A DNA stretch of 64,000 nt from the IMG/VR virus record IMGVR_UViG_3300028821_000038, positions 1 through 64,000 of that record; one strand, given 5' to 3'. The position numbers and the translations under genes are program-made. How positions within the stretch are numbered: position 1 is the first letter of the stretch; each line of letters begins with the position of its first letter. The notes under the pieces were generated by a model. It had not been told where the DNA came from. It worked only from the letters and a program-made list of their open reading frames with translations, and did not search any database. Of this stretch, positions 1 to 64,000 are shown one piece after another. This DNA is from a virus.

Positions 1-12
1 AGTCAGCACATA
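1..12. repeat. 12-base inverted repeat, left arm
   Basis: AGTCAGCACATA at 1-12 is matched exactly, in inverted orientation, by TATGTGCTGACT at 741-752. The two arms enclose the minus-strand membrane-protein gene at 124-705. A second shared element, TTTTCGTCCTT, is a direct repeat at 61-71 and 731-741. The left arm touches the window edge, so the repeat may be longer. It could mark boundaries of an inserted cassette or be a repeated control site; the sequence alone does not decide. Confidence 0.45.
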
Positions 13-123
13 TCTTTCTTGTCATGTTTATCTACCAGCTTTTTTTTAAAAAGTTCACCCTTTTCGTCCTTGAGAAAAATGGGGGCTAGAGAAGAAAACG
101 GGGGCCTCCTACCCCCTCCCTTT

Positions 124-705
124 TTAGACATACCTATAATATTTCATATAGACGTATGTCCCATATCCTGCCTGCCACACGGCAAACAGGATAAACAACC
201 ATACAACCTCCCGAGGAGTGGCCCCCAGGGCTGTAGTGAGCCCTGCTGTTGCCACGCCTAAAATATTGGCGCGACTTTCTAGGACATTTTGCCTAGAGGC
301 CACGGACTCTATTACCCTTTTAGGGTAGTATGCGCTCATCAACCCTCGGTACTTGTTGTGAGTAAGCTTGGCGAGCAGGCCATATGGTATAGTGCCCACC
401 AGGAGCACCGTTGCAAACTCGATGTCCCCCAGCAGGATATTAGAGACCGTTATCCCCCCTATAAAGAGGATATCGTATAGAAGTATGGCTTTTACGGCCC
501 CCCTGAATGATATTTTTTTCGTAAGGAATGGTAGCAACTCTACCATTCCCGCGCTACATACCATCGCCGCTGAAATAGCAGCAATGGCGAGCTGCCCGTT
601 GAATTTACTTGACATGGCGCCAAACACGCCCCATGCCAAGGATATCCAAAAAGACACCGCGAGGTCTGCCCACACAAACCTCTTCATAATCTCTTTTTTC
701 TTCAT
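124..705 (-). CDS. Multi-pass membrane protein, unknown function
   Basis: A 193-residue protein starting MKKKEIMKRF and dominated by hydrophobic stretches, about five predicted membrane helices, with short polar loops and a positively charged loop around residues 125-135. The ATG at 705 follows an AAGGAAAAGA ribosome-binding site. I do not recognise a family. The gene and its neighbour at 841-1221 are visibly more GC-rich than the rest of the window, which suggests a different origin. A virus-encoded membrane protein at the edge of an accessory block could act in lysis, superinfection exclusion or transport, but nothing in the sequence selects one of these. Confidence 0.7.
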   Translation of the reverse strand: MKKKEIMKRFVWADLAVSFWISLAWGVFGAMSSKFNGQLAIAAISAAMVCSAGMVELLPFLTKKISFRGAVKAILLYDILFIGGITVSNILLGDIEFATVLLVGTIPYGLLAKLTHNKYRGLMSAYYPKRVIESVASRQNVLESRANILGVATAGLTTALGATPREVVWLFILFAVWQAGYGTYVYMKYYRYV

Positions 706-745
706 TTTCTTTTCCTTTTTATAGTTTGTTTTTTCGTCCTTATGT

Positions 746-763
746 GCTGACTGAAATGTCAGC
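746..763. promoter_or_regulatory. Perfect hairpin in the 706-840 intergenic gap
   Basis: GCTGAC and GTCAGC are a perfect 6-base inverted repeat around a 6-base loop, overlapping the right arm of the 12-base inverted repeat (741-752). It lies upstream of the minus-strand gene at 124-705. There is no T-run directly after it on either strand, so an operator or RNA structure is as likely as a terminator. Confidence 0.3.
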
Positions 764-791
764 CAACACCCGCTTAATAAGGATAACTATA

Positions 792-832
792 TCAAAAAAA
801 AAGAAAAACTTTTTATAGAGGCTACCGCCCCT
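792..832 (-). terminator. Rho-independent terminator after the 841-1221 gene
   Basis: On the minus strand, just after the stop of the gene at 841-1221, AGGGGC and GCCTCT can pair (one G-U) around a GGTA loop at 817-832. This is followed by a long T-rich tract in the minus-strand transcript (792-815). The position and hairpin plus U-tract layout fit an intrinsic terminator. Confidence 0.55.
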
Positions 833-840
833 TCAACTAA

Positions 841-1221
841 TTAATAGTTTCGGAACGAGTAGCCACCGCGGAATTTTCTCTCATCTGCAATGAGAGTCAC
901 CACGGCGTAGGTGCTTTCATCTTGGGCCACCACTACCCTGACTCCGTTGAGATCCACAGCTACCTTTTTATAGGCTTGACCGTGTTTCCCTTGGAGAAGC
1001 CGGATTCCCTGGATAATACCACGGGTCACCGTCTCGTTAACTTTCCCACCGAAGCGCTCATAGAGACGCTTGGTAGAGTGGTTTGTCCAGATAACTGAAC
1101 GCCCCACCCGTTCTTTCAGTTTTTCGGTAAAAAACTTACTCAACTTTTGGGTTTGGGTCTTAAAAGCCGAATCAGGCACTTTATCCAAGGCTGCCTGCCC
1201 ACCTTGCGGGGAATTACGCAT
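841..1221 (-). CDS. Small protein resembling DUF4258/RNase-toxin folds, uncertain
   Basis: A 126-residue protein. Its C-terminal half has a pattern reminiscent of DUF4258-like or BECR-type small proteins: NHSTKRLYERFG (about residues 47-58), then a helix, then beta strands ending VVAQDESTYAVVTLI. The N-terminal 40 residues are helical and basic. The ATG at 1221 has only a weak upstream GGGG. Composition is more GC-rich than the structural genes, as for the neighbour at 124-705. A terminator follows it. The fold assignment is a weak resemblance; the safe call is a hypothetical accessory protein. Confidence 0.55.
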   Translation of the reverse strand: MRNSPQGGQAALDKVPDSAFKTQTQKLSKFFTEKLKERVGRSVIWTNHSTKRLYERFGGKVNETVTRGIIQGIRLLQGKHGQAYKKVAVDLNGVRVVVAQDESTYAVVTLIADERKFRGGYSFRNY

Positions 1222-1251
1222 AAGCTACCCCGCGTTTAGCTGAAGTGCTGT

Positions 1252-1275
1252 TTAGCCTACTGTAACGCAGGCTAA
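1252..1275. promoter_or_regulatory. Inverted repeat between divergent genes
   Basis: TTAGCCT and AGGCTAA form a perfect 7-base inverted repeat around a 10-base loop, between the minus-strand start at 1221 and the plus-strand promoter near 1332. There is no T-tract beside it, so a protein-binding operator or a leader-RNA hairpin is more likely than a terminator. Confidence 0.3.
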
Positions 1276-1331
1276 GAATCACTCCAACTTCATAAATATC
1301 TATCAGAATTTTTGCAAAAAGTTCAATTAGA

Positions 1332-1337
1332 TATAAT
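1332..1337 (+). promoter_or_regulatory. TATAAT promoter for the 1367 gene
   Basis: TATAAT within GATATAATATG, 30 bases before the ATG at 1367. It belongs to the GRTAYAATAT set seen at 2103, 7130, 25303, 27846, 39237, 48699 and 49993. No TTGACA-like -35 box is present; the upstream sequence is T/A-rich. Confidence 0.6.
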
Positions 1338-1366
1338 ATGAAATAACCTCGATAAAAGGATAAAAA

Positions 1367-2059
1367 ATGAGGCCATATGTGCTTTTGAATAATGGATATA
1401 CAGGAGAGCTTAAGAGTGATATAAATTACTATAGCCTTGTAGATATATCTCAAAAAATGGGACTAAAAAGAAGTAGAGCATCTAAGTTTGTAAGTATACT
1501 TGGGGCGTCCAATCCTATTGAGAAAAAATACGGCTCCCTAAAAGAAGAGTTTTTAGATAAAAATATGCTGGTGGCTGTGGGTAAAAAATCTGATTATAAT
1601 GGAAAGTGGGTAGTGTCGGCAGATGTTGCAAGGTTGTTTGTCTCATATACAACAGGGGTGCCTCTTGATGTTAAAGAGGCTGTTTTGAATGAGATATCAA
1701 GGGATGAGGAATATTTCGAGAAGAATAACCGTGGGCTCTTTGATGCTATAGAGGAAGAAGATAAGAAGAAAAACAACCTTACTGTAAATATTGGGGTTCT
1801 GGGAACTATTCCTTTGGAGAAGTGGGTGCTTTCTGTGTTGAGAAGATACAAAGAGGCTTATCGTAATGAGATTATGGATATTATCGAACTATCAAATAAG
1901 GCTGATTTAGAAAAGGCAAAAGCTATGGGACTCATTGAAATAAAAACCGAATCGCTTCCAACGATAGGAGGGATAGAGGAGCTTCCTGTGGAGTATATTA
2001 CTCCGATAGGGCAGGTTATATACGAACAAAGGATACTAAAGAGATATCAAATGGTTTGA
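1367..2059 (+). CDS. Hypothetical protein with possible N-terminal helix-turn-helix
   Basis: A 230-residue protein with its own promoter and a good ribosome-binding site (AAAGGAT before ATG at 1367). Residues about 22-45 (YSLVDISQKMGLKRSRASKF) look like a helix-turn-helix, followed by a segment recalling KilA-N/ORF6N-type phage regulators (WVVSADVARLFVSY, about residues 82-95). A charged linker near 120-135 precedes a helical C-terminal half. It sits just upstream of the SNF2 helicase but has a separate promoter. A DNA-binding regulatory role is plausible but unproven. Confidence 0.6.
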   Translation: MRPYVLLNNGYTGELKSDINYYSLVDISQKMGLKRSRASKFVSILGASNPIEKKYGSLKEEFLDKNMLVAVGKKSDYNGKWVVSADVARLFVSYTTGVPLDVKEAVLNEISRDEEYFEKNNRGLFDAIEEEDKKKNNLTVNIGVLGTIPLEKWVLSVLRRYKEAYRNEIMDIIELSNKADLEKAKAMGLIEIKTESLPTIGGIEELPVEYITPIGQVIYEQRILKRYQMV

Positions 2060-2102
2060 TGTCTCCACTCCTTAAAGGAAGTGTTTTTTGGTCGGTTAAT
2101 GG

Positions 2103-2126
2103 TATAATATCCTAAAAACAGGATAT
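2103..2126 (+). promoter_or_regulatory. Promoter with embedded anti-SD hairpin before the helicase
   Basis: The -10 box TATAAT lies at 2103-2108. ATATCCT (2107-2113) pairs perfectly with AGGATAT (2120-2126) around the loop AAAAAC, which hides the AGGA ribosome-binding site of the helicase. A transcript started from this promoter would begin near 2115, inside the loop, and so lack the pairing arm. Read-through RNA from the 1367 gene would carry the full hairpin. Confidence 0.6.
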
Positions 2127-2130
2127 GACT

Positions 2131-4299
2131 ATGGGACTCAAGAAGGATGTTAAGCCAAGAGAACATCAAGAACAGGCTGTTAAAAGGCTATTGCGCTCTG
2201 ATGGTAGTTTAATACTCGCTCATGATGTTGGAACTGGTAAGACCTTAACTTCCATTATGGGTTTTGAGGCTCTTCGAAAAAAAGGAAAAGCCAAAAGAGC
2301 CCTTGTTGTTGTGCCAGCCTCTCTGAAGAGAAATTTTGTAGAGGATGGTGTCAAGAAATTTACGACTGATTCACATCTGGTGCTAGGTAATAAACAAGAG
2401 GCTGCTCATGGAGGAAAAAATGTTAAAAGTATAGATGAGGTTACCCCCCAGACAGCTGCTACTTATAATGTGGTATCGTATGATATGTTCAAGAAAGATC
2501 CAGAAAAATATCTGGATAGAACAAAGGCTGACACTGTTATATACGACGAACTTCATCGTGCGAAAAATGAAACCTCCAAAATTACCGATGTCATCAAAAA
2601 GGTAAGAGGCAAGCATAGAAACTTTATAGGTCTTACGGGCTCTGTGGTAAGCAATTCCCCAGCAGATCTGGTGCCTCTTGTTGATGCCATGACGGATGGA
2701 AAACACTACCTAGGAAACAAGGATAGTTTTGAGTCAAGATTTTTAGATGTTGATTCTAATGGGAGGAAGACCATAAAGAATCTTCCAGTGCTCAAAACAC
2801 TTGCAGGAAAGTATATAGATTTTGTAGATAGAGATGATTTGAAAAATGCAAAGCCTCCAGCGCGAGAATATCATGAACATGATGTGGTGATGAGTCCTCT
2901 TCAGGGGGATTTATACAGATATGCAATTGAGCAACTTGATCCTATTACAAAAGCAAAACTGAAGGTTGGTATCGGAAAGCTGTCAAACTCTGATATAAAA
3001 AAGATTGGCAATAAAATGATGGGGATGCGTCAAATATCTAATGCTCCGCATACGGCTGTATCAAAAATGTCACTTGAGGAGTCGTACAAAAACTCTCCAA
3101 AAGTAAAAAAACTTATCCAGAATGTAAAAGATCATCTTAGTAAAACCAAAGATGGGCAGGTAATAATAGGCACACAGTTTATAAATGGCGGAGTGGATAT
3201 CTTGTCTCACGCCCTAAAAAAAGAGAAAATTCCGTTTGGTGTGTTTATTGGAAAAGGAAATAAGGGAGTTAGTGAAAAAACAAGAAATAAGGCTGTTGAC
3301 GACTATAATGCTGGGAAAAACAAAGTAATTATCCTTACTGCTGCAGGTGGTGAAGGCATCAACCTTCCTAATACTACTGAGGTTCATCTTCTTGATGGGC
3401 ACTTTAACCCTGAAGCTATTAGTCAGCTGGAAGCCAGGGGAATAAGAGCAGGAGGCCTGGCACACAGAGCAGAGAAGGATAGAAAAGTTAAAATACACAA
3501 ATATCGCTCCGTGCAAGATTTGAGGTTATCCAATGTGGCCTCCAATTTATATATGATGGCCAACCCTATCTCTTTGATAGGGCGCGTACTCGACGAAGGG
3601 CCTGCTCTTGTTAATCCTTTGGACAGGGGAATTTCTGCGGATAAGTGGGTGTATGATGTCTCGGATATGAAAGCAAAAAATAACAGGGAGCTGAAGCGCT
3701 CTCTAAGAAAGACCGCAGCACAGCTTATTACTCCAGAGAATAAAATTATGGAGGAATATTACAATAGATTTGGTGATGATATTACTGATGTTGTTGGCAC
3801 AGACAAATATATAAACCAAGACGAGGAACATAAATATATCGACAGACTGAGAGACAGCTATCGAAAAATTGTAAACTCAAAGAGCTATAACAATATTGGT
3901 GCAAAAAAGTCTGCTCTTGCCAAAAAAAATAATCCACATAATTTTACACTGAAGGATTTTGATGATAATGGAAAATTGAAGTTGACAAGTTATTTGGATC
4001 CAAGAAAAAATCTTGCCCTATATGTTGCTCCTGCCGCACTTGGAGGTGCTGGCTACATGGCCGCAAAGAGCATCAAGAGCAAAAAACCTACATATGGACA
4101 TTATATTAGTCTTGGTCTTAGTCTTGGTCTTGGTAGTGGACTTCTTGCTTTGTCTAGATATAGATCTGATTACGGCACATTGTCAAAAGCGGAAGCTAGA
4201 AAAAAAAGCAAGCTTTCTGATGCAGATTTACTAAAAATGCTCAGGGGAGAGAATGTCTCCAAAGAAGAGATCCTAAAAACTAATTATGCTTTAAAGTAA
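2131..4299 (+). CDS. SNF2-type DEAD/DEAH helicase with C-terminal membrane hairpin
   Basis: About 722 residues. The ATG at 2131 is preferred over 2125 because the AGGA site (2120-2123) is then spaced 7 bases away. Superfamily 2 motifs are clear: Walker A VGTGKT (about residues 33-38), DELH box (139-142), LTGS (168-171), and the C-terminal GGEGINL with a Q-x-x-A-R-G-I-R motif VI (406-439), in the SNF2/RapA style. After the motor comes LRKTAAQLI, an example of the L-x-K-x-A motif shared with head proteins. The tail carries two glycine-rich hydrophobic segments (about 628-646 and 657-676), unusual for a SNF2 enzyme. It may be a capsid-carried, ejected protein acting on incoming DNA; this is inference. 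Confidence 0.85.
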   Translation: MGLKKDVKPREHQEQAVKRLLRSDGSLILAHDVGTGKTLTSIMGFEALRKKGKAKRALVVVPASLKRNFVEDGVKKFTTDSHLVLGNKQEAAHGGKNVKSIDEVTPQTAATYNVVSYDMFKKDPEKYLDRTKADTVIYDELHRAKNETSKITDVIKKVRGKHRNFIGLTGSVVSNSPADLVPLVDAMTDGKHYLGNKDSFESRFLDVDSNGRKTIKNLPVLKTLAGKYIDFVDRDDLKNAKPPAREYHEHDVVMSPLQGDLYRYAIEQLDPITKAKLKVGIGKLSNSDIKKIGNKMMGMRQISNAPHTAVSKMSLEESYKNSPKVKKLIQNVKDHLSKTKDGQVIIGTQFINGGVDILSHALKKEKIPFGVFIGKGNKGVSEKTRNKAVDDYNAGKNKVIILTAAGGEGINLPNTTEVHLLDGHFNPEAISQLEARGIRAGGLAHRAEKDRKVKIHKYRSVQDLRLSNVASNLYMMANPISLIGRVLDEGPALVNPLDRGISADKWVYDVSDMKAKNNRELKRSLRKTAAQLITPENKIMEEYYNRFGDDITDVVGTDKYINQDEEHKYIDRLRDSYRKIVNSKSYNNIGAKKSALAKKNNPHNFTLKDFDDNGKLKLTSYLDPRKNLALYVAPAALGGAGYMAAKSIKSKKPTYGHYISLGLSLGLGSGLLALSRYRSDYGTLSKAEARKKSKLSDADLLKMLRGENVSKEEILKTNYALK

Positions 4300-4313
4300 A
4301 ATATAATGAAGAG

Positions 4314-4397
4314 TGGTACCCCCGCCCGGATTCGAACCGGGACGCCAAGTGGCAGTGAATTTTAAGTCCACGGTGTCTACCATTTCACCACAGGGGC
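4314..4397 (-). tRNA. tRNA-Leu (anticodon UAA)
   Basis: The reverse strand folds as a type II tRNA of 84 bases. The acceptor stem GCCCCTG pairs with CGGGGGT (G-U at the top), the anticodon stem GTGGA/TTCAC holds the loop CTTAAAA with anticodon TAA, there is a long variable arm (TGCCACTTGGC), and the T arm holds GTTCGAATC. Discriminator A and an encoded CCA end at 4314. UUA is a frequent codon in AT-rich phage genes, which is the usual rationale for carrying this tRNA. Confidence 0.93.
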
Positions 4398-4434
4398 ATA
4401 GGCGGCCACGAAGGATATTATCGCGGCCAATGGT

Positions 4435-4821
4435 TTAATTTTGACGAGGTGGATTCTCCACCATATCAAGGGTTTTTATAAGAGAATCATACCAGAAGGG
4501 ATGAAATCCTAGAATATGTGCTCCCTCTACAGTATCAATACTGATTAGTGGTACATCCTTTTTTTTAAACCCTGAAACAAATCGACCTTTTTTGATTGTG
4601 TCTCTGGTGTTTGGCTTTATCTTGGCCTTTTTCCAGTCTGGTCTCTTTGTTTTTTTATTGTTTTTTACGGATATATTTTTCATGAGTTCCATTATGGACT
4701 CTTTTATATCCTTGATATCATCCTCACTTAAGATGGAGACAGACCGATAGTGGCAGTCATCCTCTATCATGAGGTGATACCTTTTACCTATTTCCAGCAT
4801 CCCAAATACCCCGTGAGCCAC
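4435..4821 (-). CDS. Hypothetical basic protein
   Basis: A lysine-rich 128-residue protein if it starts at the GTG at 4821. An ATG at 4800 (MLEIGKRYHL) is an alternative, and neither has a strong ribosome-binding site. The reading frame stays open upstream of 4821 for about 30 more codons without an ATG. There is an acidic helix around residues 33-48, then a basic middle (KKTKRPDWKKAKIK) and a hydrophobic C-terminal third. No family is recognised. It is the last protein gene of the minus-strand block that begins with the endolysin. Confidence 0.55.
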   Translation of the reverse strand: MAHGVFGMLEIGKRYHLMIEDDCHYRSVSILSEDDIKDIKESIMELMKNISVKNNKKTKRPDWKKAKIKPNTRDTIKKGRFVSGFKKKDVPLISIDTVEGAHILGFHPFWYDSLIKTLDMVENPPRQN

Positions 4822-4922
4822 CAGGGGACGGACCCCTGATGCCGAGAAGACATCCCCAATTGTTACTGAGAGTATATTGGGACAATCCTCGGCCTCTATT
4901 AGCCCTTTTATCTACTGCTTGT

Positions 4923-5243
4923 TCATTGTATTGCAACAATATTGGGGTATACAGAGAATACAGGGATGCGAAAACCGGTATACTGAATAATCACCTTGCT
5001 CCCAATTTTTTGGGAGAGTTTACCATAAAGGTCGCTGGAGTTAAACTTCAGAAATCTCCAATCGTCTTTATTAGTAAAGACTCCCTTGTCGGTGAACACA
5101 AGGTACTGGTCGGATACCCTCTCTGTCTTGGTAACGGTTACCCTTTGGGCATCCATCAGTATATAGCCGATCCCTGTATATGTAATAGCAGCAAGTACAA
5201 CTATTACCAGCATCCAGAGGGCTCCCTTTTTAATCTTGGTCAT
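4923..5243 (-). CDS. DUF1523-like membrane-anchored protein
   Basis: A 106-residue protein with one N-terminal membrane helix (about residues 8-30) and a periplasmic-type beta-rich domain. The run VFTDKGVFTNKDDWRFLKFN followed by SSDLYGKL resembles the DUF1523 family, small membrane-anchored proteins of unknown function found in bacteria and phages. The ATG at 5243 follows AGGAGGTCAAAAAAG and overlaps the end of the gene at 5230-5448. It is co-transcribed with a secreted binding protein and an endolysin, so a role at the cell envelope is likely. Confidence 0.65.
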   Translation of the reverse strand: MTKIKKGALWMLVIVVLAAITYTGIGYILMDAQRVTVTKTERVSDQYLVFTDKGVFTNKDDWRFLKFNSSDLYGKLSQKIGSKVIIQYTGFRIPVFSVYPNIVAIQ

Positions 5244-5448
5244 CTTTTTTGACCTCCTCGATGACCCCCTGCTGAATTAGATATTTGATGATATCCTCAG
5301 CGTCTCCGGTAAACTCTCCCACTCTATATGTGGTCTTGTTAGAGATTTTTTGCTCTATGGAGCCTACTGCCTGTACAACCTTGCCGGCTGCATTATCGAG
5401 TTTGTTCCCTATGTTTTCAAAGAATCCCATCTTTTCGAAAATATCCAT
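5230..5448 (-). CDS. Small amphipathic hypothetical protein
   Basis: A 72-residue protein starting MDIFEKMGFFENIG, with a GGAGGAGAAAA ribosome-binding site directly before ATG 5448. An amphipathic N-terminal helix is followed by a coiled stretch and an acidic C-terminus (EEVKKDDQD). It overlaps the DUF1523-like gene by 14 bases and follows the TAXI-like gene by 16 bases. Residues 43-65 (RVGEFTGDAEDIIKYLIQQG) look like a small globular unit. No function can be assigned. Confidence 0.6.
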   Translation of the reverse strand: MDIFEKMGFFENIGNKLDNAAGKVVQAVGSIEQKISNKTTYRVGEFTGDAEDIIKYLIQQGVIEEVKKDDQD

Positions 5449-5464
5449 TTTTTTTCTCCTCCGT

Positions 5465-6247
5465 TCAGTGGTCTAAACTCAGAACCGCTTCTGCGATTCT
5501 GTCTTTTGTTTTATCATCAACATCCCTGGAGACATATACATTTGCCGTTGTGCAAATAGTATCTACCTTTCCTCCAAAGAAATGATCGAACACCTTAACA
5601 GTTTCAAAGGTGTAGATAGGTTCACCTTTAAATTTGTCGTTGAGATCCCAATCTTTGATGTCTCTAATTGTTAGCCCCGCATCCTCTATCTGCTTAAAAA
5701 CCCTAGAGTTTATTCTGGGCTTGGTGACAATTATTGCGGCATCAAACACCCCTGATTTTACTTTCGCAAGGGCCATGTTGCCGCCATTGTAGTAGGTGTC
5801 GGCTTTGCTAAAGCCGTTTTCCAGCATGGTCATATATTCCCATGTTACTTGGCTACCGCTTCCGTTTTTTCCGATGTCTACTTTGATCCCCTCTCTCTGG
5901 AGGTCTCCATCATCCTTTATCTTCCCGTCTTTTTTTGTTACGAGAAAGACGCACTCTTTGTAAAGTGTGCCTATCGGCTCTATTTTATTTTCTGCTTCTG
6001 GATGCTTTTTGGTGTAATATCTATATGCATCCGCTTGGGCTAGAGCCACTTGAGCTTCTCCCTTTAGCAGTCTGTCGAAATTTTGCACAGAACCATTGCT
6101 TGGCTCAACAGTACTGTTTTTTACTTTATAACCTATTTTTATACCATACTTATAGTATGACCCTTTGCGGGTTCCAGTAGTAATGACTACACCTTGAGCC
6201 ATAAGAATGGCGCTAAATATCGAAATAAGTATAATTTTTTTTATCAT
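5465..6247 (-). CDS. TAXI-family TRAP-type solute-binding protein (secreted)
   Basis: About 260 residues. The start is set at ATG 6247 because AGGAGGAAAAA precedes it and the protein then opens with a clean signal peptide (MIKKIILISIFSAILMAQG). The mature part follows the TAXI periplasmic-binding pattern: ITTGTRKGSYYKYG at the N-terminus (phosphate/glutamate-binding-like loop), SVQNFDRLLKGEAQVALAQAD, and a GSGSQVTWEYM segment near the middle. Cellular TAXI proteins deliver carboxylic or amino acids to TRAP transporters. A phage copy beside a DUF1523-like protein is unusual; it could feed the infected cell or block a surface component. Confidence 0.75.
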   Translation of the reverse strand: MIKKIILISIFSAILMAQGVVITTGTRKGSYYKYGIKIGYKVKNSTVEPSNGSVQNFDRLLKGEAQVALAQADAYRYYTKKHPEAENKIEPIGTLYKECVFLVTKKDGKIKDDGDLQREGIKVDIGKNGSGSQVTWEYMTMLENGFSKADTYYNGGNMALAKVKSGVFDAAIIVTKPRINSRVFKQIEDAGLTIRDIKDWDLNDKFKGEPIYTFETVKVFDHFFGGKVDTICTTANVYVSRDVDDKTKDRIAEAVLSLDH

Positions 6248-6372
6248 TTTTTCCTCCTGTATTTTGTTAGGCCGCATAATTTACGGCACAGCATTCCTGC
6301 AGCCCTACTTATCTATCTTATACTTTCCTCCTTTCTATAGTTTAATCTCATTGATTTGTTTCAACATAGATA

Positions 6373-7095
6373 TTAAACCTCTGTTACTATCTCATTGGGG
6401 CTATTCATAATCGGTATTTGATATATTGGCTTTGTGCCATCAGGAATCCTGAAATCCTTAAATACTGATACAGGATATTTTGCAATCGTGACAGCATTGT
6501 TTTGATTGCCGCCGAGACCATAAATGAATTTCTTATCCCGAGATATCCCGACCACTATAGTTACATGCCCGCCGCCTTTTCTCTTTTTAACAGCAACTGC
6601 ACCGTAGGCCGGCGAACTGACAGATCTTCCCCAGTTTAACCAATCTAATGCTCTATACGGGTATTTCGATAGTTGAAATCCTGCTTTTTTCATTACAAAT
6701 CCAACAAAGCTGCCACACCATGGAATATCGTCTTTTGCCCATGGTATACCAACAGTATCGTGGTACTGTTCAACTCTTGGATTTGATCTTCTTTTGCCAG
6801 GGGCTTCTTTTACCCCAAGCTCCTCTATTGCAATCTTGACCCAGCTAGGCATCTTGTTGTTTGGTGCGATTACACTCTCTTTTTTAATGAACAGTTCGGC
6901 CATTCTTTTATTGTCTATATTTTTGATTGCTTCAATAGTCAATGGGCCTATAATTCCATCTGTTGAAATATTTTGACCCATATCAACCAAGACTCTTTGG
7001 AGTTTTTTAGCAGTATCCTTGTCATTGTTTTGGATTATAGTCTCCACCCATACTCTGGTTAGTGGATTCTTTAGATTTTCGGTAGGAGCACTCAT
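6373..7095 (-). CDS. Endolysin, CHAP-type with N-terminal PG-binding-like region
   Basis: A 240-residue protein; ATG 7095 follows AAGGATATTT and is preferred to the upstream in-frame ATG at 7134. Residues about 15-75 (LQRVLVDMGQ, DGIIGPLTIEAIKNID) resemble a peptidoglycan-binding/N-acetylmuramidase-associated domain. The C-terminal CHAP domain, of the TIGR02594 type, shows the catalytic Cys in DIPWCGSF (about 127), His in GGGHVTIVVG (about 177) and Asn in GLGGNQNN (about 197). It should cut peptide cross-links of the host wall at lysis. It leads the minus-strand block and is divergent from the structural operon. Confidence 0.9.
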   Translation of the reverse strand: MSAPTENLKNPLTRVWVETIIQNNDKDTAKKLQRVLVDMGQNISTDGIIGPLTIEAIKNIDNKRMAELFIKKESVIAPNNKMPSWVKIAIEELGVKEAPGKRRSNPRVEQYHDTVGIPWAKDDIPWCGSFVGFVMKKAGFQLSKYPYRALDWLNWGRSVSSPAYGAVAVKKRKGGGHVTIVVGISRDKKFIYGLGGNQNNAVTIAKYPVSVFKDFRIPDGTKPIYQIPIMNSPNEIVTEV

Positions 7096-7103
7096 AAATA
7101 TCC

Positions 7104-7125
7104 TTCTTGTTAATTTAAACAAGAA
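7104..7125. promoter_or_regulatory. Perfect 8-base inverted repeat between endolysin and structural operon
   Basis: TTCTTGTT (7104-7111) and AACAAGAA (7118-7125) pair perfectly around AATTTA. In the endolysin mRNA the second arm runs into its AAGGAT ribosome-binding site. On the other side lies the -10 box of the structural operon (7130). It may be an operator between divergent promoters or a translation-control hairpin for the endolysin. Confidence 0.45.
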
Positions 7126-7129
7126 ATGA

Positions 7130-7135
7130 TACAAT
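7130..7135 (+). promoter_or_regulatory. TACAAT promoter of the tail operon
   Basis: TACAAT inside GATACAATATT, 34 bases before the ATG at 7169, which opens a continuous run of structural genes to about 25300. It matches the GRTAYAATAT promoter set. No -35 hexamer is seen. Confidence 0.55.
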
Positions 7136-7168
7136 ATTAAAACTTAATTCCACTTAAAGGATAAAATC

Positions 7169-7531
7169 ATGACTATAACAAACATTACAGACAATAGAAT
7201 CATCAATGCTGCCGGGAGGCTAATCGATCCAGGAAAAACAATCCTTATGGAGGTAAGCTATTATGCTCAACATAAAAGCTTTGTCGATCAGTATATAAAA
7301 GAAGGCAAGGCAAAAATCGATGGGCTGGATGAGTATGAAGCTTTTCTGAAGTCCGGTAAAGAGGAAGAACAAAAGGACGAATCGGCAGATCTTCTCACGG
7401 AGGTGCAGGCTGAAGCAGAAGAGAAGCAGAAAGTAGAAACCGAACCCGCAGCCGAAGAGGAGCAGGAAGCTGAGGCTGAAGCAGAAGAGAAACCCAAAAC
7501 CACAAGAAGAAGACGCTCTCGGGATAAATAA
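7169..7531 (+). CDS. Hypothetical virion protein with acidic Glu/Ala-rich tail
   Basis: A 120-residue protein and first gene of the tail operon. The N-terminal 65 residues form a small beta-rich domain (NITDNRIINAAGRLIDPGKT) of the kind seen in short phage head-tail proteins. Residues about 70-112 are almost pure Glu/Ala/Lys/Gln, and the end is basic (TTRRRRSRDK). AAAGGAT precedes the start, and the stop shares a base with the next ATG. The low-complexity tail could be a scaffold or DNA-contact segment. Function unknown. Confidence 0.65.
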   Translation: MTITNITDNRIINAAGRLIDPGKTILMEVSYYAQHKSFVDQYIKEGKAKIDGLDEYEAFLKSGKEEEQKDESADLLTEVQAEAEEKQKVETEPAAEEEQEAEAEAEEKPKTTRRRRSRDK

Positions 7532-8007
7532 TGCTTGATCCGGAAAAGATAAAGGAATATATCAAAGATAAGCCGGAACTGAACATTCTATATGATAATA
7601 TGGAGCAGTTCAGTGAAGAGCTTATGGATGTTATCATTCCTATGACTTATCAAGAAGTGCAAGTTCTTGCCCCTGCTATTGCTGAACCGAAAGAACAGCT
7701 ACCTGATGTCATTATGCTTCATGGGGTTCTTGCTAGGCTTCTTGAGTCTGAATCTTTCTTGGAACTTAGAAATCAGTTGCAGTATCAAGACAATAACATG
7801 CAGAGTATGCCTCTTTCTAATAAACATGGAGAGTATACGCAGTTGTCGCAACTGATGAGGCAATATTTTCAGCAGCTTCTTAGTGCGTTTGCTACAGCAA
7901 AGTTCTACCAAACAGCATGGGGGTCGTCGTGGTCCAACTCCGTCGAGATGGATTATATGTGGGGTGGATACTTTGATGTCAACCTATATCAGGATTTACT
8001 CCCATGA
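7531..8007 (+). CDS. Hypothetical neck/head-completion protein
   Basis: A 158-residue, mostly helical protein, ending ...YFDVNLYQDLLP. It is fused in translation with its neighbours: its ATG shares the last base of the previous stop, and the next gene starts 4 bases before its own stop. Position between the operon start and the tail-completion and sheath genes suggests a head-tail connector role. No motif is recognised. Confidence 0.6.
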   Translation: MLDPEKIKEYIKDKPELNILYDNMEQFSEELMDVIIPMTYQEVQVLAPAIAEPKEQLPDVIMLHGVLARLLESESFLELRNQLQYQDNNMQSMPLSNKHGEYTQLSQLMRQYFQQLLSAFATAKFYQTAWGSSWSNSVEMDYMWGGYFDVNLYQDLLP

Positions 8008-8786
8008 TAAAGGCTAGGATAAACAAAGATGGCTCCTCTATACTTAGAGTCTTTATCGATAGAATAGATGAGCCAATCGAAAATGGGGTCATAGAGCTCT
8101 ATTTGGTTGACCCCAAAAAAGAAAAAACCCTCATAGCAAAGCAGCCGTACGAAAAACTAACTTTAGTGTATGATTTTGATATGGCCGATAATTCCCCATA
8201 TAATATTGGGGACTACAATTATAGTGTCATAATCAAAGATGAGACATCTGTTTCAGAAAGTAAACCAATGAAGCTTTTTGGTGGTGCTCCTATGCACATT
8301 AGGGGGGCTATCAAAAAAATAAGATATGACTTTCAGATTGTAGCTAAACAATACAATGGAAGCAAAGCTTACCTGTTTAAGCGTATTCCTGGCCAAGAGA
8401 AGTGTCCGGCATGCTGGGATGAGGACCTTCAGTCATCCAGTAATAGTAATTGCCTAGTATGTGGTGGTACAGGCTTCATCTCTTATTACTCAAAGCCATA
8501 CAAGACATATGCTGGGCCGCTACACTTTGCCAACGAGGCGTTTTCCACTGAGGATGCAGGAAAGGTGCTTCAAAGTCCTTTAATTAGGATTTCAATGTTG
8601 GCTGATTTTATATTGATGGAAAATGATATAATTTTCTATGAAAAAACACGAGATTGGCTTAGGGTTAAAGATCGAACCATTAGTGAACTTCAAACATATC
8701 CGGTGTTGCAGAGTTTTACAGCGGCAGTAATGCCATCTGGTTCACCGGAGATTGAAGTAGCCAAAAAACAATTAGAAAGGATGTAG
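8004..8786 (+). CDS. Virion protein with Cys4 zinc-ribbon insert
   Basis: A 260-residue protein. The N-terminal 90 residues are an Ig-like beta domain (SSILRVFIDRIDEPIENGVI). The centre has CPAC (about 134-137) and CLVCGGTGF (150-158), a DnaJ-like zinc ribbon. The C-terminal third is beta-rich and fits a tail-attachment or connector fold (KVLQSPLIRISM, YEKTRDWLRVKDR). It starts with an ATGA overlap on the gene at 7531. Large myoviruses encode comparable zinc-ribbon connector proteins upstream of the sheath, but the exact role is not shown here. Confidence 0.65.
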   Translation: MIKARINKDGSSILRVFIDRIDEPIENGVIELYLVDPKKEKTLIAKQPYEKLTLVYDFDMADNSPYNIGDYNYSVIIKDETSVSESKPMKLFGGAPMHIRGAIKKIRYDFQIVAKQYNGSKAYLFKRIPGQEKCPACWDEDLQSSSNSNCLVCGGTGFISYYSKPYKTYAGPLHFANEAFSTEDAGKVLQSPLIRISMLADFILMENDIIFYEKTRDWLRVKDRTISELQTYPVLQSFTAAVMPSGSPEIEVAKKQLERM

Positions 8787-8788
8787 AT

Positions 8789-9037
8789 ATGACTATGGCA
8801 GAATTGGAAAAGCAGGCTTTTCTAAGAGGGATCGGTATGGGATTTCATAGCGTAGGGAAGCTTTTTGGAGATCTCGGTAAAGCGACTGCAAAAGGCGCAC
8901 CAAAAGGGAGTATCGGGAAAGCATTTGGTAGTTTTGCGAATAGATCTCCATATATGGCATATGGGGTGCCGGGCGCAGCAGCTACCTATGGTACCTATAA
9001 ATTTCTAAGTAGTGGCAATAATAACCAAAGAAGATAG
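8789..9037 (+). CDS. Small Gly/Ala-rich protein with L-x-K-x-A motif
   Basis: An 82-residue protein beginning MTMAELEKQAFLRG, with AAAGG 8 bases before the ATG. After LEKQA, a motif shared with several head proteins in this window, it is glycine- and alanine-rich with one weakly hydrophobic stretch (PYMAYGVPGAAATYGTYKFL, about 55-74). It may be a membrane-active ejected peptide or a minor virion component. Tightly packed between two structural genes, it is almost certainly expressed. Confidence 0.55.
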   Translation: MTMAELEKQAFLRGIGMGFHSVGKLFGDLGKATAKGAPKGSIGKAFGSFANRSPYMAYGVPGAAATYGTYKFLSSGNNNQRR

Positions 9038-9039
9038 AT

Positions 9040-9771
9040 ATGCCTACCTTTAGAGATGGATTTATGGTCTCAGATGTCCCCAAGCAGGGGTGTAGTGAGC
9101 CATTACCAGAGCAAGTGTTTTGGATGGATGAGGAGGGCAAACAGCTCTCTTCCCCATCCAGTATTATAGGATATTTGATACGCATGACACAGGCTTATCT
9201 TGCCGCAAGCGATACCTACAAAAAAGTACAAGTGAAACCGTCTATAAATGATGAGTATTTCGAAAACTTTGGAGATCCACTTGTGACCATAAGAAGAGGG
9301 CAGGTGCAACCTGAAAACCTTGGTATAATGGGCGGAAAAACACCCTTACCAAAAACATTTCCGGATGGTATCCCTGGGTTTGACGATAAATACCCCAATG
9401 CAAACTTCTTAGATAGCAATAAGTATACCGACCTTGTGCAAATGGTTGTTATGGTTAATTTATATGCAGCTACACTTGCTGAGTGCGAAAATATAGGGTT
9501 TATGCTGTATAGGTTGTTTATGGCGTCTGGTGCTGACGTGCTAAAGGGCCCTTTTCCTTTTATACAGTTTGCAACATTTCCAACTATGACCCCCACAGAA
9601 GTAATGGAAAAACATGACGATATCTACATGCTAAGTCTTCAGTGGGCAATATCGTACTGGGATGATAGTATTGTCTTAGTGAGAAAGAATGTGATAAAAT
9701 ATGCTACAATCATAGTGAGAGATGAACCGGTAGAAAATGTCATCTATCGCGAGAATAACGAAAAGGAATAA
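9040..9771 (+). CDS. Putative tail-completion/terminator protein
   Basis: A 243-residue protein directly upstream of the sheath gene. Its position matches the tail-terminator or tail-completion protein of contractile-tailed phages. The middle is helical (LVQMVVMVNLYAATLAEC) and the C-terminal part is mixed alpha/beta (WAISYWDDSIVLVRKNVIKY). No diagnostic motif is visible, so the call rests mainly on gene order. The next gene begins after two bases. Confidence 0.5.
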   Translation: MPTFRDGFMVSDVPKQGCSEPLPEQVFWMDEEGKQLSSPSSIIGYLIRMTQAYLAASDTYKKVQVKPSINDEYFENFGDPLVTIRRGQVQPENLGIMGGKTPLPKTFPDGIPGFDDKYPNANFLDSNKYTDLVQMVVMVNLYAATLAECENIGFMLYRLFMASGADVLKGPFPFIQFATFPTMTPTEVMEKHDDIYMLSLQWAISYWDDSIVLVRKNVIKYATIIVRDEPVENVIYRENNEKE

Positions 9772-9773
9772 AA

Positions 9774-11966
9774 ATGGGAATTAGACCTTATGTAGCCATA
9801 GTCCAAGACATAGGTGTCACCGAGGCAAATATTGCTGAAACATATATGCCTGGGCTAATTATAGGACCGTGCCTTCAGATAGAGGATAGTCTATCAAATG
9901 ATAGCCTAAATGTATCCGCAGTTTACGGGAGTATCTCTAGCATTTTGACAGAGGCTTCTACTTCTGCAAAAGTGATTGAAGCGCAAGGTCTGCAAAGCGG
10001 ATCTGAGCTGAATTTTTCGACGCTTGGCTTTGGAGCAAAAAAACTTCTTGGTAAGATAGATATTGCTGAAGACTACAAGGCTCATGTAAAGAGTAGCACA
10101 GAAAAACATATACTTGTGGTGCAGACAGGTGGCGCTAATGATGTTACCAAGCAAATTCTCCTAGAAAAAGGGTGCGCCAATGGAGATTATCTCGATGTGA
10201 TTGTAGATAACTCCGGAACCCCTGAGACCGAAAGGGTAAAAATAAGAGAGTTTGTTGTGGATACAAGCACAGGGGACGAGATAATTTATATCTATTTATG
10301 GCAAGAGGTTCAGAACCCCCTCGTTACAGATGAGAGTGTAACTTTTGATCTTGTCGAATATAAGCCATTGGATGAAGCATATCTCGATATTCTGTCACCA
10401 ATGCTTGTTGAGCAATATGGTACAAGCACTTCTGCTTATACAATTGACAATACGGCCAGTCCTACCGATGGTGGCTTCAGTACAACTGTATATGTTTATC
10501 TTCCTACTACTGCCCCCGAAGGAGTGACTTTTGATAACCGCCAGATATCTACAGTAGAGCTAAAAACATTGGCCAATTATGATTCTGTGACCAATTCATA
10601 TCGAGTGGTAGAGGGAGAACTTTACAATCTCTTCGAGGCAACCAGAACAGACCTGTCCAATAACATCCTTGATGTAACAACTGAAAACTTTACCAATATT
10701 CTTGGTGAACCAAACCCTAAAAACAAGCTTTCATATGCCATGAGCATCATCAAAAAAGAGGTTCCTGGTGCGACTATGAAAGTATATGTGTTGGAAGAGG
10801 ATACAGCAGATGCCTATAGTGTGGCGCTCAGCAAAATTGTAAACTCCGATAACTTCTATTCTGTATCAGTTTTAACTGATAATGAGAGTGTCATAGGCGA
10901 GGTTCTTAACTTGACTAAGACCGCGGGTTCCGAAGAAGTAAGTAAGTGGAAAATGGGCATTGTTGCACCAAGACTCCCGTATCTCAACAGGAAGATGACC
11001 ACAGATGACTACACTATCACAGATAACGGAAACGATGAGTTTACTGTAGAGTTTGCGCGGGGTGGGCTTGCTCTGTCAGGTATGCGCGTTGGCGATTCGC
11101 TGTTTAAGGGTAGCGATATAGAAAAAGCGTCGGATAGCTACTATGAGCAGTATGCTGAGCCATATTCCAGTATAGCAGTTGCTACTATAGAGCAGGTTGT
11201 AACCGATCAGAAAATGATTGTAAAAACTGTCAAAACCGGCTTTGATCTGATAAATGAGATGTCTGGCGAAACGCTGATTGTTGGCATTGTAAACAAGCAT
11301 CAAAACCTTATAGATGCAGTAAAAGCAAAAGCCGAATCCTATGGGTCTCATAGTATTGTTATGCTATTCCCCGATAAGTACGAAATCATAGAGGACAACT
11401 CTTCTATTATTGTGCCCGGATTTATATTCTCTGCTGTGGTGAATGCAGTAATGGCGCACCTTCCTCCTCAGCAAGGTCTCTCCAATCTGGCATTCAACAG
11501 TATTACAAGAGTCATTGGAAGCTCTTTCTATTTCAGCGATAGAGAGCTCGATGAGATAGCGTCTTCTGGAGTATTTGTTGTTATTCAGGATAACTATGCC
11601 TCTAAGCCTTATGTTCTCCGCCAGCTTACTACAGATATGAGCGCCTTAGAGACAATGGAAATTAACAAAGTTAGATGTCTTGACTATGCCTCCGCTGTCT
11701 TCTCTGAAGGGTTGGATGATTATGTGGGTAAGAGAAACATTACTGAGGCTAACACTTACGATATCAAAAAAAGCCTTGCTGCTAAGGGTGGCTATCTGAT
11801 AGACGAAACAAAGAAGCCATATCTTGGACCGGTGATAACATATTTCAACATTGTGCAAGTTGTAATCCCCGAAGATGAGAGGGACGCGGTAGAGGCTATT
11901 GTGGAAGTAAATACACCCACTTCCATGAATAAAATAAGACTCTTCGTGAAGTCTACTATACAATAA
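9774..11966 (+). CDS. Tail sheath protein
   Basis: A 730-residue protein. The N-terminus (GIRPYVAIVQDIGVTEANIA) and the conserved C-terminal half are typical of contractile sheath subunits: HLPPQQGLSNLAFNSITRVI, FFSDRELDEIA-like FYFSDRELDEI, GVFVVIQDNY, and the closing domain YFNIVQVVIPEDERDAVEA. The subunit forms the outer contractile layer of the tail, and its presence defines the phage as myovirus-like. It is longer than many sheath proteins, with extra beta-rich insertions between about residues 120 and 450. GGAATAAAA precedes the ATG. Confidence 0.92.
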   Translation: MGIRPYVAIVQDIGVTEANIAETYMPGLIIGPCLQIEDSLSNDSLNVSAVYGSISSILTEASTSAKVIEAQGLQSGSELNFSTLGFGAKKLLGKIDIAEDYKAHVKSSTEKHILVVQTGGANDVTKQILLEKGCANGDYLDVIVDNSGTPETERVKIREFVVDTSTGDEIIYIYLWQEVQNPLVTDESVTFDLVEYKPLDEAYLDILSPMLVEQYGTSTSAYTIDNTASPTDGGFSTTVYVYLPTTAPEGVTFDNRQISTVELKTLANYDSVTNSYRVVEGELYNLFEATRTDLSNNILDVTTENFTNILGEPNPKNKLSYAMSIIKKEVPGATMKVYVLEEDTADAYSVALSKIVNSDNFYSVSVLTDNESVIGEVLNLTKTAGSEEVSKWKMGIVAPRLPYLNRKMTTDDYTITDNGNDEFTVEFARGGLALSGMRVGDSLFKGSDIEKASDSYYEQYAEPYSSIAVATIEQVVTDQKMIVKTVKTGFDLINEMSGETLIVGIVNKHQNLIDAVKAKAESYGSHSIVMLFPDKYEIIEDNSSIIVPGFIFSAVVNAVMAHLPPQQGLSNLAFNSITRVIGSSFYFSDRELDEIASSGVFVVIQDNYASKPYVLRQLTTDMSALETMEINKVRCLDYASAVFSEGLDDYVGKRNITEANTYDIKKSLAAKGGYLIDETKKPYLGPVITYFNIVQVVIPEDERDAVEAIVEVNTPTSMNKIRLFVKSTIQ

Positions 11967-11979
11967 GAAAGGATAGAGT

Positions 11980-12300
11980 ATGGCAACAGGTGATTCGCAA
12001 AATGCTTGCGCAGGCATTATGATTAACGGAAATGCAAGTTACGGTAACGATCCTCAACCTCTGTTTGAAGCAGGTCAAAAAAATATGGCCTGTGTTATAG
12101 AAATTGAAGCTTTGGCGCAGCTGCAATTGTCTCATACGGTTATTGACCAGCACTTTGAGAATAAAAAAGTAGCTACTTGGGGAGGCTTGACAATCAAGGA
12201 TCCCATCTACAAATACAATGTTACTGCTTCTTCAGGTCAGGCCTATTATGTGGAGACCATGATAGCGATGGGCCGAAGGGATGTAGCGACAGTAGCTTAA
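11980..12300 (+). CDS. Tail tube protein candidate
   Basis: A 106-residue protein directly after the sheath gene, where the tail tube gene normally sits. It starts MATGDSQNACAGIMINGNAS, with AAGGATAG before the ATG, and is predicted beta-rich in the C-terminal half (KYNVTASSGQAYYVETMIAM). It is shorter than typical tube subunits (about 140-170 residues), so the identification is by position only; a tube-associated small protein is the alternative. Confidence 0.5.
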   Translation: MATGDSQNACAGIMINGNASYGNDPQPLFEAGQKNMACVIEIEALAQLQLSHTVIDQHFENKKVATWGGLTIKDPIYKYNVTASSGQAYYVETMIAMGRRDVATVA

Positions 12301-12320
12301 TAGAGTTCTGCTGAGGTATC

Positions 12321-14279
12321 ATGAATTATTTGCTTCGGAGATACGACATCCACGAATCCCGGGATGTCGCATTTCCCAATGATGGGCTTTTTACTGATGT
12401 TAGACCAACTAGCACAATAGCTTTATGCCAAGAGATATATGCAGACTTTGGCATGGCCAGAGTTACTTCATATAGTTTTGGCACAAGGATATTTAAATAC
12501 ACCGAAGATTCCGGTATTAGACCTGGCGACGATGTTGTTGTTCAGGTTTTCTCAGGTGTTCCCCTTATCACTCACAAGGTTCATTACGGATACGACCCCC
12601 AGAAGTCAATTCTTATAGATTTTGATAATGAAGATGGAAAGATAATCCAGCGAGTCAAGAAAGAGCCAGAATGGAGAGAAGAAGAGGCTGAGTGGGCGAC
12701 TGCTCGGTACTGTATAGTGAAACACAAGCCTGGCGAGCGTTCTTTTACTGTGGATATGGCAGGATTGTTTGTTGGGTATAGTGCTGTCAGACTATTTTAT
12801 GCGCCTGATAGCAGGATTGAGGTATACCGCAAAAACATAAATTTAATCTCTCCGAATATATATATGATGACAAAAAATGCCGCCATTGAACTTGATGATG
12901 AAGAGGAAGGGGGCGGGGTCTATTCGTATACATTTTTCGAAGATGAAGATTCTGTTGTCTACACAACCAGAGAGTTCAAAGGAAATGTCTCCAAGCAGCT
13001 TACCGCAAAAGGCATCTTTATAGAAAGTGGTTATGGGTTGTTTTCAGTATTGAGTCTTGAGGATGTGGTTTATCTGTTTATGGTCATAGATAGAGAGAGG
13101 AAGGAGTATGAGCAGGAGGTAAGCATTGTATCCCATAGATATTCAAACAGAAAACTCTCAATTGATGGCAATAAAAGCCATTCTGATATATCTATAAATG
13201 ATATGACTCTAAAAGTATCTCGTTTAACCGAAGAGGACTTGAAGGTGGGAGCTATAGTTATTGGTTTTGAGGATGATTCATTTCCTGTAACATACCTAAG
13301 AGCCATCGATATAAAAGGGAATGTTTTTGAATTTGCAGCGGGTAAAAAACACACCATTGCTAAAGATCGTAGTGATATAGTTTTTCATGATAGACTGTCG
13401 GTTTCTATGGGGGAGGAGTGGTATGTACGACAATCCAATAGAAACGATATACACTACCCAATCAATGAGGGGAGTTATGATATACGTGAGACATATGGGA
13501 CTTCTATAACCTCTATCAAGGGGCGGAGTGTTGCTTCGTACTACGAAGAGGAATTTGTCAATAGAATAAATTTTACCGAAGAGTATGAAGTTGATGCAGA
13601 ATCTGGAATTGATACACTCAAAAAAAGCACCATACCCAAAGAGATAGTGGACAGGCATAATTATATTATCAACTTCGATGATCTAAAAATATCTAGCCCT
13701 GTAGAGGAGCAGGTGATATTTAATTATGGAAAGAATGTGGTCTCTCATATAAGAAACGCAACAAACACTCTTTTTGGAATCTCGGGAAGTGTTGATGGAA
13801 AAAGTGCATCCATGATACTTAACGGAGACACTTTTAGTGTTGGCAATGAAGGGGCGGTTAGGCTGGAATCAGAAATATTACTTGCCTCTAACAACTACTC
13901 TATTTTTGATGGTATTGCCGTATTCAACAATGGGGTTAGAGTAGATGGAGACTTTTTTATTAAAGCAGACAATATTTATATGGAGGCAACCAAAAACTAT
14001 TATATTAGAACACTGAATGCTTTCATAATGGCGGATAAGAGTATAGGTTTTACATATAAAGATAAGTTTTATGCCAGCTGTACCGATACTATATATGAAG
14101 GAAAAGAGAAGTTATCTCCAGCTGCTTTCAATATGGACAAAACAAAAGTGACAGTATCTGCAGAGGATTTCTTTGTTTACGCCGATAATAACGGTTCTAT
14201 ATATGCAAAAGAACGTTTAGGAATGGGTTCAGAGAACACAAGCATTTCAGGATTATCATATTATGGTAGTAGAGAATAA
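12321..14279 (+). CDS. Large tail protein with C-terminal beta-helix-like region
   Basis: A 652-residue protein between the tube candidate and the chaperones. The first 350 residues are mixed beta domains with acidic loops (LDDEEEGGG about 191-199). The last 170 residues have regularly spaced short strands (GVRVDGDFFIKADNIYMEAT, YYIRTLNAFIMADKSIGF), the pattern of trimeric beta-helix spikes or fibres. The start ATG follows GAGGTATC. A tail-tip or spike role is suggested by the repeats, but the family is not recognised and the genomic place is unusual for a spike. Confidence 0.55.
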   Translation: MNYLLRRYDIHESRDVAFPNDGLFTDVRPTSTIALCQEIYADFGMARVTSYSFGTRIFKYTEDSGIRPGDDVVVQVFSGVPLITHKVHYGYDPQKSILIDFDNEDGKIIQRVKKEPEWREEEAEWATARYCIVKHKPGERSFTVDMAGLFVGYSAVRLFYAPDSRIEVYRKNINLISPNIYMMTKNAAIELDDEEEGGGVYSYTFFEDEDSVVYTTREFKGNVSKQLTAKGIFIESGYGLFSVLSLEDVVYLFMVIDRERKEYEQEVSIVSHRYSNRKLSIDGNKSHSDISINDMTLKVSRLTEEDLKVGAIVIGFEDDSFPVTYLRAIDIKGNVFEFAAGKKHTIAKDRSDIVFHDRLSVSMGEEWYVRQSNRNDIHYPINEGSYDIRETYGTSITSIKGRSVASYYEEEFVNRINFTEEYEVDAESGIDTLKKSTIPKEIVDRHNYIINFDDLKISSPVEEQVIFNYGKNVVSHIRNATNTLFGISGSVDGKSASMILNGDTFSVGNEGAVRLESEILLASNNYSIFDGIAVFNNGVRVDGDFFIKADNIYMEATKNYYIRTLNAFIMADKSIGFTYKDKFYASCTDTIYEGKEKLSPAAFNMDKTKVTVSAEDFFVYADNNGSIYAKERLGMGSENTSISGLSYYGSRE

Positions 14280-14766
14280 AATAGAATATATAGTAGATAT
14301 GTCTAACTATTTTGTGTATCAGAGCTTCTCATATGGCTATAGTTGGATGGAGGACAATATCTACAAATACTTAAATAATAAGCTAAAAAAAGAGGGTTAT
14401 TCCATTGTTGAGACAATCAACTCTCCAGAGCTATGGAATACTATTGGTGTTTCGGTATTCAATATGCCATACTTAGATACCGGAGATGGAAAACACCAGT
14501 TTATAGTTCCTGAATATTCCGATCTTATTGATAGTGATATCGTTATTCAAAACAGAATTGGTAGCATTATAGATAAGCTTGTCATGTCTGATACCAATCA
14601 ACTTTTTATCAATAAAGATTTAAAGTTTTTTTTGTATAATGACAGTATCTCTGTGGAGGAGCAAAGTGGGATAGTTGAGCAAAATATTCCCTGTATTATT
14701 TTCAATGTATTGACCGTGTATATGCTTAGATTCATTAGAGAAAAAAACAAATCAAAGGACGAGTAA
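14263..14766 (+). CDS. Hypothetical tail protein
   Basis: A 167-residue protein overlapping the previous gene by 17 bases and sharing a base with the next. The sequence is alpha/beta (FVYQSFSYGYSWMEDNIYKY; IVIQNRIGSIIDKLVMSD) and ends basic. It precedes the frameshifted chaperone gene, so a tail-assembly role is likely. No motif is recognised. Confidence 0.55.
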   Translation: MVVENKIEYIVDMSNYFVYQSFSYGYSWMEDNIYKYLNNKLKKEGYSIVETINSPELWNTIGVSVFNMPYLDTGDGKHQFIVPEYSDLIDSDIVIQNRIGSIIDKLVMSDTNQLFINKDLKFFLYNDSISVEEQSGIVEQNIPCIIFNVLTVYMLRFIREKNKSKDE

Positions 14767-15362
14767 TGCATAAAGAGGCACTGGATAAACTTTCTAATGT
14801 TTCCGATTTTAAAATAAATGATGAGCTGTTTAGCGAAGTCGACCAAATCAAAGAGGAGAAAATTCCAACTCTTGAAGATGAGTTTAAAAAATTAGATAGA
14901 GAGAGAGAGGTCGCCAAGACAGGTGGGGATTTGGCAAATGCCAACCGTTTTGAATATCAAATGAAAAATCTTGGCTTAACAAAAGACGATATTATAGATA
15001 TGGTGTTACAACTTTCTGATGATGGATACATTGAGGAAGAAGTAAGAATTTTAGATGGAAAAATAACCGCCCTATTCAGAACATCAAAAATGAAGGATTC
15101 TCGTGAGTTCGTAGAGACTTTTGATGAAATGAATGTCAACACAAGAGTCAAGACAGAATATTACATCAATCTATTTGCTCTGGCGTCTGTTCTTGCAAGG
15201 TATAAAGACCAAGTATTGAGTGGCATGACTATAATTGAAAGAATAAGGTGGATTGAGGATAATTTGGACGCACCAATATATAAAATTCTCCTTGATAAAA
15301 GCTCAAAATTCCTTGAGAAGATAGAATTGCTGTCTTCCGAGGAGGTTGCCGATTTTTTTTAG
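14766..15362 (+). CDS. Tail assembly chaperone, short form (G-like)
   Basis: A 198-residue acidic, helical protein placed just before the tape-measure gene. Its last codons are GAT TTT TTT TAG, where T_TTT_TTT forms a perfect -1 slippery heptamer directly before the stop. Shifting back one base continues into the frame of the ORF at 15374-15673 and gives a protein of about 302 residues. Lambda G/GT and many other long-tailed phages use this layout to make two chaperone forms that coat the tape-measure protein. The sequence itself is too divergent to match by eye, so order plus slippery site carry the call. Confidence 0.8.
   Translation: MHKEALDKLSNVSDFKINDELFSEVDQIKEEKIPTLEDEFKKLDREREVAKTGGDLANANRFEYQMKNLGLTKDDIIDMVLQLSDDGYIEEEVRILDGKITALFRTSKMKDSREFVETFDEMNVNTRVKTEYYINLFALASVLARYKDQVLSGMTIIERIRWIEDNLDAPIYKILLDKSSKFLEKIELLSSEEVADFF
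15353..15359 (+). other. -1 programmed frameshift slippery site (T_TTT_TTT)
   Basis: Eight T residues at 15353-15360 follow GA and precede AGG. In the frame of the 14766 gene they read GA T_TTT_TTT TAG. A -1 slip changes the next codons to TTA GGA AAT AGC TTT TTG CTT, joining the frame of the 15374 ORF. Confidence 0.8.
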
Positions 15363-15373
15363 GAAATAGCTTT

Positions 15374-15673
15374 TTGCTTAGAAGGATCCAATATATTGTC
15401 GAAGGATCCTTCCATAAAGTAAAAAGCAACGATCTGCTATATATCTTTATTGACCTGTATTACCAGAAAAAAACTTTAGAGAAGCAGTTATATAGGGCAC
15501 TAAAAATAAAGACAATCTTGGTGGCCGGCGGTCCGTATGAACAGTCCTACTCTAGCGCCATAGACTCTTTAGTGGATGAATATGATAAAATTGAATCAAT
15601 GTTTGATTCAGATAAAAAAGAGAACGAGAAACCAGATGTAGACGAGATGTTTGAGTTTCTTGAATCTTTGTAA
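15374..15673 (+). CDS. Tail assembly chaperone extension (GT-like, via -1 frameshift)
   Basis: The open frame runs from 15359 (after the slip) to 15673 and adds about 104 residues, LGNSFLLRRIQYIVEGSFHK and onward, to the 198-residue chaperone. Read alone it would need a TTG start at 15374 with only AGGAAATAG upstream. The C-terminal part is strongly acidic (DSDKKENEKPDVDEMFEF), as GT tails often are. The tape-measure gene begins 12 bases later. Confidence 0.75.
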   Translation: MLRRIQYIVEGSFHKVKSNDLLYIFIDLYYQKKTLEKQLYRALKIKTILVAGGPYEQSYSSAIDSLVDEYDKIESMFDSDKKENEKPDVDEMFEFLESL

Positions 15674-15685
15674 AAGGTGATATAG

Positions 15686-18600
15686 ATGTACGATCCCGCA
15701 AGTGGTAGTTTTGGTATACAATCCCAAGGTGGAGCCTTCTCTAATATGAACAGTTTATATATGTTCAATGCAGGGCAAGGTGGAGGTTTTAGACCTCAGT
15801 CGTCTACCATGATGTCTGCCAAATATCAATATCTGCAGGGTGCCAATATAGACACCACAATGATGGGCTTCAGAAACCCTGCATTGTCCACATATGATTT
15901 TGGGTTCTGGGATACAATCAAAAAAAATGTATTCCATTCTCCCCTTCCTTTAGGAGTTTCAGCCGTTGACTACCAAATAGCAAGAGAAGAGTATTCTGAT
16001 ATAGCTAAAAATGCATATGGTTTTGATTTGCTCGGTGCTGCAGTATCCACAGGACTTACTATGGGAATGGGCCCCATCGGTATCCCGGTAAGCATGCTAA
16101 TTACGAGTGGGTTTGACTACGCTAGAGATAAAAGGCTACAGAACTATAGGCGAACAATGGGGGTTGCCGCTCTAACCAGTGGTGTATTCCGGGGAGATCG
16201 AATAGGATTATCCGGCAAGAGCAATGCAGACATTAAAAAGTTTATGGAAAAAATTGGTGCAGAAGATGTATTGCTTGATGCAAAGGACATAATGCAAATA
16301 ACCCAATTTGCATCAAAGAGCGGTCTTTTTAAGAGCCTGTCCGATCCTACTCAATTTAAGGAAGCAATTAGAAATTTCAAAGACATGTTAAAAAACCTGT
16401 CAGACTTTACTAATGATCCAAATCTTATAGGAATTGCAAAGCAGGTTGTAGCTCTTAGAAATGCTGGTTTTAGTACAGCTTCTGCGGGAAGCTTTATTAA
16501 GAAAACATACATCGCGGCGCAGTTTGCAGGGATGAGTAAAGAACAGGCCCAGGAACACATGAGGGCCTCAATAATGTTTGCAACAAATAACAATACAGAT
16601 CCTAGATATTTTGCAGCACAAATGAATAGAGCTATGCTGTATGCACCTGCTTTGCGGCAAACTGGACTTATGCCAGAGTTTTTAAACAACAATGGAACAC
16701 TGATGGCATCTGCTAGAGAATTAACATACACTGCTGATATTGGAGCAATGAAGCGTTATGGGGTAAATAATGAACTGAGATTGTTTTATGCAGCTATGAA
16801 AGCAAAAGATCAAGGAACAGATGTTAAGGAGGTTCTAAAAGAGATAGAATCGAAGCCTATAGATGAACAGAGAGAGATTATATACAACTATCAAAGTAGT
16901 AGTCCTATTACATATCAAAGAGGACTTACAGATCATGATATTAGAACCAGTGTTCTGGCAACAACCAAGGGGATTTCAGATATAGAAACCAAGGATCAAT
17001 CCTATGTTGATTTTATGAAGCGAATTTATAAGGATAGTCCAGACAAAAACAGCATGACGCCGTTGGAGCTTGTCGAATTATATGAGCAGTATGCAGGGGT
17101 GAAGCTTTCCCGGCCAACATTTGCCCTTGCGACAACAGCTGCTGACTCCATTATAAAAGGAACCTCTGATTCCTTGTTTGGAAAAACAGACAGGATGGCC
17201 AAGCGGGTCGAGATGAGAAGAGAAGCAATAAACGCCCGCAGAAGAAGAGACGAAGAAAATGGCTTATGGGGGAATGTAGTTGTAACTTACAAGAAATTAT
17301 ATACATGGGTTGCTCAGGCAATAGGCGGTTCCTCTCAAGCTGGAGATAGGATAGAGTATGCTCAGGATGTACAATATGGGGGTGGTACCCTGAGTGATGT
17401 TTTAAAAAGGAAACCTAACACTATTGAATGGTCGGGATTCTCAATTGACAACAAGCTGAAGATAGCTGCTTCTATAATAAACAGAGGGATGATTAAGACA
17501 CCTGATGCCGAAGATACTAAAAAGAAACTATTTGAGGTTAAATATTTTACAAAAGAAGAATTACTGAGAGGGTGGGGTATTGGAGAGAGTAAGAATTGGC
17601 ACCTGCTTCCCAAAAGTGTAGTAGATGCGTTTACATCCGATGATGATATCGCAATGGATGAAGAGAGATTTAGACAATACAAAATAAAAATCAAAGAAGC
17701 AAGCCATGATGATATTTTCAAGGGGGATACTATCGATACCTTCTTGAGGCTTAAGGTGGGGGAGGATATATCTAAAAAACACAATAAAACAAGAAGCGCC
17801 AGTATTGAGGCGGTAAATATCGGGCTAAGAGCACTGAAGGTTGGCGATAAAGTAGCCTTAAAAGAGTTTAGAGATAAGTATCGAGCGCAACACAGGAATC
17901 TTGATAGTGATATGGGGTTAGATATGAAGAGGAAGGAAACCTTCACCCCAGAGGAGCTCCAAGCAGTTCTACCAGAAATAAAAAGCTATATTACGAAGCA
18001 TCGTGGCGCGTCTTCAGACAAGCAATATAAGTTTATTAAGGCAAAAAAAGATGAAGCAAAGATGTTTATCATAGATAACGCTTTTAGAGCTAGCAGTACA
18101 GAGAGTTTCTTAGGGAGAAACAAAATGTCAGAAGCAGCCAATCTCTTAAGCACTGAAGAGTTATATAAACTTCAGAGGAAATTCAAATATGATCAAAATG
18201 TAGCAGCAAATATTGGCGCATTGATAGAAAGCAGAGGTGTTCCAGCTGCAGAGCTCATAGAGAAAGTATCCCCAGAGGTACTAAAGTATGGAAAACAGCT
18301 GTATGCAGAGATAGATAGATATGGACTTAGTGTTGCTGATACGGAAGAGCTTTTTAAAGCTTTTAAATTGCGCACTCCTGAAGAAAGAAAAGGAATGGTG
18401 CTTTCAAAACTTCGAAAGCTTGTTTCTGAAGAGCGCATATCCCCCGAAGCCTATATGTCTTTATTGAAACCTGCCATAAAATTAGCATTGACAAAAGGAA
18501 AGGATGGGGAAACATCTGATGTGGATGAGATTAGCTTATCTCTGCGATCAGCCAGGAGTGCGCGTCGGGATTTCTCAAAGAGAGCTTTTAAGGCCTTCAA

Positions 18601-19165
18601 AGATAAGTATGGTCTTAACAAAGAGGAGGTTGCTCATATTTTCGATATCGTAAGTCAAACGGGGAAAACTACAAAGGAGAGAAACAAAGAGCTTAATGAG
18701 TATATCAATAGTATTCAGATTACACAAGGCGACATAAACGAAATTAAGATGCTGAGAGAGGCAGATATTCCCATAGAGGAAAAACGGAAGAAAGTTGATG
18801 AGATAATCAGGGGTACCCACGTGGATCCTTCTGGTTATAGTAGATTGATGCATCTCTTGAATAAAAAACTAACAAAAGACGATACTGCGGCCTACAAAGA
18901 GATAGATGAGATACTTAGTAAACAAAGACATCTTCCAGGTATTACCATAAGAGATATTGGTAGAACTTTAGACGACAGTAGGCTTTTTGGCAGTAAAGAC
19001 TTAACTGCTAAAGAAATATATCAGACTTCACATGGGGATTCCGTTAAAATATTATCAAAGATAAGTGAATCGATGCAGCATGTATCTAAAACCATGCCTA
19101 AGGGCATCAATAATCTCGTAGATGCTATTAAAGGCGATTCTTATAGAAAGGTTCCGGAACAATGA
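15686..19165 (+). CDS. Tail tape-measure protein
   Basis: At 1159 residues this is one of the two largest proteins here and follows the chaperone pair, as tape-measure genes do. The N-terminal 70 residues are Gly/Ser/Gln/Met-rich. A hydrophobic stretch at about 120-150 (LLGAAVSTGLTMGMGPIGIP) could be a membrane-insertion segment. The rest is almost entirely helical, highly charged and without globular motifs. The protein sets tail length and occupies the tube lumen before ejection. AAGGTGATATAG precedes the ATG. It overlaps the next gene by 4 bases. Confidence 0.8.
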   Translation: MYDPASGSFGIQSQGGAFSNMNSLYMFNAGQGGGFRPQSSTMMSAKYQYLQGANIDTTMMGFRNPALSTYDFGFWDTIKKNVFHSPLPLGVSAVDYQIAREEYSDIAKNAYGFDLLGAAVSTGLTMGMGPIGIPVSMLITSGFDYARDKRLQNYRRTMGVAALTSGVFRGDRIGLSGKSNADIKKFMEKIGAEDVLLDAKDIMQITQFASKSGLFKSLSDPTQFKEAIRNFKDMLKNLSDFTNDPNLIGIAKQVVALRNAGFSTASAGSFIKKTYIAAQFAGMSKEQAQEHMRASIMFATNNNTDPRYFAAQMNRAMLYAPALRQTGLMPEFLNNNGTLMASARELTYTADIGAMKRYGVNNELRLFYAAMKAKDQGTDVKEVLKEIESKPIDEQREIIYNYQSSSPITYQRGLTDHDIRTSVLATTKGISDIETKDQSYVDFMKRIYKDSPDKNSMTPLELVELYEQYAGVKLSRPTFALATTAADSIIKGTSDSLFGKTDRMAKRVEMRREAINARRRRDEENGLWGNVVVTYKKLYTWVAQAIGGSSQAGDRIEYAQDVQYGGGTLSDVLKRKPNTIEWSGFSIDNKLKIAASIINRGMIKTPDAEDTKKKLFEVKYFTKEELLRGWGIGESKNWHLLPKSVVDAFTSDDDIAMDEERFRQYKIKIKEASHDDIFKGDTIDTFLRLKVGEDISKKHNKTRSASIEAVNIGLRALKVGDKVALKEFRDKYRAQHRNLDSDMGLDMKRKETFTPEELQAVLPEIKSYITKHRGASSDKQYKFIKAKKDEAKMFIIDNAFRASSTESFLGRNKMSEAANLLSTEELYKLQRKFKYDQNVAANIGALIESRGVPAAELIEKVSPEVLKYGKQLYAEIDRYGLSVADTEELFKAFKLRTPEERKGMVLSKLRKLVSEERISPEAYMSLLKPAIKLALTKGKDGETSDVDEISLSLRSARSARRDFSKRAFKAFKDKYGLNKEEVAHIFDIVSQTGKTTKERNKELNEYINSIQITQGDINEIKMLREADIPIEEKRKKVDEIIRGTHVDPSGYSRLMHLLNKKLTKDDTAAYKEIDEILSKQRHLPGITIRDIGRTLDDSRLFGSKDLTAKEIYQTSHGDSVKILSKISESMQHVSKTMPKGINNLVDAIKGDSYRKVPEQ

Positions 19166-19470
19166 AAGTAACTCTTAGTTCAGCCTGCTCAATAGAGAAG
19201 GAATTTATGACCGTTAGCCCCATAGATGGGGACGCCTATATAGATGAGGAATTTATACGGACTGGCTTATGGACAACTAATGTTGTTTTGGCAAATGTCA
19301 AAGATTGCAGTGAAGAAGGAAGGGTTGTCGAAGTGGGAGCAGAATGTAAGATTTATTCCGAGCCAGCAACAGGAGATGGTATTTTGGTTCAAAAAACGAT
19401 AGCATATGATGGCGGCGGTAGCAGCACTCCGTATCAGCAGATAATATACACCTTTATAGGGGCAGAGTAA
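19162..19470 (+). CDS. Small baseplate/tail-tip protein, unknown
   Basis: A 102-residue beta-rich protein (VTLSSACSIEKEFMTVSPID) that overlaps the tape-measure stop by 4 bases and shares one base with the next gene. A pair of short genes between tape measure and hub is typical for tail-hub assembly proteins in contractile-tailed phages. No family is recognised. Confidence 0.6.
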   Translation: MKVTLSSACSIEKEFMTVSPIDGDAYIDEEFIRTGLWTTNVVLANVKDCSEEGRVVEVGAECKIYSEPATGDGILVQKTIAYDGGGSSTPYQQIIYTFIGAE

Positions 19471-19733
19471 TGAAAGAATATCCTTCAGTAGTCACCAAAA
19501 GAGAGTGTGTTCAGACTATGGATTATATGGTGTCGCGACCAATAAAAGGGAGAGAGCGTTTATTTGTGCAGGGAAGAGGAGCAAAAAGCGGATATGTTGT
19601 CATAGCAAACTATAAGAATGAAAAAATAGAATCTGATTGTGAAGCAATCAATAGTGGACATATGGTGTCTAAAGCCTCCGCTGCATATTCCGGCACTCCA
19701 TACACAATCACCACGATAAGGTATATGAAATGA
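19470..19733 (+). CDS. Small baseplate/tail-tip protein, unknown
   Basis: An 87-residue protein. It resembles its 102-residue neighbour in composition and has the segment GRERLFVQGRGAKSGYVVIA (about residues 25-44) with a small beta-domain character. Coupled by overlap to the genes on both sides (19470 and 19730-19733). Likely part of the tail tip, by position. Confidence 0.6.
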   Translation: MKEYPSVVTKRECVQTMDYMVSRPIKGRERLFVQGRGAKSGYVVIANYKNEKIESDCEAINSGHMVSKASAAYSGTPYTITTIRYMK

Positions 19734-21178
19734 GTGGGATGATTGGTCATATATCAGCAGAGGGATTGTTTACAGTCAACTACTCAAGTTCAAGGTTGGG
19801 AAATGTCGCAACAGGGTTTTCGTTATCAATGGTGGGTAAAGAAGGAACCTTGGGAGACCGGATGACGGTTGAAGTGAGCAATGGACTCGGAGGATCTGCA
19901 ATTTTTGGTAGTAAATATGGCGTTACATTGACAACCGGTAAAAGCCTATCTCGTTCATACAGGGGCGACATGAAGGTTGTTGTAGACCCAGGATATGATA
20001 TGTTTGGAAAGTTGATTATCATCCACGAGAAAGAGGGGGACTTTGTAAAGGCGACAAAAGATAGAGACCTTGGTTCTATAAGGGTTTTGAGTAATGCTAC
20101 AGCGAAGAGACTCTTATTTGGCAACCTGATGAGTGGGGATATGGCTGGATTTATAGATGGAATTATTGGAAAATTGGAGAATATAGTGTTAGATACCTCC
20201 AAGGCAAATGAGAGCCCTATCATTAAAGCCCTAACAGAATCAAATCTTATTAGGAAAATAAACAATTCAAATGCCATAGATGAGTTCTTATCATTCAGGA
20301 AAGTCTTTTCCATAGGGGATTTTTTCTCATCGCTTGTTGCGCCGTTTGGATTAGAGGTATATTGGGTTTCTGACAACATTTATTCTGTTGAACCAGCACG
20401 ACTTGCAGCAGGCCCTGGCGATAATGTTATTCATGTCCCAGAAGATATAATAGAGGAGCTGAATATTTCCTCAGATATATATAACGCACCAGATATCATT
20501 GTGCCATCGTTTGCAAGGAATGAGATGCTTGGTGCGCTAGGCTTAGATGTTGCTGCCAAAACTGCTTTGCTGACTGGCTTTACAAATACTGTAGGCTCAA
20601 GCGGAAATAGATTGAAAATATCCACATACGATATACCCAGCTTCCTTATGGACCCTGTAGAGACGGCAATGAGTAGTGTTGATTTTAAAAATGCTGGGTA
20701 TGGCGGTAATGCATCTAGGCACACAACCGATAAGGCCTTAAGAACCGTAGCTTCTTTCTTTAGTTCATATGCTAAAAAATCAACCCTGTATCGTCTAAAA
20801 ACTGGGAGCTGTACATTGGAATTTTCGCCACAGTTCACCCAAGGATTTTCATGGTATGAGATTGCCGGAGAAAAAGTATTTGTGTCAGATATCCACCACA
20901 CCATAACAAGAGGCTCAGCGTCAACTACTCTAAATATAGCCGGTAAGTTTTTCGATTTTGAATCAACAGACATCAAGACCCCCACACTTGATTTTAGTCA
21001 AGAAGAGAAGACTATAGCAGATGCTAAAAAGAAGTGTGATAAGCATATCAGAGAGATTAAGAAAACAAGAAAAATACAAAACAAGAAAGCGCCAACCCCT
21101 GGCAAAAGCTTTATGAAAGAAGAGGAGAAGAACAATGAGCTCAACAAAACGATTGTCAGCAGCGGATATTCTGAGTGA
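19730..21178 (+). CDS. Baseplate hub-like protein
   Basis: A 482-residue protein following the tape measure and two small tail genes. The C-terminal half contains WYEIAGEKVFVSDIHHTITR followed by GSASTTLNIAGKFFDF, a pattern typical of gp27/gpD-type hub proteins (vfV.dIxHxI...G...T.l.i). The N-terminal quarter is beta-rich (NVATGFSLSMVGKEGTLGDR). The C-terminus is a lysine-rich tail (KKCDKHIREIKKTRKIQNKK) that overlaps the start of the sigma-like gene by 44 bases. It would link the tube to the spike. Confidence 0.6.
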   Translation: MSGMIGHISAEGLFTVNYSSSRLGNVATGFSLSMVGKEGTLGDRMTVEVSNGLGGSAIFGSKYGVTLTTGKSLSRSYRGDMKVVVDPGYDMFGKLIIIHEKEGDFVKATKDRDLGSIRVLSNATAKRLLFGNLMSGDMAGFIDGIIGKLENIVLDTSKANESPIIKALTESNLIRKINNSNAIDEFLSFRKVFSIGDFFSSLVAPFGLEVYWVSDNIYSVEPARLAAGPGDNVIHVPEDIIEELNISSDIYNAPDIIVPSFARNEMLGALGLDVAAKTALLTGFTNTVGSSGNRLKISTYDIPSFLMDPVETAMSSVDFKNAGYGGNASRHTTDKALRTVASFFSSYAKKSTLYRLKTGSCTLEFSPQFTQGFSWYEIAGEKVFVSDIHHTITRGSASTTLNIAGKFFDFESTDIKTPTLDFSQEEKTIADAKKKCDKHIREIKKTRKIQNKKAPTPGKSFMKEEEKNNELNKTIVSSGYSE

Positions 21179-21785
21179 TCCGGATGTAAAGTCCCAGGTA
21201 GATTATGCAGTATATAAATATGGGGGAAACCTACCCCCATCTGTTGCAAGAGCAGAGGCAGAAAGACTAGCAGTAGAGGCTATGCAGAAATACACAAAAA
21301 GCAAAGGGGGGATTCGAACCTATTTGTCTGGGGCCTTGAAAAAGATGAGTCGTATAGGTTACAAGGCATCATCAATTATGAAGATGCCAGAGTCCAGAAT
21401 GATATCCAAGACAAAAATCAATGATTTTATAGATGAGTATAGAGATACTCATGGTGTCTACCCTAGTATAGATATCATTTCTAAACATACAGGCACCAAG
21501 GAGTCAGATGTTATAAATTACCTCAATGAAGGGGCATCTCTAAAAACTGAATCTGCTTTTGAAAATTTTGGTGTTGGCGGCCCGGAAATGTCAGAGGAAG
21601 ATATAGTCAAAAGTGTATCTCCAGATTTGCGTGGCTTAGCTGAGGATATATATTTGAGAAACGTTAATAAAAACGCTATACTTAAGAAACACAAGATAGG
21701 TAGAACAACCTTTTTTGCAAGGAAGAAGCAGATAGATAGCCAGATTAGAAATATGTCGTCTGGACTAAATACTCTTTATAGGTAG
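21135..21785 (+). CDS. Sigma-70-like protein within the tail operon
   Basis: A 216-residue protein; ATG 21135 follows AGGAGAAGAACA inside the end of the hub gene. Residues about 50-75 (KGGIRTYLSGALKKMSRIGY) align with sigma region 2 (F-x-TY-x-x-x-x-IR). Residues 85-125 (PESRMISKTKINDFIDEYRD, then THGVYPSIDIISKHTGTKES) match region 3, including the GR-x-Pt-x-x-eIa-like turn. The C-terminal part (about 165-200) has a region-4-like helix-turn-helix (NKNAILKKHKIGRTTFFARK). Sigma factors recruit RNA polymerase to promoters. One inside a tail gene cluster is atypical and may direct late transcription or be carried in the virion. Confidence 0.65.
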   Translation: MSSTKRLSAADILSDPDVKSQVDYAVYKYGGNLPPSVARAEAERLAVEAMQKYTKSKGGIRTYLSGALKKMSRIGYKASSIMKMPESRMISKTKINDFIDEYRDTHGVYPSIDIISKHTGTKESDVINYLNEGASLKTESAFENFGVGGPEMSEEDIVKSVSPDLRGLAEDIYLRNVNKNAILKKHKIGRTTFFARKKQIDSQIRNMSSGLNTLYR

Positions 21786-21789
21786 TGTG

Positions 21790-22203
21790 ATGTCGGATAC
21801 AATTGTTTCTTATAAATACAAGAATAAGTTTGAAAGATATCATCTGCTCAGCACCACAGAGCAAGCTACCTATGATGATTTAGTAACCAACTTTATTAAG
21901 GAGCTTATAACAGAAGTTGGAAGTTGTGTTTTTGATAAAGATTACGGCACCAACTTTTATGAATATCTTGGGAATGTCGCCAATATATACAGGGTGAGAG
22001 ATGCTGTAAATAAGGCCACCAATGAAATCAAGGATAAGTACGGTATTGTTACTGTAGATGTTTCAGATGTTCACTTTTCTTCGGCGGATGGATTTATGAA
22101 TATCTCTCTCAAGATATTCTTTAAGGATGTGGCTCTGGTTAGCTACCTGAATGCCGTATATAATGGTTCTTATACCGATAAAGACATCATAGAGATAGGA
22201 TAG
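21790..22203 (+). CDS. Baseplate wedge protein, gp25-like
   Basis: A 137-residue protein (ATG 21790; an in-frame GTG at 21787 is the alternative). TYDDLVTNFIKELITEVGSC followed by VFDKDYGTNFYEYL, then helical KATNEIKDKYGIVTVDVSDV, is the layout of gp25/GpW-type baseplate subunits (N-I-x-x-L-L-x-T...G-x-R-...YG). It lies right before the J-like gene, the usual order. It would form part of the inner baseplate and help trigger sheath polymerisation. Confidence 0.65.
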   Translation: MSDTIVSYKYKNKFERYHLLSTTEQATYDDLVTNFIKELITEVGSCVFDKDYGTNFYEYLGNVANIYRVRDAVNKATNEIKDKYGIVTVDVSDVHFSSADGFMNISLKIFFKDVALVSYLNAVYNGSYTDKDIIEIG

Positions 22204-22205
22204 AT

Positions 22206-23489
22206 ATGGAGAATCTACTTTTAAACGACATCTTGGCATCTCGTGCTATTTTAGATGCAATGAAAAATATGGATCCTCGAATCATGGAGGCATCGGATGC
22301 TAAGGCAAAAGAGATATGTGGAGAGATTTTTCCTGATGTCAACTTTGGCCTTCAGGAAAATATTGATTTAGTCGTGAGGCCCCTGTCTGCTGTAATTGCC
22401 CTAAATGAGATGGTATTGCAGGAGATGTATCAGTCTACTAGTCTAGATGGAATATTGTCATCTGCTACCATTCCAGATCAGCTTAAAGTGCAAATGTTTC
22501 AAAACTTTGCGAAACTAAACAATATTCCCGTTGTGTCGAGCGATCCAGCATCACTATATAGCGAAATTACCCAGAAGCTTTTTTTGAACAATATCAACAA
22601 TATGGAGGTTTTCACCAATGACCTATATGAGGACTTCCCCTTTTTGACTCGCTTGTTTTTTGTCGATGATTCTATGTCTGAGATGGAGCGCAATAAGATT
22701 CCCTATATTCAAATAAATCATGCTGCAATAATGGACTTCGAAAGAAGTGAATACAATCGCGGGACACTCCTTAATGGGGCATATAACAGAGATGATTACC
22801 AGACTTACCAGGAGTACAAAGAGTCCGACAGGGTAACTATCCCTGGTATGCTTGATGTGTATTTTGGAACAAAGCCTATTGTTGAGACAACTACAGTCCA
22901 AAGAAGCGCAGATGGTTTTTATTATTTGCCCGAAGGATACTATATAGATATCTCTTGCAATAAGCCTTTCGAGATTTTAGAGGATGATACTATGCGCTGG
23001 GGGATTGCAAAGCTCAAAGTGGGCATAGACATCGAGAATGGGGATGAGAACGAAGAGATTACTCATATGAGATACCTGGATCCTCTTTTTGAGAACTATA
23101 AAAACAAAGATGCCTTGGTGGTCAGAGATGTTATGTATAAGGGGTTTTTCCCCTTGTTGGTGCATTTCACTTTATATACAAAAGAGGATTTGGATCCATA
23201 TGCTATTCGTGATGCAGTTGTGGAATATCTTGATAGTATCAGTGGAAGCATAGAGTTGGTATCCGTTGCAAATATGCAAAGCTTTTTGGCTGAGAAGGGT
23301 TTTCGTGTAGTTGTGTCAAGCAACAATGCAGCTTCGCTGTTTGTATCGGTTGGCGCCAAGGTCGATATGGATACTGTTTTTCCGTTGACCATGAGAGATA
23401 TAACCGTGCCACCAGAGCTTAAGACTAGTCAGATATCAGAAAAAACTATAATGATTTTTGCCGGGGATATTCATGTCGTCAAAGAATAG
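22206..23489 (+). CDS. Baseplate J-like protein (gp6-like)
   Basis: A 427-residue protein after the gp25-like gene. An N-terminal helical region (about 1-130) is followed by beta-rich domains (GMLDVYFGTKPIVETTTVQR) and a C-terminal alpha/beta part, YAIRDAVVEYLDSISGSIEL, that recalls the closing domain of J/gp6 proteins (R-x-x-I-x-x-Y-l...). J-like proteins form the wedge ring of the baseplate. The call combines gene order with this weak similarity. Confidence 0.55.
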   Translation: MENLLLNDILASRAILDAMKNMDPRIMEASDAKAKEICGEIFPDVNFGLQENIDLVVRPLSAVIALNEMVLQEMYQSTSLDGILSSATIPDQLKVQMFQNFAKLNNIPVVSSDPASLYSEITQKLFLNNINNMEVFTNDLYEDFPFLTRLFFVDDSMSEMERNKIPYIQINHAAIMDFERSEYNRGTLLNGAYNRDDYQTYQEYKESDRVTIPGMLDVYFGTKPIVETTTVQRSADGFYYLPEGYYIDISCNKPFEILEDDTMRWGIAKLKVGIDIENGDENEEITHMRYLDPLFENYKNKDALVVRDVMYKGFFPLLVHFTLYTKEDLDPYAIRDAVVEYLDSISGSIELVSVANMQSFLAEKGFRVVVSSNNAASLFVSVGAKVDMDTVFPLTMRDITVPPELKTSQISEKTIMIFAGDIHVVKE

Positions 23490-25296
23490 TATATTTATTC
23501 GCCTGCTAGGGTCTTTTTATGAGCAAACCGCTAATACAGACTTTGCAAACAGAATAGATCATATCTATACCAATATCCTTTTTCAGCGCTTTGCTGATAT
23601 TGTTCAGCAGGCTATATATACACACGACATGTCCTCTACTGCTGTTTCCAGGTTTGGGTATATTAGGGCCTCTGAGATAGACATACAAAACAATACAATA
23701 AAAATATATGACATTACTCACAAGGAAGTAGTGGATGCAAAATATATTTCATTTGACTATCTGGAGATAGATAGGTTTTATCACATTTCCCCAGATGGAA
23801 GTGTTGCTCCGGAAATCATAGAAAAGCTTTCTTCCTATGGCACGACCTATATCCCCATTGTGTATATTACCAATGGTGAGCTTTTTGTGTATTCAGATAC
23901 AGCGTTTGATTTTTTTGAGTATGCAGAAAGTGTGGATATTGATGCACTAACTGTATTGACTGCCAGAATGGTGTCGGAGAACCTTATCAATATACCGCAC
24001 TCTACAAGAAAGATAGAGAGACTTGCCAATATATCTCTCGGCTCTATTTGGTGTATAGGTGATGAAGAGGAGGTGTTGTATATAGATGATGATACCGTCT
24101 TAACAACAAAGAATAAATATTTGCTTGATGATGTAAATGTTGGCAAGGTATGCGTATCTGTTGGGGATGTTTTAAAAAGAGGAGATTTAATCACCAGGTT
24201 TGCTCATATACCAGATAAGCCCTATATTAATGATGTTAGAAAGATAGAGCTCTTCCTAGGTAGTCATAGTGTTTCAGAATCCAACCGAAAATTCCTGCAA
24301 AAAATATCAAGAGCTATCACAAAGAACACTATTCCTCTGTATGTAGATTTAGATGTATTAACTTCCATCCCATTGTCATCTCTCAATGCTATTTCGGAGG
24401 TGTTTAAGCATATAGCTGCTGCCGCGATAGAAACATCTTCTATCAAGGCAGAATCTGAAACTGCAGAATGTCTCATCTCGCATACACATCTTGTACAGGA
24501 AAGATGTGTATGTAATATTTTCTCTCGTGGAGAATGGATACTTGAGACTTGGGGAACTACTGAAACAGTATCATTGAGCGATAGCGGCACAACATTGATT
24601 GTTTCTAAAGCTCAGGCCTCTGCAGGGGATACGCTTCTTGCTTCCACAGATAACTACGCCTTCGACGAGGATATTGTTGCGTCAGAGGATTCGGTAAATC
24701 TACATATCACCAATGCTGAAGCCACAGGAATCGAGACGAGTGATACTTCCGGTAGCCTGCAAAGGAACTCTTTCGTAGATATGTTGGATGAGAGTAAAAT
24801 CCTGCAAGTATTCCATGCATCAGGAGATCTCGACGACAATTATCCATTCTCGAATATTATTGTGAATATTGCTGATGCGATACACCTGTCTGAAAACAAC
24901 AAAAAGGTTTTGAGCTTCTACTATCAGGCATCGGCTTCGATGGAGGATTCAAACAAGTTTATTATGGAGAATATCTTTGAGGTGGGGACTAATGAGCAGC
25001 TCATAAAGAAGCTTACCGTTCAGATAGAAGATGATATAGCAGGAGACCTTAAAGCATCGATAAATCAGGTTGAGCGCGTAGCGGCTGCCCTCCAAAGCGA
25101 TACCCAGGCAATACACAAATTCAAAACCGAAACAGCTTCTGCTCTGGATGATTACATACCTGATGGCCTTATGGAGTATCAGGTAGAGGGTGGAATTGAT
25201 GACTTGAGAAGCAATAGGTTTATGGTGGTAGGCATCGTGAATATTACTGGTGAAGATGATATGAAGGTAATTGGAGATACCGATGTTGACGACTAG
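23473..25296 (+). CDS. Large baseplate/tail protein, unknown
   Basis: About 607 residues. ATG 23473 follows GGGGATATTC and is preferred to the TTG at 23458. The N-terminal part is helical (FANRIDHIYTNILFQRFADI); the middle is mixed. The region from about residue 290 to 560 has repeated acidic segments with Ser/Thr/Ala-rich turns (AEATGIETSDTSGSLQRNSF), as in fibre-attachment proteins. It is the last gene before the next promoter (25303). No family is recognised. Confidence 0.55.
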   Translation: MSSKNSIFIRLLGSFYEQTANTDFANRIDHIYTNILFQRFADIVQQAIYTHDMSSTAVSRFGYIRASEIDIQNNTIKIYDITHKEVVDAKYISFDYLEIDRFYHISPDGSVAPEIIEKLSSYGTTYIPIVYITNGELFVYSDTAFDFFEYAESVDIDALTVLTARMVSENLINIPHSTRKIERLANISLGSIWCIGDEEEVLYIDDDTVLTTKNKYLLDDVNVGKVCVSVGDVLKRGDLITRFAHIPDKPYINDVRKIELFLGSHSVSESNRKFLQKISRAITKNTIPLYVDLDVLTSIPLSSLNAISEVFKHIAAAAIETSSIKAESETAECLISHTHLVQERCVCNIFSRGEWILETWGTTETVSLSDSGTTLIVSKAQASAGDTLLASTDNYAFDEDIVASEDSVNLHITNAEATGIETSDTSGSLQRNSFVDMLDESKILQVFHASGDLDDNYPFSNIIVNIADAIHLSENNKKVLSFYYQASASMEDSNKFIMENIFEVGTNEQLIKKLTVQIEDDIAGDLKASINQVERVAAALQSDTQAIHKFKTETASALDDYIPDGLMEYQVEGGIDDLRSNRFMVVGIVNITGEDDMKVIGDTDVDD

Positions 25297-25302
25297 ATAT
25301 GA

Positions 25303-25308
25303 TACAAT
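25303..25308 (+). promoter_or_regulatory. TACAAT promoter for the 25366 gene
   Basis: TACAAT in GATACAATAC overlaps the 25296 stop region and lies about 60 bases before ATG 25366. A second TACAAT occurs at 25316-25321. TAGAT and ATCTA near 25322-25340 form a short inverted repeat in the leader. AAGGAA precedes the start. Confidence 0.5.
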
Positions 25309-25365
25309 ACAAGCGTACAATAGATGCGTTTAGTATCTAAAATTTTTCACAATTAAGGAATAGCT

Positions 25366-26289
25366 ATGTTAGATAAAGCACAAGCAAAAGAGGCATATGA
25401 AGTTCTGAACTCAGGGAGGGCGTTTGGAGGTCTTGTGGGGCAGGTAAATCTGGTGGTTACAGACCCAAAAGGAAGAGTTGTTGATTTGCATAGCCTATAC
25501 GACGGTATAACTGTTGGAGACACTATGTTTAACACCACCTTGAATACAGCAAAGAAGGTTTTTTCTCATGCCGCAATAGGTGACACCAACTATAAGATTG
25601 CAAAAATAGCCTTCGGGAATGCCGGCCACAATTTTGACGATCCCCGATTCCCAATAGATCCTACTCCAGATGATGTCGAGCTGAAATCTGCACAATATAT
25701 CAGAGAATCTCTCAATGATGCCGATGATGCAAAACACTTCCTGTACACCGACGACAATGGCGTCTCTCACAGGATGGTATATGTCGAAAAAGATATTATC
25801 GCTTCGGAGCATATCAGTTTTGGGGAAAACGGAGACCAAATCATCATTACCGTGCCTATGGCATATGATGACTTCAACTACAGGGTAGGCGGTGCCAATG
25901 ACGATACCTCCGTAAGATACCAGGACGACCTTATATCCTACGATCTTATCAATGACGCCGACGGCTCCCTTATTCAGATGAGAAATGTAGATGCAAACGG
26001 TGTTCCCGAAGGAACTGATTCTGAAATATACTCCTGGGATGATTCTGGTACGAGAAGATATCTCTTTAAAAATGGCCTGGATGCCAATGGTAATATCGAT
26101 ACTACCAACGGCGGATACAGACCCCAAGAGATATCTGAAATACTCCTCCTGTCAGATATCACAGGTACCGGAACAGCGGAGGATCCTTATGAGAAACTTG
26201 CAACATCGAGAATCACAACAGGTCTGCTGACTTATCCGGCGGGCTTTTCATTCTCTTTTCAATGGATTCTAACCTGGAATTTCTCCTAA
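25366..26289 (+). CDS. Virion structural protein with own promoter, probably abundant
   Basis: A 307-residue protein starting MLDKAQAKEAYEVLN. Own promoter, a strong ribosome-binding site and visibly more C-ending codons than its neighbours suggest high expression. The sequence is beta-rich (GDQIIITVPMAYDDFNYRVG) with many Asp/Asn turns. The end is aromatic, FSFSFQWILTWNFS, as found at the C-termini of some tail and fibre proteins. It follows the baseplate genes and precedes the homing-endonuclease insertion. A tail fibre, tube or decoration protein are all possible. Confidence 0.6.
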   Translation: MLDKAQAKEAYEVLNSGRAFGGLVGQVNLVVTDPKGRVVDLHSLYDGITVGDTMFNTTLNTAKKVFSHAAIGDTNYKIAKIAFGNAGHNFDDPRFPIDPTPDDVELKSAQYIRESLNDADDAKHFLYTDDNGVSHRMVYVEKDIIASEHISFGENGDQIIITVPMAYDDFNYRVGGANDDTSVRYQDDLISYDLINDADGSLIQMRNVDANGVPEGTDSEIYSWDDSGTRRYLFKNGLDANGNIDTTNGGYRPQEISEILLLSDITGTGTAEDPYEKLATSRITTGLLTYPAGFSFSFQWILTWNFS

Positions 26290-26326
26290 TATAGGGGATT
26301 CCCACTAAAATTAAGCTTTTGAATGC

Positions 26327-26350
26327 TATACTTTCTCCAAAAAGGAGAAA
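26327..26350 (+). promoter_or_regulatory. Promoter with SD-sequestering hairpin before the homing endonuclease
   Basis: An extended -10 element TGCTATACT gives TATACT at 26327-26332. TTTCTCC (26332-26338) pairs perfectly with GGAGAAA (26344-26350) around AAAAA, hiding the AAGGAG site 3-10 bases before ATG 26354. RNA from this promoter would start near 26339 and lack the 5' arm, so its ribosome-binding site stays open. This is the layout known for T4 I-TevI. Confidence 0.65.
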
Positions 26351-26353
26351 TGT

Positions 26354-27850
26354 ATGGCATACACTTACGACTATTTCTTACAATGTCTTGATGGCAGCAA
26401 CGCAAAAATTCTTTCCGAATATAAAAATTCAGCAACAAAAGTATTGATTCAATGTGCATGTGGGAACGCATTCGAGCGTACACCTGAAAAGTGCACAAGA
26501 ACATATCGTTCTATTGGGTCTATATGCTGTGTTGAATGCAGTAAAAAAATTAGAGCTGAGAAGAAAATATCAGACACAAAGAGAAAAATTAAAAAAGAGC
26601 TTGATAGTGTTGGTGCAAAGCTTCTATCTGACTATAGAGCAGGGGAAAAGCTAAGAATTATTGGTTCTTGCGGACACGAATTTGAAAGGGTTTATGGGCT
26701 CATCAAGAGAAGTATTAATACATATGGGGCTGTGTTTTGTATGTCGTGTGCTGCAAAACAAAGAGCTCAGAAGAAATCCAAAGTGAAAGAAAAAGCTAAA
26801 ACATTTAAGGATAATAATGTTGATATTGTATCTTATGGTGACAACATGAATGCGAAAATGAGGATTCGATGCAAATGTGGAGAGGAGTTTGATAGAAGGG
26901 CCGCGAATATAGATATTTGGCTAAGAGAAGGGAGGGAGGTTGTGTGTCCAAAGTGTTCAATGTCGTCATCGTCATCATTTGAAGAGGAAATAGCTGAGAT
27001 TTTAGAGTCTAACAGAATAAAGATAAGAACTAGCGATAGAAAGATAATATCCCCAAAAGAAATAGATATTGTATCGGACGACCACAAGATTTGCATAGAG
27101 TTTGACGGCATGCATTGGCATAGTGAAACTATTTTAAGAAAGAAACATAGATATCCATATAAATATCATCTCAACAAAACAATTGATGCGTACAACGCAG
27201 GATATAAGATGATTCATGTTTTTGAGAGTGAGTGGATCAATAAAAAAGATATTGTGCAGAGCGTTCTATTGGCAAAATTTGGGATATCGAAATATAAGGT
27301 CTTTGCAAGGAAGCTGTATCTATCGAGAGTCAGCTCGAAAGATGCAAGGATCTTTTATGACGAAAATCATCTGCAGGGCTTTTGCAAGGCAAAGCTTCAC
27401 TATGGGCTAGTTGGCGATACTGGAGAGATTATTGCAATGATGTCGTTTGCAAAAAATAGATATTCCGACAAGGCAGATTGGGAGCTCGTTAGATACGCAC
27501 CGAAGCTAAACACATCAGTGATTGGTGGCTTTGCGAGGTTACTAAAACACTTCAGGCGCAACCACGACGGAAGCATATTATCGTATGCAGATATTAGGTA
27601 CTCTGGGTATAATCCATCTGAGACAGTATATACAAGGCACGGGTTTACTTTTGTTGGGTACTCTAAGCCAGGCTATATATATTTCAAGGGTGATGGAAGA
27701 AAAACATTTTCAAGAACTGAATTTCAGAAGCATAAGCTCAGAGAAAAGCTCAAGAGCTTTGATCCAGAAAAAACAGAGTATCAAAACATGCTCAACAATG
27801 GATATGACAGAATCTGGGATTGCGGAAATATGGTTTTTAAAATGATATAA
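26354..27850 (+). CDS. Vsr-like homing endonuclease with three zinc-finger repeats
   Basis: A 498-residue protein. The N-terminal 200 residues hold three similar cysteine units (IQCACGNAFER...CCVEC; GSCGHEFER...CMSC; IRCKCGEEFDR...CPKC), treble-clef fingers for DNA binding. At about 233-258 the motif EIDIVSDDHKICIEFDGMHW, followed by HSE, matches Vsr-like PD-(D/E)xK nucleases. The C-terminal 200 residues (HLQGFCKAKLHYGLVGDTGE onward) form the associated domain seen in phage homing enzymes. It is free-standing, placed between two structural genes, with its own promoter and an RBS-hiding hairpin. No intron boundaries were seen. Confidence 0.8.
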   Translation: MAYTYDYFLQCLDGSNAKILSEYKNSATKVLIQCACGNAFERTPEKCTRTYRSIGSICCVECSKKIRAEKKISDTKRKIKKELDSVGAKLLSDYRAGEKLRIIGSCGHEFERVYGLIKRSINTYGAVFCMSCAAKQRAQKKSKVKEKAKTFKDNNVDIVSYGDNMNAKMRIRCKCGEEFDRRAANIDIWLREGREVVCPKCSMSSSSSFEEEIAEILESNRIKIRTSDRKIISPKEIDIVSDDHKICIEFDGMHWHSETILRKKHRYPYKYHLNKTIDAYNAGYKMIHVFESEWINKKDIVQSVLLAKFGISKYKVFARKLYLSRVSSKDARIFYDENHLQGFCKAKLHYGLVGDTGEIIAMMSFAKNRYSDKADWELVRYAPKLNTSVIGGFARLLKHFRRNHDGSILSYADIRYSGYNPSETVYTRHGFTFVGYSKPGYIYFKGDGRKTFSRTEFQKHKLREKLKSFDPEKTEYQNMLNNGYDRIWDCGNMVFKMI

Positions 27851-27851
27851 T
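27846..27851 (+). promoter_or_regulatory. TATAAT promoter at the end of the homing endonuclease gene
   Basis: GATATAATAC overlaps the TAA stop of the endonuclease and lies 23 bases before ATG 27874. It re-starts transcription of the structural operon after the insertion. It matches the common promoter motif. Confidence 0.55.
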
Positions 27852-27873
27852 ACATCAAAAAAGGGTTAAGCCT

Positions 27874-28044
27874 ATGTTTAAAGTCGTAATCTCGGTAAAG
27901 CCCCCAGAAGTAAAAACGATAAGGCCTTATCGCCTAATTGAACCTATGACGAAAGACATTAAACAACTTAGGATGGATGACATCAATAACAATTTTCAAG
28001 CTGTACAAAGGTGGTTAAATGTTAGAAGAAATTACTCTTCCTGA
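27874..28044 (+). CDS. Small hypothetical structural protein
   Basis: A 56-residue protein starting MFKVVISVKPPEVKTIRPYR, with AAAGGG upstream of the ATG. The C-terminal part MDDINNNFQAVQRWLN resembles the short helical anchor found at the start of phage fibre proteins (D-x-N-F-x-x-l-x-x-W-l). It overlaps the next gene by 26 bases. It may be a fibre-attachment peptide. Confidence 0.55.
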   Translation: MFKVVISVKPPEVKTIRPYRLIEPMTKDIKQLRMDDINNNFQAVQRWLNVRRNYSS

Positions 28045-28309
28045 TGATTATACAGGGACATTGGCACAGGAAAACGAAATCATCGACAAGGTAAACAGGA
28101 ACTTTTATGCTATCTTAAATCAAATCATAGAGAATGGAAAAGAAACTTTTTCGATGGAAGAGCATATTGTGGATTTTGAGGGCTATCAGATAGAGATCTT
28201 TTTTTCAGAAAACAAGAGTAGCGCCAAAATAACCACAGTAAACGATACAATCGTGATTGATATTGCAGGAAAAACCATCAGGATAGATGCAGATGGCAAC
28301 ATTGTTTGA
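28019..28309 (+). CDS. Small fibre-like virion protein
   Basis: A 96-residue protein. ENEIIDKVNRNFYAILNQII (about residues 18-37) is a helical anchor of the fibre type, followed by a beta-rich tail (ITTVNDTIVIDIAGKTIRID) that looks like a short fibre or spike tip. It overlaps the genes on both sides. Assignment is by composition and context. Confidence 0.5.
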   Translation: MLEEITLPDDYTGTLAQENEIIDKVNRNFYAILNQIIENGKETFSMEEHIVDFEGYQIEIFFSENKSSAKITTVNDTIVIDIAGKTIRIDADGNIV

Positions 28310-29360
28310 GAAAGAACTAAATCAGCACGACTACGAATTTGCCTATGCAAACCTGAAATATAGCCCCCTGTCTGATACAACCTGGGAAACTCAGATTATC
28401 ACATACCTTTTTGATGACCAGAAGGAGATAGTCGAGCTCTTATCGTTGGCTGAAAGTTATGCAGAGGAAATCTATACCTACTCTTCTGCCGAGATGCATC
28501 TTAGGTATCATCATATATCTTCAAGTCTTGCTCCCTCTATAGAGGCTGTCAATATACACATTGATACCACCGGAAATGAATCTTGTTCTGGTTTGATGAC
28601 AGGGCAGGCGGCTGATAGCATAATGTCATCATATTTTTGGAGGGAATATTCTTCTGTTCAAATAACGAATATGTTATATAGCTCTGCATATGAAACAGAC
28701 ACCCATGACCCTATGGCTACTCAGGAGCTTATTAATACCACTTTTTTAGGAACATCTGCAGGGCAGGTTTTGAGGAGTTGTACGGTTGAGCCACTAGGCT
28801 TGCCGGTAAGGGACGAATCCATCTCTCCTCTTAGGGTTGTTCCTTTTTCGGATCTCCAGCGGGTATATTTTAACCAAGCCGATACAATTCCTTTGAATAC
28901 ATACAAAATCCACAATATGGATTATATTTTTTCTCACAAGTTGATATCTGCAAACAGTATTGAATTTACGGGGAGACTCGTCTTATCGGATGCTGTTGGA
29001 GATGGTGACTTTTTGACTCTTGAGAGTTATACAGCTGACTTTTTACAAAAGGGTGGGTATATTAGTGACAATGCCGAGCTGAAAGATGACACTACAACCA
29101 ATGCTGTTGTTTTATCGGAGGCTGTGGATATTTTTGTAGAGAGCAAGGCCCCCATAGAGGGGTGGCGAAGTGTAGACTTAACGAAAAGTACCTTTAAGAC
29201 TGATGAGTTTTTGGATGGAGTTGTTGATGAAATACTGGAAAATACCACCCCCTCCAATAGCGACGAGATGGATAGTGTTGTGGCCAAGAGGGAGATTGAT
29301 TATATGCTTGACAAGCTAATTGCAAAAATACTAGATGAGGATGTTTGTAATGACAATTAA
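28293..29360 (+). CDS. Structural protein, unknown
   Basis: A 355-residue protein; ATG 28293 (MATLFEKEL) is preferred because AGGAT lies 8 bases upstream; ATG 28287 is the alternative. Mixed alpha/beta sequence with acidic C-terminal helices (EIDYMLDKLIAKILDEDVCN). It is the first of three consecutive overlapping medium-sized genes (28293, 29350, 30428) of similar style, probably parts of one virion assembly. Confidence 0.55.
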   Translation: MATLFEKELNQHDYEFAYANLKYSPLSDTTWETQIITYLFDDQKEIVELLSLAESYAEEIYTYSSAEMHLRYHHISSSLAPSIEAVNIHIDTTGNESCSGLMTGQAADSIMSSYFWREYSSVQITNMLYSSAYETDTHDPMATQELINTTFLGTSAGQVLRSCTVEPLGLPVRDESISPLRVVPFSDLQRVYFNQADTIPLNTYKIHNMDYIFSHKLISANSIEFTGRLVLSDAVGDGDFLTLESYTADFLQKGGYISDNAELKDDTTTNAVVLSEAVDIFVESKAPIEGWRSVDLTKSTFKTDEFLDGVVDEILENTTPSNSDEMDSVVAKREIDYMLDKLIAKILDEDVCNDN

Positions 29361-30450
29361 GGAGAAGCTTGAAGCTAAGCTGCAAGAATTAGAGGAATTA
29401 AAAAGTAAACTCATTAATCTATCACACTTTAATAATCCCGATAATGACACTACATTCTATTCTGATGCCTCGGTGAAAGATTTGCGAAAAACACAGGGGG
29501 TGACACCTAAAAATGTCGGCGAAGTTTTAATGGTTGTCATCAAGACGGTCAATGAATATATTGATTATATCAATAAGCTTGATTATGCATCAGTTGCTTC
29601 AGTTATGAGGGATAGAATTGTGAAAAACTACAAGATAATATCCTCTATATCAGATATTTCAGGTATAGATCCAGATTTTGATTTGCAATACACAGGAGTT
29701 GATTTTCAGTCTTTGGTGCCATATTTGCCAGATGCCGAGTATTCTTCTCCGGTTAAAAATATATCAATAACGGGAGCCCCTGTTTTAAGAAGCGGGACAG
29801 CAACTGGTGATACAGTGAATATTGGTGCTGTTTTTATAAATATCAATCCTCGACTTGGAGTAAACAATAGTATTAGATTTCCGAATGGCGTAATTTCCGC
29901 ATCTCTTTCATCAGCGCTTCTTGGGGGTGATGATTTGTTTATTGTCGGCATTTATGCAAAGGAAGATCTATCTCAGTATGATGCGCTTTATATGGATTTT
30001 ACATATAGAGTTGATATTAGCTTCGACGACGGTACCACAGATACAAAGCTATATTCTATCGCCAACAAAAAGATAGGAGTAGAAGAGAATAATTTTGATT
30101 CCACTAGGCCTGACGCAATAATAGCCTGGGACGCTTTATCTGTTAATCGGGTAGATTTTAGCATCATCAATACACAAGGTGATTCTACATCCATTGCAAC
30201 ATCGGTAGACCGGCCTATTGGAGGCGGTAGTTTTGCTGGAAATATTGTTAGCCAGATCTTGATTGGTGCTTTTTCGTCGGATATGGCAGAATATCAATTA
30301 AGTTATAGAGATAACTGCGCGTACTATAGGGGTTTATATGATACTGTTTATGACTTATATATGGCAAACGAAGAAGCAATGACCCCAATAGTGATACCAA
30401 ATCTTAAGCCAATTGATGAGGTGCTTTATGACGCACTTAGAGATATATAA
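29350..30450 (+). CDS. Structural protein with N-terminal coiled coil
   Basis: A 366-residue protein. ATG 29350 is chosen because GAGG lies about 10 bases upstream; in-frame ATGs at 29335 and 29341 overlap the previous gene more deeply. It starts with a coiled coil (KEKLEAKLQELEELKSKL), then a helical region, then a beta-sandwich-like domain (about 130-310; DLFIVGIYAKEDLSQYDALY, YRVDISFDDGTTDTKLYSIA). It looks like a fibre-connector or baseplate-periphery protein. Confidence 0.55.
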   Translation: MTIKEKLEAKLQELEELKSKLINLSHFNNPDNDTTFYSDASVKDLRKTQGVTPKNVGEVLMVVIKTVNEYIDYINKLDYASVASVMRDRIVKNYKIISSISDISGIDPDFDLQYTGVDFQSLVPYLPDAEYSSPVKNISITGAPVLRSGTATGDTVNIGAVFININPRLGVNNSIRFPNGVISASLSSALLGGDDLFIVGIYAKEDLSQYDALYMDFTYRVDISFDDGTTDTKLYSIANKKIGVEENNFDSTRPDAIIAWDALSVNRVDFSIINTQGDSTSIATSVDRPIGGGSFAGNIVSQILIGAFSSDMAEYQLSYRDNCAYYRGLYDTVYDLYMANEEAMTPIVIPNLKPIDEVLYDALRDI

Positions 30451-31705
30451 ACCTATTACAAACTTTGCAGCATCCTCCTATGTCGAGGCAGCTGAATTTA
30501 TAAGGAAGAAGATAGAGGGCAATATCGCCAAGCTGAGACTTATTGAGGATAAGCATTCTCAACTGCAAACCACCTTTGATATTTTTCATCCAAACATTAC
30601 TTTCACCATAGATGGCTTCTCTTTTGACAAAGATGCCCAAAGATTTACATATAGTAATAATCTGTACATCAAGAACAATGGGAATATTGTCTCGTTTTAT
30701 CCTGTAGGAAATGCTCTTGAGGCGCGAAGTGAAAATGTTTTGTTCTTAGAGCGCCCGGAAGATGGCGCTACTTATCTTGATAATTCATTTCTTAATAAGA
30801 ATATTGGAAGCCATAAGGTGTATTGGAGGTATGTCAAGCAGAGCATTTTAGACTTGATGAATGGTGGGTATATTTTAGATCCGGATGATATTCCTAGTTT
30901 TGGTATTGTAAATAGTAAATACTGGAGGAAGGTGGAAGAGCATTTTCCTGCTTTGAACGCAAGTGCTTCTGATATAAACAATAATAACACCATTGTGAAT
31001 AAGTTTGTCGCAGAGCTTTTATATAACAATAGGCAGGATCTTGATGTCTATATAAATGCTAACGCTATTCAGGGGGATAGTTTTTATTTTAAAAGAGGGG
31101 CTGTATCTCTCTTTAATGCGGTCTCCCTTCAGGCTTTAAGCTTATTCGCGACAGATAGCTTTATTGTGGAAGAAGATACCCCTGTAACCACAAGCTATGC
31201 CAGTGGCAATTTACTACTGAAGGATCTAAGCAATGCTAAGACATTTATGGTTCCTGAGAAGCCCCTGGAAGACAGGGGGAGCAAAGAATTGATATCTAAA
31301 AATAATCTATACAACAAGTTGTCTAAAAGGATGAATGCCTCTACTCAGTCTATTGATGACGACTTTACAATAGAGTCTTCTTATGGAGATATGGCTATTT
31401 CCTTTAGGTATCTGCAGAATATGCTTCACGAATATGTGTCAGAGTTTTACATGGAGCAGCTAAAGATGTTTGCTGGCGGGTATAGTGGTGGCGGTCCACT
31501 TGGAGAGCTCATTGCAGAGATTGACAAACTAATAAGGGAAATAGAGAGTTCTTATGTTATTATGGATGACTGTGCTGTAATGCCAATAGACAGTAAAGAT
31601 GAAAGCTGTGAGTATGATTGCGATAGCCCCGAAGAGGTGGAGGCCAAGCTCATGGTCACCAAGCAGAGATTAATAGCACAAATTTCATGCGACTTTTTAT
31701 GTTAA
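30428..31705 (+). CDS. Structural protein, unknown
   Basis: About 425 residues; ATG 30428 with GAGG 6 bases upstream is preferred to 30413. The N-terminal region is helical (ASSYVEAAEFIRKKIEGNIA), with beta-rich parts in the middle and a helical C-terminal segment ending in a cysteine-containing acidic stretch (CAVMPIDSKDESCEYDCDSP). It is third of the 28293-30428-type run. Virion role by context only. Confidence 0.55.
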   Translation: MTHLEIYKPITNFAASSYVEAAEFIRKKIEGNIAKLRLIEDKHSQLQTTFDIFHPNITFTIDGFSFDKDAQRFTYSNNLYIKNNGNIVSFYPVGNALEARSENVLFLERPEDGATYLDNSFLNKNIGSHKVYWRYVKQSILDLMNGGYILDPDDIPSFGIVNSKYWRKVEEHFPALNASASDINNNNTIVNKFVAELLYNNRQDLDVYINANAIQGDSFYFKRGAVSLFNAVSLQALSLFATDSFIVEEDTPVTTSYASGNLLLKDLSNAKTFMVPEKPLEDRGSKELISKNNLYNKLSKRMNASTQSIDDDFTIESSYGDMAISFRYLQNMLHEYVSEFYMEQLKMFAGGYSGGGPLGELIAEIDKLIREIESSYVIMDDCAVMPIDSKDESCEYDCDSPEEVEAKLMVTKQRLIAQISCDFLC

Positions 31706-31714
31706 GGAGAAAAA

Positions 31715-32224
31715 ATGGTTGGATACAACTTGAAGAAGCTGGTTGAGTTTGGAAAGCAAATGGATAGCCTATATAGTGGGCCGATATACCCTCGCGTAAA
31801 GATAGAGATGTCATACTTTTATATGTTGTGCATGGACGATGATGCAATTGAAGCTATGCAGGACAAGATAGCTATTGAAATGCTAGGGTTGATGTTTATT
31901 TATTATCGGAGTGATGACAAGAGCTTTGAGGAGTTGGCTACCGACACTATCTCTCATATACTAAACCGTGCCCTATATAAGCAAAGTTCATATAGAGGTG
32001 CATTGGCTAGACCAGACAAAGAGACAATATGGAAATTGCTTGCAATCAAAGAAGTAACTATTGGAAATTTGGCAGAGGCACTAACTCTATTGATGATAGA
32101 AAAAAACAAAGATTTGGAGGAGTTTATTAGTGATACAGACAAAGTGGCATGTTTTATCAGGAACAATTTTCTAATTAACTCGGGACTGTCTATTTCCACT
32201 GAAAGGCTAGCCGATGCGTGTTGA
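31715..32224 (+). CDS. Hypothetical helical protein
   Basis: A 169-residue, almost entirely helical protein (KKLVEFGKQMDSLYSGPIYP at the N-terminus). AAGGAGAAAAA is an ideal ribosome-binding site. It overlaps the GNAT-like gene by 11 bases. No motif is recognised. Its place just upstream of the polymerase-like gene makes it a candidate partner of that protein. Confidence 0.55.
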   Translation: MVGYNLKKLVEFGKQMDSLYSGPIYPRVKIEMSYFYMLCMDDDAIEAMQDKIAIEMLGLMFIYYRSDDKSFEELATDTISHILNRALYKQSSYRGALARPDKETIWKLLAIKEVTIGNLAEALTLLMIEKNKDLEEFISDTDKVACFIRNNFLINSGLSISTERLADAC

Positions 32225-32690
32225 AATAGTTAGTCTTACAAGAAACAATTTTCATTCAATAGTTACAATGGTGTGGGAAATAATGCATAGGGAGCACCCG
32301 GACTACAAAAGATCAGAAGCTGAAAAGATAGTGCGTGACAATGGGGATAGAGTGGTAGCACTGGAAGTAAATAGTGAGGTTGCTGCATTTTATATCTACA
32401 CAGAGACCCCAATGGTGTACAATCTTAACTTTTTTGGGATCTCTCCATTGTTTAGGAAGACAAAAATGGCATATCGGTTCTACAAATATATGCTAAACCA
32501 CTTGTCCAAAAAGCCGATTATAATATCGATATATTCCGACAATAAAGATATGATAAACTTAGCAAGCAAAAAATGGAATTTCATAGGCAGATTTCCTGCC
32601 AGAGATAACAAAATCATAGAGTATTACTCTATAGGAGATAAAGGAGCGGGCAGTGAAACAGGGCACAGCAGGTATCATCTTGATAAATGA
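32214..32690 (+). CDS. GNAT-like N-acetyltransferase
   Basis: A 158-residue protein with GNAT layout: N-terminal strand-helix (RVEIVSLTRNNFHSIVTMVW), central strand VAAFYIYTET, then NLNFFGISPLFRKTKMAYRF (the acetyl-CoA-binding beta4-alpha3 region, with a degenerate Q/R-x-x-G-x-G/A), and the C-terminal strand pair. GNAT enzymes acetylate amines on proteins or small molecules; the target is unknown. Embedded between a helical protein and the RNA polymerase-like gene, with overlaps on both sides, it may modify a virion or host protein. Confidence 0.6.
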   Translation: MRVEIVSLTRNNFHSIVTMVWEIMHREHPDYKRSEAEKIVRDNGDRVVALEVNSEVAAFYIYTETPMVYNLNFFGISPLFRKTKMAYRFYKYMLNHLSKKPIIISIYSDNKDMINLASKKWNFIGRFPARDNKIIEYYSIGDKGAGSETGHSRYHLDK

Positions 32691-34404
32691 GTATATGCCA
32701 AATGATGTAAAATTCGATCCAAACAAACCCGTAGACTCTAAAGAGTTTAAGAAGAAGATGACAGAGTTTGCTAAGAAACACCCCCAGCTGTATGCAAAAA
32801 ACATAACCCATATTGCATATATTGGGGAGAAAATGGCTTTTTATCTTGGTGCAAATGTTGGTCCAAACGACCTGAAGGTGGACGATAGAAAGGTGTCAAG
32901 TTTTATAAATTCTATTGATTCGAAAATGAAGAAGGCTAAAACAGACGATCAAAAGAGGAATATTCTTCTACAGGGACTTAGCAAAGCGACAGATCTTGTG
33001 CAGAAAGTGACGCCAGACTCAAATGAAATGAAGCAACAAGTGAAATCTGGTGCCAGGGGCAAGCCTGTTCAATTTGCAAGGATGGCCATAGGGCCAATAT
33101 ATTCTGTTGATATGTCTCAAAAGCCTAAGCCTATTCTGATTAGAAATAGCTTTACAAAAGGTCTAAGCTCCAATGAATACTTCAATGTTGCGAGTCAGGG
33201 GCGCTTTGCGTCGGTTCAATCCGCAAATACAACCTCAGAGCCTGGGGCACTAGGAAAGGTGCTTGCAGCTAATGCGGATGACCAGACTGTTACTATGATT
33301 GATTGTGGAACCACGAATGGTATTTTTATGAATACTGACGACAGGCACATCATTGGTAGATATGAAGCTGGCACCAATAAGTTGATAGACGAGGATTATT
33401 TCAACTACCTGAAAAAGCACAAAAAACAAGTTAAAGTTAGAAGTCCGATTACCTGTCAAGTACCCAAAGGAGTATGTGCAAAGTGTTATGGCCTTAAATC
33501 TGATGGCCACCTCCCTGCCGTGGGCGATAATGTTGGTATTGTTGCATCTCAAACAGTGGGGCAGATTATGACCCAGATGGTGCTGTCAACCAAGCATTCA
33601 ACAATCGGAAAAAATGATGATGATTCACTTACTGGTGTCGAGGGGTTTAAAATTATCGCTAACTCACCGTTGAGTTTTACCGATGCAGCTGTAGTATCCC
33701 CCGTAGAAGGGATTGTACAGGGTATTTCCCCTGAGAAGTCAGGTGGGCATTATGTATATATTGGCACAACAAAGGTTCATGTTCCTGCTGGAAAGCGTAT
33801 TATTGTAAAAAAGGGACAAAGTGTACACAAAGGCGACAAATTATCGTCTGGTGTTGTTACTCCAAAGCAGATTTTGTATACACAGGGGACATTAGAGGCC
33901 AGAAAAAAAGAGTCCGATATGCTCCATAAGCTATTTAAGGATTCCACAGGGAAAGACCTGCAGAAGAAGCACTTTGAGGTTATAGCTCGAGGACATTTAT
34001 CTCTCGGTATGGCGGATGATGGAACAGTAGACTCAATCCACACCCTAATGTCAAACTATCCAAGGCTTTCCAGAATGGAAATGGTTGGGCCAAGAATAAA
34101 AGGGAAGTATCTTGCTGAAGATGTAGGCTCCCTATCTAAAGGGTTACAAATTGATGATCGAGTAATGAAGTTGCTTAACAAATGGATGATTCATCGTGTA
34201 AAAGTGACAGAGGAGAGACCTCCTGTTAAACCTCTCTTTAAGTCATTGGAACAAAGACCTGTGTTTGGGCGCAGTCTTTTTTCTAAGCTAAATTATCGTA
34301 ATCTAAGTAAGGCAATCAAAGATGAAGTTGCTACGGTTAAGAGACCGCAGCTTGTGGGCAATAGCTCATCGGATCGAGAAAAACATACAGCGGGGTATCT
34401 ATAA
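32653..34404 (+). CDS. RNA polymerase beta' subunit, C-terminal-half homologue
   Basis: A 583-residue protein starting at GTG 32653 (AAGGAG upstream). It follows beta' order: SGARGKPVQFARMA (about 132-144, bridge-helix SGARG), a trigger-loop region FTKGLSSNEYF (167-177), DCGT with Cys218, then TCQVPKGVCAKCYG (267-280; Cys268, 275 and 278) and VGIVASQTVGQIMTQMVLST (294-313), equal to the beta' GVIAAQSIGEPGTQLTM run. The four zinc-site cysteines keep bacterial spacing. The catalytic DFDGD part is absent. The trigger-loop His/Arg pattern is altered (VASQGRF). It could be a split-polymerase subunit or a virion-borne transcription factor. Confidence 0.85.
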   Translation: MKQGTAGIILINEYMPNDVKFDPNKPVDSKEFKKKMTEFAKKHPQLYAKNITHIAYIGEKMAFYLGANVGPNDLKVDDRKVSSFINSIDSKMKKAKTDDQKRNILLQGLSKATDLVQKVTPDSNEMKQQVKSGARGKPVQFARMAIGPIYSVDMSQKPKPILIRNSFTKGLSSNEYFNVASQGRFASVQSANTTSEPGALGKVLAANADDQTVTMIDCGTTNGIFMNTDDRHIIGRYEAGTNKLIDEDYFNYLKKHKKQVKVRSPITCQVPKGVCAKCYGLKSDGHLPAVGDNVGIVASQTVGQIMTQMVLSTKHSTIGKNDDDSLTGVEGFKIIANSPLSFTDAAVVSPVEGIVQGISPEKSGGHYVYIGTTKVHVPAGKRIIVKKGQSVHKGDKLSSGVVTPKQILYTQGTLEARKKESDMLHKLFKDSTGKDLQKKHFEVIARGHLSLGMADDGTVDSIHTLMSNYPRLSRMEMVGPRIKGKYLAEDVGSLSKGLQIDDRVMKLLNKWMIHRVKVTEERPPVKPLFKSLEQRPVFGRSLFSKLNYRNLSKAIKDEVATVKRPQLVGNSSSDREKHTAGYL

Positions 34405-35129
34405 TGGCTAAAATTTATTTTAACGACAAGATTATTAAGCATCTACCAGAGACTACTATACTTAACTTCTTTGTGGAGCCTGGCGAAAACGGATCTGCAA
34501 TTTATATAAGGGATACAAGGCCAGAGGTTTACAAAAAGGGTAGGAATTTTATAATTGGAGACCTTTCCTATCACAAGAAAGACAAAAACTTCTATATAGA
34601 TATAACGCCCTTGAGCGTAATGGATGGACAAATATTGGGTGTGTATGTAGGTGATGGTGTTGAGTTTAAGTCGAAATCGGATAAGGAACCGATTTTTTAT
34701 GTTGCGCAAAAAAATACAGAGTTTACTCTCGGGATGACGCCCAATATAGACAAGCCATCATCGGGCGGTATAACAATGCTTGGGATGTATCATCTTGGAA
34801 CAATTATCTCGTTTAAGCGAGATGGAATAGCCTTCAAGGACCAATTAACCCCCAAAGGGTGGAAGAGGATACAGGGACCAGATGACCGCCTTTTGGGTAT
34901 AATGACAACAGCTGAGGCTTTCGAGAAGGCCTCCAAACAGAAGCCGTCAATCTCTAGTACAAGAGACAGGAAGGCAGAGGTTTTAGCAAGAGCCAAAGAG
35001 GCCGCGGCAGATGGTGCAATCCCAAAAAATTTAGCCGCAGATCTTGAGGCATACCTTACAGCAGATGATGGAGTATTCTTCTTTCTGCATTCAGACTTTA
35101 AAAAATTAAAAGAAAAGGGTATCATATGA
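34404..35129 (+). CDS. Hypothetical structural protein downstream of the polymerase-like gene
   Basis: A 241-residue protein sharing one base with the polymerase-like stop. The first 150 residues are beta-rich (FYIDITPLSVMDGQILGVYV); the last 70 are helical and Ala/Lys-rich (LARAKEAAADGAIPKNLAAD), ending in a small folded tail. It contains the segment AEAFEKASKQ. No family is recognised; possibly a head or polymerase-associated virion protein. Confidence 0.55.
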   Translation: MAKIYFNDKIIKHLPETTILNFFVEPGENGSAIYIRDTRPEVYKKGRNFIIGDLSYHKKDKNFYIDITPLSVMDGQILGVYVGDGVEFKSKSDKEPIFYVAQKNTEFTLGMTPNIDKPSSGGITMLGMYHLGTIISFKRDGIAFKDQLTPKGWKRIQGPDDRLLGIMTTAEAFEKASKQKPSISSTRDRKAEVLARAKEAAADGAIPKNLAADLEAYLTADDGVFFFLHSDFKKLKEKGII

Positions 35130-37459
35130 CAGGTCTTAGAGCGCTAGACAAAACGGCTAAAGATAAGAGTGTCGAGAATAACATAAAGCAACTTGTAACA
35201 GAAGAGGCATATTCTCAAATTTCAGATAAGTTTCCACACTTAATTTCTTTTATAGTTGGTGTGGATATCCTTGAAATGATTGATGAAAAAACAGCTATTG
35301 GGGCAGCTGTTCTTATGGCTGAGGGTGGTAGAGTTCTAATTCCAATAATCTATACAAATGGCATCGTGGACGCTACTACCTTCTTGTATAATGAAGAGTT
35401 TAATACAATGCTTGCATTGACGAAAAAAACAGCTAAGTTTATTTCTAATACAGCTACCGGCATTGAAGGGGATGTTGTCACCGATAATTCTATCAAGAAT
35501 GTAGACCAAGGCAATATCAGAGGATTGTTTATACCCCCTAAAACATACAGTCCTAAGATTGCATCCTCTACAGGGGGCCTCCTGTTTGCAGTTGCCGAAC
35601 AATACCCTCTTGTAAAAATAGCCTTGGCTAAAAAGCTCTCTACTGATTATAAATATCGCACTATCTTTGAAGACACTTATGGGCATGAAGCGGTTGAGTA
35701 CATTGAAAAAACAGCCGCTTCACATGAGCAGTATCAATTATCTAAAGATGTAACCCCTCCAGATGTTGCTTTTTCAATAAAAGAGATAGCAACAAAGGAC
35801 TGGATAGAGAAAGAGGCGGCGTTTGATGAGTTTGGCAGATATGGATATGTCATTTCTCAGGGTAAATTTTATCCAACAAAATCACTAGAGAAGGTAGCTA
35901 GCAGTTTATCGAAACTCAAAAGGCTTACCGGTAGCGATACAATTGAGACTATTCCTGATAATCAAATAGGTGCGTTTATGGCTTTTGATGCAGTGTCACT
36001 ATCTCCAGTTCCTCTGATATTATATAAAAATAAGTATGGTACTCCAATTATTGCCTCCAAGCATAATATATCTGTTGCTGATAAGGATAGATTGGCTACC
36101 TTATGCGCTAGCGGTAGTTCTGATTTTGCTGGCAGCAGCGATCTTTATAATATGAGAAACAATGATAACTATATCGTGGGGAACAGGATAGGTATTTTTG
36201 ATGCGGGAGCTATACCCTTTATGGTTGCAAGAAGATATATGGAGCCAATGTTTTGTACTGGAGAGTACCATGTACTCCTATTGAAGGATGCCGAGATTGT
36301 ATTTGGAGCAAGAGTTTCTCCCGATGCAATAACCGATCTTCTTGGCAGTACCACGATTGATGTGGATGATATCAAAATAGTGATAACAAGAAATAGCAAC
36401 CAGAGCTACAAGAAGGTTGGAAATGTTATCTATATTGGTGATGCGCATGTTGCGGTAATGCGTGAGCCTATGACAATTTCCCAGAAGGGTGCTATTACTC
36501 TTCTAACAAACAATAATGCTGACACTCAAGGTACTGGGGAAATAGTTAAAGTAGCCTATGACAGTGGGGATTACTACTACAATTCTCGTCATTACACTTT
36601 GGATGGACTTGTCCAACAACTCCTTAAGGAGGGGTATGATAAGTACAGTATTTACAACTTAACCAAGACCGCCGCAGAAGAAGGCAGCACTGAGATGGTG
36701 GCGGTTAATGCAAAACTGGATATGCTTTCTCAAATGGTAATGAATTTGGCCGGCAAAGTAGAAACAGTTGCTTCGGCCATTCAGCGGTTCCAGCAGGATT
36801 CCAGTATGCAGCTAGGATTAGCTAATACAGTAGATCCTGCTCAACAGCAGGCGGTAGCTCAGCAACTTGCGGCGCAACAAGAAGCAACAGCTCAGCAGCA
36901 ACCTATAGAGCAGGGGGCGATGGCTGATATGAGCAATGTAGCGCAGCAGTCTACATTTGATAACCAAGGTGGTGGAATATATAGCCAGCAGGAAGCAGCG
37001 GCTCAGCAGCAGGGTCCAGCAGCTCAACAGCAAGCTGGATTGGGTGCGGCAGAGGCACAAATGCCTGTACCTGGAGATGTTCCTCCACAGCCCCAGGATG
37101 CCCAGCAGCAAGTGCCCGAAGGAATGAATCCCAATATTGATCCAGAGGTACTTCAGATGTTAGCACAACTTAAAGATTCAAAGGTGATGGATGTTGGTGT
37201 GCTCGCCACGTTGGGACTCGACTCTGAGATATCAGAAATAGTTTCAGGATACAGAGATGATATTCTTCATGGTGTATCGGCAATTGGTAGAATTTTATTC
37301 AATATGATGGTTAGAAAAGATGCCCTCTCTGCCCAGTATGGTGATGCCAAGTATAAAAAGATAACCAATTCCTTGAGAAATATCTTTGTGAAAACTAGCG
37401 ATCTGTATGTAGATATTACTATGATGGGGGTTGAGGCCAATGTACAAGTGGACAATTAA
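35126..37459 (+). CDS. Large head-type protein with Q/A-rich region and repeated L-x-K-x-A motifs
   Basis: A 777-residue protein. L-x-K-x-A-type motifs occur at least five times (ALDKTAKD, YIEKTAAS, WIEKEAAF, LEKVASSL, LTKTAAEE). The region from about 560 to 680 is a low-complexity Gln/Ala/Pro tract. The N-terminal 350 residues are globular alpha/beta, and the last 100 are helical. It has been placed among head genes by its neighbours and motif sharing with the protease and portal-adjacent proteins. It might be an internal capsid or ejection protein; major capsid protein seems unlikely given its length and composition. Confidence 0.6.
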   Translation: MTGLRALDKTAKDKSVENNIKQLVTEEAYSQISDKFPHLISFIVGVDILEMIDEKTAIGAAVLMAEGGRVLIPIIYTNGIVDATTFLYNEEFNTMLALTKKTAKFISNTATGIEGDVVTDNSIKNVDQGNIRGLFIPPKTYSPKIASSTGGLLFAVAEQYPLVKIALAKKLSTDYKYRTIFEDTYGHEAVEYIEKTAASHEQYQLSKDVTPPDVAFSIKEIATKDWIEKEAAFDEFGRYGYVISQGKFYPTKSLEKVASSLSKLKRLTGSDTIETIPDNQIGAFMAFDAVSLSPVPLILYKNKYGTPIIASKHNISVADKDRLATLCASGSSDFAGSSDLYNMRNNDNYIVGNRIGIFDAGAIPFMVARRYMEPMFCTGEYHVLLLKDAEIVFGARVSPDAITDLLGSTTIDVDDIKIVITRNSNQSYKKVGNVIYIGDAHVAVMREPMTISQKGAITLLTNNNADTQGTGEIVKVAYDSGDYYYNSRHYTLDGLVQQLLKEGYDKYSIYNLTKTAAEEGSTEMVAVNAKLDMLSQMVMNLAGKVETVASAIQRFQQDSSMQLGLANTVDPAQQQAVAQQLAAQQEATAQQQPIEQGAMADMSNVAQQSTFDNQGGGIYSQQEAAAQQQGPAAQQQAGLGAAEAQMPVPGDVPPQPQDAQQQVPEGMNPNIDPEVLQMLAQLKDSKVMDVGVLATLGLDSEISEIVSGYRDDILHGVSAIGRILFNMMVRKDALSAQYGDAKYKKITNSLRNIFVKTSDLYVDITMMGVEANVQVDN

Positions 37460-38174
37460 TGTCTTTGAGGGCAACGGGAAACTAAAAAAAGAGTTTGTGT
37501 CTGACAGAGATGCAAAGCAGGCACGCTCTTATATAAATGGGAAAAAGATTCATAACGCCAATGTGAGAGAGGCTGTCGATATCTATTCCCGCCCTATACA
37601 GAGAATCGTCTTGGAAAGCCTTTTGATATGTGAGGATTGCACAATCGATGAGGTCATAGAGCTTACAGGAATCTCCAAAACAACAATTCAGAAATATAAA
37701 AACATATTTTTTAGGATAGATCAAGCTTTCAACACTAGATTGGATGTACTCGATTATATAGAATCAGGGATAGCTGACAACAGTGATGATCCAATCTTGC
37801 TGGAAAACTTTTTGATGAAAAGGTGGGCTAGATCTCTCGGCAAGGAATTTGTGATATGGCGCTACAGGCTAAAGCCAGTAACATATACCCCTGCAACGCT
37901 TTATGATACGGTAATCAAAGAGGCATTTTTCTATCACAAAGAAAAATCTATGGGTAACAACGAAATATCGCTTCAAGAGTACTTGCGATCCGCAAATTCT
38001 ATACTGAGTGGAATCAAGAATGGATCGACTATTGCTGAGGTTTCCAAAGAAGATAACGGTTTGGACATACTAGAGCAATTGGATATAATTATCGAAGATA
38101 CTGAGGCTATACCGGCAGAGCTTCCAGATGCCGATATCCTTATAAACAATGCTATTGAGCAGGAGAATATCTAA
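37440..38174 (+). CDS. Helix-turn-helix protein, unknown
   Basis: About 244 residues; ATG 37440 is chosen (TTG 37431 is an alternative), overlapping the previous gene by 20 bases. CTIDEVIELTGISKTTIQKY (about residues 65-84) is a clear helix-turn-helix. The rest is helical, with an acidic C-terminus (LDIIIEDTEAIPAELPDADI). A helix-turn-helix protein among head genes could be a small-terminase-like or DNA-contacting connector protein, but no diagnostic feature is seen. One base of its stop overlaps the next ATG. Confidence 0.55.
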   Translation: MYKWTINVFEGNGKLKKEFVSDRDAKQARSYINGKKIHNANVREAVDIYSRPIQRIVLESLLICEDCTIDEVIELTGISKTTIQKYKNIFFRIDQAFNTRLDVLDYIESGIADNSDDPILLENFLMKRWARSLGKEFVIWRYRLKPVTYTPATLYDTVIKEAFFYHKEKSMGNNEISLQEYLRSANSILSGIKNGSTIAEVSKEDNGLDILEQLDIIIEDTEAIPAELPDADILINNAIEQENI

Positions 38175-39076
38175 TGAACAAGTATACATTGATAGCGGAA
38201 GAGATTATGAGACGCAAAAAGGACGGAGAAAGCCCTAATACACTAATCAGGAAATATGCATCTGAACATGATTTAAATATCCATGAAACACAAAGAGTTG
38301 TGGAGGAATATAATGTTGGTGTGTTTCTGCAGAAACTAAAAGAGGGAACCCATCACGAAGATTATGAGCTTGCAAACCCAGTAGAGGTGGCCGAAATCCC
38401 GATTACCGCACAGTCAGGCACGAGTACTTTGGACAAGGCAGCATCATATGCCCCCAGGAAATATGCCTTACATGCTGGGATGTTTAGCTTGGATGATCCT
38501 GCTTCAGATGTAGATTCCCACCTCGAGAAGGTTGCATCTTATAATAATTTCACTCATGAGGATTCAATTGAGGAGCGACAAGAGGAGGCTGAGAAAGAAG
38601 CATATAGAGAGATGGCATCAAATGCAGCACTAGAAAAAAAGGCCATGATTAGTTCTTTCAGGGATGCTATGATTACAGATTTGGTTGATGCAAGCAAAGA
38701 GACTGAAGGGTTGACTAAAACGGCTGTTGTAATGCTGGCAAAAGAAGGACTTGCGGACGAAGCAGAAGAAGTGCTTCTGTTGTCAAAGTTTGCCTCATCG
38801 GATTTAGTGCAAGCCAAAATGGAGCCACCCACAGAAAAACAAAAAGCATTGGTTGGTCTATTAAAGGAAGCAAAAGGTAAAAAAGAGGGATATGTTCGTA
38901 GGCTTGCCAAGGATGTTGGCGAGGGACTTAAGGGGACTTATTATGTTGCCAAAACATTAGCCAAGCACCCCTTTTTGACAGCTGGTGGTGTTGGGGCTGT
39001 ATATTATGCGAAATCCAAAAGAGGACATGAGCCAGAGATGCAAAAGTTCAGAATGACAATTGGGGACTATTCATAA
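38174..39076 (+). CDS. Head-type protein rich in L-x-K-x-A motifs
   Basis: A 300-residue protein with six L-x-K-x-A-like motifs: TLDKAASY, HLEKVASY, AEKEAYRE, LEKKAMIS, LTKTAVVM, LSKFASSD. The N-terminal 60 residues include a helix-turn-helix-like stretch (GESPNTLIRKYASEHDLNIH). A hydrophobic patch lies near the C-terminus (HPFLTAGGVGAVYYAKSK, about 272-289). Composition and motif density resemble scaffold or internal proteins that are processed by a prohead protease; not proven. Confidence 0.55.
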   Translation: MNKYTLIAEEIMRRKKDGESPNTLIRKYASEHDLNIHETQRVVEEYNVGVFLQKLKEGTHHEDYELANPVEVAEIPITAQSGTSTLDKAASYAPRKYALHAGMFSLDDPASDVDSHLEKVASYNNFTHEDSIEERQEEAEKEAYREMASNAALEKKAMISSFRDAMITDLVDASKETEGLTKTAVVMLAKEGLADEAEEVLLLSKFASSDLVQAKMEPPTEKQKALVGLLKEAKGKKEGYVRRLAKDVGEGLKGTYYVAKTLAKHPFLTAGGVGAVYYAKSKRGHEPEMQKFRMTIGDYS

Positions 39077-39096
39077 AAAATAAACAGGAGCACTAT

Positions 39097-39234
39097 ATGG
39101 ATACTAAAACAAAAATGCTACTTCATAAGTTCGCAAAAGATAGCTTTAAAGAGTATTTTCTAAAGAAATTTGCAGCGGTTGAACTTGCCAAAGAGGTTAA
39201 AAAAATAATCGCTTCCAGAAAGAGTGGAAAATAA
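39097..39234 (+). CDS. Small basic protein with L-x-K-x-A motifs
   Basis: A 45-residue protein starting MDTKTKMLLHKFAKDSFKEY, with CAGGAG before ATG 39097. Two motif copies (LLHKFAKD, FLKKFAAV) sit in one amphipathic, lysine-rich helix. It lies between the 38174 gene and the promoter at 39237. It could be a short capsid-targeting or DNA-condensing peptide. Confidence 0.5.
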   Translation: MDTKTKMLLHKFAKDSFKEYFLKKFAAVELAKEVKKIIASRKSGK

Positions 39235-39236
39235 AG

Positions 39237-39276
39237 TATAATATAGCATTCCATTAATTAAAAAAGGATGCTATAT
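39237..39276 (+). promoter_or_regulatory. Promoter with hairpin covering the SD and start codon of the 39275 gene
   Basis: TATAAT at 39237-39242. ATATAGCATTCC (39241-39252) pairs with GGATGCTATAT (39266-39276), 11 pairs with one bulged T, covering both the AAGGA site and the first two bases of the ATG at 39275. The expected start point near 39249 lies inside or after the 5' arm, so local transcripts would lack the hairpin while read-through RNA would form it. Confidence 0.65.
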
Positions 39277-40942
39277 GGCAATTGCAGATGATTTTTCCAT
39301 TGCTACCAATGGGGATATACGATATATAGGTGCCAATCATGGGCAAGCTGGAGCAGGATACTACACTGTTTTAGAGTTCCATAGATGGTTACAAGATTTG
39401 GCGGATGATGTAAGTGCATCTGGAGATGATCTTCTCGATATTACCGATGAGACTCCATCGGATCGCTCGACTGACAACATTATTACCCTATTCGAACCAT
39501 ACAATATAGATGACGCAACCGCAGAGCATCTCTTTGATGGTTCTATCATACAGGATGATGGTGATACTATTTATGATGGTATTGTGAACTTCGGTGTCGA
39601 AGGGATACATATCACGCTTGTTCAAAATGGACAAGTTATTGCAAATGACTTCTGGAATAGCACCCCCGATGGCGAAACTCTATCTGGACTCAATAGAGAT
39701 ACTACTGCAGGGATATCTCACCGCTTTATGCTTAAGGTAAGAGACGGTGGGGTAGATATCGATGGTCGTCGTATTCTTGGGCTTTCTCGTGAGTTTGGTA
39801 AAACTTACACCTATTTCAAAATCAACGGAACCGCACGCGGTAACAACGTTTTGGCCCTTACCAATTCTATTGACCTCAACAACCAGACAGATGAAAACAC
39901 TGTTGCTGGCTGGTCTTCCGATATTGTCAATGACAATGAAGGATATATTGGACTGGATGTCGATAATGATGGTACCGTAGAGCATTACTACAGTGAATGG
40001 AGTATAGGTGGTTCATTGGGTATCAACGACTTCTACGAATACATGAAGTACCTTGCCAGAAGCGATGCCTCTGGAACCATATATGGCGTAGATGCCAGAA
40101 TGTTCCTTGGTATTACACACGAGATTGAGATCTCTAACATATCAGGAACCTTCAATGAGCCTGAAAAAGTAACATGGACTGGTGGTAGTGGCCAGATACT
40201 TGCTACGGATAATGCGACAAAGCTGTGGATTCAGTTGCTCACAGGTGTATTTCCTGCTGCTGGTGATACTATTACTGGAGAGGATAGTGGTGCTACAGCG
40301 GATGTAGGCACAACCATTGAACGCCCCATTTCTCCAACTGTGGCTGGCGCATCTACTGGTTCTGCAATTATCGGTGCTTATGGACTTGGAATCAATCCTA
40401 CCGATCTGACGAACGCAGACAAGCTGTTCGACCTTGACAATATTCAGCATACTCCGCCCAACTATGTCACCTTCTATGTCCAGGGGCTTGTTGCTGGAGA
40501 GGACAGAGTACTCGTTGCGCCTGAATACAATGGCGATATCGAATACGACCAATTCACCCTTGCTGCAGACATCACGGCTGGAGACACCGATATACAGGTT
40601 GATTCCACAATTCCTTCCGATACTCCGGCTAGTGGAACAATCAGGGTATTTGATGGATCTGTATATCAACTTGTTTCCTATACTGGATACTCTGGTGATA
40701 CATTTACGGGTTGTTCTAATACTCCTACAGCCACCACAGGCTCTAATGTGTGGATTTCCTATATCGACAAGGTTGCAGACAATACAACCGAAAGCTTTAC
40801 AGGGGTATATACAGGAAGCGACCGCTCTCTGTTTATCAGGGTTAGAGATGGTGGAAACACACCAATCAAGACATTCGAAACTACAGGTACGCTCGGTTCT
40901 GCCGGCGGTTCCACAACTGCTATTCGCACAAGCGACGCATAA
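39275..40942 (+). CDS. Abundant virion structural protein (monocistronic)
   Basis: A 555-residue protein with its own promoter and a strong terminator, and the most C-ending codon use in the window, all signs of high expression. GYYTVLEFHRWLQDLADDVS with DRSTDNIITLFEPYNIDDAT (about 28-47 and 68-87) recalls structural proteins of marine contractile-tailed phages. The rest is beta-rich with Ig-like domains (GDTITGEDSGATADVG; SGTIRVFDGSVYQLVSYTGY). A fibre, decoration or even major capsid protein is possible; I favour a major surface or tail structure. Confidence 0.6.
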   Translation: MAIADDFSIATNGDIRYIGANHGQAGAGYYTVLEFHRWLQDLADDVSASGDDLLDITDETPSDRSTDNIITLFEPYNIDDATAEHLFDGSIIQDDGDTIYDGIVNFGVEGIHITLVQNGQVIANDFWNSTPDGETLSGLNRDTTAGISHRFMLKVRDGGVDIDGRRILGLSREFGKTYTYFKINGTARGNNVLALTNSIDLNNQTDENTVAGWSSDIVNDNEGYIGLDVDNDGTVEHYYSEWSIGGSLGINDFYEYMKYLARSDASGTIYGVDARMFLGITHEIEISNISGTFNEPEKVTWTGGSGQILATDNATKLWIQLLTGVFPAAGDTITGEDSGATADVGTTIERPISPTVAGASTGSAIIGAYGLGINPTDLTNADKLFDLDNIQHTPPNYVTFYVQGLVAGEDRVLVAPEYNGDIEYDQFTLAADITAGDTDIQVDSTIPSDTPASGTIRVFDGSVYQLVSYTGYSGDTFTGCSNTPTATTGSNVWISYIDKVADNTTESFTGVYTGSDRSLFIRVRDGGNTPIKTFETTGTLGSAGGSTTAIRTSDA

Positions 40943-40943
40943 C

Positions 40944-40964
40944 AAAAGCCCCTTCGGGGGTTTT
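40944..40964 (+). terminator. Strong rho-independent terminator
   Basis: AAAAGCCCC TTC GGGGGTTTT: a GC-rich stem closed by a UUCG-type loop and flanked by A and T runs, 2 bases after the stop of the 39275 gene. It can function in both directions. AGGAG for the next gene follows at once. Confidence 0.9.
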
Positions 40965-40975
40965 CAGGAGAAAAT

Positions 40976-43900
40976 ATGATTGATATATTGCAGGATGGAT
41001 CAATAGGTTTTTTTTACGACGGCACTAGGGCTATCAATATATTGCCAGTATTTAACGATATAGAATTGGCATTATCGCAAATAGATACTAGCAATATGTT
41101 GACGAGTGGGCCCTATGGGAAAATGGCCGGCTTTAGAACCTATATGAAACTTCAAGATGGCGATGTAAGTAATGGATACAATAAAAAGACGCTACTTCCG
41201 ACAGACCAAGATTTTTCAATATCGTATTGGGCTAAGCTGACCAATGTAACATCCACTGAGAATGTAGACTTACCATTAATAGGCATTGTTGAGCTGGTGG
41301 ATATTTCAGATTTGGTATCCCAATTGTCGGTTGTTAAAAAAACAGACGGTACATATGTTTTTTATGCTGCTACCAATGATGATAACGATCCAACCTCAAC
41401 AAGTGCGACTTTTGATGCAGAACAATGGAATCACTATTGCTATATTTACGATTCTGACACTAAGAAAATAATTGTCTATCTGAATGGAAATATGGTTGAT
41501 AATTTTGAGTATATATACAAAGATACAGTTCCAATGCACTTGATATTCAATTTTACTGCGGCAACTGCTAATAGCGGAAACAATATTGTTAGTTTCCCGC
41601 GTAACGGAGAGGCGGTAGTAGATTTGAATTTTTCAAATGTGCGTGGCTTTATAAAGAAGTTGTCCGACAGCGAGGTGCTCCAGATATATAGTGAGGATCG
41701 GGAAAAATGTGTGATGTCTGATACAGAAGAGGTGTTGTTCGTTTTTCGGGATAGCGCTACATCTATGCCATTAAAGGGCGGCAAAAATGCAACAGTTACT
41801 CATGACACCACTTGCTCCTTTAAAGACAACTGTCTTATTGATGGTCAGCTCACTGTGTCCATAAACGATCTTTATACTACCCTCCCTTATGCCTATCTGA
41901 GATTTTCGTGTACTGTACCTAGTAGTAAAAAGCGGATAGTGGATGTTAAGAGTTTTAACTTGTTCAAGATAGATGACACCTATGTGTATATATGGCGTGA
42001 AAATTTTTCTACTCCTCACAACAAGGCTGTTGGGGAGTGGGTTGATATAAAATTTTGGTTTGAAAACTGTAGGTTGTTTTATTCTATTGATGGTGTTAAA
42101 TATGCAATAGATAATACAAACGCCTCCTTTATGTCTTTTGGGAGCTACGCTAACAATGCCTCGGATTCTATGTCTGTAACCTTCTATGCAGATGAAAATA
42201 AGATTAGAAACTACTACTATAAATCTGCAGGGGCACAAAGAGAAAAAGGAGAGCAGTGGATAAATATTGAACACTATTATATCAATGTTGCCTATAAAAG
42301 AACAACTGATGGCGTATATCGCTTTTCAAATCTATCCAATATAACAGATGCTTCCAAAACATTAGTGTTTAACACCTGTAATCGGCGAACTGTTGTTGGT
42401 GTTGCAGATGTATTAAATTACACAACAGACGCCGATGAAATGAGTCTTGGATTAACCTTGGTGGATGAAAACAATCTTGATGTTGAATTATACAAAGGAA
42501 CTTTTAAAACATCGTATCGTCGCGTGATAAGCTTTGAAACATGGGAGTATATTGGTCCAGATGGTGGTCCAAATGAATTTAAAATTATAGGCCAATATAA
42601 AGTAGAGTTAGACTCTATAGAATCAACAACAGTTACAATAAATGGAGTTAGTAATGTATCTAAGTGTGTGCCTTTTATAAATGGAATTATGCATACACAG
42701 TCAAAGGATGCTGCCGATGGGTTAACAGCAATTGCATATCTTACCGCAAGTGATACCTTAAGGGTGGTGCGTGGAGCAGGGGCTAATGATAAAACTACAG
42801 TATTTGTAACTGTTGTAGAATTTACAGGCTCCAATTGGACAATTAGGCAAGCCCAGATAGAGTCAGGAGATGATAGTGGAGAGATAACACTTCCAACGAG
42901 TGTAAATGATTGGAATCATGCTTTTATTTATCATCAATTTAAAGCGAATTCAGAAAATCATATCGATGATGCTATCTCGGACACTTCTGCTATATATTAC
43001 CAAGATGATAGCATCATGGATAAAGTGTATTGGGAATTTGATAAGCGACATGTTGATAGCGTAGGTGATTCGAGGCATTACGTATATATAATTGAAAATC
43101 CAGATATAACAGTTTTTAGAGACTCTGGAACGGCAAACACTTATTTGTATCAAGACTACTTTACTAATTTATCACCAAAACCTGCCGCTAATATAACATC
43201 AATGATGATCTCTAAGAGAGCTAGCGGAACTGGCGCTGCATATCCAAGGGGGTGGGCTGGCGCAGCCTATACTGGTAAACATGCAAGAACATGGTGTCTG
43301 CGTAGCGGCAACAAGAATAAAGTTGTTGCCCAACTTGTTCAGTTTGGAATAGATATATATGACACTAGTGATGATACATATATTGGTACGGTTTTATCTG
43401 AAGCAGATATTGATAGCTACTGGCCCTATCAGGGTAATTTTTTCGATTATGGCTCTGCAGAGTTTGCGAATAATTACTCAAACTTATCGGTTCTTGAGTT
43501 TACAGATAAAGGTTCTGATTCGTCTTCTTTTGGGTGCAGAGGGCATTCAAAAGCACTAAAAATAGCTGGAGGCACAGGAGAGTCTATGAGTGCAACAGTC
43601 CAATATATGCTGATGTGCAACTCTCCAGCCTCGAACTTTGGCGCCCATGTGGAGCGAACCATAGGAGGGTGGTTCTCTTTGTCAAAGATACAAGAACTAT
43701 ATTCTGCAATATATAAAGAAGGGGGTAGTGCAAACAATATCGCAATCCTTGTTGGATTTGGTAATACTATAATGGGGCAAGTGGATCAGTCGGTGGGAAC
43801 CACAAAATATGTTCAAGTATATGGAGATAAGCCAATACGACCAAATAGGCCATATCATGTTGCTCTGGTTTATAAAGCGCAGGATGATGTGAAGCTTTAT

Positions 43901-44674
43901 ATTGATGGCAAGCTACAAGAAAGAAGTTGCAATAATCCATATGATACTGATAAACTCCCAAGTCATACGGGCCCTGTGGTCATGGGCATAGATTCCGCGA
44001 TAGACTCCGGCGGCCCAGATGTTCAGTATTATACACCAGAAGCACTATATGTATCAAACTGGTTTAATGCAAACAGAGTGTTAAGTGAAGCTATAATAAG
44101 GGAGGTATTGGTTGAAAGCGGCCTTCCTGCGCTCTATACACTGCCAAGCGATTCATCGCAAGCTTCCATTCAGGGTATGCTTAATAATATAACAGGTGCC
44201 GATTTAGAAGATTATCCGCTTGGTATTCGAATTTATCCCGCAAAATATGAGGATGATTTGTTTTTAGAGGCGGACAATATTGGATTCCACGAAGATATGA
44301 CTTACCACATTCAATGGATGGGGGCGGGGGTTCTTACATGGAAAAACACAAACAACAGCAATGCCTCTATAGCTTCAACTCCAAACAACGGGAGCGTCTT
44401 GTTTTTGAATCCATCTTCGGTTTCAGTCCGTGTTTATGATGCACGAACAGGCAGTGCTATATCTGGTGCTTCGGTATACTTCCCTGAACTAGATAGGTAT
44501 GAGGCGACAGATAGTAATGGCGAAGTATCTTTTGCAGAGTTTTTGAATACCGGTGAAACAATGACTATTAAGATCAGAAAGGCAACAACGCCACCTTATT
44601 ACAAGCCATATAAGATACAATTAGAAATACCAAACGGGGATGTTAATATTACGGCACCCCTAATACCAGACTAA
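40976..44674 (+). CDS. Giant tail fibre/adhesin with LamG-like domains
   Basis: A 1232-residue protein; CAGGAGAAAAT precedes ATG 40976. A LamG/concanavalin-type domain lies near residues 60-190 (SISYWAKL; EQWNHYCYIYDSDTKKIIVY, LNGNMVDNFEYI) and another near 880-1000 (RTIGGWFSLSKIQELY; RPYHVALVYKAQDDVKLYID). Between them are beta-rich fibre segments. The C-terminus (about 1140-1210) has a carboxypeptidase-regulatory/Ig-like fold (SVRVYDARTGSAISGASVYF). Such proteins bind surface glycans; this is probably the receptor-binding fibre. Confidence 0.75.
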   Translation: MIDILQDGSIGFFYDGTRAINILPVFNDIELALSQIDTSNMLTSGPYGKMAGFRTYMKLQDGDVSNGYNKKTLLPTDQDFSISYWAKLTNVTSTENVDLPLIGIVELVDISDLVSQLSVVKKTDGTYVFYAATNDDNDPTSTSATFDAEQWNHYCYIYDSDTKKIIVYLNGNMVDNFEYIYKDTVPMHLIFNFTAATANSGNNIVSFPRNGEAVVDLNFSNVRGFIKKLSDSEVLQIYSEDREKCVMSDTEEVLFVFRDSATSMPLKGGKNATVTHDTTCSFKDNCLIDGQLTVSINDLYTTLPYAYLRFSCTVPSSKKRIVDVKSFNLFKIDDTYVYIWRENFSTPHNKAVGEWVDIKFWFENCRLFYSIDGVKYAIDNTNASFMSFGSYANNASDSMSVTFYADENKIRNYYYKSAGAQREKGEQWINIEHYYINVAYKRTTDGVYRFSNLSNITDASKTLVFNTCNRRTVVGVADVLNYTTDADEMSLGLTLVDENNLDVELYKGTFKTSYRRVISFETWEYIGPDGGPNEFKIIGQYKVELDSIESTTVTINGVSNVSKCVPFINGIMHTQSKDAADGLTAIAYLTASDTLRVVRGAGANDKTTVFVTVVEFTGSNWTIRQAQIESGDDSGEITLPTSVNDWNHAFIYHQFKANSENHIDDAISDTSAIYYQDDSIMDKVYWEFDKRHVDSVGDSRHYVYIIENPDITVFRDSGTANTYLYQDYFTNLSPKPAANITSMMISKRASGTGAAYPRGWAGAAYTGKHARTWCLRSGNKNKVVAQLVQFGIDIYDTSDDTYIGTVLSEADIDSYWPYQGNFFDYGSAEFANNYSNLSVLEFTDKGSDSSSFGCRGHSKALKIAGGTGESMSATVQYMLMCNSPASNFGAHVERTIGGWFSLSKIQELYSAIYKEGGSANNIAILVGFGNTIMGQVDQSVGTTKYVQVYGDKPIRPNRPYHVALVYKAQDDVKLYIDGKLQERSCNNPYDTDKLPSHTGPVVMGIDSAIDSGGPDVQYYTPEALYVSNWFNANRVLSEAIIREVLVESGLPALYTLPSDSSQASIQGMLNNITGADLEDYPLGIRIYPAKYEDDLFLEADNIGFHEDMTYHIQWMGAGVLTWKNTNNSNASIASTPNNGSVLFLNPSSVSVRVYDARTGSAISGASVYFPELDRYEATDSNGEVSFAEFLNTGETMTIKIRKATTPPYYKPYKIQLEIPNGDVNITAPLIPD

Positions 44675-44687
44675 AAAGGATGAAAAG

Positions 44688-44879
44688 ATGGACGCAGCAT
44701 CAAAAAAGAACTTCAATGCAATACAAGAGACAATTAGAAGACAGGCTAGTCGTGCAGATGAGATAGAGAAGAGATTGGCAGCTATGGAGAATCAGCAACA
44801 ACAATGGGAAAACAGATTCAATGGGCTTATGCAGCAAATGCTGTCTATCGCCTCGGCTATTAGAAATGTTAGACAATAA
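44688..44879 (+). CDS. Small coiled-coil protein
   Basis: A 63-residue protein, helical almost throughout with heptad-like spacing (IQETIRRQASRADEIEKRLA), rich in Gln. AAAGGATGAAAAG precedes the ATG. Between the big fibre and the fibre-tip genes, it probably trimerises or joins fibre parts. Confidence 0.65.
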   Translation: MDAASKKNFNAIQETIRRQASRADEIEKRLAAMENQQQQWENRFNGLMQQMLSIASAIRNVRQ

Positions 44880-44888
44880 GGGGATAAT

Positions 44889-45599
44889 ATGGGAGTAATT
44901 TTACGTAGAGACAAGGGCGCTGCACTTACGCATGAAGAGATGGACGATAATTTTGAGTATCTCGACAAGAATCCCAATGGGAAAACAATGCCATCTAAAA
45001 AAGGCATAGGTGTCACCTTTGATTATGATAATCCTGATTTTGGGTGGCATGACTTGCGATGCGAAATGTTGCTTGAATATGAGGGCGGGGATTCGCCAAC
45101 ACTTGAGCAGTATTATGGGCAAATTATGCAGTTGGCATTTGAAGAGGATGAGAGCATTACTTTTAATGCACACATCCCTCACGATTATCTTCCGGGTAGC
45201 AATATATTTATTTATGTTCACTGGAGCCACAATAGTCAAGTAGTAACCGGTGGTTCAGTTGTGTGGGGGTTTGAAATAAGCTATGCAGAGGGGTATGGTG
45301 TAGCTCAATTTTGCCCAACAAAAACTATAAGCATTCTACAGGAGGTATCCCCGACGGATCCGTATACTCACTTTATTGCAGAGACCTCGGCGTCTATCTC
45401 TGGTGGCTCTGATATGCAATTAGATAGTGATTTTCTTACTGTTGATGGGGTGATTCTAGGGAGACTTTACTTGATAGACAATGCTATTGAGACTAGCGAT
45501 GGAAGTATAGTGAAGCCTTTTGCTCATTCTGTAGACATCCACTACAAAAGCACAGGTATCCCAACGCCAAATAGGAATCCAAATTTTTGGAATAATTAA
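44889..45599 (+). CDS. Tail fibre/receptor-binding protein
   Basis: A 236-residue protein. RRDKGAALTHEEMDDNFEYL (residues about 6-25) is the standard short N-terminal helix of phage fibre proteins. The body holds a jelly-roll-like part (HIPHDYLPGSNIFIYVHWSH, then NSQVVTGGSVVWGFEISYAE), a pattern seen in receptor-binding heads of marine phages. It ends PNRNPNFWNN. It overlaps the next ATG by one base. Receptor contact is likely. Confidence 0.7.
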   Translation: MGVILRRDKGAALTHEEMDDNFEYLDKNPNGKTMPSKKGIGVTFDYDNPDFGWHDLRCEMLLEYEGGDSPTLEQYYGQIMQLAFEEDESITFNAHIPHDYLPGSNIFIYVHWSHNSQVVTGGSVVWGFEISYAEGYGVAQFCPTKTISILQEVSPTDPYTHFIAETSASISGGSDMQLDSDFLTVDGVILGRLYLIDNAIETSDGSIVKPFAHSVDIHYKSTGIPTPNRNPNFWNN

Positions 45600-46207
45600 T
45601 GGAACTATATGTTGAAGATGGTTATGTTAGCACTGGTTATGTCCAGACAGGAATTAGTATTGATTTTGAAAAAAAAATAATATTTGTTCCGAAGTATGAA
45701 ACAGAATTAATACAAGATTTTCCTGTTGAAATAAGAAAGTTGGACTTAGAGTATTTTAGGAAATGTATCATAGCAATACTTGATGACACAGAAGGTATTT
45801 TGTATGATGATGCTATTATGTATCATCCAGCGGTTACAATTGGAGTGGCCACAATTGCTCCAACAATTATAGTTGCTAATGATTATGTTGTAGAATTTGA
45901 AGATGGGAGATATATGGTAGAGCTATATGGAGCAAATACTAATCTACAAGACAAGGCTATTTTTAACTCGGTGAGTATTAGAACAAACAATTCGGCAGGA
46001 CTCATTGATAACCGAAAAGAATTCCAGTACTTAAAAGAATACTTGGAGAAATTTTATAATCTTGAGGCTGGAAACTGGAAGATAGAAAACAATCAAATGA
46101 TTTTTTATAAAATCGACGGAAGTGAGCTGATGAGGTTCAATTTATTTGATAAGAACGGAAATCCCTCAGAAAGTGATGTGTTTGAAAGGAGAAGAGTTCC
46201 ATCATGA
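45599..46207 (+). CDS. Fibre-associated virion protein
   Basis: A 202-residue protein: short beta strands, then IIFVPKYETELIQDFPVEIR (about 27-46), then a domain with YVVEFEDGRYMVELYGANTN and a conserved-looking NSVSIRTNNSAGLID. Proteins of this layout occur beside fibre genes in many phages and are thought to be fibre or baseplate attachments. Only 4 bases overlap the next gene. Precise role unknown. Confidence 0.6.
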   Translation: MELYVEDGYVSTGYVQTGISIDFEKKIIFVPKYETELIQDFPVEIRKLDLEYFRKCIIAILDDTEGILYDDAIMYHPAVTIGVATIAPTIIVANDYVVEFEDGRYMVELYGANTNLQDKAIFNSVSIRTNNSAGLIDNRKEFQYLKEYLEKFYNLEAGNWKIENNQMIFYKIDGSELMRFNLFDKNGNPSESDVFERRRVPS

Positions 46208-46587
46208 TGATTATCACAAGGGGCTATGGCCCAAGCTCTTCTGGAACACTTAGTGGTACAATTAGCCTTCAAAACAATAGATGGCAACTCATAGCTATAC
46301 CAGTTCAAGAGCAAAATGTGAAAGAATATTTTGTGGATAGACTTGCAGTAAAATATAATCTTGCCCCAAAAGAAATGATAGAGATATGTAATGCATTTTT
46401 TGGAAGTGATAACTTGTTTAGGAGCTATATACCGGGTGTTACAAATCCAAATAGCCCCAATAATTTTCCGCTAGTATACAACGATAACGGAAATTTGGAA
46501 GTAACGGGGTTTTGGGTAAAACTTAAAGATTTGTCGGGAATTGTGCCAGAACCTGACAATATAGTTTTTGATTGGAGCACATCTTGA
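46204..46587 (+). CDS. Small fibre-cluster protein, unknown
   Basis: A 127-residue protein (ATG 46204 overlaps the previous stop). The opening TRGYGPSSSGTLSGTISLQN is flexible; the rest is alpha/beta (WQLIAIPVQEQNVKEYFVDR). Co-translated with fibre genes on both sides and likely part of the same structure. Confidence 0.55.
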   Translation: MMIITRGYGPSSSGTLSGTISLQNNRWQLIAIPVQEQNVKEYFVDRLAVKYNLAPKEMIEICNAFFGSDNLFRSYIPGVTNPNSPNNFPLVYNDNGNLEVTGFWVKLKDLSGIVPEPDNIVFDWSTS

Positions 46588-48089
46588 GTGTAAATATAAA
46601 CTATCAAGGGACAGTGTATGGTCCAGACGGAAACCCAATAGACTGTTATTACCAGGCCTTTACATATAACATCTCCAAATGGAGCGATCTTAGACAGACG
46701 GAGTATCAGCAATACAATGTAAATTTTGGAGATGGGGACCTGAATGGGCAAGACGGGACTGTTAAAGAGGGGGACCCTTTAGTAGTTGCGTTTTGGGTTG
46801 GAAGCGAAAATAGGGCCGACGAGCTAGAGCTTTTCTCTGTTGTGGTTTTTGTATATGATGGCACAGATAGCACAGTTCAGGATGTGCAAATATTGCAACC
46901 TCACAACCCGTCCTGTTCTTTTAGTATCCCATCCTCTTCGACGGTAGGGGAGGTTGTGTCTGCAACATCTGGCGCTTCCACAACATATCAATGGACTTTC
47001 TCTGGGAAGGTACACTATCAGAGGGTTACTTGGTATGGACAAACCATATTCGGCTTTCTTGGTATCGATGAGGACTTGTTTGATTTTGGCGATGGGTATA
47101 ACACAGACAGGGAGCACATCTATAGCAATGGCGGTACCTTTGAGGTATGGCACTTTGTAGGGTCAACATATAATGGATATAACGCGGAATGCACAAAAGA
47201 AATCTCAGTATATTTCAGGGAACCAACCGCAACTATATCGTTTTCCAACGATAGCCCGATTTTAGGAGAAGAGGTTACAGTTGAAAACACTATTACTGAC
47301 CCTGATTCTCGTATTAGTGAAATCAGATATTATTTTGACGATCAGCTTATTCATATAGGCACAGAACTAAACTACAACTATGTAATTGAGCTTAATAGCA
47401 TGGATACACACTATGCAAAAATGGTTATCTACTGGAATGATTATTTTGAGGACAGAATCACCACAGTGGAGCGCTCCCTCTTTATGCAAAACCAGGCACC
47501 AACTCTTGAGCTAAGTGTTGACACATCTGAAGAGGAAAATGGGCGAATCATTGTTAATGCCGATGCCCATGATGTGGACGGAGTAATAGACAATATGTGC
47601 TGGAAATTATTCTATCAGGCTGAGCAAAGTGGTTTGCCTCACCCCTATTTTAAGTGTGAAGATGGAAATATTGGCAATTTCAGGGAAATATATCAGGATT
47701 GTGATAGGACAATGTTTAGCTTAGATATGATTTTTGCTATCCCTGGAACATATAAGGTTGAGGTAGAAGCTTTTGATGATATGGGCGCTTCTGTGACCCA
47801 AGAGGTGGAGATAATTGTAAATAATGTTTGCGATGGTGTATTGGGAGAATGTCCAGAATGTCCAGAGCCACCCTCGGATTGTATTCCAATAGAAGAGTGC
47901 CGAGAGGCAATTATGATTGGAGGAGGAAATTCTGGATGCCCAATAATATCAGTTGTAAAACCTGATATAGATGGCACCTTGAACCGCACACCAATAAAAA
48001 CGACAGTCTCATGGGAGATAGATGGCGAGATAGGAAGCGGCATCGTGTCTGGTTCTATACAAGGAAACATCAAAGGGAAAATAAACTAA
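46584..48089 (+). CDS. PKD/Ig-like domain virion protein
   Basis: About 501 residues. The best start is TTG 46584, with GGAG 6 bases upstream and a TTGA overlap with the previous stop. Several PKD/Ig-like repeats occur: FNFGDG-type NVNFGDGDLNG near 40-55, FDFGDGYNTDREHIYSNGGT near 170-190, NDSPILGEEVTVENTITDPD near 225, and DAHDVDGVIDNMCWKLF near 325. A Cys-rich stretch (CDGVLGECPECPEPPSDCIP, about 435-455) precedes the glycine-rich C-terminus. PKD-type domains often decorate virions or bind surface polysaccharide. Confidence 0.7.
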   Translation: MSVNINYQGTVYGPDGNPIDCYYQAFTYNISKWSDLRQTEYQQYNVNFGDGDLNGQDGTVKEGDPLVVAFWVGSENRADELELFSVVVFVYDGTDSTVQDVQILQPHNPSCSFSIPSSSTVGEVVSATSGASTTYQWTFSGKVHYQRVTWYGQTIFGFLGIDEDLFDFGDGYNTDREHIYSNGGTFEVWHFVGSTYNGYNAECTKEISVYFREPTATISFSNDSPILGEEVTVENTITDPDSRISEIRYYFDDQLIHIGTELNYNYVIELNSMDTHYAKMVIYWNDYFEDRITTVERSLFMQNQAPTLELSVDTSEEENGRIIVNADAHDVDGVIDNMCWKLFYQAEQSGLPHPYFKCEDGNIGNFREIYQDCDRTMFSLDMIFAIPGTYKVEVEAFDDMGASVTQEVEIIVNNVCDGVLGECPECPEPPSDCIPIEECREAIMIGGGNSGCPIISVVKPDIDGTLNRTPIKTTVSWEIDGEIGSGIVSGSIQGNIKGKIN

Positions 48090-48125
48090 CCCAATGGTTT
48101 TTATCAATTAACCGACGGGTTCGGT
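48088..48125. terminator. Possible bidirectional terminator between convergent genes
   Basis: Between the plus-strand stop at 48089 and the minus-strand stop at 48129 two weak hairpins are possible: AACC/GGTT followed by TTTATC (48088-48104), and ACCGA/TCGGT around CGGGT (48111-48125). Convergent layout makes termination likely, but the stems are short. Confidence 0.3.
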
Positions 48126-48128
48126 GAT

Positions 48129-48530
48129 TCACCCCGTATTGGAGCTGGTATCAAGAGGAGTGATATAGTGCACTCCGCCTTGCTGTACTTTTACTTTAAA
48201 AGTAGATACCTCATGTACCTCGCCAGTAATGGTGCTTCCTATTTGCACATACGCCATAAGGTATGGAGTGTCTTCGTTTGATATTGGCAGATTTACTGTT
48301 TCTTGTGGAGTTAGATTGATTATTAGAGTTCCGTCTTCAGGATCACCCTTTATTGGTGCCTTTTTGAAAATAAAAGCCTCTTCATCGGGGTCTGATGGTT
48401 TTTTTTTGATTGCAAAGTAGTTGTCATCAAACAGTTCAAGACTAACTGGCTCATCCTCCATGTCCTCGTTTTTAGTTGTAACGCGAACTTCTTTATAGAA
48501 TGTATCCCCAGTTTTTATTTTTTCTGCCAT
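48129..48530 (-). CDS. Virion-type protein on the minus strand (BppU-like N-terminus style)
   Basis: About 133 residues; ATG 48530 (MAEKIKTGDTF) follows AGGAGTTCCAGT and is preferred over 48569. The protein is beta-rich with charged turns (YKEVRVTTKNEDMEDEPVSL, DGTLIINLTPQETVNLPISN), like small Ig-like adaptors attached to baseplates or fibres. It is alone on the minus strand between two plus-strand structural blocks, so it is separately controlled; GATAAAAT upstream (near 48555) may be its -10. Confidence 0.6.
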   Translation of the reverse strand: MAEKIKTGDTFYKEVRVTTKNEDMEDEPVSLELFDDNYFAIKKKPSDPDEEAFIFKKAPIKGDPEDGTLIINLTPQETVNLPISNEDTPYLMAYVQIGSTITGEVHEVSTFKVKVQQGGVHYITPLDTSSNTG

Positions 48531-48698
48531 ACTGGAACTCCTGTGTAGTATATATGCTAATTTTATCAAAAAAACTTTTTAATTCAAAAAAACACAAAAG
48601 GCTATTGTATTCTTACATGATACAAACGGATGCCCTAAAAGAGACGGTTAATACGGTGGAGGCCTTCTCTGATGCGCTTTTTCCAATAATTTTAATGG
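48531..48698. other. Non-coding gap upstream of the head operon
   Basis: Between the minus-strand start at 48530 and the promoter at 48699 no convincing gene is seen. A 49-codon plus-strand frame from 48554 (MLILSKKLFNSKKHKRLLYS) lacks a clear ribosome-binding site. The following 48705-48819 leader is also long (about 110 bases), with a 25-codon frame at 48734-48811 that has no proper start site. Confidence 0.35.
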
Positions 48699-48704
48699 TA
48701 TAAT
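48699..48704 (+). promoter_or_regulatory. TATAAT promoter of the head operon
   Basis: GGTATAATATGC at 48697-48708, about 115 bases before the protease start. It matches the common motif exactly. The long leader between the start point and ATG 48820 distinguishes it from the other copies. Confidence 0.6.
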
Positions 48705-48819
48705 ATGCACAGAGAATGAGAACGATCCACACATGATTGCCGTAGATAGCACCAATGGAACGCTATCTATAGTAAACTGTGAGGTCGGAGATATAATAAG
48801 TTATTTTTAAGGATGTACC

Positions 48820-49494
48820 ATGTTGCATAAGGTTATAGATGCGGAAGCTCACCCCGTACCAGTTAATACTAGTAGGCACTGTTTTGATACTTGTGATTTT
48901 TTGACAAAAGAAGCATCCGCGGAATCTATTCAGTTCTTTAATAATCTGACACCCAAGAAAAACCATATTTATTTGCTGGTTATAGCTATGACGGCTAGTG
49001 AATATTACTCAGCTAATAAAAATGGTGACTATTTTTACGAAAAGGACCTAAAGAGAAACTATAAAGATTTTGAGAAGTGTGGAATATTTTGGAATCACGA
49101 CAATAAAGATCCAAGCAAGAGTGCCGGAACAGTAATCAAATCTTTCTATAATGACAAGATGCACAGGGTAGAACTGGTGTTGGAAATTCCAAAAGAGAAT
49201 GCAAGACACCTGCCAGACGCTATTCAAGAGGGTCGGCCTATTGCCGTCAGTATGGGATTAAAGGTTCCTCAAGAATGGTGCTCTATATGCGGCCATAAGA
49301 CTATGCACTCCTATGCGAATAGATGCGAGCACCTTAAATTTATGATGAATACAATTCTCCATGATGGTAGAAAGGTGTTTGCAATATGTGGAAGTGACTT
49401 TAAGCTGTTTGATATATCTATCGTTATTAGGCCAGCTGACAAAATAGCATATACTATGATGACAAAAACTGCGTCACATAGGGGGTTGGGATGA
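48820..49494 (+). CDS. Prohead (head maturation) protease with zinc-binding insert
   Basis: A 224-residue protein; AAGGATGTACC precedes ATG 48820. IFWNHDNKDPSKSAGTVIKS (around His93) and RPIAVSMGLKVP (Ser144) give the His and Ser of phage head proteases, with FDISIVIRPADKIAY as the conserved C-terminal block. Between them sits CSICGHKTMHSYANRCEHLK (about 154-173), a Cys/His cluster that could bind zinc. It ends MTKTASHRGLG, which contains the L-x-K-x-A-type motif and could be a self-cleavage site. It processes scaffold and capsid proteins during head maturation. Confidence 0.8.
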   Translation: MLHKVIDAEAHPVPVNTSRHCFDTCDFLTKEASAESIQFFNNLTPKKNHIYLLVIAMTASEYYSANKNGDYFYEKDLKRNYKDFEKCGIFWNHDNKDPSKSAGTVIKSFYNDKMHRVELVLEIPKENARHLPDAIQEGRPIAVSMGLKVPQEWCSICGHKTMHSYANRCEHLKFMMNTILHDGRKVFAICGSDFKLFDISIVIRPADKIAYTMMTKTASHRGLG

Positions 49495-49748
49495 CCCATA
49501 AGCAGATAAAATTTGGAAAAACATTAAGACAAAAAATAGACAGCCCACACGACAGAGAGAAGCTCACAAAAAAGTTTGGTGAGCAGGCTTTCTTGATGCC
49601 CCAACAAAGAAAATTCCCCATTATTAATCCAAATACTGGTAAGGTAAGCTGCAAGATGTTAAGGGCTGCCAAGGTTAGGGCAGCTCAACATGGTTATGCT
49701 GATGTGGAAAGGAAGGCCTCGTTAATGTTTAGCAAAAAATGTATATAA
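49491..49748 (+). CDS. Small head protein, unknown
   Basis: An 85-residue basic protein overlapping the protease stop by 4 bases. The segment KFPIINPNTGKVSCKMLRAA (about 41-60) followed by helices is a pattern seen in small proteins next to head proteases and in DNA-binding virion proteins. No firm family. Confidence 0.55.
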   Translation: MTHKQIKFGKTLRQKIDSPHDREKLTKKFGEQAFLMPQQRKFPIINPNTGKVSCKMLRAAKVRAAQHGYADVERKASLMFSKKCI

Positions 49749-49757
49749 GGCGAAATA

Positions 49758-49985
49758 ATGTATATTCCAAAAGCATTACTCAAATTTTCCAATACTGGTA
49801 TTGTTCGTTCAAATAATATAATGGATAGGTTTAAGATTTATCTAATTACTGGCAAGGTAACTACCGTTGGTCCAGGATATATGGTAAAAAACCGGTCCGG
49901 AATAGAGGATCTTATAAGAATAGGCGGTATAACAAAAATTGTCAAGGTGACTTCTGATGGCACTGAGGAGACAATATTTCCGTAG
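49758..49985 (+). CDS. Small hypothetical head-operon protein
   Basis: A 75-residue beta-rich protein (YLITGKVTTVGPGYMVKNRS; GGITKIVKVTSDGTEETIFP), with AAGGCGAAATA before the ATG. An SH3-like barrel is plausible. It lies between head genes, directly before a promoter; function unknown. Confidence 0.5.
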   Translation: MYIPKALLKFSNTGIVRSNNIMDRFKIYLITGKVTTVGPGYMVKNRSGIEDLIRIGGITKIVKVTSDGTEETIFP

Positions 49986-49992
49986 AATTTGA

Positions 49993-50020
49993 TATAATAT
50001 CCCAGATATAAACATAAGGA
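49993..50020 (+). promoter_or_regulatory. TATAAT promoter with weak anti-SD pairing before the 50028 gene
   Basis: GATATAATATCCC gives TATAAT at 49993-49998. ATCC (49999-50002) can pair with GGAT (50016-50020 area), which is the AAGGAT ribosome-binding site of ATG 50028. The pairing is only 4-5 bases, a weaker version of the arrangement at 2103 and 39237. Confidence 0.5.
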
Positions 50021-50027
50021 TGATAAA

Positions 50028-50627
50028 ATGGCTAATGCGAATAGTCCACTGATGGATATACTAAATTCTTTACCAGATGATGAGCTTGATATGATAGAGA
50101 AGAATGCATATGACAGCAATACTGTTGTCACAAATACAGAAAACTCCGAAGTAAAAAGGAGGCTTGGGATAGACCCCGAGAAGGTTGAGAGCGCAGGAGA
50201 TCTTACCAATACAGAAAACTCCGAGGCACGGCGCAAAAACCCAGTAGAAAGAGAACATATTTCAAAAGGACAACTGGGGCTCTCTGTGCTTTCCAATAAT
50301 AAGTTCCAGGAAGATGTTAGGACTCTTTCCAATGTCTCTCCAAACAGAAGCGAATTTGGAAGCACAGAGAATGTTTCAACAGGCCCCAAGAGAGTTGAGC
50401 CAGGAGTAATGTTTGAGAAGAGGGCCGCCGAAGAAGCTATAGAGGCTCTATATGCTATTTCTGGAGTAAATCTCGAAAAAGTTGCCTCATATGATACTGA
50501 AGTAGATACTCTGCTGAAAGTTGCTTCAGAGACGATAGAGTCAGTAAACGATCTTGAAAAGGTTGCAGAAGAGCTGGCGGTCAGAACGGCAGATATCTTT
50601 ATAGAGATTATCAGTGAAGTCATGTAA
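50028..50627 (+). CDS. Scaffold-like head protein with repeated motifs
   Basis: A 199-residue acidic, helical protein. Two copies of a segment TNTENSE-[VA]-[KR]-R lie at about residues 36-45 and 61-70, coded by a 17-base direct repeat (50133-50149 and 50208-50224). L-x-K-x-A motifs occur at least five times (MIEKNAYD, FEKRAAEE, LEKVASYD, LLKVASET, LEKVAEEL). Size, acidity, helix content and position between protease and portal fit a scaffolding protein cut by the protease. Confidence 0.6.
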   Translation: MANANSPLMDILNSLPDDELDMIEKNAYDSNTVVTNTENSEVKRRLGIDPEKVESAGDLTNTENSEARRKNPVEREHISKGQLGLSVLSNNKFQEDVRTLSNVSPNRSEFGSTENVSTGPKRVEPGVMFEKRAAEEAIEALYAISGVNLEKVASYDTEVDTLLKVASETIESVNDLEKVAEELAVRTADIFIEIISEVM

Positions 50628-50636
50628 AGGATTAGC

Positions 50637-50777
50637 ATGTTCGACAAGAATGAGCTACTTAAGGTAGCACAGGAGGTCAGGGAGCAGGGGATAACAACAA
50701 ATGTCCACAAAGAGCTTATGAAGAAGGCGCAACTCATCAAGGTTGCGACTCTTGTGACATATATAAAAAACCATTAA
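50637..50777 (+). CDS. Small helical head-operon protein
   Basis: A 46-residue protein starting MFDKNELLKVAQEVREQGIT, with AAAGGATTAGC before ATG 50637. Three L-x-K-x-A-like copies (ELLKVAQE, LMKKAQLI, LIKVATLV) occupy its helices. It ends 15 bases before the portal start. A scaffold fragment or internal peptide is plausible. Confidence 0.5.
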   Translation: MFDKNELLKVAQEVREQGITTNVHKELMKKAQLIKVATLVTYIKNH

Positions 50778-50792
50778 CAAGGGGATGGCGTC

Positions 50793-52631
50793 TTGATTTT
50801 TGACGACTTTGATTATAAGCGGCGCTATAGAAAGCATCCGCTTTTATCACAATTCAGTAGCTCTTTGCCGTCCAACATCAAGGAGCTTTTTCAGTGGATG
50901 GAATTTATCGTTGCTAACAATCCTATTGCGGCAGCTGGGATTAAGAAGCTTTCAGAGGTTCCGATTACATCCCTTAGATATTCTGCGGGAGACGATGTTG
51001 AGGAGGGGTCTTTCTCTAATAAGGATAGCTGGAAGAGTATCCTGGAAAACAATCTAAACATTAGAGCTGCGCTATTGAATATATCATACAATGCCCACCT
51101 GTATGGTAACTGTTTTATTTCTGTGTATGCCCCAATAGTTAGATTTTTGATATGCGACACCTGTGGTAGCAGAATAAATATAAATCACAGTCAAAAGCTA
51201 AAGGCTTTCATAGAGAAGAGAAAAGATCAGGCTATTGACGAGGCATACGAAGAGGTTGAGCATGGTGACAGTAAAGGAAATGACTATTCCAGGATATACC
51301 AACAGCAGAAAAATGATCGTCAGAAATTAAAATTCAAATGTTTGTGTAGGCAGTGCAAGGCTGTAACGGTTCATACTGCAAAAGATACACCTATCAAAAA
51401 AAAGGAAGATATAAATATCGTTATATGGAATCCGAATCATATTAAATTGGCAGGCAATCCAATTTCAGGCGAGGAGGAAATATACTACGATATTCCAGAT
51501 GAGCTTAAAAGCGCTATAAAGCAAAACGATCCGCTATTGCTTTCCACGACACCTATCCCCATAATAGAATCGGCAATAACCAACAAGATATTCAAATTTT
51601 CAAAAAACTCAATATTTCATCTAAAAAAAGAAGCAATCAGTGGGATATCCACCTCTTGGGGGATTCCTTCTCTCACTGCAGCCATTCCTGCCTTTTTAAC
51701 ACTAATGATTCTTCGCAAGGCAAACGAAAAAATTGCTGCAGACTATATGGTTCCATTAAGGATTATGTTCCCCTCTCAGCAGGCAAATCCCAGCGAGATG
51801 TTCAACTATATGAACGGTACTAACTTTGTGCAAAAGATGAGAACTATGATTGAGAGATGGAAAGCTGATCCATCGGGCGTGCAAACAACTCCATTTCCCG
51901 TAGGAACCGAGACAATATTGGGGGACGGTAAATTGCTGACTCTAAATGCGGAGATTGAGCAACTTGAAGCAAATATCGCCAACAGCTTGGGGATTCCTAT
52001 TGAGTTTATCAAGGGAGGGCTTAGTTATACAGCCCAGGGTAGTTCACTGAGACTACTTGAGAATCAACTTGCAAAAATCACAGCAGGGCTTGATGACGCA
52101 ATTGAATTTATTGTAAATAAAGTTAGTAGAATATTGCATAAAGAGCCTATTCCTATCAAGCTGATTCCGTTCAAGATTATTGATGACCTCCAGGAGAAGG
52201 CTGCTATTATTCAACTTGCATCGTCTGGACAAGGAATGATAAGCAAGGCTACCATTCTTGAAATGTTTAACCTTGATGCTAATAACGAACTCAACAGGTC
52301 TGTTGAAGAGCAAAAAGATGAAGTCAAGAGGCAAATACAGCTTCAAGATTATCAGCAAGAAGTTGCTTCAAGTATTGAAGAGAAAGCTAAACAAAAAGAG
52401 CAGATGAATACTGGAAGCTTCGAGATGCTCAATCAACAGGCACTCATGCAGGAAGCTCAAGTGTATGCACAGCAACTTTCTCAAATGGATCCGGGCATGA
52501 GAAAATCCCAGCTGGATGAGATGGCTAAAACAAACTATATTATGTATGGTGTAGTTAAGGCATTACTGGAGATGCAAGACCACAAGCAGGATTATGCTGC
52601 GGCCCAGCAAGCTAAACAAGATGGCCAATAA
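50793..52631 (+). CDS. Portal protein with zinc-finger insertion
   Basis: A 612-residue protein starting at TTG 50793 (AAGGGGATGGC upstream). The clip/stem core is recognisable: ISTSWGIPSLTAAIPAFLTL, IPIEFIKGGLSYTAQGSSLR, and LRLLENQLAKITAGLDDAIE. Between residues about 121 and 188 is an insertion with CDTC, a charged helix, then CLCRQC, a likely zinc site absent from most portals. The C-terminal 120 residues are Gln-rich and helical (crown/tail region). The portal is the dodecameric channel for packaging and ejection. Confidence 0.8.
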   Translation: MIFDDFDYKRRYRKHPLLSQFSSSLPSNIKELFQWMEFIVANNPIAAAGIKKLSEVPITSLRYSAGDDVEEGSFSNKDSWKSILENNLNIRAALLNISYNAHLYGNCFISVYAPIVRFLICDTCGSRININHSQKLKAFIEKRKDQAIDEAYEEVEHGDSKGNDYSRIYQQQKNDRQKLKFKCLCRQCKAVTVHTAKDTPIKKKEDINIVIWNPNHIKLAGNPISGEEEIYYDIPDELKSAIKQNDPLLLSTTPIPIIESAITNKIFKFSKNSIFHLKKEAISGISTSWGIPSLTAAIPAFLTLMILRKANEKIAADYMVPLRIMFPSQQANPSEMFNYMNGTNFVQKMRTMIERWKADPSGVQTTPFPVGTETILGDGKLLTLNAEIEQLEANIANSLGIPIEFIKGGLSYTAQGSSLRLLENQLAKITAGLDDAIEFIVNKVSRILHKEPIPIKLIPFKIIDDLQEKAAIIQLASSGQGMISKATILEMFNLDANNELNRSVEEQKDEVKRQIQLQDYQQEVASSIEEKAKQKEQMNTGSFEMLNQQALMQEAQVYAQQLSQMDPGMRKSQLDEMAKTNYIMYGVVKALLEMQDHKQDYAAAQQAKQDGQ

Positions 52632-53328
52632 CCGCTTTGGCTATCTTGATATATTCGTCTTTGAATTTGTAGTTTGCCTCTTGCATTTCTTTGAAAAAGT
52701 TGTCAGAACCCATAAAGGACTTCACTAATCCTTGCTTTCCGACCAGAAGCACAGCAATGCTATTGTCCTCAAACCTGTAAAATACCATAGTTGTAACTAC
52801 GCCGGTAATGACTATATGCGAAGAAATAGTGCGCCCCATTACTTTGTATTTGAAGTCCCCCTTGAGTGAATTTCTAGGAATAAGCCCAACTCCTGCGACT
52901 ATCGAACCATTGATAGTAGATTCACCCCTGAGCTCTATTGTGTTTTTTGCTGCTATCTCTCCTTCGAGCTGCAGTACCCCAAGAGACTGAATATTTTTTT
53001 CGGCAGTAATAGTCCCTTTTATTTTTGCCGGGCCCATCCTGATATCCATTTGGGAATATAGGGTTCCTTCGATATTTACAGTACTTCCGCACACTATTCG
53101 CTTTGCAGCGATATTGCCTTCGCATCCCACATCACCTTTTACAACCATATTCCCCTGTATAGCAACATCAGTCGCGGCATGAAGTACTCCACATATATTT
53201 ACATTTCCGGCAACGACTAGTTTTTTATCAAGGGAAATACCAACATCTGTTGATGAGACAATCTCGTCTATACGATATGCCTCTCCTGCATCTACCAAAA
53301 AGGGATACTCATTATCGATTATTACCAT
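52612..53328 (-). CDS. Bactofilin-like beta-helix protein
   Basis: A 238-residue protein convergent with the portal gene (20-base overlap at the stops). Residues about 35-150 show regular strand-turn units of roughly 17-18 residues with G/A-N-I turns (VVAGNVNICGVLHAATDVAI, GNMVVKGDVGCEGNIAAKRI, VNIEGTLYSQMDIRM), the pattern of bactofilin/polymer-forming right-handed beta-helices. The C-terminal 80 residues form a separate alpha/beta domain. Bactofilins build cytoskeletal filaments in bacteria; a phage copy beside the ribonucleotide reductase genes is uncommon. Confidence 0.65.
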   Translation of the reverse strand: MVIIDNEYPFLVDAGEAYRIDEIVSSTDVGISLDKKLVVAGNVNICGVLHAATDVAIQGNMVVKGDVGCEGNIAAKRIVCGSTVNIEGTLYSQMDIRMGPAKIKGTITAEKNIQSLGVLQLEGEIAAKNTIELRGESTINGSIVAGVGLIPRNSLKGDFKYKVMGRTISSHIVITGVVTTMVFYRFEDNSIAVLLVGKQGLVKSFMGSDNFFKEMQEANYKFKDEYIKIAKAVIGHLV

Positions 53329-53680
53329 GTTTCCAACCTTTCCAATTGCTCCATGTCAAATTCAGCTTATTCATAGCGTCGAAGACTGTTAAGTCATGTA
53401 TATTCTCGCCAGACTCGTGCAGCATAGCCTGTATGTCCTGGAGGGCCCCAAGATAATTTGAGTATGTTTCCAGCTTTACCAAATCATCTTCCTTTTGACC
53501 CTTCTTGTCTTTTCTGAAGTCGTATTTTTCAATATTAAACTTCGCAGCCCCTATCATTTCCGCAACAGAAAGTTTTTTTTCTATATCAAAAATTTTGTTA
53601 CGGCCATTACTTTCATAATGTTTACTTTTGGGGTTTATAAGTGGATGTATCTCATTCGAAGTATATGTGTTATTTTCCAT
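53312..53680 (-). CDS. Hypothetical protein
   Basis: A 122-residue protein, lysine-rich in the first half (KIFDIEKKLSVAEMIGAAKF) and ending WSNWKGWKHGNNR. It overlaps both neighbours: 17 bases with the bactofilin-like gene and 11 bases with the small gene upstream. Its weak match to the phage-type SaV-like/DUF domains (VAEMIGAAKFNIEKYDFRKD, then helices around LQDIQAMLHESG) suggests a small regulatory or DNA-metabolism protein; I cannot name it. Confidence 0.5.
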   Translation of the reverse strand: MENNTYTSNEIHPLINPKSKHYESNGRNKIFDIEKKLSVAEMIGAAKFNIEKYDFRKDKKGQKEDDLVKLETYSNYLGALQDIQAMLHESGENIHDLTVFDAMNKLNLTWSNWKGWKHGNNR

Positions 53681-53804
53681 CTCTGTGTCCCTTATTGTTT
53701 GTATTGCTTTCTTTGATTGTATCGAAGTATTTGCCTATATACATAAACCTCCACATAGTATTTATCATTGCGCCCAAGTTTAACACTAGCCAAATCTTCG
53801 GCAT
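53670..53804 (-). CDS. Small hypothetical protein downstream of nrdB
   Basis: A 44-residue frame from ATG 53804 starting MPKIWLVLNLGAMINTMWRF, then a lysine-containing polar tail. The first 20 residues are hydrophobic. Its TAA overlaps the ATG of the 53680 gene, consistent with translational coupling. There is no strong ribosome-binding site. It contains GATACAATC (53716-53721 on the minus strand), which could instead be a promoter for the downstream genes. Confidence 0.4.
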   Translation of the reverse strand: MPKIWLVLNLGAMINTMWRFMYIGKYFDTIKESNTNNKGHRDGK

Positions 53805-53876
53805 TGATGATTTGGCTATAGTATGTCTTCTAATATTTGGGGCGAAAGCATCTAAATATGCGAAGGATATCGAGCA

Positions 53877-54929
53877 TTATATATCATCCCACCCTTCAAG
53901 TATCTCTGGAGACTTGTATGTGATACTTGTAGTTTCAAATTGGTTGGCCCTATTGCTAGACTCATCATCTACAGACGCAATTCTCTCAAGGTGTGCATAT
54001 GGGTTAGTTTTTTGGGTAGGGAATACTTCTGGAACCCCTATTGCTTTGAGTCTCTTGTTTGCAAGGTAATATGTGTATGCCTTTATACTATTAGAATCCA
54101 TACCAAGAACCTTATCACCTATTGTCTCCAAGCTGAATTTAAGTTCTAATTCTACTGCTTTTGTGAAAAACTCTATTGCTACCTCTTCGTAAAAGGATGG
54201 ATTTTCTTCTTGTCTGTATATCTTCAGTATCTCCTCAAAGCCTTTGCAGTGGACAGCCTCATCTCTCTGGATATATCTGATTTGAGTATCTGTTCCAATC
54301 ATCATATTTCTACTGGCTAGGTTGTGAAAAAATTGGAATCCGTTGTAGAAATATAGGCCCTCTAGTGCATAGTTTCCAAGAAGTACGCGATAAAAATTTA
54401 GCTCATTCCTTGTTTCATTGCACTCATCGTATAGCTCAGCAATAAGCTTGTTTCTCTCCAAGAGCAATTGATTATCTCTCCATCTATACACAATATGCCC
54501 CATTTCTTCTTTATTGAGCATATTGGTCAAGATATACCCATATGACCTTGAGTGTATGGCCTCTTCATATGTTTGTCTTGCAAGAAAATAAACTACCTCT
54601 GGCAGCGTAATATAGTCTGCTATGTTGGGTAGATTATTTGTTTGTACGCTGTCAAGGAAAATTAGAAAGGATAAAATATCATCATATCCATCCTTCTCCT
54701 CCTTTGTGAGCTCTTTTTTGTACTGCCTCTTGTCTCTATCCATAGAACTTACTTTTTGAGGAAGCCAGTTATTTGGATACATCACTGTATCGACCAGCTC
54801 AATAAATTTTGGATATTTCACAGAGCTAAGGTCTAGGATGTTAGTGGTCTCTCCGCAGAAAAGTTTCTGCTTCGAGTCATCCGCTGCCGGATTGAACATT
54901 TTTTTATATTCGCATATTTCATTTGTCAT
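53877..54929 (-). CDS. nrdB: Ribonucleotide reductase class I, beta subunit (NrdB)
   Basis: A 350-residue protein with the ferritin-like radical-generating core. Metal ligands are visible: Asp93 (FLDSVQ), Glu123 and His126 (YEEAIHSRSY), a Glu in ALEGLYFYNG (about 202), and Glu/His in RDEAVHCKG (about 236-239). The radical Tyr130 of the SRSY motif is kept, so a classical tyrosyl-radical type is expected. The acidic C-terminus (ILEGWDDI) is the tail that binds NrdA. It provides the radical for reduction of ribonucleotides and is co-transcribed after nrdA. Confidence 0.93.
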   Translation of the reverse strand: MTNEICEYKKMFNPAADDSKQKLFCGETTNILDLSSVKYPKFIELVDTVMYPNNWLPQKVSSMDRDKRQYKKELTKEEKDGYDDILSFLIFLDSVQTNNLPNIADYITLPEVVYFLARQTYEEAIHSRSYGYILTNMLNKEEMGHIVYRWRDNQLLLERNKLIAELYDECNETRNELNFYRVLLGNYALEGLYFYNGFQFFHNLASRNMMIGTDTQIRYIQRDEAVHCKGFEEILKIYRQEENPSFYEEVAIEFFTKAVELELKFSLETIGDKVLGMDSNSIKAYTYYLANKRLKAIGVPEVFPTQKTNPYAHLERIASVDDESSNRANQFETTSITYKSPEILEGWDDI

Positions 54930-54976
54930 TTAGCGCCTCCTATATATGTAGAATGCCGAAGTGTAGCACCTGAAAC

Positions 54977-57259
54977 TTAATTTTTGCAGTCAGAGCATAT
55001 GTTGTTACCATTATCATTAACACTTCCACCTCTCCCAATTGTCAAGCTGTAGTACACCGCTTTTAATTCTTTAGCCCTAAAGGCATCTATAATCTCTTTG
55101 GAGATATCTCCGATATTGGCTATGTCTGGATCTATATCTATCTCCATACTGATTCCTGTGTCCACCCATCGCTGAAGTCTTCTTACAAAACGAATAATAT
55201 CAACAGGATTGTACTGGAACCTTGTCTTGTAGTACCAATATCGCTCTTTTATAAACATAGGTAGAATCGTTACAACCATATCAGAAAGTGTTTGACTCAT
55301 ATCTTTGTTGTGTATAGGTAAGATAGATGGAGAGGCGCCCATCATGATTCCAGTTGTTGTATTTGGCGCATCTGCATTTATAAGCATATTTCGTATACCA
55401 TATCGCATGATATCGCTATGCAAACCAACCCAATCTAATCCATTTGGGCTGAGCTTATTTAGTTCTTCTGGGTCTCTCCCCAGTATTTTTTGGTAGTTTT
55501 CTCGTTTAAATGCCGGATATGGACCAAACTCTTTGGCTAGACTGATGCTAGCTTTGTAGCAATGATAAGATATCAGCTCTGTGATAGATTCTGCGAGATG
55601 AAGCCCATCTTCCGAGTCAAACATAACTTTGTTATATGCCATGTAATCAGCCATCCCAACCTTGCCAATTCCGATATTCCTAATTTCTTGGGATGATAGC
55701 TTTGCTTCGAGCACAGGCATCTCTCCTATGTCTATGCTTTTATCAAGCATAAGGGTTGCGTAGTAACATACCTCTGGAAGTTTTTCGGGATGCTCGATGA
55801 ATTTAGGAAGAGATATTGACACCAGTGAACACGAGTGATACCTACCATTTGTTTTTGTAGTTTCTCTCTTGTCGAGTGTCGATTTTTCTTCCCACTCTGT
55901 TGCCAGTTTAGAAAAACTAAAGCTTTCAACACATAGGTTACCGCATTTTGAAATACCACCATTTTCTTTGTCGTACTTCATATAGTTTGAGAAATTTAGC
56001 ATGTCTTTATGAGTAATAAAGAAGTCTCCAATCTCAATCCAAACCCATAATATTTTTTTCCATATATCCTTCGCTGGTATCTTTTCCCCTGAGATTTTTC
56101 CATTTGCAGCCATCTCTTGGGCTAACTTGATGGCATCCAGCAACTCGTCCTCTATAAGTTCCGTAATGTCGATGCCTGTTTTTTGCTGAAACTCATATTG
56201 ATTGAATATGTAAACATCTTGTTTATTGTGCACAGCCTCTATAAAATAACTGTCTACTACAATCTGAGGGAAAATGTCAAAGGCTTTATCTCTTAAGTCA
56301 CCGTCAAGCTCAGACTTGATTGATAAAAACTCGAAGATATCCATATGCCACCAATCCAAAGCAATAGTTATTGCTCCTTTTCTTGTTCCCCCTTGATCTA
56401 CAGCAACTATGATATCATTGATGATTTTAATCCATTTTGTAATAAGGTTTGCTTCAGCAACATTGTATGAATATGTATATCCTGGGCGCACTTTACCAAA
56501 ATACCATCCTATACCACCCCCAAACCTAGATATGACACCGATATCTGAATGGGTTTTAAAAATAGATGATAAAGAGTCTCCAACTTCCCCAATGAAACAC
56601 GAGCCTGTGTTCCCATTCGGTCGCCTAAGGTTTCTCTTAAATGGTGTTGCAAGAGAAATATATTGGAAGTGTATATAGTAGAACATCTTGAAAAAATGTA
56701 CATCATTACCCTCGGACAGCAACAGCGCATTTGCAATATCCGCTATAACAGGATATTCAATAAAACCATTTTTGTGCTTAATGAGATACTTCGTTTTAAG
56801 CACCTCCACCTGAGAGAATAGCATGTTGAAATCGTAGTTTTCTGAAAGTATGAGCTGTGTCACCCTTTTTTTTGTTTTCTTTGGTAGCTTTTTGAGATAC
56901 TGGATTATGTCTTTTTTATAGTATCCGTTTCTGCATAGATACTCGATAATATCCTCCCAATTTTCGACGGATATTCTTATATTTTTCCATATCTCATTAT
57001 ATAGGTTGTTCATAGAGAGCCTTCCTGTAACAAGATTGTATTCAGGTTGCTCTTTTGATATTTTGTTCTTGCCTGTCTCTATTACAATGTCTTGAATTTC
57101 CGATGTTTTGTATTTTGTTTTTGTGAATCGCAGCATGGATTCCAGCTCTAGTGGATTGACGCCAGTTTTATCTACTGCTTTATGGATCTGTCTTCGAATC
57201 TTATCGATTGAAAACGCTTCTTCTCTTCCGTCTTTCTTGATAACAACTACTGCACTCAT
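54977..57259 (-). CDS. nrdA: Ribonucleotide reductase class I, alpha subunit (NrdA)
   Basis: About 760 residues; ATG 57259 (MSAVVVIKKDGREE) follows GGAGTAAATAC. An N-terminal ATP-cone (VVIKKDGREEAFSIDKIRRQ) is present. Active-site cysteines appear in GSCFIGEVGD (C225 type), NLCVESFSF (C439 with Asn and Glu) and HSCSLVSISL (C462). The radical-transfer tyrosines lie in KAVYYSLTIG near the end, and the C-terminal CSDCKN pair passes electrons from thioredoxin or glutaredoxin. The enzyme supplies dNTPs for phage replication. Neighbouring dUTPase and ThyX-like genes complete a nucleotide set. Confidence 0.95.
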   Translation of the reverse strand: MSAVVVIKKDGREEAFSIDKIRRQIHKAVDKTGVNPLELESMLRFTKTKYKTSEIQDIVIETGKNKISKEQPEYNLVTGRLSMNNLYNEIWKNIRISVENWEDIIEYLCRNGYYKKDIIQYLKKLPKKTKKRVTQLILSENYDFNMLFSQVEVLKTKYLIKHKNGFIEYPVIADIANALLLSEGNDVHFFKMFYYIHFQYISLATPFKRNLRRPNGNTGSCFIGEVGDSLSSIFKTHSDIGVISRFGGGIGWYFGKVRPGYTYSYNVAEANLITKWIKIINDIIVAVDQGGTRKGAITIALDWWHMDIFEFLSIKSELDGDLRDKAFDIFPQIVVDSYFIEAVHNKQDVYIFNQYEFQQKTGIDITELIEDELLDAIKLAQEMAANGKISGEKIPAKDIWKKILWVWIEIGDFFITHKDMLNFSNYMKYDKENGGISKCGNLCVESFSFSKLATEWEEKSTLDKRETTKTNGRYHSCSLVSISLPKFIEHPEKLPEVCYYATLMLDKSIDIGEMPVLEAKLSSQEIRNIGIGKVGMADYMAYNKVMFDSEDGLHLAESITELISYHCYKASISLAKEFGPYPAFKRENYQKILGRDPEELNKLSPNGLDWVGLHSDIMRYGIRNMLINADAPNTTTGIMMGASPSILPIHNKDMSQTLSDMVVTILPMFIKERYWYYKTRFQYNPVDIIRFVRRLQRWVDTGISMEIDIDPDIANIGDISKEIIDAFRAKELKAVYYSLTIGRGGSVNDNGNNICSDCKN

Positions 57260-57263
57260 GTAT

Positions 57264-57920
57264 TTACTCCGATAGTGATGAATATGTATCTTCAAGCATT
57301 TTGCTCAAATTTTCCCCAAACTCATCATTGTAGTCTATGTTATGTGCAAGCTCCATCATAACCTTGTTATCCTCTTTTCCATCTTTCCATATTTTTTTAT
57401 AGGTGCCATCTTTGTAGCCATTTTTTTGCCTAAATTCATTCAGTATAGATTTCCCAAAATACATTTTTGGTATATCATCCATATTGATACCTAGCCACAT
57501 AGATAGGTCGGAAACTAGACGCAGCAAGTATATGCCTGACGAGTGGTCTAGTCTTTCCTGTCTGGTTACAAGATGAACAATATCTAAGCACTTCATTATG
57601 GCCAAATCTTTGAAAAAGTACGCATTTTTCTTTCTGTATTGCTCGTAGAGATCCTTTAGCTCCGTCTCTGCCGCATGCAATCCTATAGAAGGAAGGGCCA
57701 TAGATAATGCAAAATGCCATATATCAATACACTCTAGTTGTGCATTGTCCAGATCTATATCTCCGTCTTTCCACCACTTCCAAGCCAATGAGTCCATCAG
57801 CTCTGAAGCTTCCACTACTATAGCCACATTCCAATTGAACCTCTTCTGTAACCACATTGGACCAGCTGTTATCTCATTTAACTCGTATTGTCTTTTTGCC
57901 ATATTAAATAAAGGATTCAT
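57264..57920 (-). CDS. All-alpha dimeric dUTPase
   Basis: A 218-residue helical protein with the MazG-like dUTPase pattern: EASELMDSLAWKWWK (about 37-51) and QLECIDIWHFA (60-70) supply the metal-binding Glu/Asp residues, and NGYKDGTYKKIWKDGKEDNK (about 167-186) is the signature of Campylobacter/Trypanosoma-type dimeric dUTPases. It would hydrolyse dUTP to dUMP, preventing uracil incorporation and feeding thymidylate synthesis. The start has TAAAAAGGAAAG upstream. It lies 4 bases before nrdA. Confidence 0.85.
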   Translation of the reverse strand: MNPLFNMAKRQYELNEITAGPMWLQKRFNWNVAIVVEASELMDSLAWKWWKDGDIDLDNAQLECIDIWHFALSMALPSIGLHAAETELKDLYEQYRKKNAYFFKDLAIMKCLDIVHLVTRQERLDHSSGIYLLRLVSDLSMWLGINMDDIPKMYFGKSILNEFRQKNGYKDGTYKKIWKDGKEDNKVMMELAHNIDYNDEFGENLSKMLEDTYSSLSE

Positions 57921-57932
57921 ATTCTTTCCTTT

Positions 57933-58115
57933 TTATATTACAAAACTCTCTGTTCCGGGCTGCTTGGCTCCGCAGCACTTGCACTCAACATGCCTAGTGT
58001 ACCCTCCGTCAAACACAACCTTAAAAGAACGTTTACCACATTTTACGCATTTCCTGCTTTTACTTGTCGGTCTGCAAAATATAAAAGGAAGCCACTTTAC
58101 AAGAAACTTTTTCAT
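57933..58115 (-). CDS. Small zinc-ribbon protein
   Basis: A 60-residue protein: hydrophobic start (MKKFLVKWLPFIFCRP) followed by two CxxC knuckles, CVKCGKRSFK and ECKCCGAKQP, a zinc ribbon. It overlaps the ThyX-like stop (ATGA) upstream. Such small zinc proteins in replication operons are common and of unknown role. Confidence 0.65.
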   Translation of the reverse strand: MKKFLVKWLPFIFCRPTSKSRKCVKCGKRSFKVVFDGGYTRHVECKCCGAKQPGTESFVI

Positions 58116-59077
58116 AGCTCTTCTCCTAGAATTTGGCTTTTTGATATTTTTTTATTTAGCTCAAGTATCTGTCTTATGCTTTTTGCATATTTTGCAGTTT
58201 CTGGCTGTGTCCAGTTTTTTGGACCTCCATCATCGGCATATGCATTTCTCTCCCTGAGGAAATGTGGCCATGCAAGATCATCGTTTATCCATCCAGTAAT
58301 GACAAATTTTTTCATTTTAAAATAATATGGCGCACGACTCCATACCTCTCTTGGATATCCAATGCCCTTCAGTAGTTGCTGGATATCGTTTTGAGAAGCT
58401 ATTCGGGTCATATATGATATGAAGCTATCTGCATCCGCCGGAATCTCTTCACCTGCTATCGCATCAGCAATATCCTCGACATCATTATAGATTTGCTCAA
58501 TGACTTCATTTGCATAGCTTACATCCTTCCCAAGGAGCTCTATCTTATCCGGCAGATCTTCAGGGAGCCAATATCTATTTTGTTCACTGACTCTATCACT
58601 TTGTGATTCAGTGGACAACATGGTGTGGGTTACAATCTGGGCCCATACAAACATCGGTGAATTTATCTTAAAGGCAACAAACTCCTTGATTTCATCATTG
58701 TACGGTATGTCCTCATAGGAGATACCTGCATACAATAAAGCCCGCATATTGGTGTATATCTTATTGTTGGCGTAATGGGAAAACCTCATAATGTGTCGGC
58801 GGATGCCTGTAGCGTGTGATGTTATCTTCAGAAACTCATCTTTATCCATAACAACAGGCAAGAACTCCAGGGGTCTTGAGGGCATATTGCCTTCAGCCTC
58901 TCTCATTAGTGACTTGTATCTGACTTCTGGGTTGTTGCTTTTGTCTTTTCCTCTGCTTACAGCAGCGAGGCTTGTAACCCATTCTATTCTGGAATCCTCA
59001 TTTTTATTGGCATGCTCTGCCGGTATAAGCTCAACTTGCCCGCCTCCGTATGTTCCTACTTGTAGACTTTGTTTCAT
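58112..59077 (-). CDS. ThyX-like flavin-dependent thymidylate synthase, divergent motif
   Basis: About 321 residues; ATG 59077 with TAGGAGATAAC upstream replaces the longer ORF start at 59170. The ThyX fold is suggested by VAFKINSPMFVWAQIVTHTM (about 134-153) and the motif region THTMLSTESQSDRVSEQNRY (150-169), compared with the ThyX consensus RHRxxSxNExSxR: His, two Ser and the final Arg remain but both flanking Arg are Thr and the Asn is Thr. The C-terminus has an E-T-A-K-Y-A-K-S-I helix. It may methylate or otherwise modify dUMP; the altered motif leaves substrate open. Confidence 0.65.
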   Translation of the reverse strand: MKQSLQVGTYGGGQVELIPAEHANKNEDSRIEWVTSLAAVSRGKDKSNNPEVRYKSLMREAEGNMPSRPLEFLPVVMDKDEFLKITSHATGIRRHIMRFSHYANNKIYTNMRALLYAGISYEDIPYNDEIKEFVAFKINSPMFVWAQIVTHTMLSTESQSDRVSEQNRYWLPEDLPDKIELLGKDVSYANEVIEQIYNDVEDIADAIAGEEIPADADSFISYMTRIASQNDIQQLLKGIGYPREVWSRAPYYFKMKKFVITGWINDDLAWPHFLRERNAYADDGGPKNWTQPETAKYAKSIRQILELNKKISKSQILGEEL

Positions 59078-59085
59078 GTTATCTC

Positions 59086-59286
59086 CTAATTTTGTTTTGA
59101 AAAATATAAACCATCCCTGCGTTCTATGAGTTTTTGTTTGGTTAATTGGTTGAGGGCGGGTTTCGCCCATTTTCCCGCCTTTTTTCTGGGGTACCCAAAG
59201 GCTATACCAATATCCATTGCGGATATGCCGTGTTTACCATACTTCTCGACATACTTAAGAATGTCGCCTTGCTTTGGGGTAAGCAA
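59086..59286 (-). CDS. Small winged-helix protein
   Basis: A 66-residue protein starting at TTG 59286 with a strong AGGAGGAGATAG site. LTPKQGDILKYVEKYGKHGI and SAMDIGIAFGYPRKKAGKWA, then LIERRDGLYFSKQ, is a compact winged helix-turn-helix with a final beta-hairpin. It may regulate transcription of the replication genes or assist replication proteins. Confidence 0.65.
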   Translation of the reverse strand: MLTPKQGDILKYVEKYGKHGISAMDIGIAFGYPRKKAGKWAKPALNQLTKQKLIERRDGLYFSKQN

Positions 59287-59301
59287 CTATCTCCTCCTCT
59301 T

Positions 59302-60729
59302 TTAGATTAATGGCAGCTCTATATTGCCGCTTGGTTCTGACATTGTATCAGAATAATCTTTATGGTCATCTGGATCGGCATCCACATATTCTATCACATA
59401 GCCCTCTTCCTCCTCGTTTAGAAAGGAGGTGGTTTTAGACTTAAACCTCATACCAACAACACAGGTCGGTCCATCTCTATTCTTACCAACAATAACTTCT
59501 GCATTTTCTATTGTCGGTCTCTCATACTCTCCCTTCTCTTCAACATTCCACTCTTTTTCCTTGTAATACTCCGGTCTATAAAGAAACACTATCAAGTCTG
59601 CGTCCTGCTCGATGGAGCCGGAGCCCTGCAAATCCGACATAGTAGGGCGCTTGTTTTCTCGTTTCTCAACCTCTCTGTTTAATTGAGACAAAAGAGCTGT
59701 TGATATCTTCTCGTTTTGAGATATCCTCTTTAGCATTTTAGTTATGTCTCCCAACTCTTTAGCTGTGTTCTCTCTTTTGGGTAGAGTTATTTGAAGTAGG
59801 TGGTCAACAATAACCAATTTGAGATTAGGCATAGTTCTTAATTTCTTTTTGATATCGATTTCGAGTTGCATCGTAGTCATCCCCGCCCTGTCCACTATAG
59901 CGAACCTGTCCTCGTGCTTCTTGAAAAAATCCACAGCATCTTTGAAGCTTGCATAGTCTCCTACCACTCCGCGATTTATATTACTGAGGGGTTCTTGAGC
60001 TTTATATGCAATCAGTCTTTTAAGGGCATTTTTATCAGCTACCTCCATGGAATACAACACAACACTATACCCTTCCTCTAGGGTATGAACTATAGGACCG
60101 CTGGTAAAGCTGGATTTCCCCATTGAGGGTCGCCCCGCAATAACAGTTAATCCATTCTCTACGAATCCACCAACCGACTTGTCGAAATTTTTATATCCGG
60201 TCTTGAGGTATGGTAGCTCCTTGTTGGTTCTGGCATTCTCCATATCTTTATATATTTCTTCAACAATGTCGCTTATGGAGCGGTGCTCGTTATTGCTGCT
60301 GGACTCTTCTAGCTCCTCCAGCATCCTTATAGCCTCCATGGCTATATCATCTGGAGATTTATGCTTTTCTAGCCCCATACCTATTGCACTTCTTAACTCA
60401 ATGAGCTTTCTGGTTTTAGTGTATCTTTTAAGAGATAGCACATAGTCATCACTCAGAGTTATTGGGGTTGCCCCCATTATTTCTATAGTGATATCCTGCG
60501 CGCCCGTAACACCCTCTTTTTTAAGAGCATCCACAATAAATATCTCATCTGTGGGCTGCTTTTCCATTAATAGCTTCTTGATGGTCTTAAAGACTATTTT
60601 ATTTTCTGGTGTAGAGAAGTCCTCTTCAGATAACTTGCCAGTAAATTCAAGTGCCTCTTCCCCGGAGAACATCATAGCCGACAAGACAGCGGTTTCTAAA
60701 GATAATGATGCAAGCTCGATATCACTCAT
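59302..60729 (-). CDS. dnaB: Replicative DnaB-type DNA helicase
   Basis: A 475-residue protein. Residues about 1-110 are the DnaB N-terminal helical domain. The RecA-like domain begins with a Walker A AGRPSMGKSSF (about 197-207), then VVLYSMEVADKNALKRLIAY, Walker B LKLVIVDHLLQ (about 310-320), and LSQLNREVEKRENKRPTMSD followed by GSGSIEQDADLIVFLYRPEY, all typical DnaB/F4 motifs. It unwinds DNA at the phage replication fork. It shares its ATG with the stop of the 180-residue gene upstream and lies in the replication operon with initiator-like and RecT genes. Confidence 0.93.
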   Translation of the reverse strand: MSDIELASLSLETAVLSAMMFSGEEALEFTGKLSEEDFSTPENKIVFKTIKKLLMEKQPTDEIFIVDALKKEGVTGAQDITIEIMGATPITLSDDYVLSLKRYTKTRKLIELRSAIGMGLEKHKSPDDIAMEAIRMLEELEESSSNNEHRSISDIVEEIYKDMENARTNKELPYLKTGYKNFDKSVGGFVENGLTVIAGRPSMGKSSFTSGPIVHTLEEGYSVVLYSMEVADKNALKRLIAYKAQEPLSNINRGVVGDYASFKDAVDFFKKHEDRFAIVDRAGMTTMQLEIDIKKKLRTMPNLKLVIVDHLLQITLPKRENTAKELGDITKMLKRISQNEKISTALLSQLNREVEKRENKRPTMSDLQGSGSIEQDADLIVFLYRPEYYKEKEWNVEEKGEYERPTIENAEVIVGKNRDGPTCVVGMRFKSKTTSFLNEEEEGYVIEYVDADPDDHKDYSDTMSEPSGNIELPLI

Positions 60730-61271
60730 TACATTTCTTTGTATTCGATATTGTAATTACTGGATGTTATCAGTTTTGCATACTTGATTTTGGAGACTTC
60801 TACCGCTGCCTCTTTAAAGAGTTGTTCTAAGTGGTCAGAATATCCGCTGGTTGTTATCCCCTTGCATATCTTTTGTAAGCCTCCGGCTTTTGTTATGGTT
60901 AGTTTTTCAGTTGAACTAAACATCGGAACCTTGTTTTTTGTCCATTTAGTAGGGTCAAGCCCTGGTTTTTTGTTGGACAGGATCCGATTTTCGTTCTCTT
61001 TGCATACTATCCTTATGTTATCCAGGAAGCTGTTAAATTTCTTGTTGATGTGCGAAGCATATAGCTTGGGAACACTATATTTTTCCGCAATTTTTTTTAT
61101 TTCCGGGAGGTTTGGATATTCATTGGCTGTAATAACCTCTATATAGAATTGCCTCAGTGAATCGCCTTTATCTGCGACTTTTGACACAATTTCCATCAGG
61201 GCATCAGATTCGTACTCGTTGAGCCCTGCCATTCTTTCTTTGATGGTAAAAAATAACTCACTATGAGTCAT
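60729..61271 (-). CDS. Hypothetical protein between initiator-like and helicase genes
   Basis: A 180-residue helical, lysine-rich protein with no Walker or zinc motif. It overlaps the initiator-like gene by 11 bases and the helicase ATG by 1 base. A helicase-loader or accessory role is suggested only by place: in many phages the loader lies next to the replicative helicase. KFNSFLDNIRIVCKENENRI shows a typical helix pair. Confidence 0.5.
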   Translation of the reverse strand: MTHSELFFTIKERMAGLNEYESDALMEIVSKVADKGDSLRQFYIEVITANEYPNLPEIKKIAEKYSVPKLYASHINKKFNSFLDNIRIVCKENENRILSNKKPGLDPTKWTKNKVPMFSSTEKLTITKAGGLQKICKGITTSGYSDHLEQLFKEAAVEVSKIKYAKLITSSNYNIEYKEM

Positions 61272-62247
61272 GTGCTTCTCCTAGGTCGATTTTGTTTACT
61301 TGATTATATCGCTCCTCCATCTTGTCATTCCATGTGATTCCATGAATATGAGTATATAGATTTTCCCTTAGCTCATCTATATGGAACAGCACATTTACTT
61401 TTGATTTTTTATTCATAAAGTGCGGGATTTTGATAGCGACATATTCAGCCCCTAAAAATTTGACCCACTCTTTTCTGGGGCGATGCTCAATGATTGTAGG
61501 GCTGGTGTTGTATTTTGTAAAGAGCGCCTTTTGTATTTCATTGGTTCTTTGGATAAGCCCTTTTGCATCAAGCTCTCCAGTCTTATGCTTCTTTGTGGAA
61601 GATAATCGTTTTTCATATGCTTGATCTATGAAGCTTTGTTTATATTTGGTATCCTTGACAATCCCATTGAAAAATGTAGACATATGCGCGGGATACTGCT
61701 CAAATAATATGCTGTCCATATATCTATTGAGCGCCGCCACAACCTTATCTCTTCCATATACTTTAACAGCCTTTTCGTAGGCCCTTAGTGCGCTTCTTTT
61801 GTTCCCTTTTGCATTACTCAAGGGAGGCTTGTAGTTTTCCCATAGCACCTCAAACTCGCTAGGATACTGAAAACGCTCCACCTTTTTTTCTTTCTGGGGC
61901 AGTGGAGCATCTTCGTATTCGTCCTCTTTGATTATGGGGTGGTTTGGGCACCCCGCGCCCGCCTCCCTGTTGAAGCTATCTATATCAATAGTATATTTGG
62001 ATTTTCTTGGAAAACCAATATATGTATGCTGTATAAAAGAGAGCTTCTTTAGAATAATCTTCTTTGAGTATTGGACTTCTCGCTCAGTCATACAGCATTT
62101 CATAGCAAGCTCCCTGTTGGTGGTGATAAGTATCCCACCAGTGGAATCAAATACTATTCGACACAACAACACTATATGGTTGTATGAGCCTAATAGCTTG
62201 CGCAGCCTAGGGTATACGAGAAAGGGGCTGGAGTGCTCAAGATCCAC
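61261..62247 (-). CDS. Phage replication initiator-like protein (DnaD/O-type)
   Basis: A 328-residue protein starting at GTG 62247 with AGGAGGTATTT. The N-terminal 90 residues are a winged helix (IVLLCRIVFDSTGGILITTN, RELAMKCCMTEREVQYSKKI), as in phage O-type and DnaD-like initiators. A charged linker (about 100-125) is followed by a helical domain (LRAYEKAVKVYGRDKVVAAL, NRYMDSILFEQYPAHMSTFF), the DnaB2/DnaD-like C-terminal pattern with a Y-x-x-x...W/F motif. It likely recognises the origin and recruits the helicase. Confidence 0.6.
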   Translation of the reverse strand: MDLEHSSPFLVYPRLRKLLGSYNHIVLLCRIVFDSTGGILITTNRELAMKCCMTEREVQYSKKIILKKLSFIQHTYIGFPRKSKYTIDIDSFNREAGAGCPNHPIIKEDEYEDAPLPQKEKKVERFQYPSEFEVLWENYKPPLSNAKGNKRSALRAYEKAVKVYGRDKVVAALNRYMDSILFEQYPAHMSTFFNGIVKDTKYKQSFIDQAYEKRLSSTKKHKTGELDAKGLIQRTNEIQKALFTKYNTSPTIIEHRPRKEWVKFLGAEYVAIKIPHFMNKKSKVNVLFHIDELRENLYTHIHGITWNDKMEERYNQVNKIDLGEAHDS

Positions 62248-62256
62248 AAATACCTC

Positions 62257-62574
62257 CTATTCCTTTTTTAGTTTATGCACAGAGTACCTCCTTTTATACT
62301 TTTCCGGAGAGACCAAAATATCAGTGAACTGTATCGGAGTTCTGCTGAAAAGTTCTTTAGCCTCCCTGTGGAGTTTGTATCCGCCCTTGTTCTCCTGCCT
62401 CCATTTTCGCTCTATTTCGGCTAGCCGCTGAAGCCAAATATCAACTGGAGGCGGTCTTGGGCGGGCGCCCTCTGCGCTTTGGCTTCTCCTCCGCTTCTTC
62501 TTTGGGCTGTGTGTTGCGCGAAACCCTCCTTTTCTTCTCTTCCTGGATTTCGACTTCTGTGATTGTACCACCAT
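62257..62574 (-). CDS. Small basic protein, possibly frameshift continuation of the 62441-62635 gene
   Basis: The frame gives 105 residues if it starts at ATG 62574, where no ribosome-binding site is visible and the sequence is an out-of-frame reading of the 62441-62635 gene (very Lys/Arg/Ser-rich). The part after 62441 (VDIWLQRLAEIERKWRQENK, then EAKELFSRTPIQFTDILVSP) looks like genuine protein but contains no good start codon. It could be produced by a +1 frameshift from the upstream gene near its AT-hook end, or be a gene split by a real or sequencing indel. Confidence 0.5.
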   Translation of the reverse strand: MVVQSQKSKSRKRRKGGFRATHSPKKKRRRSQSAEGARPRPPPVDIWLQRLAEIERKWRQENKGGYKLHREAKELFSRTPIQFTDILVSPEKYKRRYSVHKLKKE

Positions 62575-62635
62575 TGGGGAGCAGTGCTTTTGCGAGATCC
62601 TTTTCAGAGATCTCGAAAGTTATCCTAAGCTTCAT
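62441..62635 (-). CDS. Small AT-hook-type DNA-binding protein
   Basis: A 64-residue protein; ATG 62635 follows GGAGG and overlaps the recT stop. It begins with a beta strand (KLRITFEISEKDLAKALLPN), then an acidic/basic linker, and ends KPKRRGRPPKTASS, an AT-hook (R-G-R-P) that binds the minor groove of AT-rich DNA. It stands between recT and the initiator-like gene. Continuation into the next frame would add a helical domain, see the 62257 entry. Confidence 0.6.
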   Translation of the reverse strand: MKLRITFEISEKDLAKALLPNGGTITEVEIQEEKKRRVSRNTQPKEEAEEKPKRRGRPPKTASS

Positions 62636-63548
62636 GATCAACCTCCGTATCTATGACTATTTCCTCCAGGCACTTATGCAAGAGTGCAAGTTTGCACATA
62701 GTTTTCCCCTTATGCTTTGTGCTCTGCTGTGCTTTCGAGCATTCTAATTCTTTTTCTGTCAGGATTCCATCATCAAATAGAACCCAACCATTGGCTACTT
62801 GTACCGTTGTTGAGCCCCTATCTTTGAGCGTATTTATAACTTCATCTACAATATTTGCAGATGACATAATTGTCTCGATGCTGCTATTGTCCTCTTTTTC
62901 TTCGATGCGAGAGAGGTCAGTATTTTCATTGTCTATACTAATTGCCTCATCTATTTCATGGGATATATCGAGAGATTTGAAGGTATTTTTGATAGCAACC
63001 TTTTTTGCCATCTCATAATACCAGGTCCTCCAAGGGCCATTATTTTTGCTCTTTGAGGCATTTTTTGCATTCTCGATATGTTGCTTTGTGATGAAATTCT
63101 GAACGATTTCATCGTTCGAGAGCTTCACCAAAACAAGAACCCCTTTAAACTCCCCACTTTGGTCGAAGGGGTTTATTTTATAGTGCAATCCATTTTCATC
63201 AACACTTACCTCGTCTCCTTCGAACACAAGATAGGCGTCAATTTTCTTGACCTTCCCGCTTTTGTACGCCAATTTACATAGAAAATTGTGGGAAAACTCC
63301 ACATTCAACTGCTTTCCATATGGGATGAAGTATACATCCTTATAGAAGTTTAGCGCCTTATCAGGAATCATGGCCTTGATGATTGCGTCAGAGATAACCT
63401 CTGGAGACATGGCCATGATTTTTTGATCGCCCGCAACTATATTCCTTATTTTTGCGGAAAGCTCTTTCATGACAGTGGGGGTATCTCCGGTTACCTTGGA
63501 GATATTTACCACAACCTCGTTGACCTTAGATTCAGCTATTTGATTCAT
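62625..63548 (-). CDS. recT: RecT-family single-strand annealing protein
   Basis: A 307-residue protein; AAAAAGGAGCAGAG precedes ATG 63548. It matches RecT: ALNFYKDVYFIPYGKQLNVE (about 63-82), then GVLVLVKLSNDE, and the hallmark GPWRTWYYEMAKKVAIKNTF followed by KSLDIS (about 170-195). The C-terminal tail is acidic and variable. RecT-like proteins anneal complementary strands during phage recombination and concatemer formation. Upstream lies the RecE-like exonuclease, its usual partner. Confidence 0.9.
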   Translation of the reverse strand: MNQIAESKVNEVVVNISKVTGDTPTVMKELSAKIRNIVAGDQKIMAMSPEVISDAIIKAMIPDKALNFYKDVYFIPYGKQLNVEFSHNFLCKLAYKSGKVKKIDAYLVFEGDEVSVDENGLHYKINPFDQSGEFKGVLVLVKLSNDEIVQNFITKQHIENAKNASKSKNNGPWRTWYYEMAKKVAIKNTFKSLDISHEIDEAISIDNENTDLSRIEEKEDNSSIETIMSSANIVDEVINTLKDRGSTTVQVANGWVLFDDGILTEKELECSKAQQSTKHKGKTMCKLALLHKCLEEIVIDTEVDHEA

Positions 63549-63560
63549 CTCTGCTCCTTT

Positions 63561-63701
63561 TTAGTATTCAAAGTCGTAATAATCCAAAAATGACTTCTCC
63601 GCTTCTGTTAGGTCATCTTTGTGTTTATCGTAAAACTCTCGCACAAGCTCAGGATCCCAATACTCTATATTGTCATACCTATCACACCCCCTCAAATCCA
63701 T
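63561..63701 (-). CDS. Small acidic hypothetical protein between exonuclease and recT
   Basis: A 46-residue frame from ATG 63701 starting MDLRGCDRYDNIEYWDPELV and ending LDYYDFEY. It overlaps the exonuclease end by 20 bases and stops 12 bases before recT. It is strongly acidic with many aromatic residues; GAAGAAATGA upstream could serve as a weak ribosome-binding site. Real expression is plausible given the tight fit but not certain. Confidence 0.4.
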   Translation of the reverse strand: MDLRGCDRYDNIEYWDPELVREFYDKHKDDLTEAEKSFLDYYDFEY

Positions 63702-64000
63702 TCATTTCTTCAAGTTGATAACGGTACCATGAAGGCAATTCCCCTACAACAAACAGAGGCTCCTTGCCAGTCTCTTTGTCTATTCCATTTGGACCAGGCC
63801 ACACATCATTATAGAGATAGTAGGCATACTCATCGAGAAGTTTTTCCAATGCTTGCTTCTCCAGATTTATATCTTCTCCTTTCATGATTATGACTGAGTG
63901 GTCATATGGAGGCTCTTTTTCTACTGCAATAAACCCAAACTTTGTTGACGGCACACCCGCAAGCTCTGCTGTCTTGAGATACACCGCTGCCTGGATACCG
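63682..64000 (-). CDS. RecE/YqaJ-like PD-(D/E)xK exonuclease (C-terminal part)
   Basis: The frame is open through the window edge; the reading GIQAAVYLKTAELAGVPSTK shows that the GTG at 63984 is an internal Val codon, so the gene is partial at its 5' end. IQAAVYLK, FIAVEKEPPYDHSV and the final YAYYLYNDVWPGPNG match the C-terminal part of RecE/Cas4-like phage exonucleases (Q-x-A-x-Y and V-E-x-x-P-P motifs). It would resect DNA ends for RecT. Confidence 0.75.
   Translation of the reverse strand, partial: GIQAAVYLKTAELAGVPSTKFGFIAVEKEPPYDHSVIIMKGEDINLEKQALEKLLDEYAYYLYNDVWPGPNGIDKETGKEPLFVVGELPSWYRYQLEEMNGFEGV

Follow-up and report, generated by a model that had tools for sequence, protein, structure and literature searches.

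In a window of 64,000 nucleotides taken from a phage record of 162,314 bases, the leader of the gene at 39275..40942 (+ strand, as are all features of the window given here) contains a predicted hairpin over its ribosome-binding site, raising the question of whether translation of this gene depends upon where its messenger RNA begins. A putative -10 element, TATAAT (39237..39242), recognised from the sequence and having neither a TG extension nor a recognisable -35, is followed by the 5' arm of the hairpin (39241..39251), which takes in the last bases of the -10 as well as the predicted transcription start at 39248..39250, placed 6-8 nt 3' of the -10 from -10 spacing. The 3' arm (39266..39276) runs from the core of the Shine-Dalgarno (SD) sequence AAGGA (39264..39268, found in the sequence and the gene call, 6 nt 5' of the ATG) to the AU of the start codon. 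RNAfold gave a stem of 11 consecutive pairs, one of them G-U, with a 14-nt loop, closing the SD at its GGA together with the first two nucleotides of ATG 39275; this confirms the 11-pair hairpin described in an earlier note on this DNA, where it is drawn with one bulge, in an equivalent register, and the geometry agrees with the placing in that note of the start point within the 5' arm. A co-directional ORF of 45 amino acids (39097..39234) lies directly 5' of the gene and, as a search between the co-directional upstream genes and 39275 found no terminator-like site, read-through into 39275 is plausible.

In RNAs begun at 39000-39237 the predicted probability of the GGA being unpaired was 0.00-0.01, and the modelled cost of opening the SD-AUG region was about 11.5 kcal/mol for RNAs begun at 39097-39237 and 8.6 kcal/mol for RNA begun at 39000, compared to 4.2-4.3 kcal/mol for RNAs begun at 39248-39250 and 3.2 kcal/mol for RNA begun at 39253. 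The short RNA from 39248-39250 keeps a residual structure of 4.3 kcal/mol with the SD still mostly paired in the model, and complete release of the SD requires a 5' end at 39252 or later. We consider it on balance probable that this leader is a promoter-dependent translational lock on read-through RNA, of the type described for T4 gene e, I-TevI and mobE. Read-through RNA from the upstream genes would contain the whole hairpin, with its SD and AUG paired, and would be poorly translated; RNA begun at the TATAAT would miss most of the 5' arm and expose the SD and AUG, and most of the 39275 protein would then appear while the local promoter is in use, which is presumably during a specific (late) stage. 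For this reading we infer the activity of the TATAAT, the start point, the repression and its timing.

The earlier note had pointed to similar sites at 2103 and 26327, and both exist, each with a 7-bp stem over the SD. At 26327..26350 a TATACT and a stem of 26332-26338/26344-26350 precede an HNH homing endonuclease gene (26354..27850; phrog_559, E 5e-119), for which the modelled opening cost was 12-19 kcal/mol in long RNA and about 4.2 kcal/mol in short RNA. The weaker site at 2103..2126 (TATAAT, stem 2107-2113/2120-2126) precedes a gene for an SNF2/phage-type helicase (2131..4299, ATG 2131 suiting the SD better than ATG 2125), and in longer context just 3-4 kcal/mol is needed to open this start in the model, making the site marginal. 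A fourth site, outside the window at record position 153313(-) (L007), has TATAAT and then ATTGGTAGTC pairing with GGATTACCAAT across the SD and start of the 60-aa gene 153274, with a predicted fall in opening cost from 9.5 to 1.8 kcal/mol, and as modelled it is a better site than that at 2103. The 5' arm starts inside or directly behind the -10 hexamer at each of the four sites, and the common feature is pairing to the SD or start. The same lock would act before 26354 (HNH endonuclease), 153274(-) (small gene) and, more weakly, 2131 (helicase).

Homologues of the 39275 product came from viral contigs and from contigs assigned to MAGs of bacteria or archaea. The closest found, in the phage contig L035 (JALWRR010000076.1), has 72% protein identity; its coding start and SD are kept and the leader upstream of the SD has little sequence similarity to that of 39275. 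In the predicted fold of this leader (z -4.1), AUGGC is nevertheless paired with GCCAU and GGAAC with GUUUC, and the modelled opening cost fell from 13.4 kcal/mol with the full leader to 0 from its own TATACT (leader-shuffle p = 0.001). In the more distant homologues L028, L029, L030 and L032 the leaders were modelled as open, with the arrangement absent; those of L031 and L036 were modelled as structured, without such 5'-end dependence. L035 was binned in an 'Asgard archaeon' MAG and L036 in an Erythrobacter MAG, and both look mis-binned or prophage. A change of frame close to residue 97 divides the homologue in L002/L030 (10001-11714 of IMGVR_UViG_3300035698_017437); it may be a sequencing error, decay or a frameshift. 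Another site of similar appearance was seen in an otherwise different phage, which has at G006 24191(-) a long hairpin, CTCCTATACTAAATACT/AGTATTGGTATAGGAG, with TATACT within its anti-SD arm. Helicase relatives (L016-L018) were set aside as a leader comparison, being GC-rich with leaders that are not comparable, no clean comparison was obtained from Campylobacter phage hef leaders, and viral scans found no relatives of the 40976 and 32653 products.

Recurrence within the phage was measured by a leader-swap test, in which the own leader of each gene was compared with the leaders of other genes at blocking the same SD-AUG, using those intergenic leaders, 18 among the 193 predicted genes of the 162-kb record, in which TATAMT stands a short way upstream. 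Blocking by the own leader came to 12.0 kcal/mol for 26354, 11.0 for 39275, 9.5 for 153274(-) and 6.8 for 2131, with the remaining leaders below 4, and at three of the four sites the own leader blocked the start region better than every other leader of the same phage. A start at the -10 lowered the blockage by 6 kcal/mol or more for these 4 of the 18 leaders, against 0.57 expected (p = 0.0002), a result to be read with the site class having been taken from the idea of the earlier note, the set being small and several settings having been tried. With 10 nt more upstream there were again four such leaders (p = 0.008), and with 20 nt more there were three (p = 0.02), 39275 having fallen out because the upstream bases allow an alternative fold. 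The earlier note had suggested a scan of the complete genome for such promoter-anti-SD pairs against shuffled controls and had claimed a repeated design and not a chance hairpin; recurrence above the swap control upholds this in part, but the fold by itself is no more than chance would give, the site at 2103 is a marginal one and only these few promoters carry the design. Pooled across four phages, the test gave 6 switching leaders against about 2.3 expected (p = 0.011), and SD-blocking hairpins were equally common in genes without a -10 (25/178) and with one (10/79), so that a general tie of SD hairpins to -10 sites was rejected; together these mark the lock as a minority design and not a rule. 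TATAMT was only modestly enriched before genes (17, compared to 11 for the reversed and 5 for the reverse-complement motif). In G001, which has TTGAC/TGTTATAAT-type promoters, no leader switched by at least 6 kcal/mol in the swap test.

The bare hairpin at 39275 is unexceptional for AT-rich DNA and it is its placement which stands out. The fold had a z of only -1.26, with 23 of 200 dinucleotide shuffles folding equally well, as would be expected if an AT-rich -10 leader and an AT-rich start region paired by accident, behind a TATAAT which is perhaps no promoter. Such an accident would also fit the 14 of 18 leaders that are without the design, the finding that SD-blocking hairpins are not commoner at -10 genes overall and the modest size of the pooled excess, but we judge it unlikely given the within-phage leader-swap excess (p = 0.0002-0.02) and a case before the closest homologue that is both strong and independent. 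Shuffling only the leader 3' of the -10 gave p = 0.002 for 39275, 0.0007 for 26354 and 0.028 for 2131, and a stricter 60-nt dinucleotide test gave p = 0.07 for 39275; dinucleotide shuffling of 9-11-nt leaders was uninformative and was dropped.

Translational coupling, in which there would be no local promoter and ribosomes ending the upstream ORF would cover and melt the 5' arm, seems to us as unlikely as chance pairing. The upstream stop (39232-39234) is 7 nt before the 5' arm, and the distance is 1-2 nt in L035, so a terminating ribosome could reach it; at 2131 and 26354, however, over 40 nt separate the arm from the upstream stop, which puts it beyond such reach, and the design is still present. 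The arms also lie clear of the upstream coding sequence, and the position of the 5' arm relative to the -10 hexamer, the same in 4 out of 4 cases, argues against coupling as well. The coupling hairpins of polycistronic phage mRNAs are alike in that the downstream start is closed and an upstream gene ends nearby, but differ from the present case, where the 5' arm holds a -10 element and the upstream stop is out of range at two of the four sites. It is very improbable that the inverted repeat is instead a DNA operator, or the RNA target of a repressor protein, even though it overlaps both promoter and SD and the late promoter of I-TevI is overlain by an operator which I-TevI itself binds (PMC2988022), as the arms of the four sites and L035 are all different in sequence, hence offering no common protein site; a common operator for all sites was rejected on these grounds.

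The promoter-dependent lock which we favour is a mechanism long known from the lysozyme gene e of phage T4 and shared by soc, 49, I-TevI and mobE; 39275 would work like that class and is probably a member of it. In the case of T4 e, soc, 49 and I-TevI, the block falls on the longer early RNAs, and translation proceeds from late RNAs without the 5' strand, the arrangement being kept in some T4 relatives and missing in others (PMC3014915). In I-TevII, I-TevIII, segB and Aeh1 mobE, a hairpin hides the endonuclease SD in read-through RNA and the promoter adjoins its arm (PMC2988022). The same calculation for T4 gene e gave 14.9, 2.8 and 0 kcal/mol as the 5' end passed the arm, a modelled opening profile very similar to that of 39275; in gene e, and also in soc and 49, the SD and AUG are paired in read-through RNA and a -10-type element lies in or adjoins the 5' arm. 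T4 differs in using late promoters (TATAAATA, with the phage sigma gp55) where a TATAAT -10 is found here, phage, gene and sequence are all different, and the T4 lock is proven whereas that of 39275 is predicted. The likeness to I-TevI, I-TevII, I-TevIII, segB and Aeh1 mobE extends to 26354, an HNH endonuclease gene with the same layout, but 39275 is not an endonuclease gene. No earlier report of such a lock in this kind of phage was found in the open-licence literature searched.

The 39275 gene encodes a beta-rich, virion-type protein of 555 amino acids and is the first gene of a module common to otherwise different phages. Searches of PHROGs, Pfam, PDB sequences and phage records gave no name for the product, its AlphaFold model was poor (pLDDT 61, from 8 sequences) and the Foldseek matches, to phage tail and structural proteins, were weak and partial, with none in PDB at E 0.001; nothing was found in support of the description of the gene in the earlier note as the most highly expressed structural gene. 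The neighbouring 40976 product has a laminin-G/lectin domain, and 39275 and 45599, partly with 40976 and 44688 (39275-46207), recur together in contigs of phages that have little else in common with this phage, the genes of this region resembling an exchangeable appendage module. The sequence at 40945-40966 (AAAAGCCCCTTCGGGGGTTTTC), directly 5' of the SD of gene 40976, is a strong UUCG hairpin flanked by A and T, and may act either as a leader hairpin or as the terminator at which transcripts of 39275 end. The record also encodes DnaB, RecT, ribonucleotide reductase, RIIA and a tRNA-Leu, together with RNA polymerase proteins which are homologous to giant ORFs in G002 and G004 and which we infer to be crAss-like. 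The genes for the RNA polymerase beta/beta'-like proteins (32653-34404 and record 70349-74671) are separate and about 36 kb apart, and the G002 and G004 relatives have ORFs of 2100-3000 aa where the record has these separate genes.

A broader suggestion, which we regard as doubtful, is that in this phage with crAss-like RNA polymerase proteins such locks could be a recurring device that re-evolved on unrelated leaders, was placed before particular genes (those of the virion module, the homing endonuclease and the helicase) and keeps the read-through of one polymerase apart from expression under the control of another. The device is recognisable in sequence alone, from a -10 within an anti-SD arm. 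If the promoter-dependent lock before 39275 is real, the device would have been met again in an unrelated phage, and rebuilt from different sequence before a homologous gene, and that of T4 gene e would be no peculiarity of the T-even phages but a general way of silencing read-through RNA in phages.
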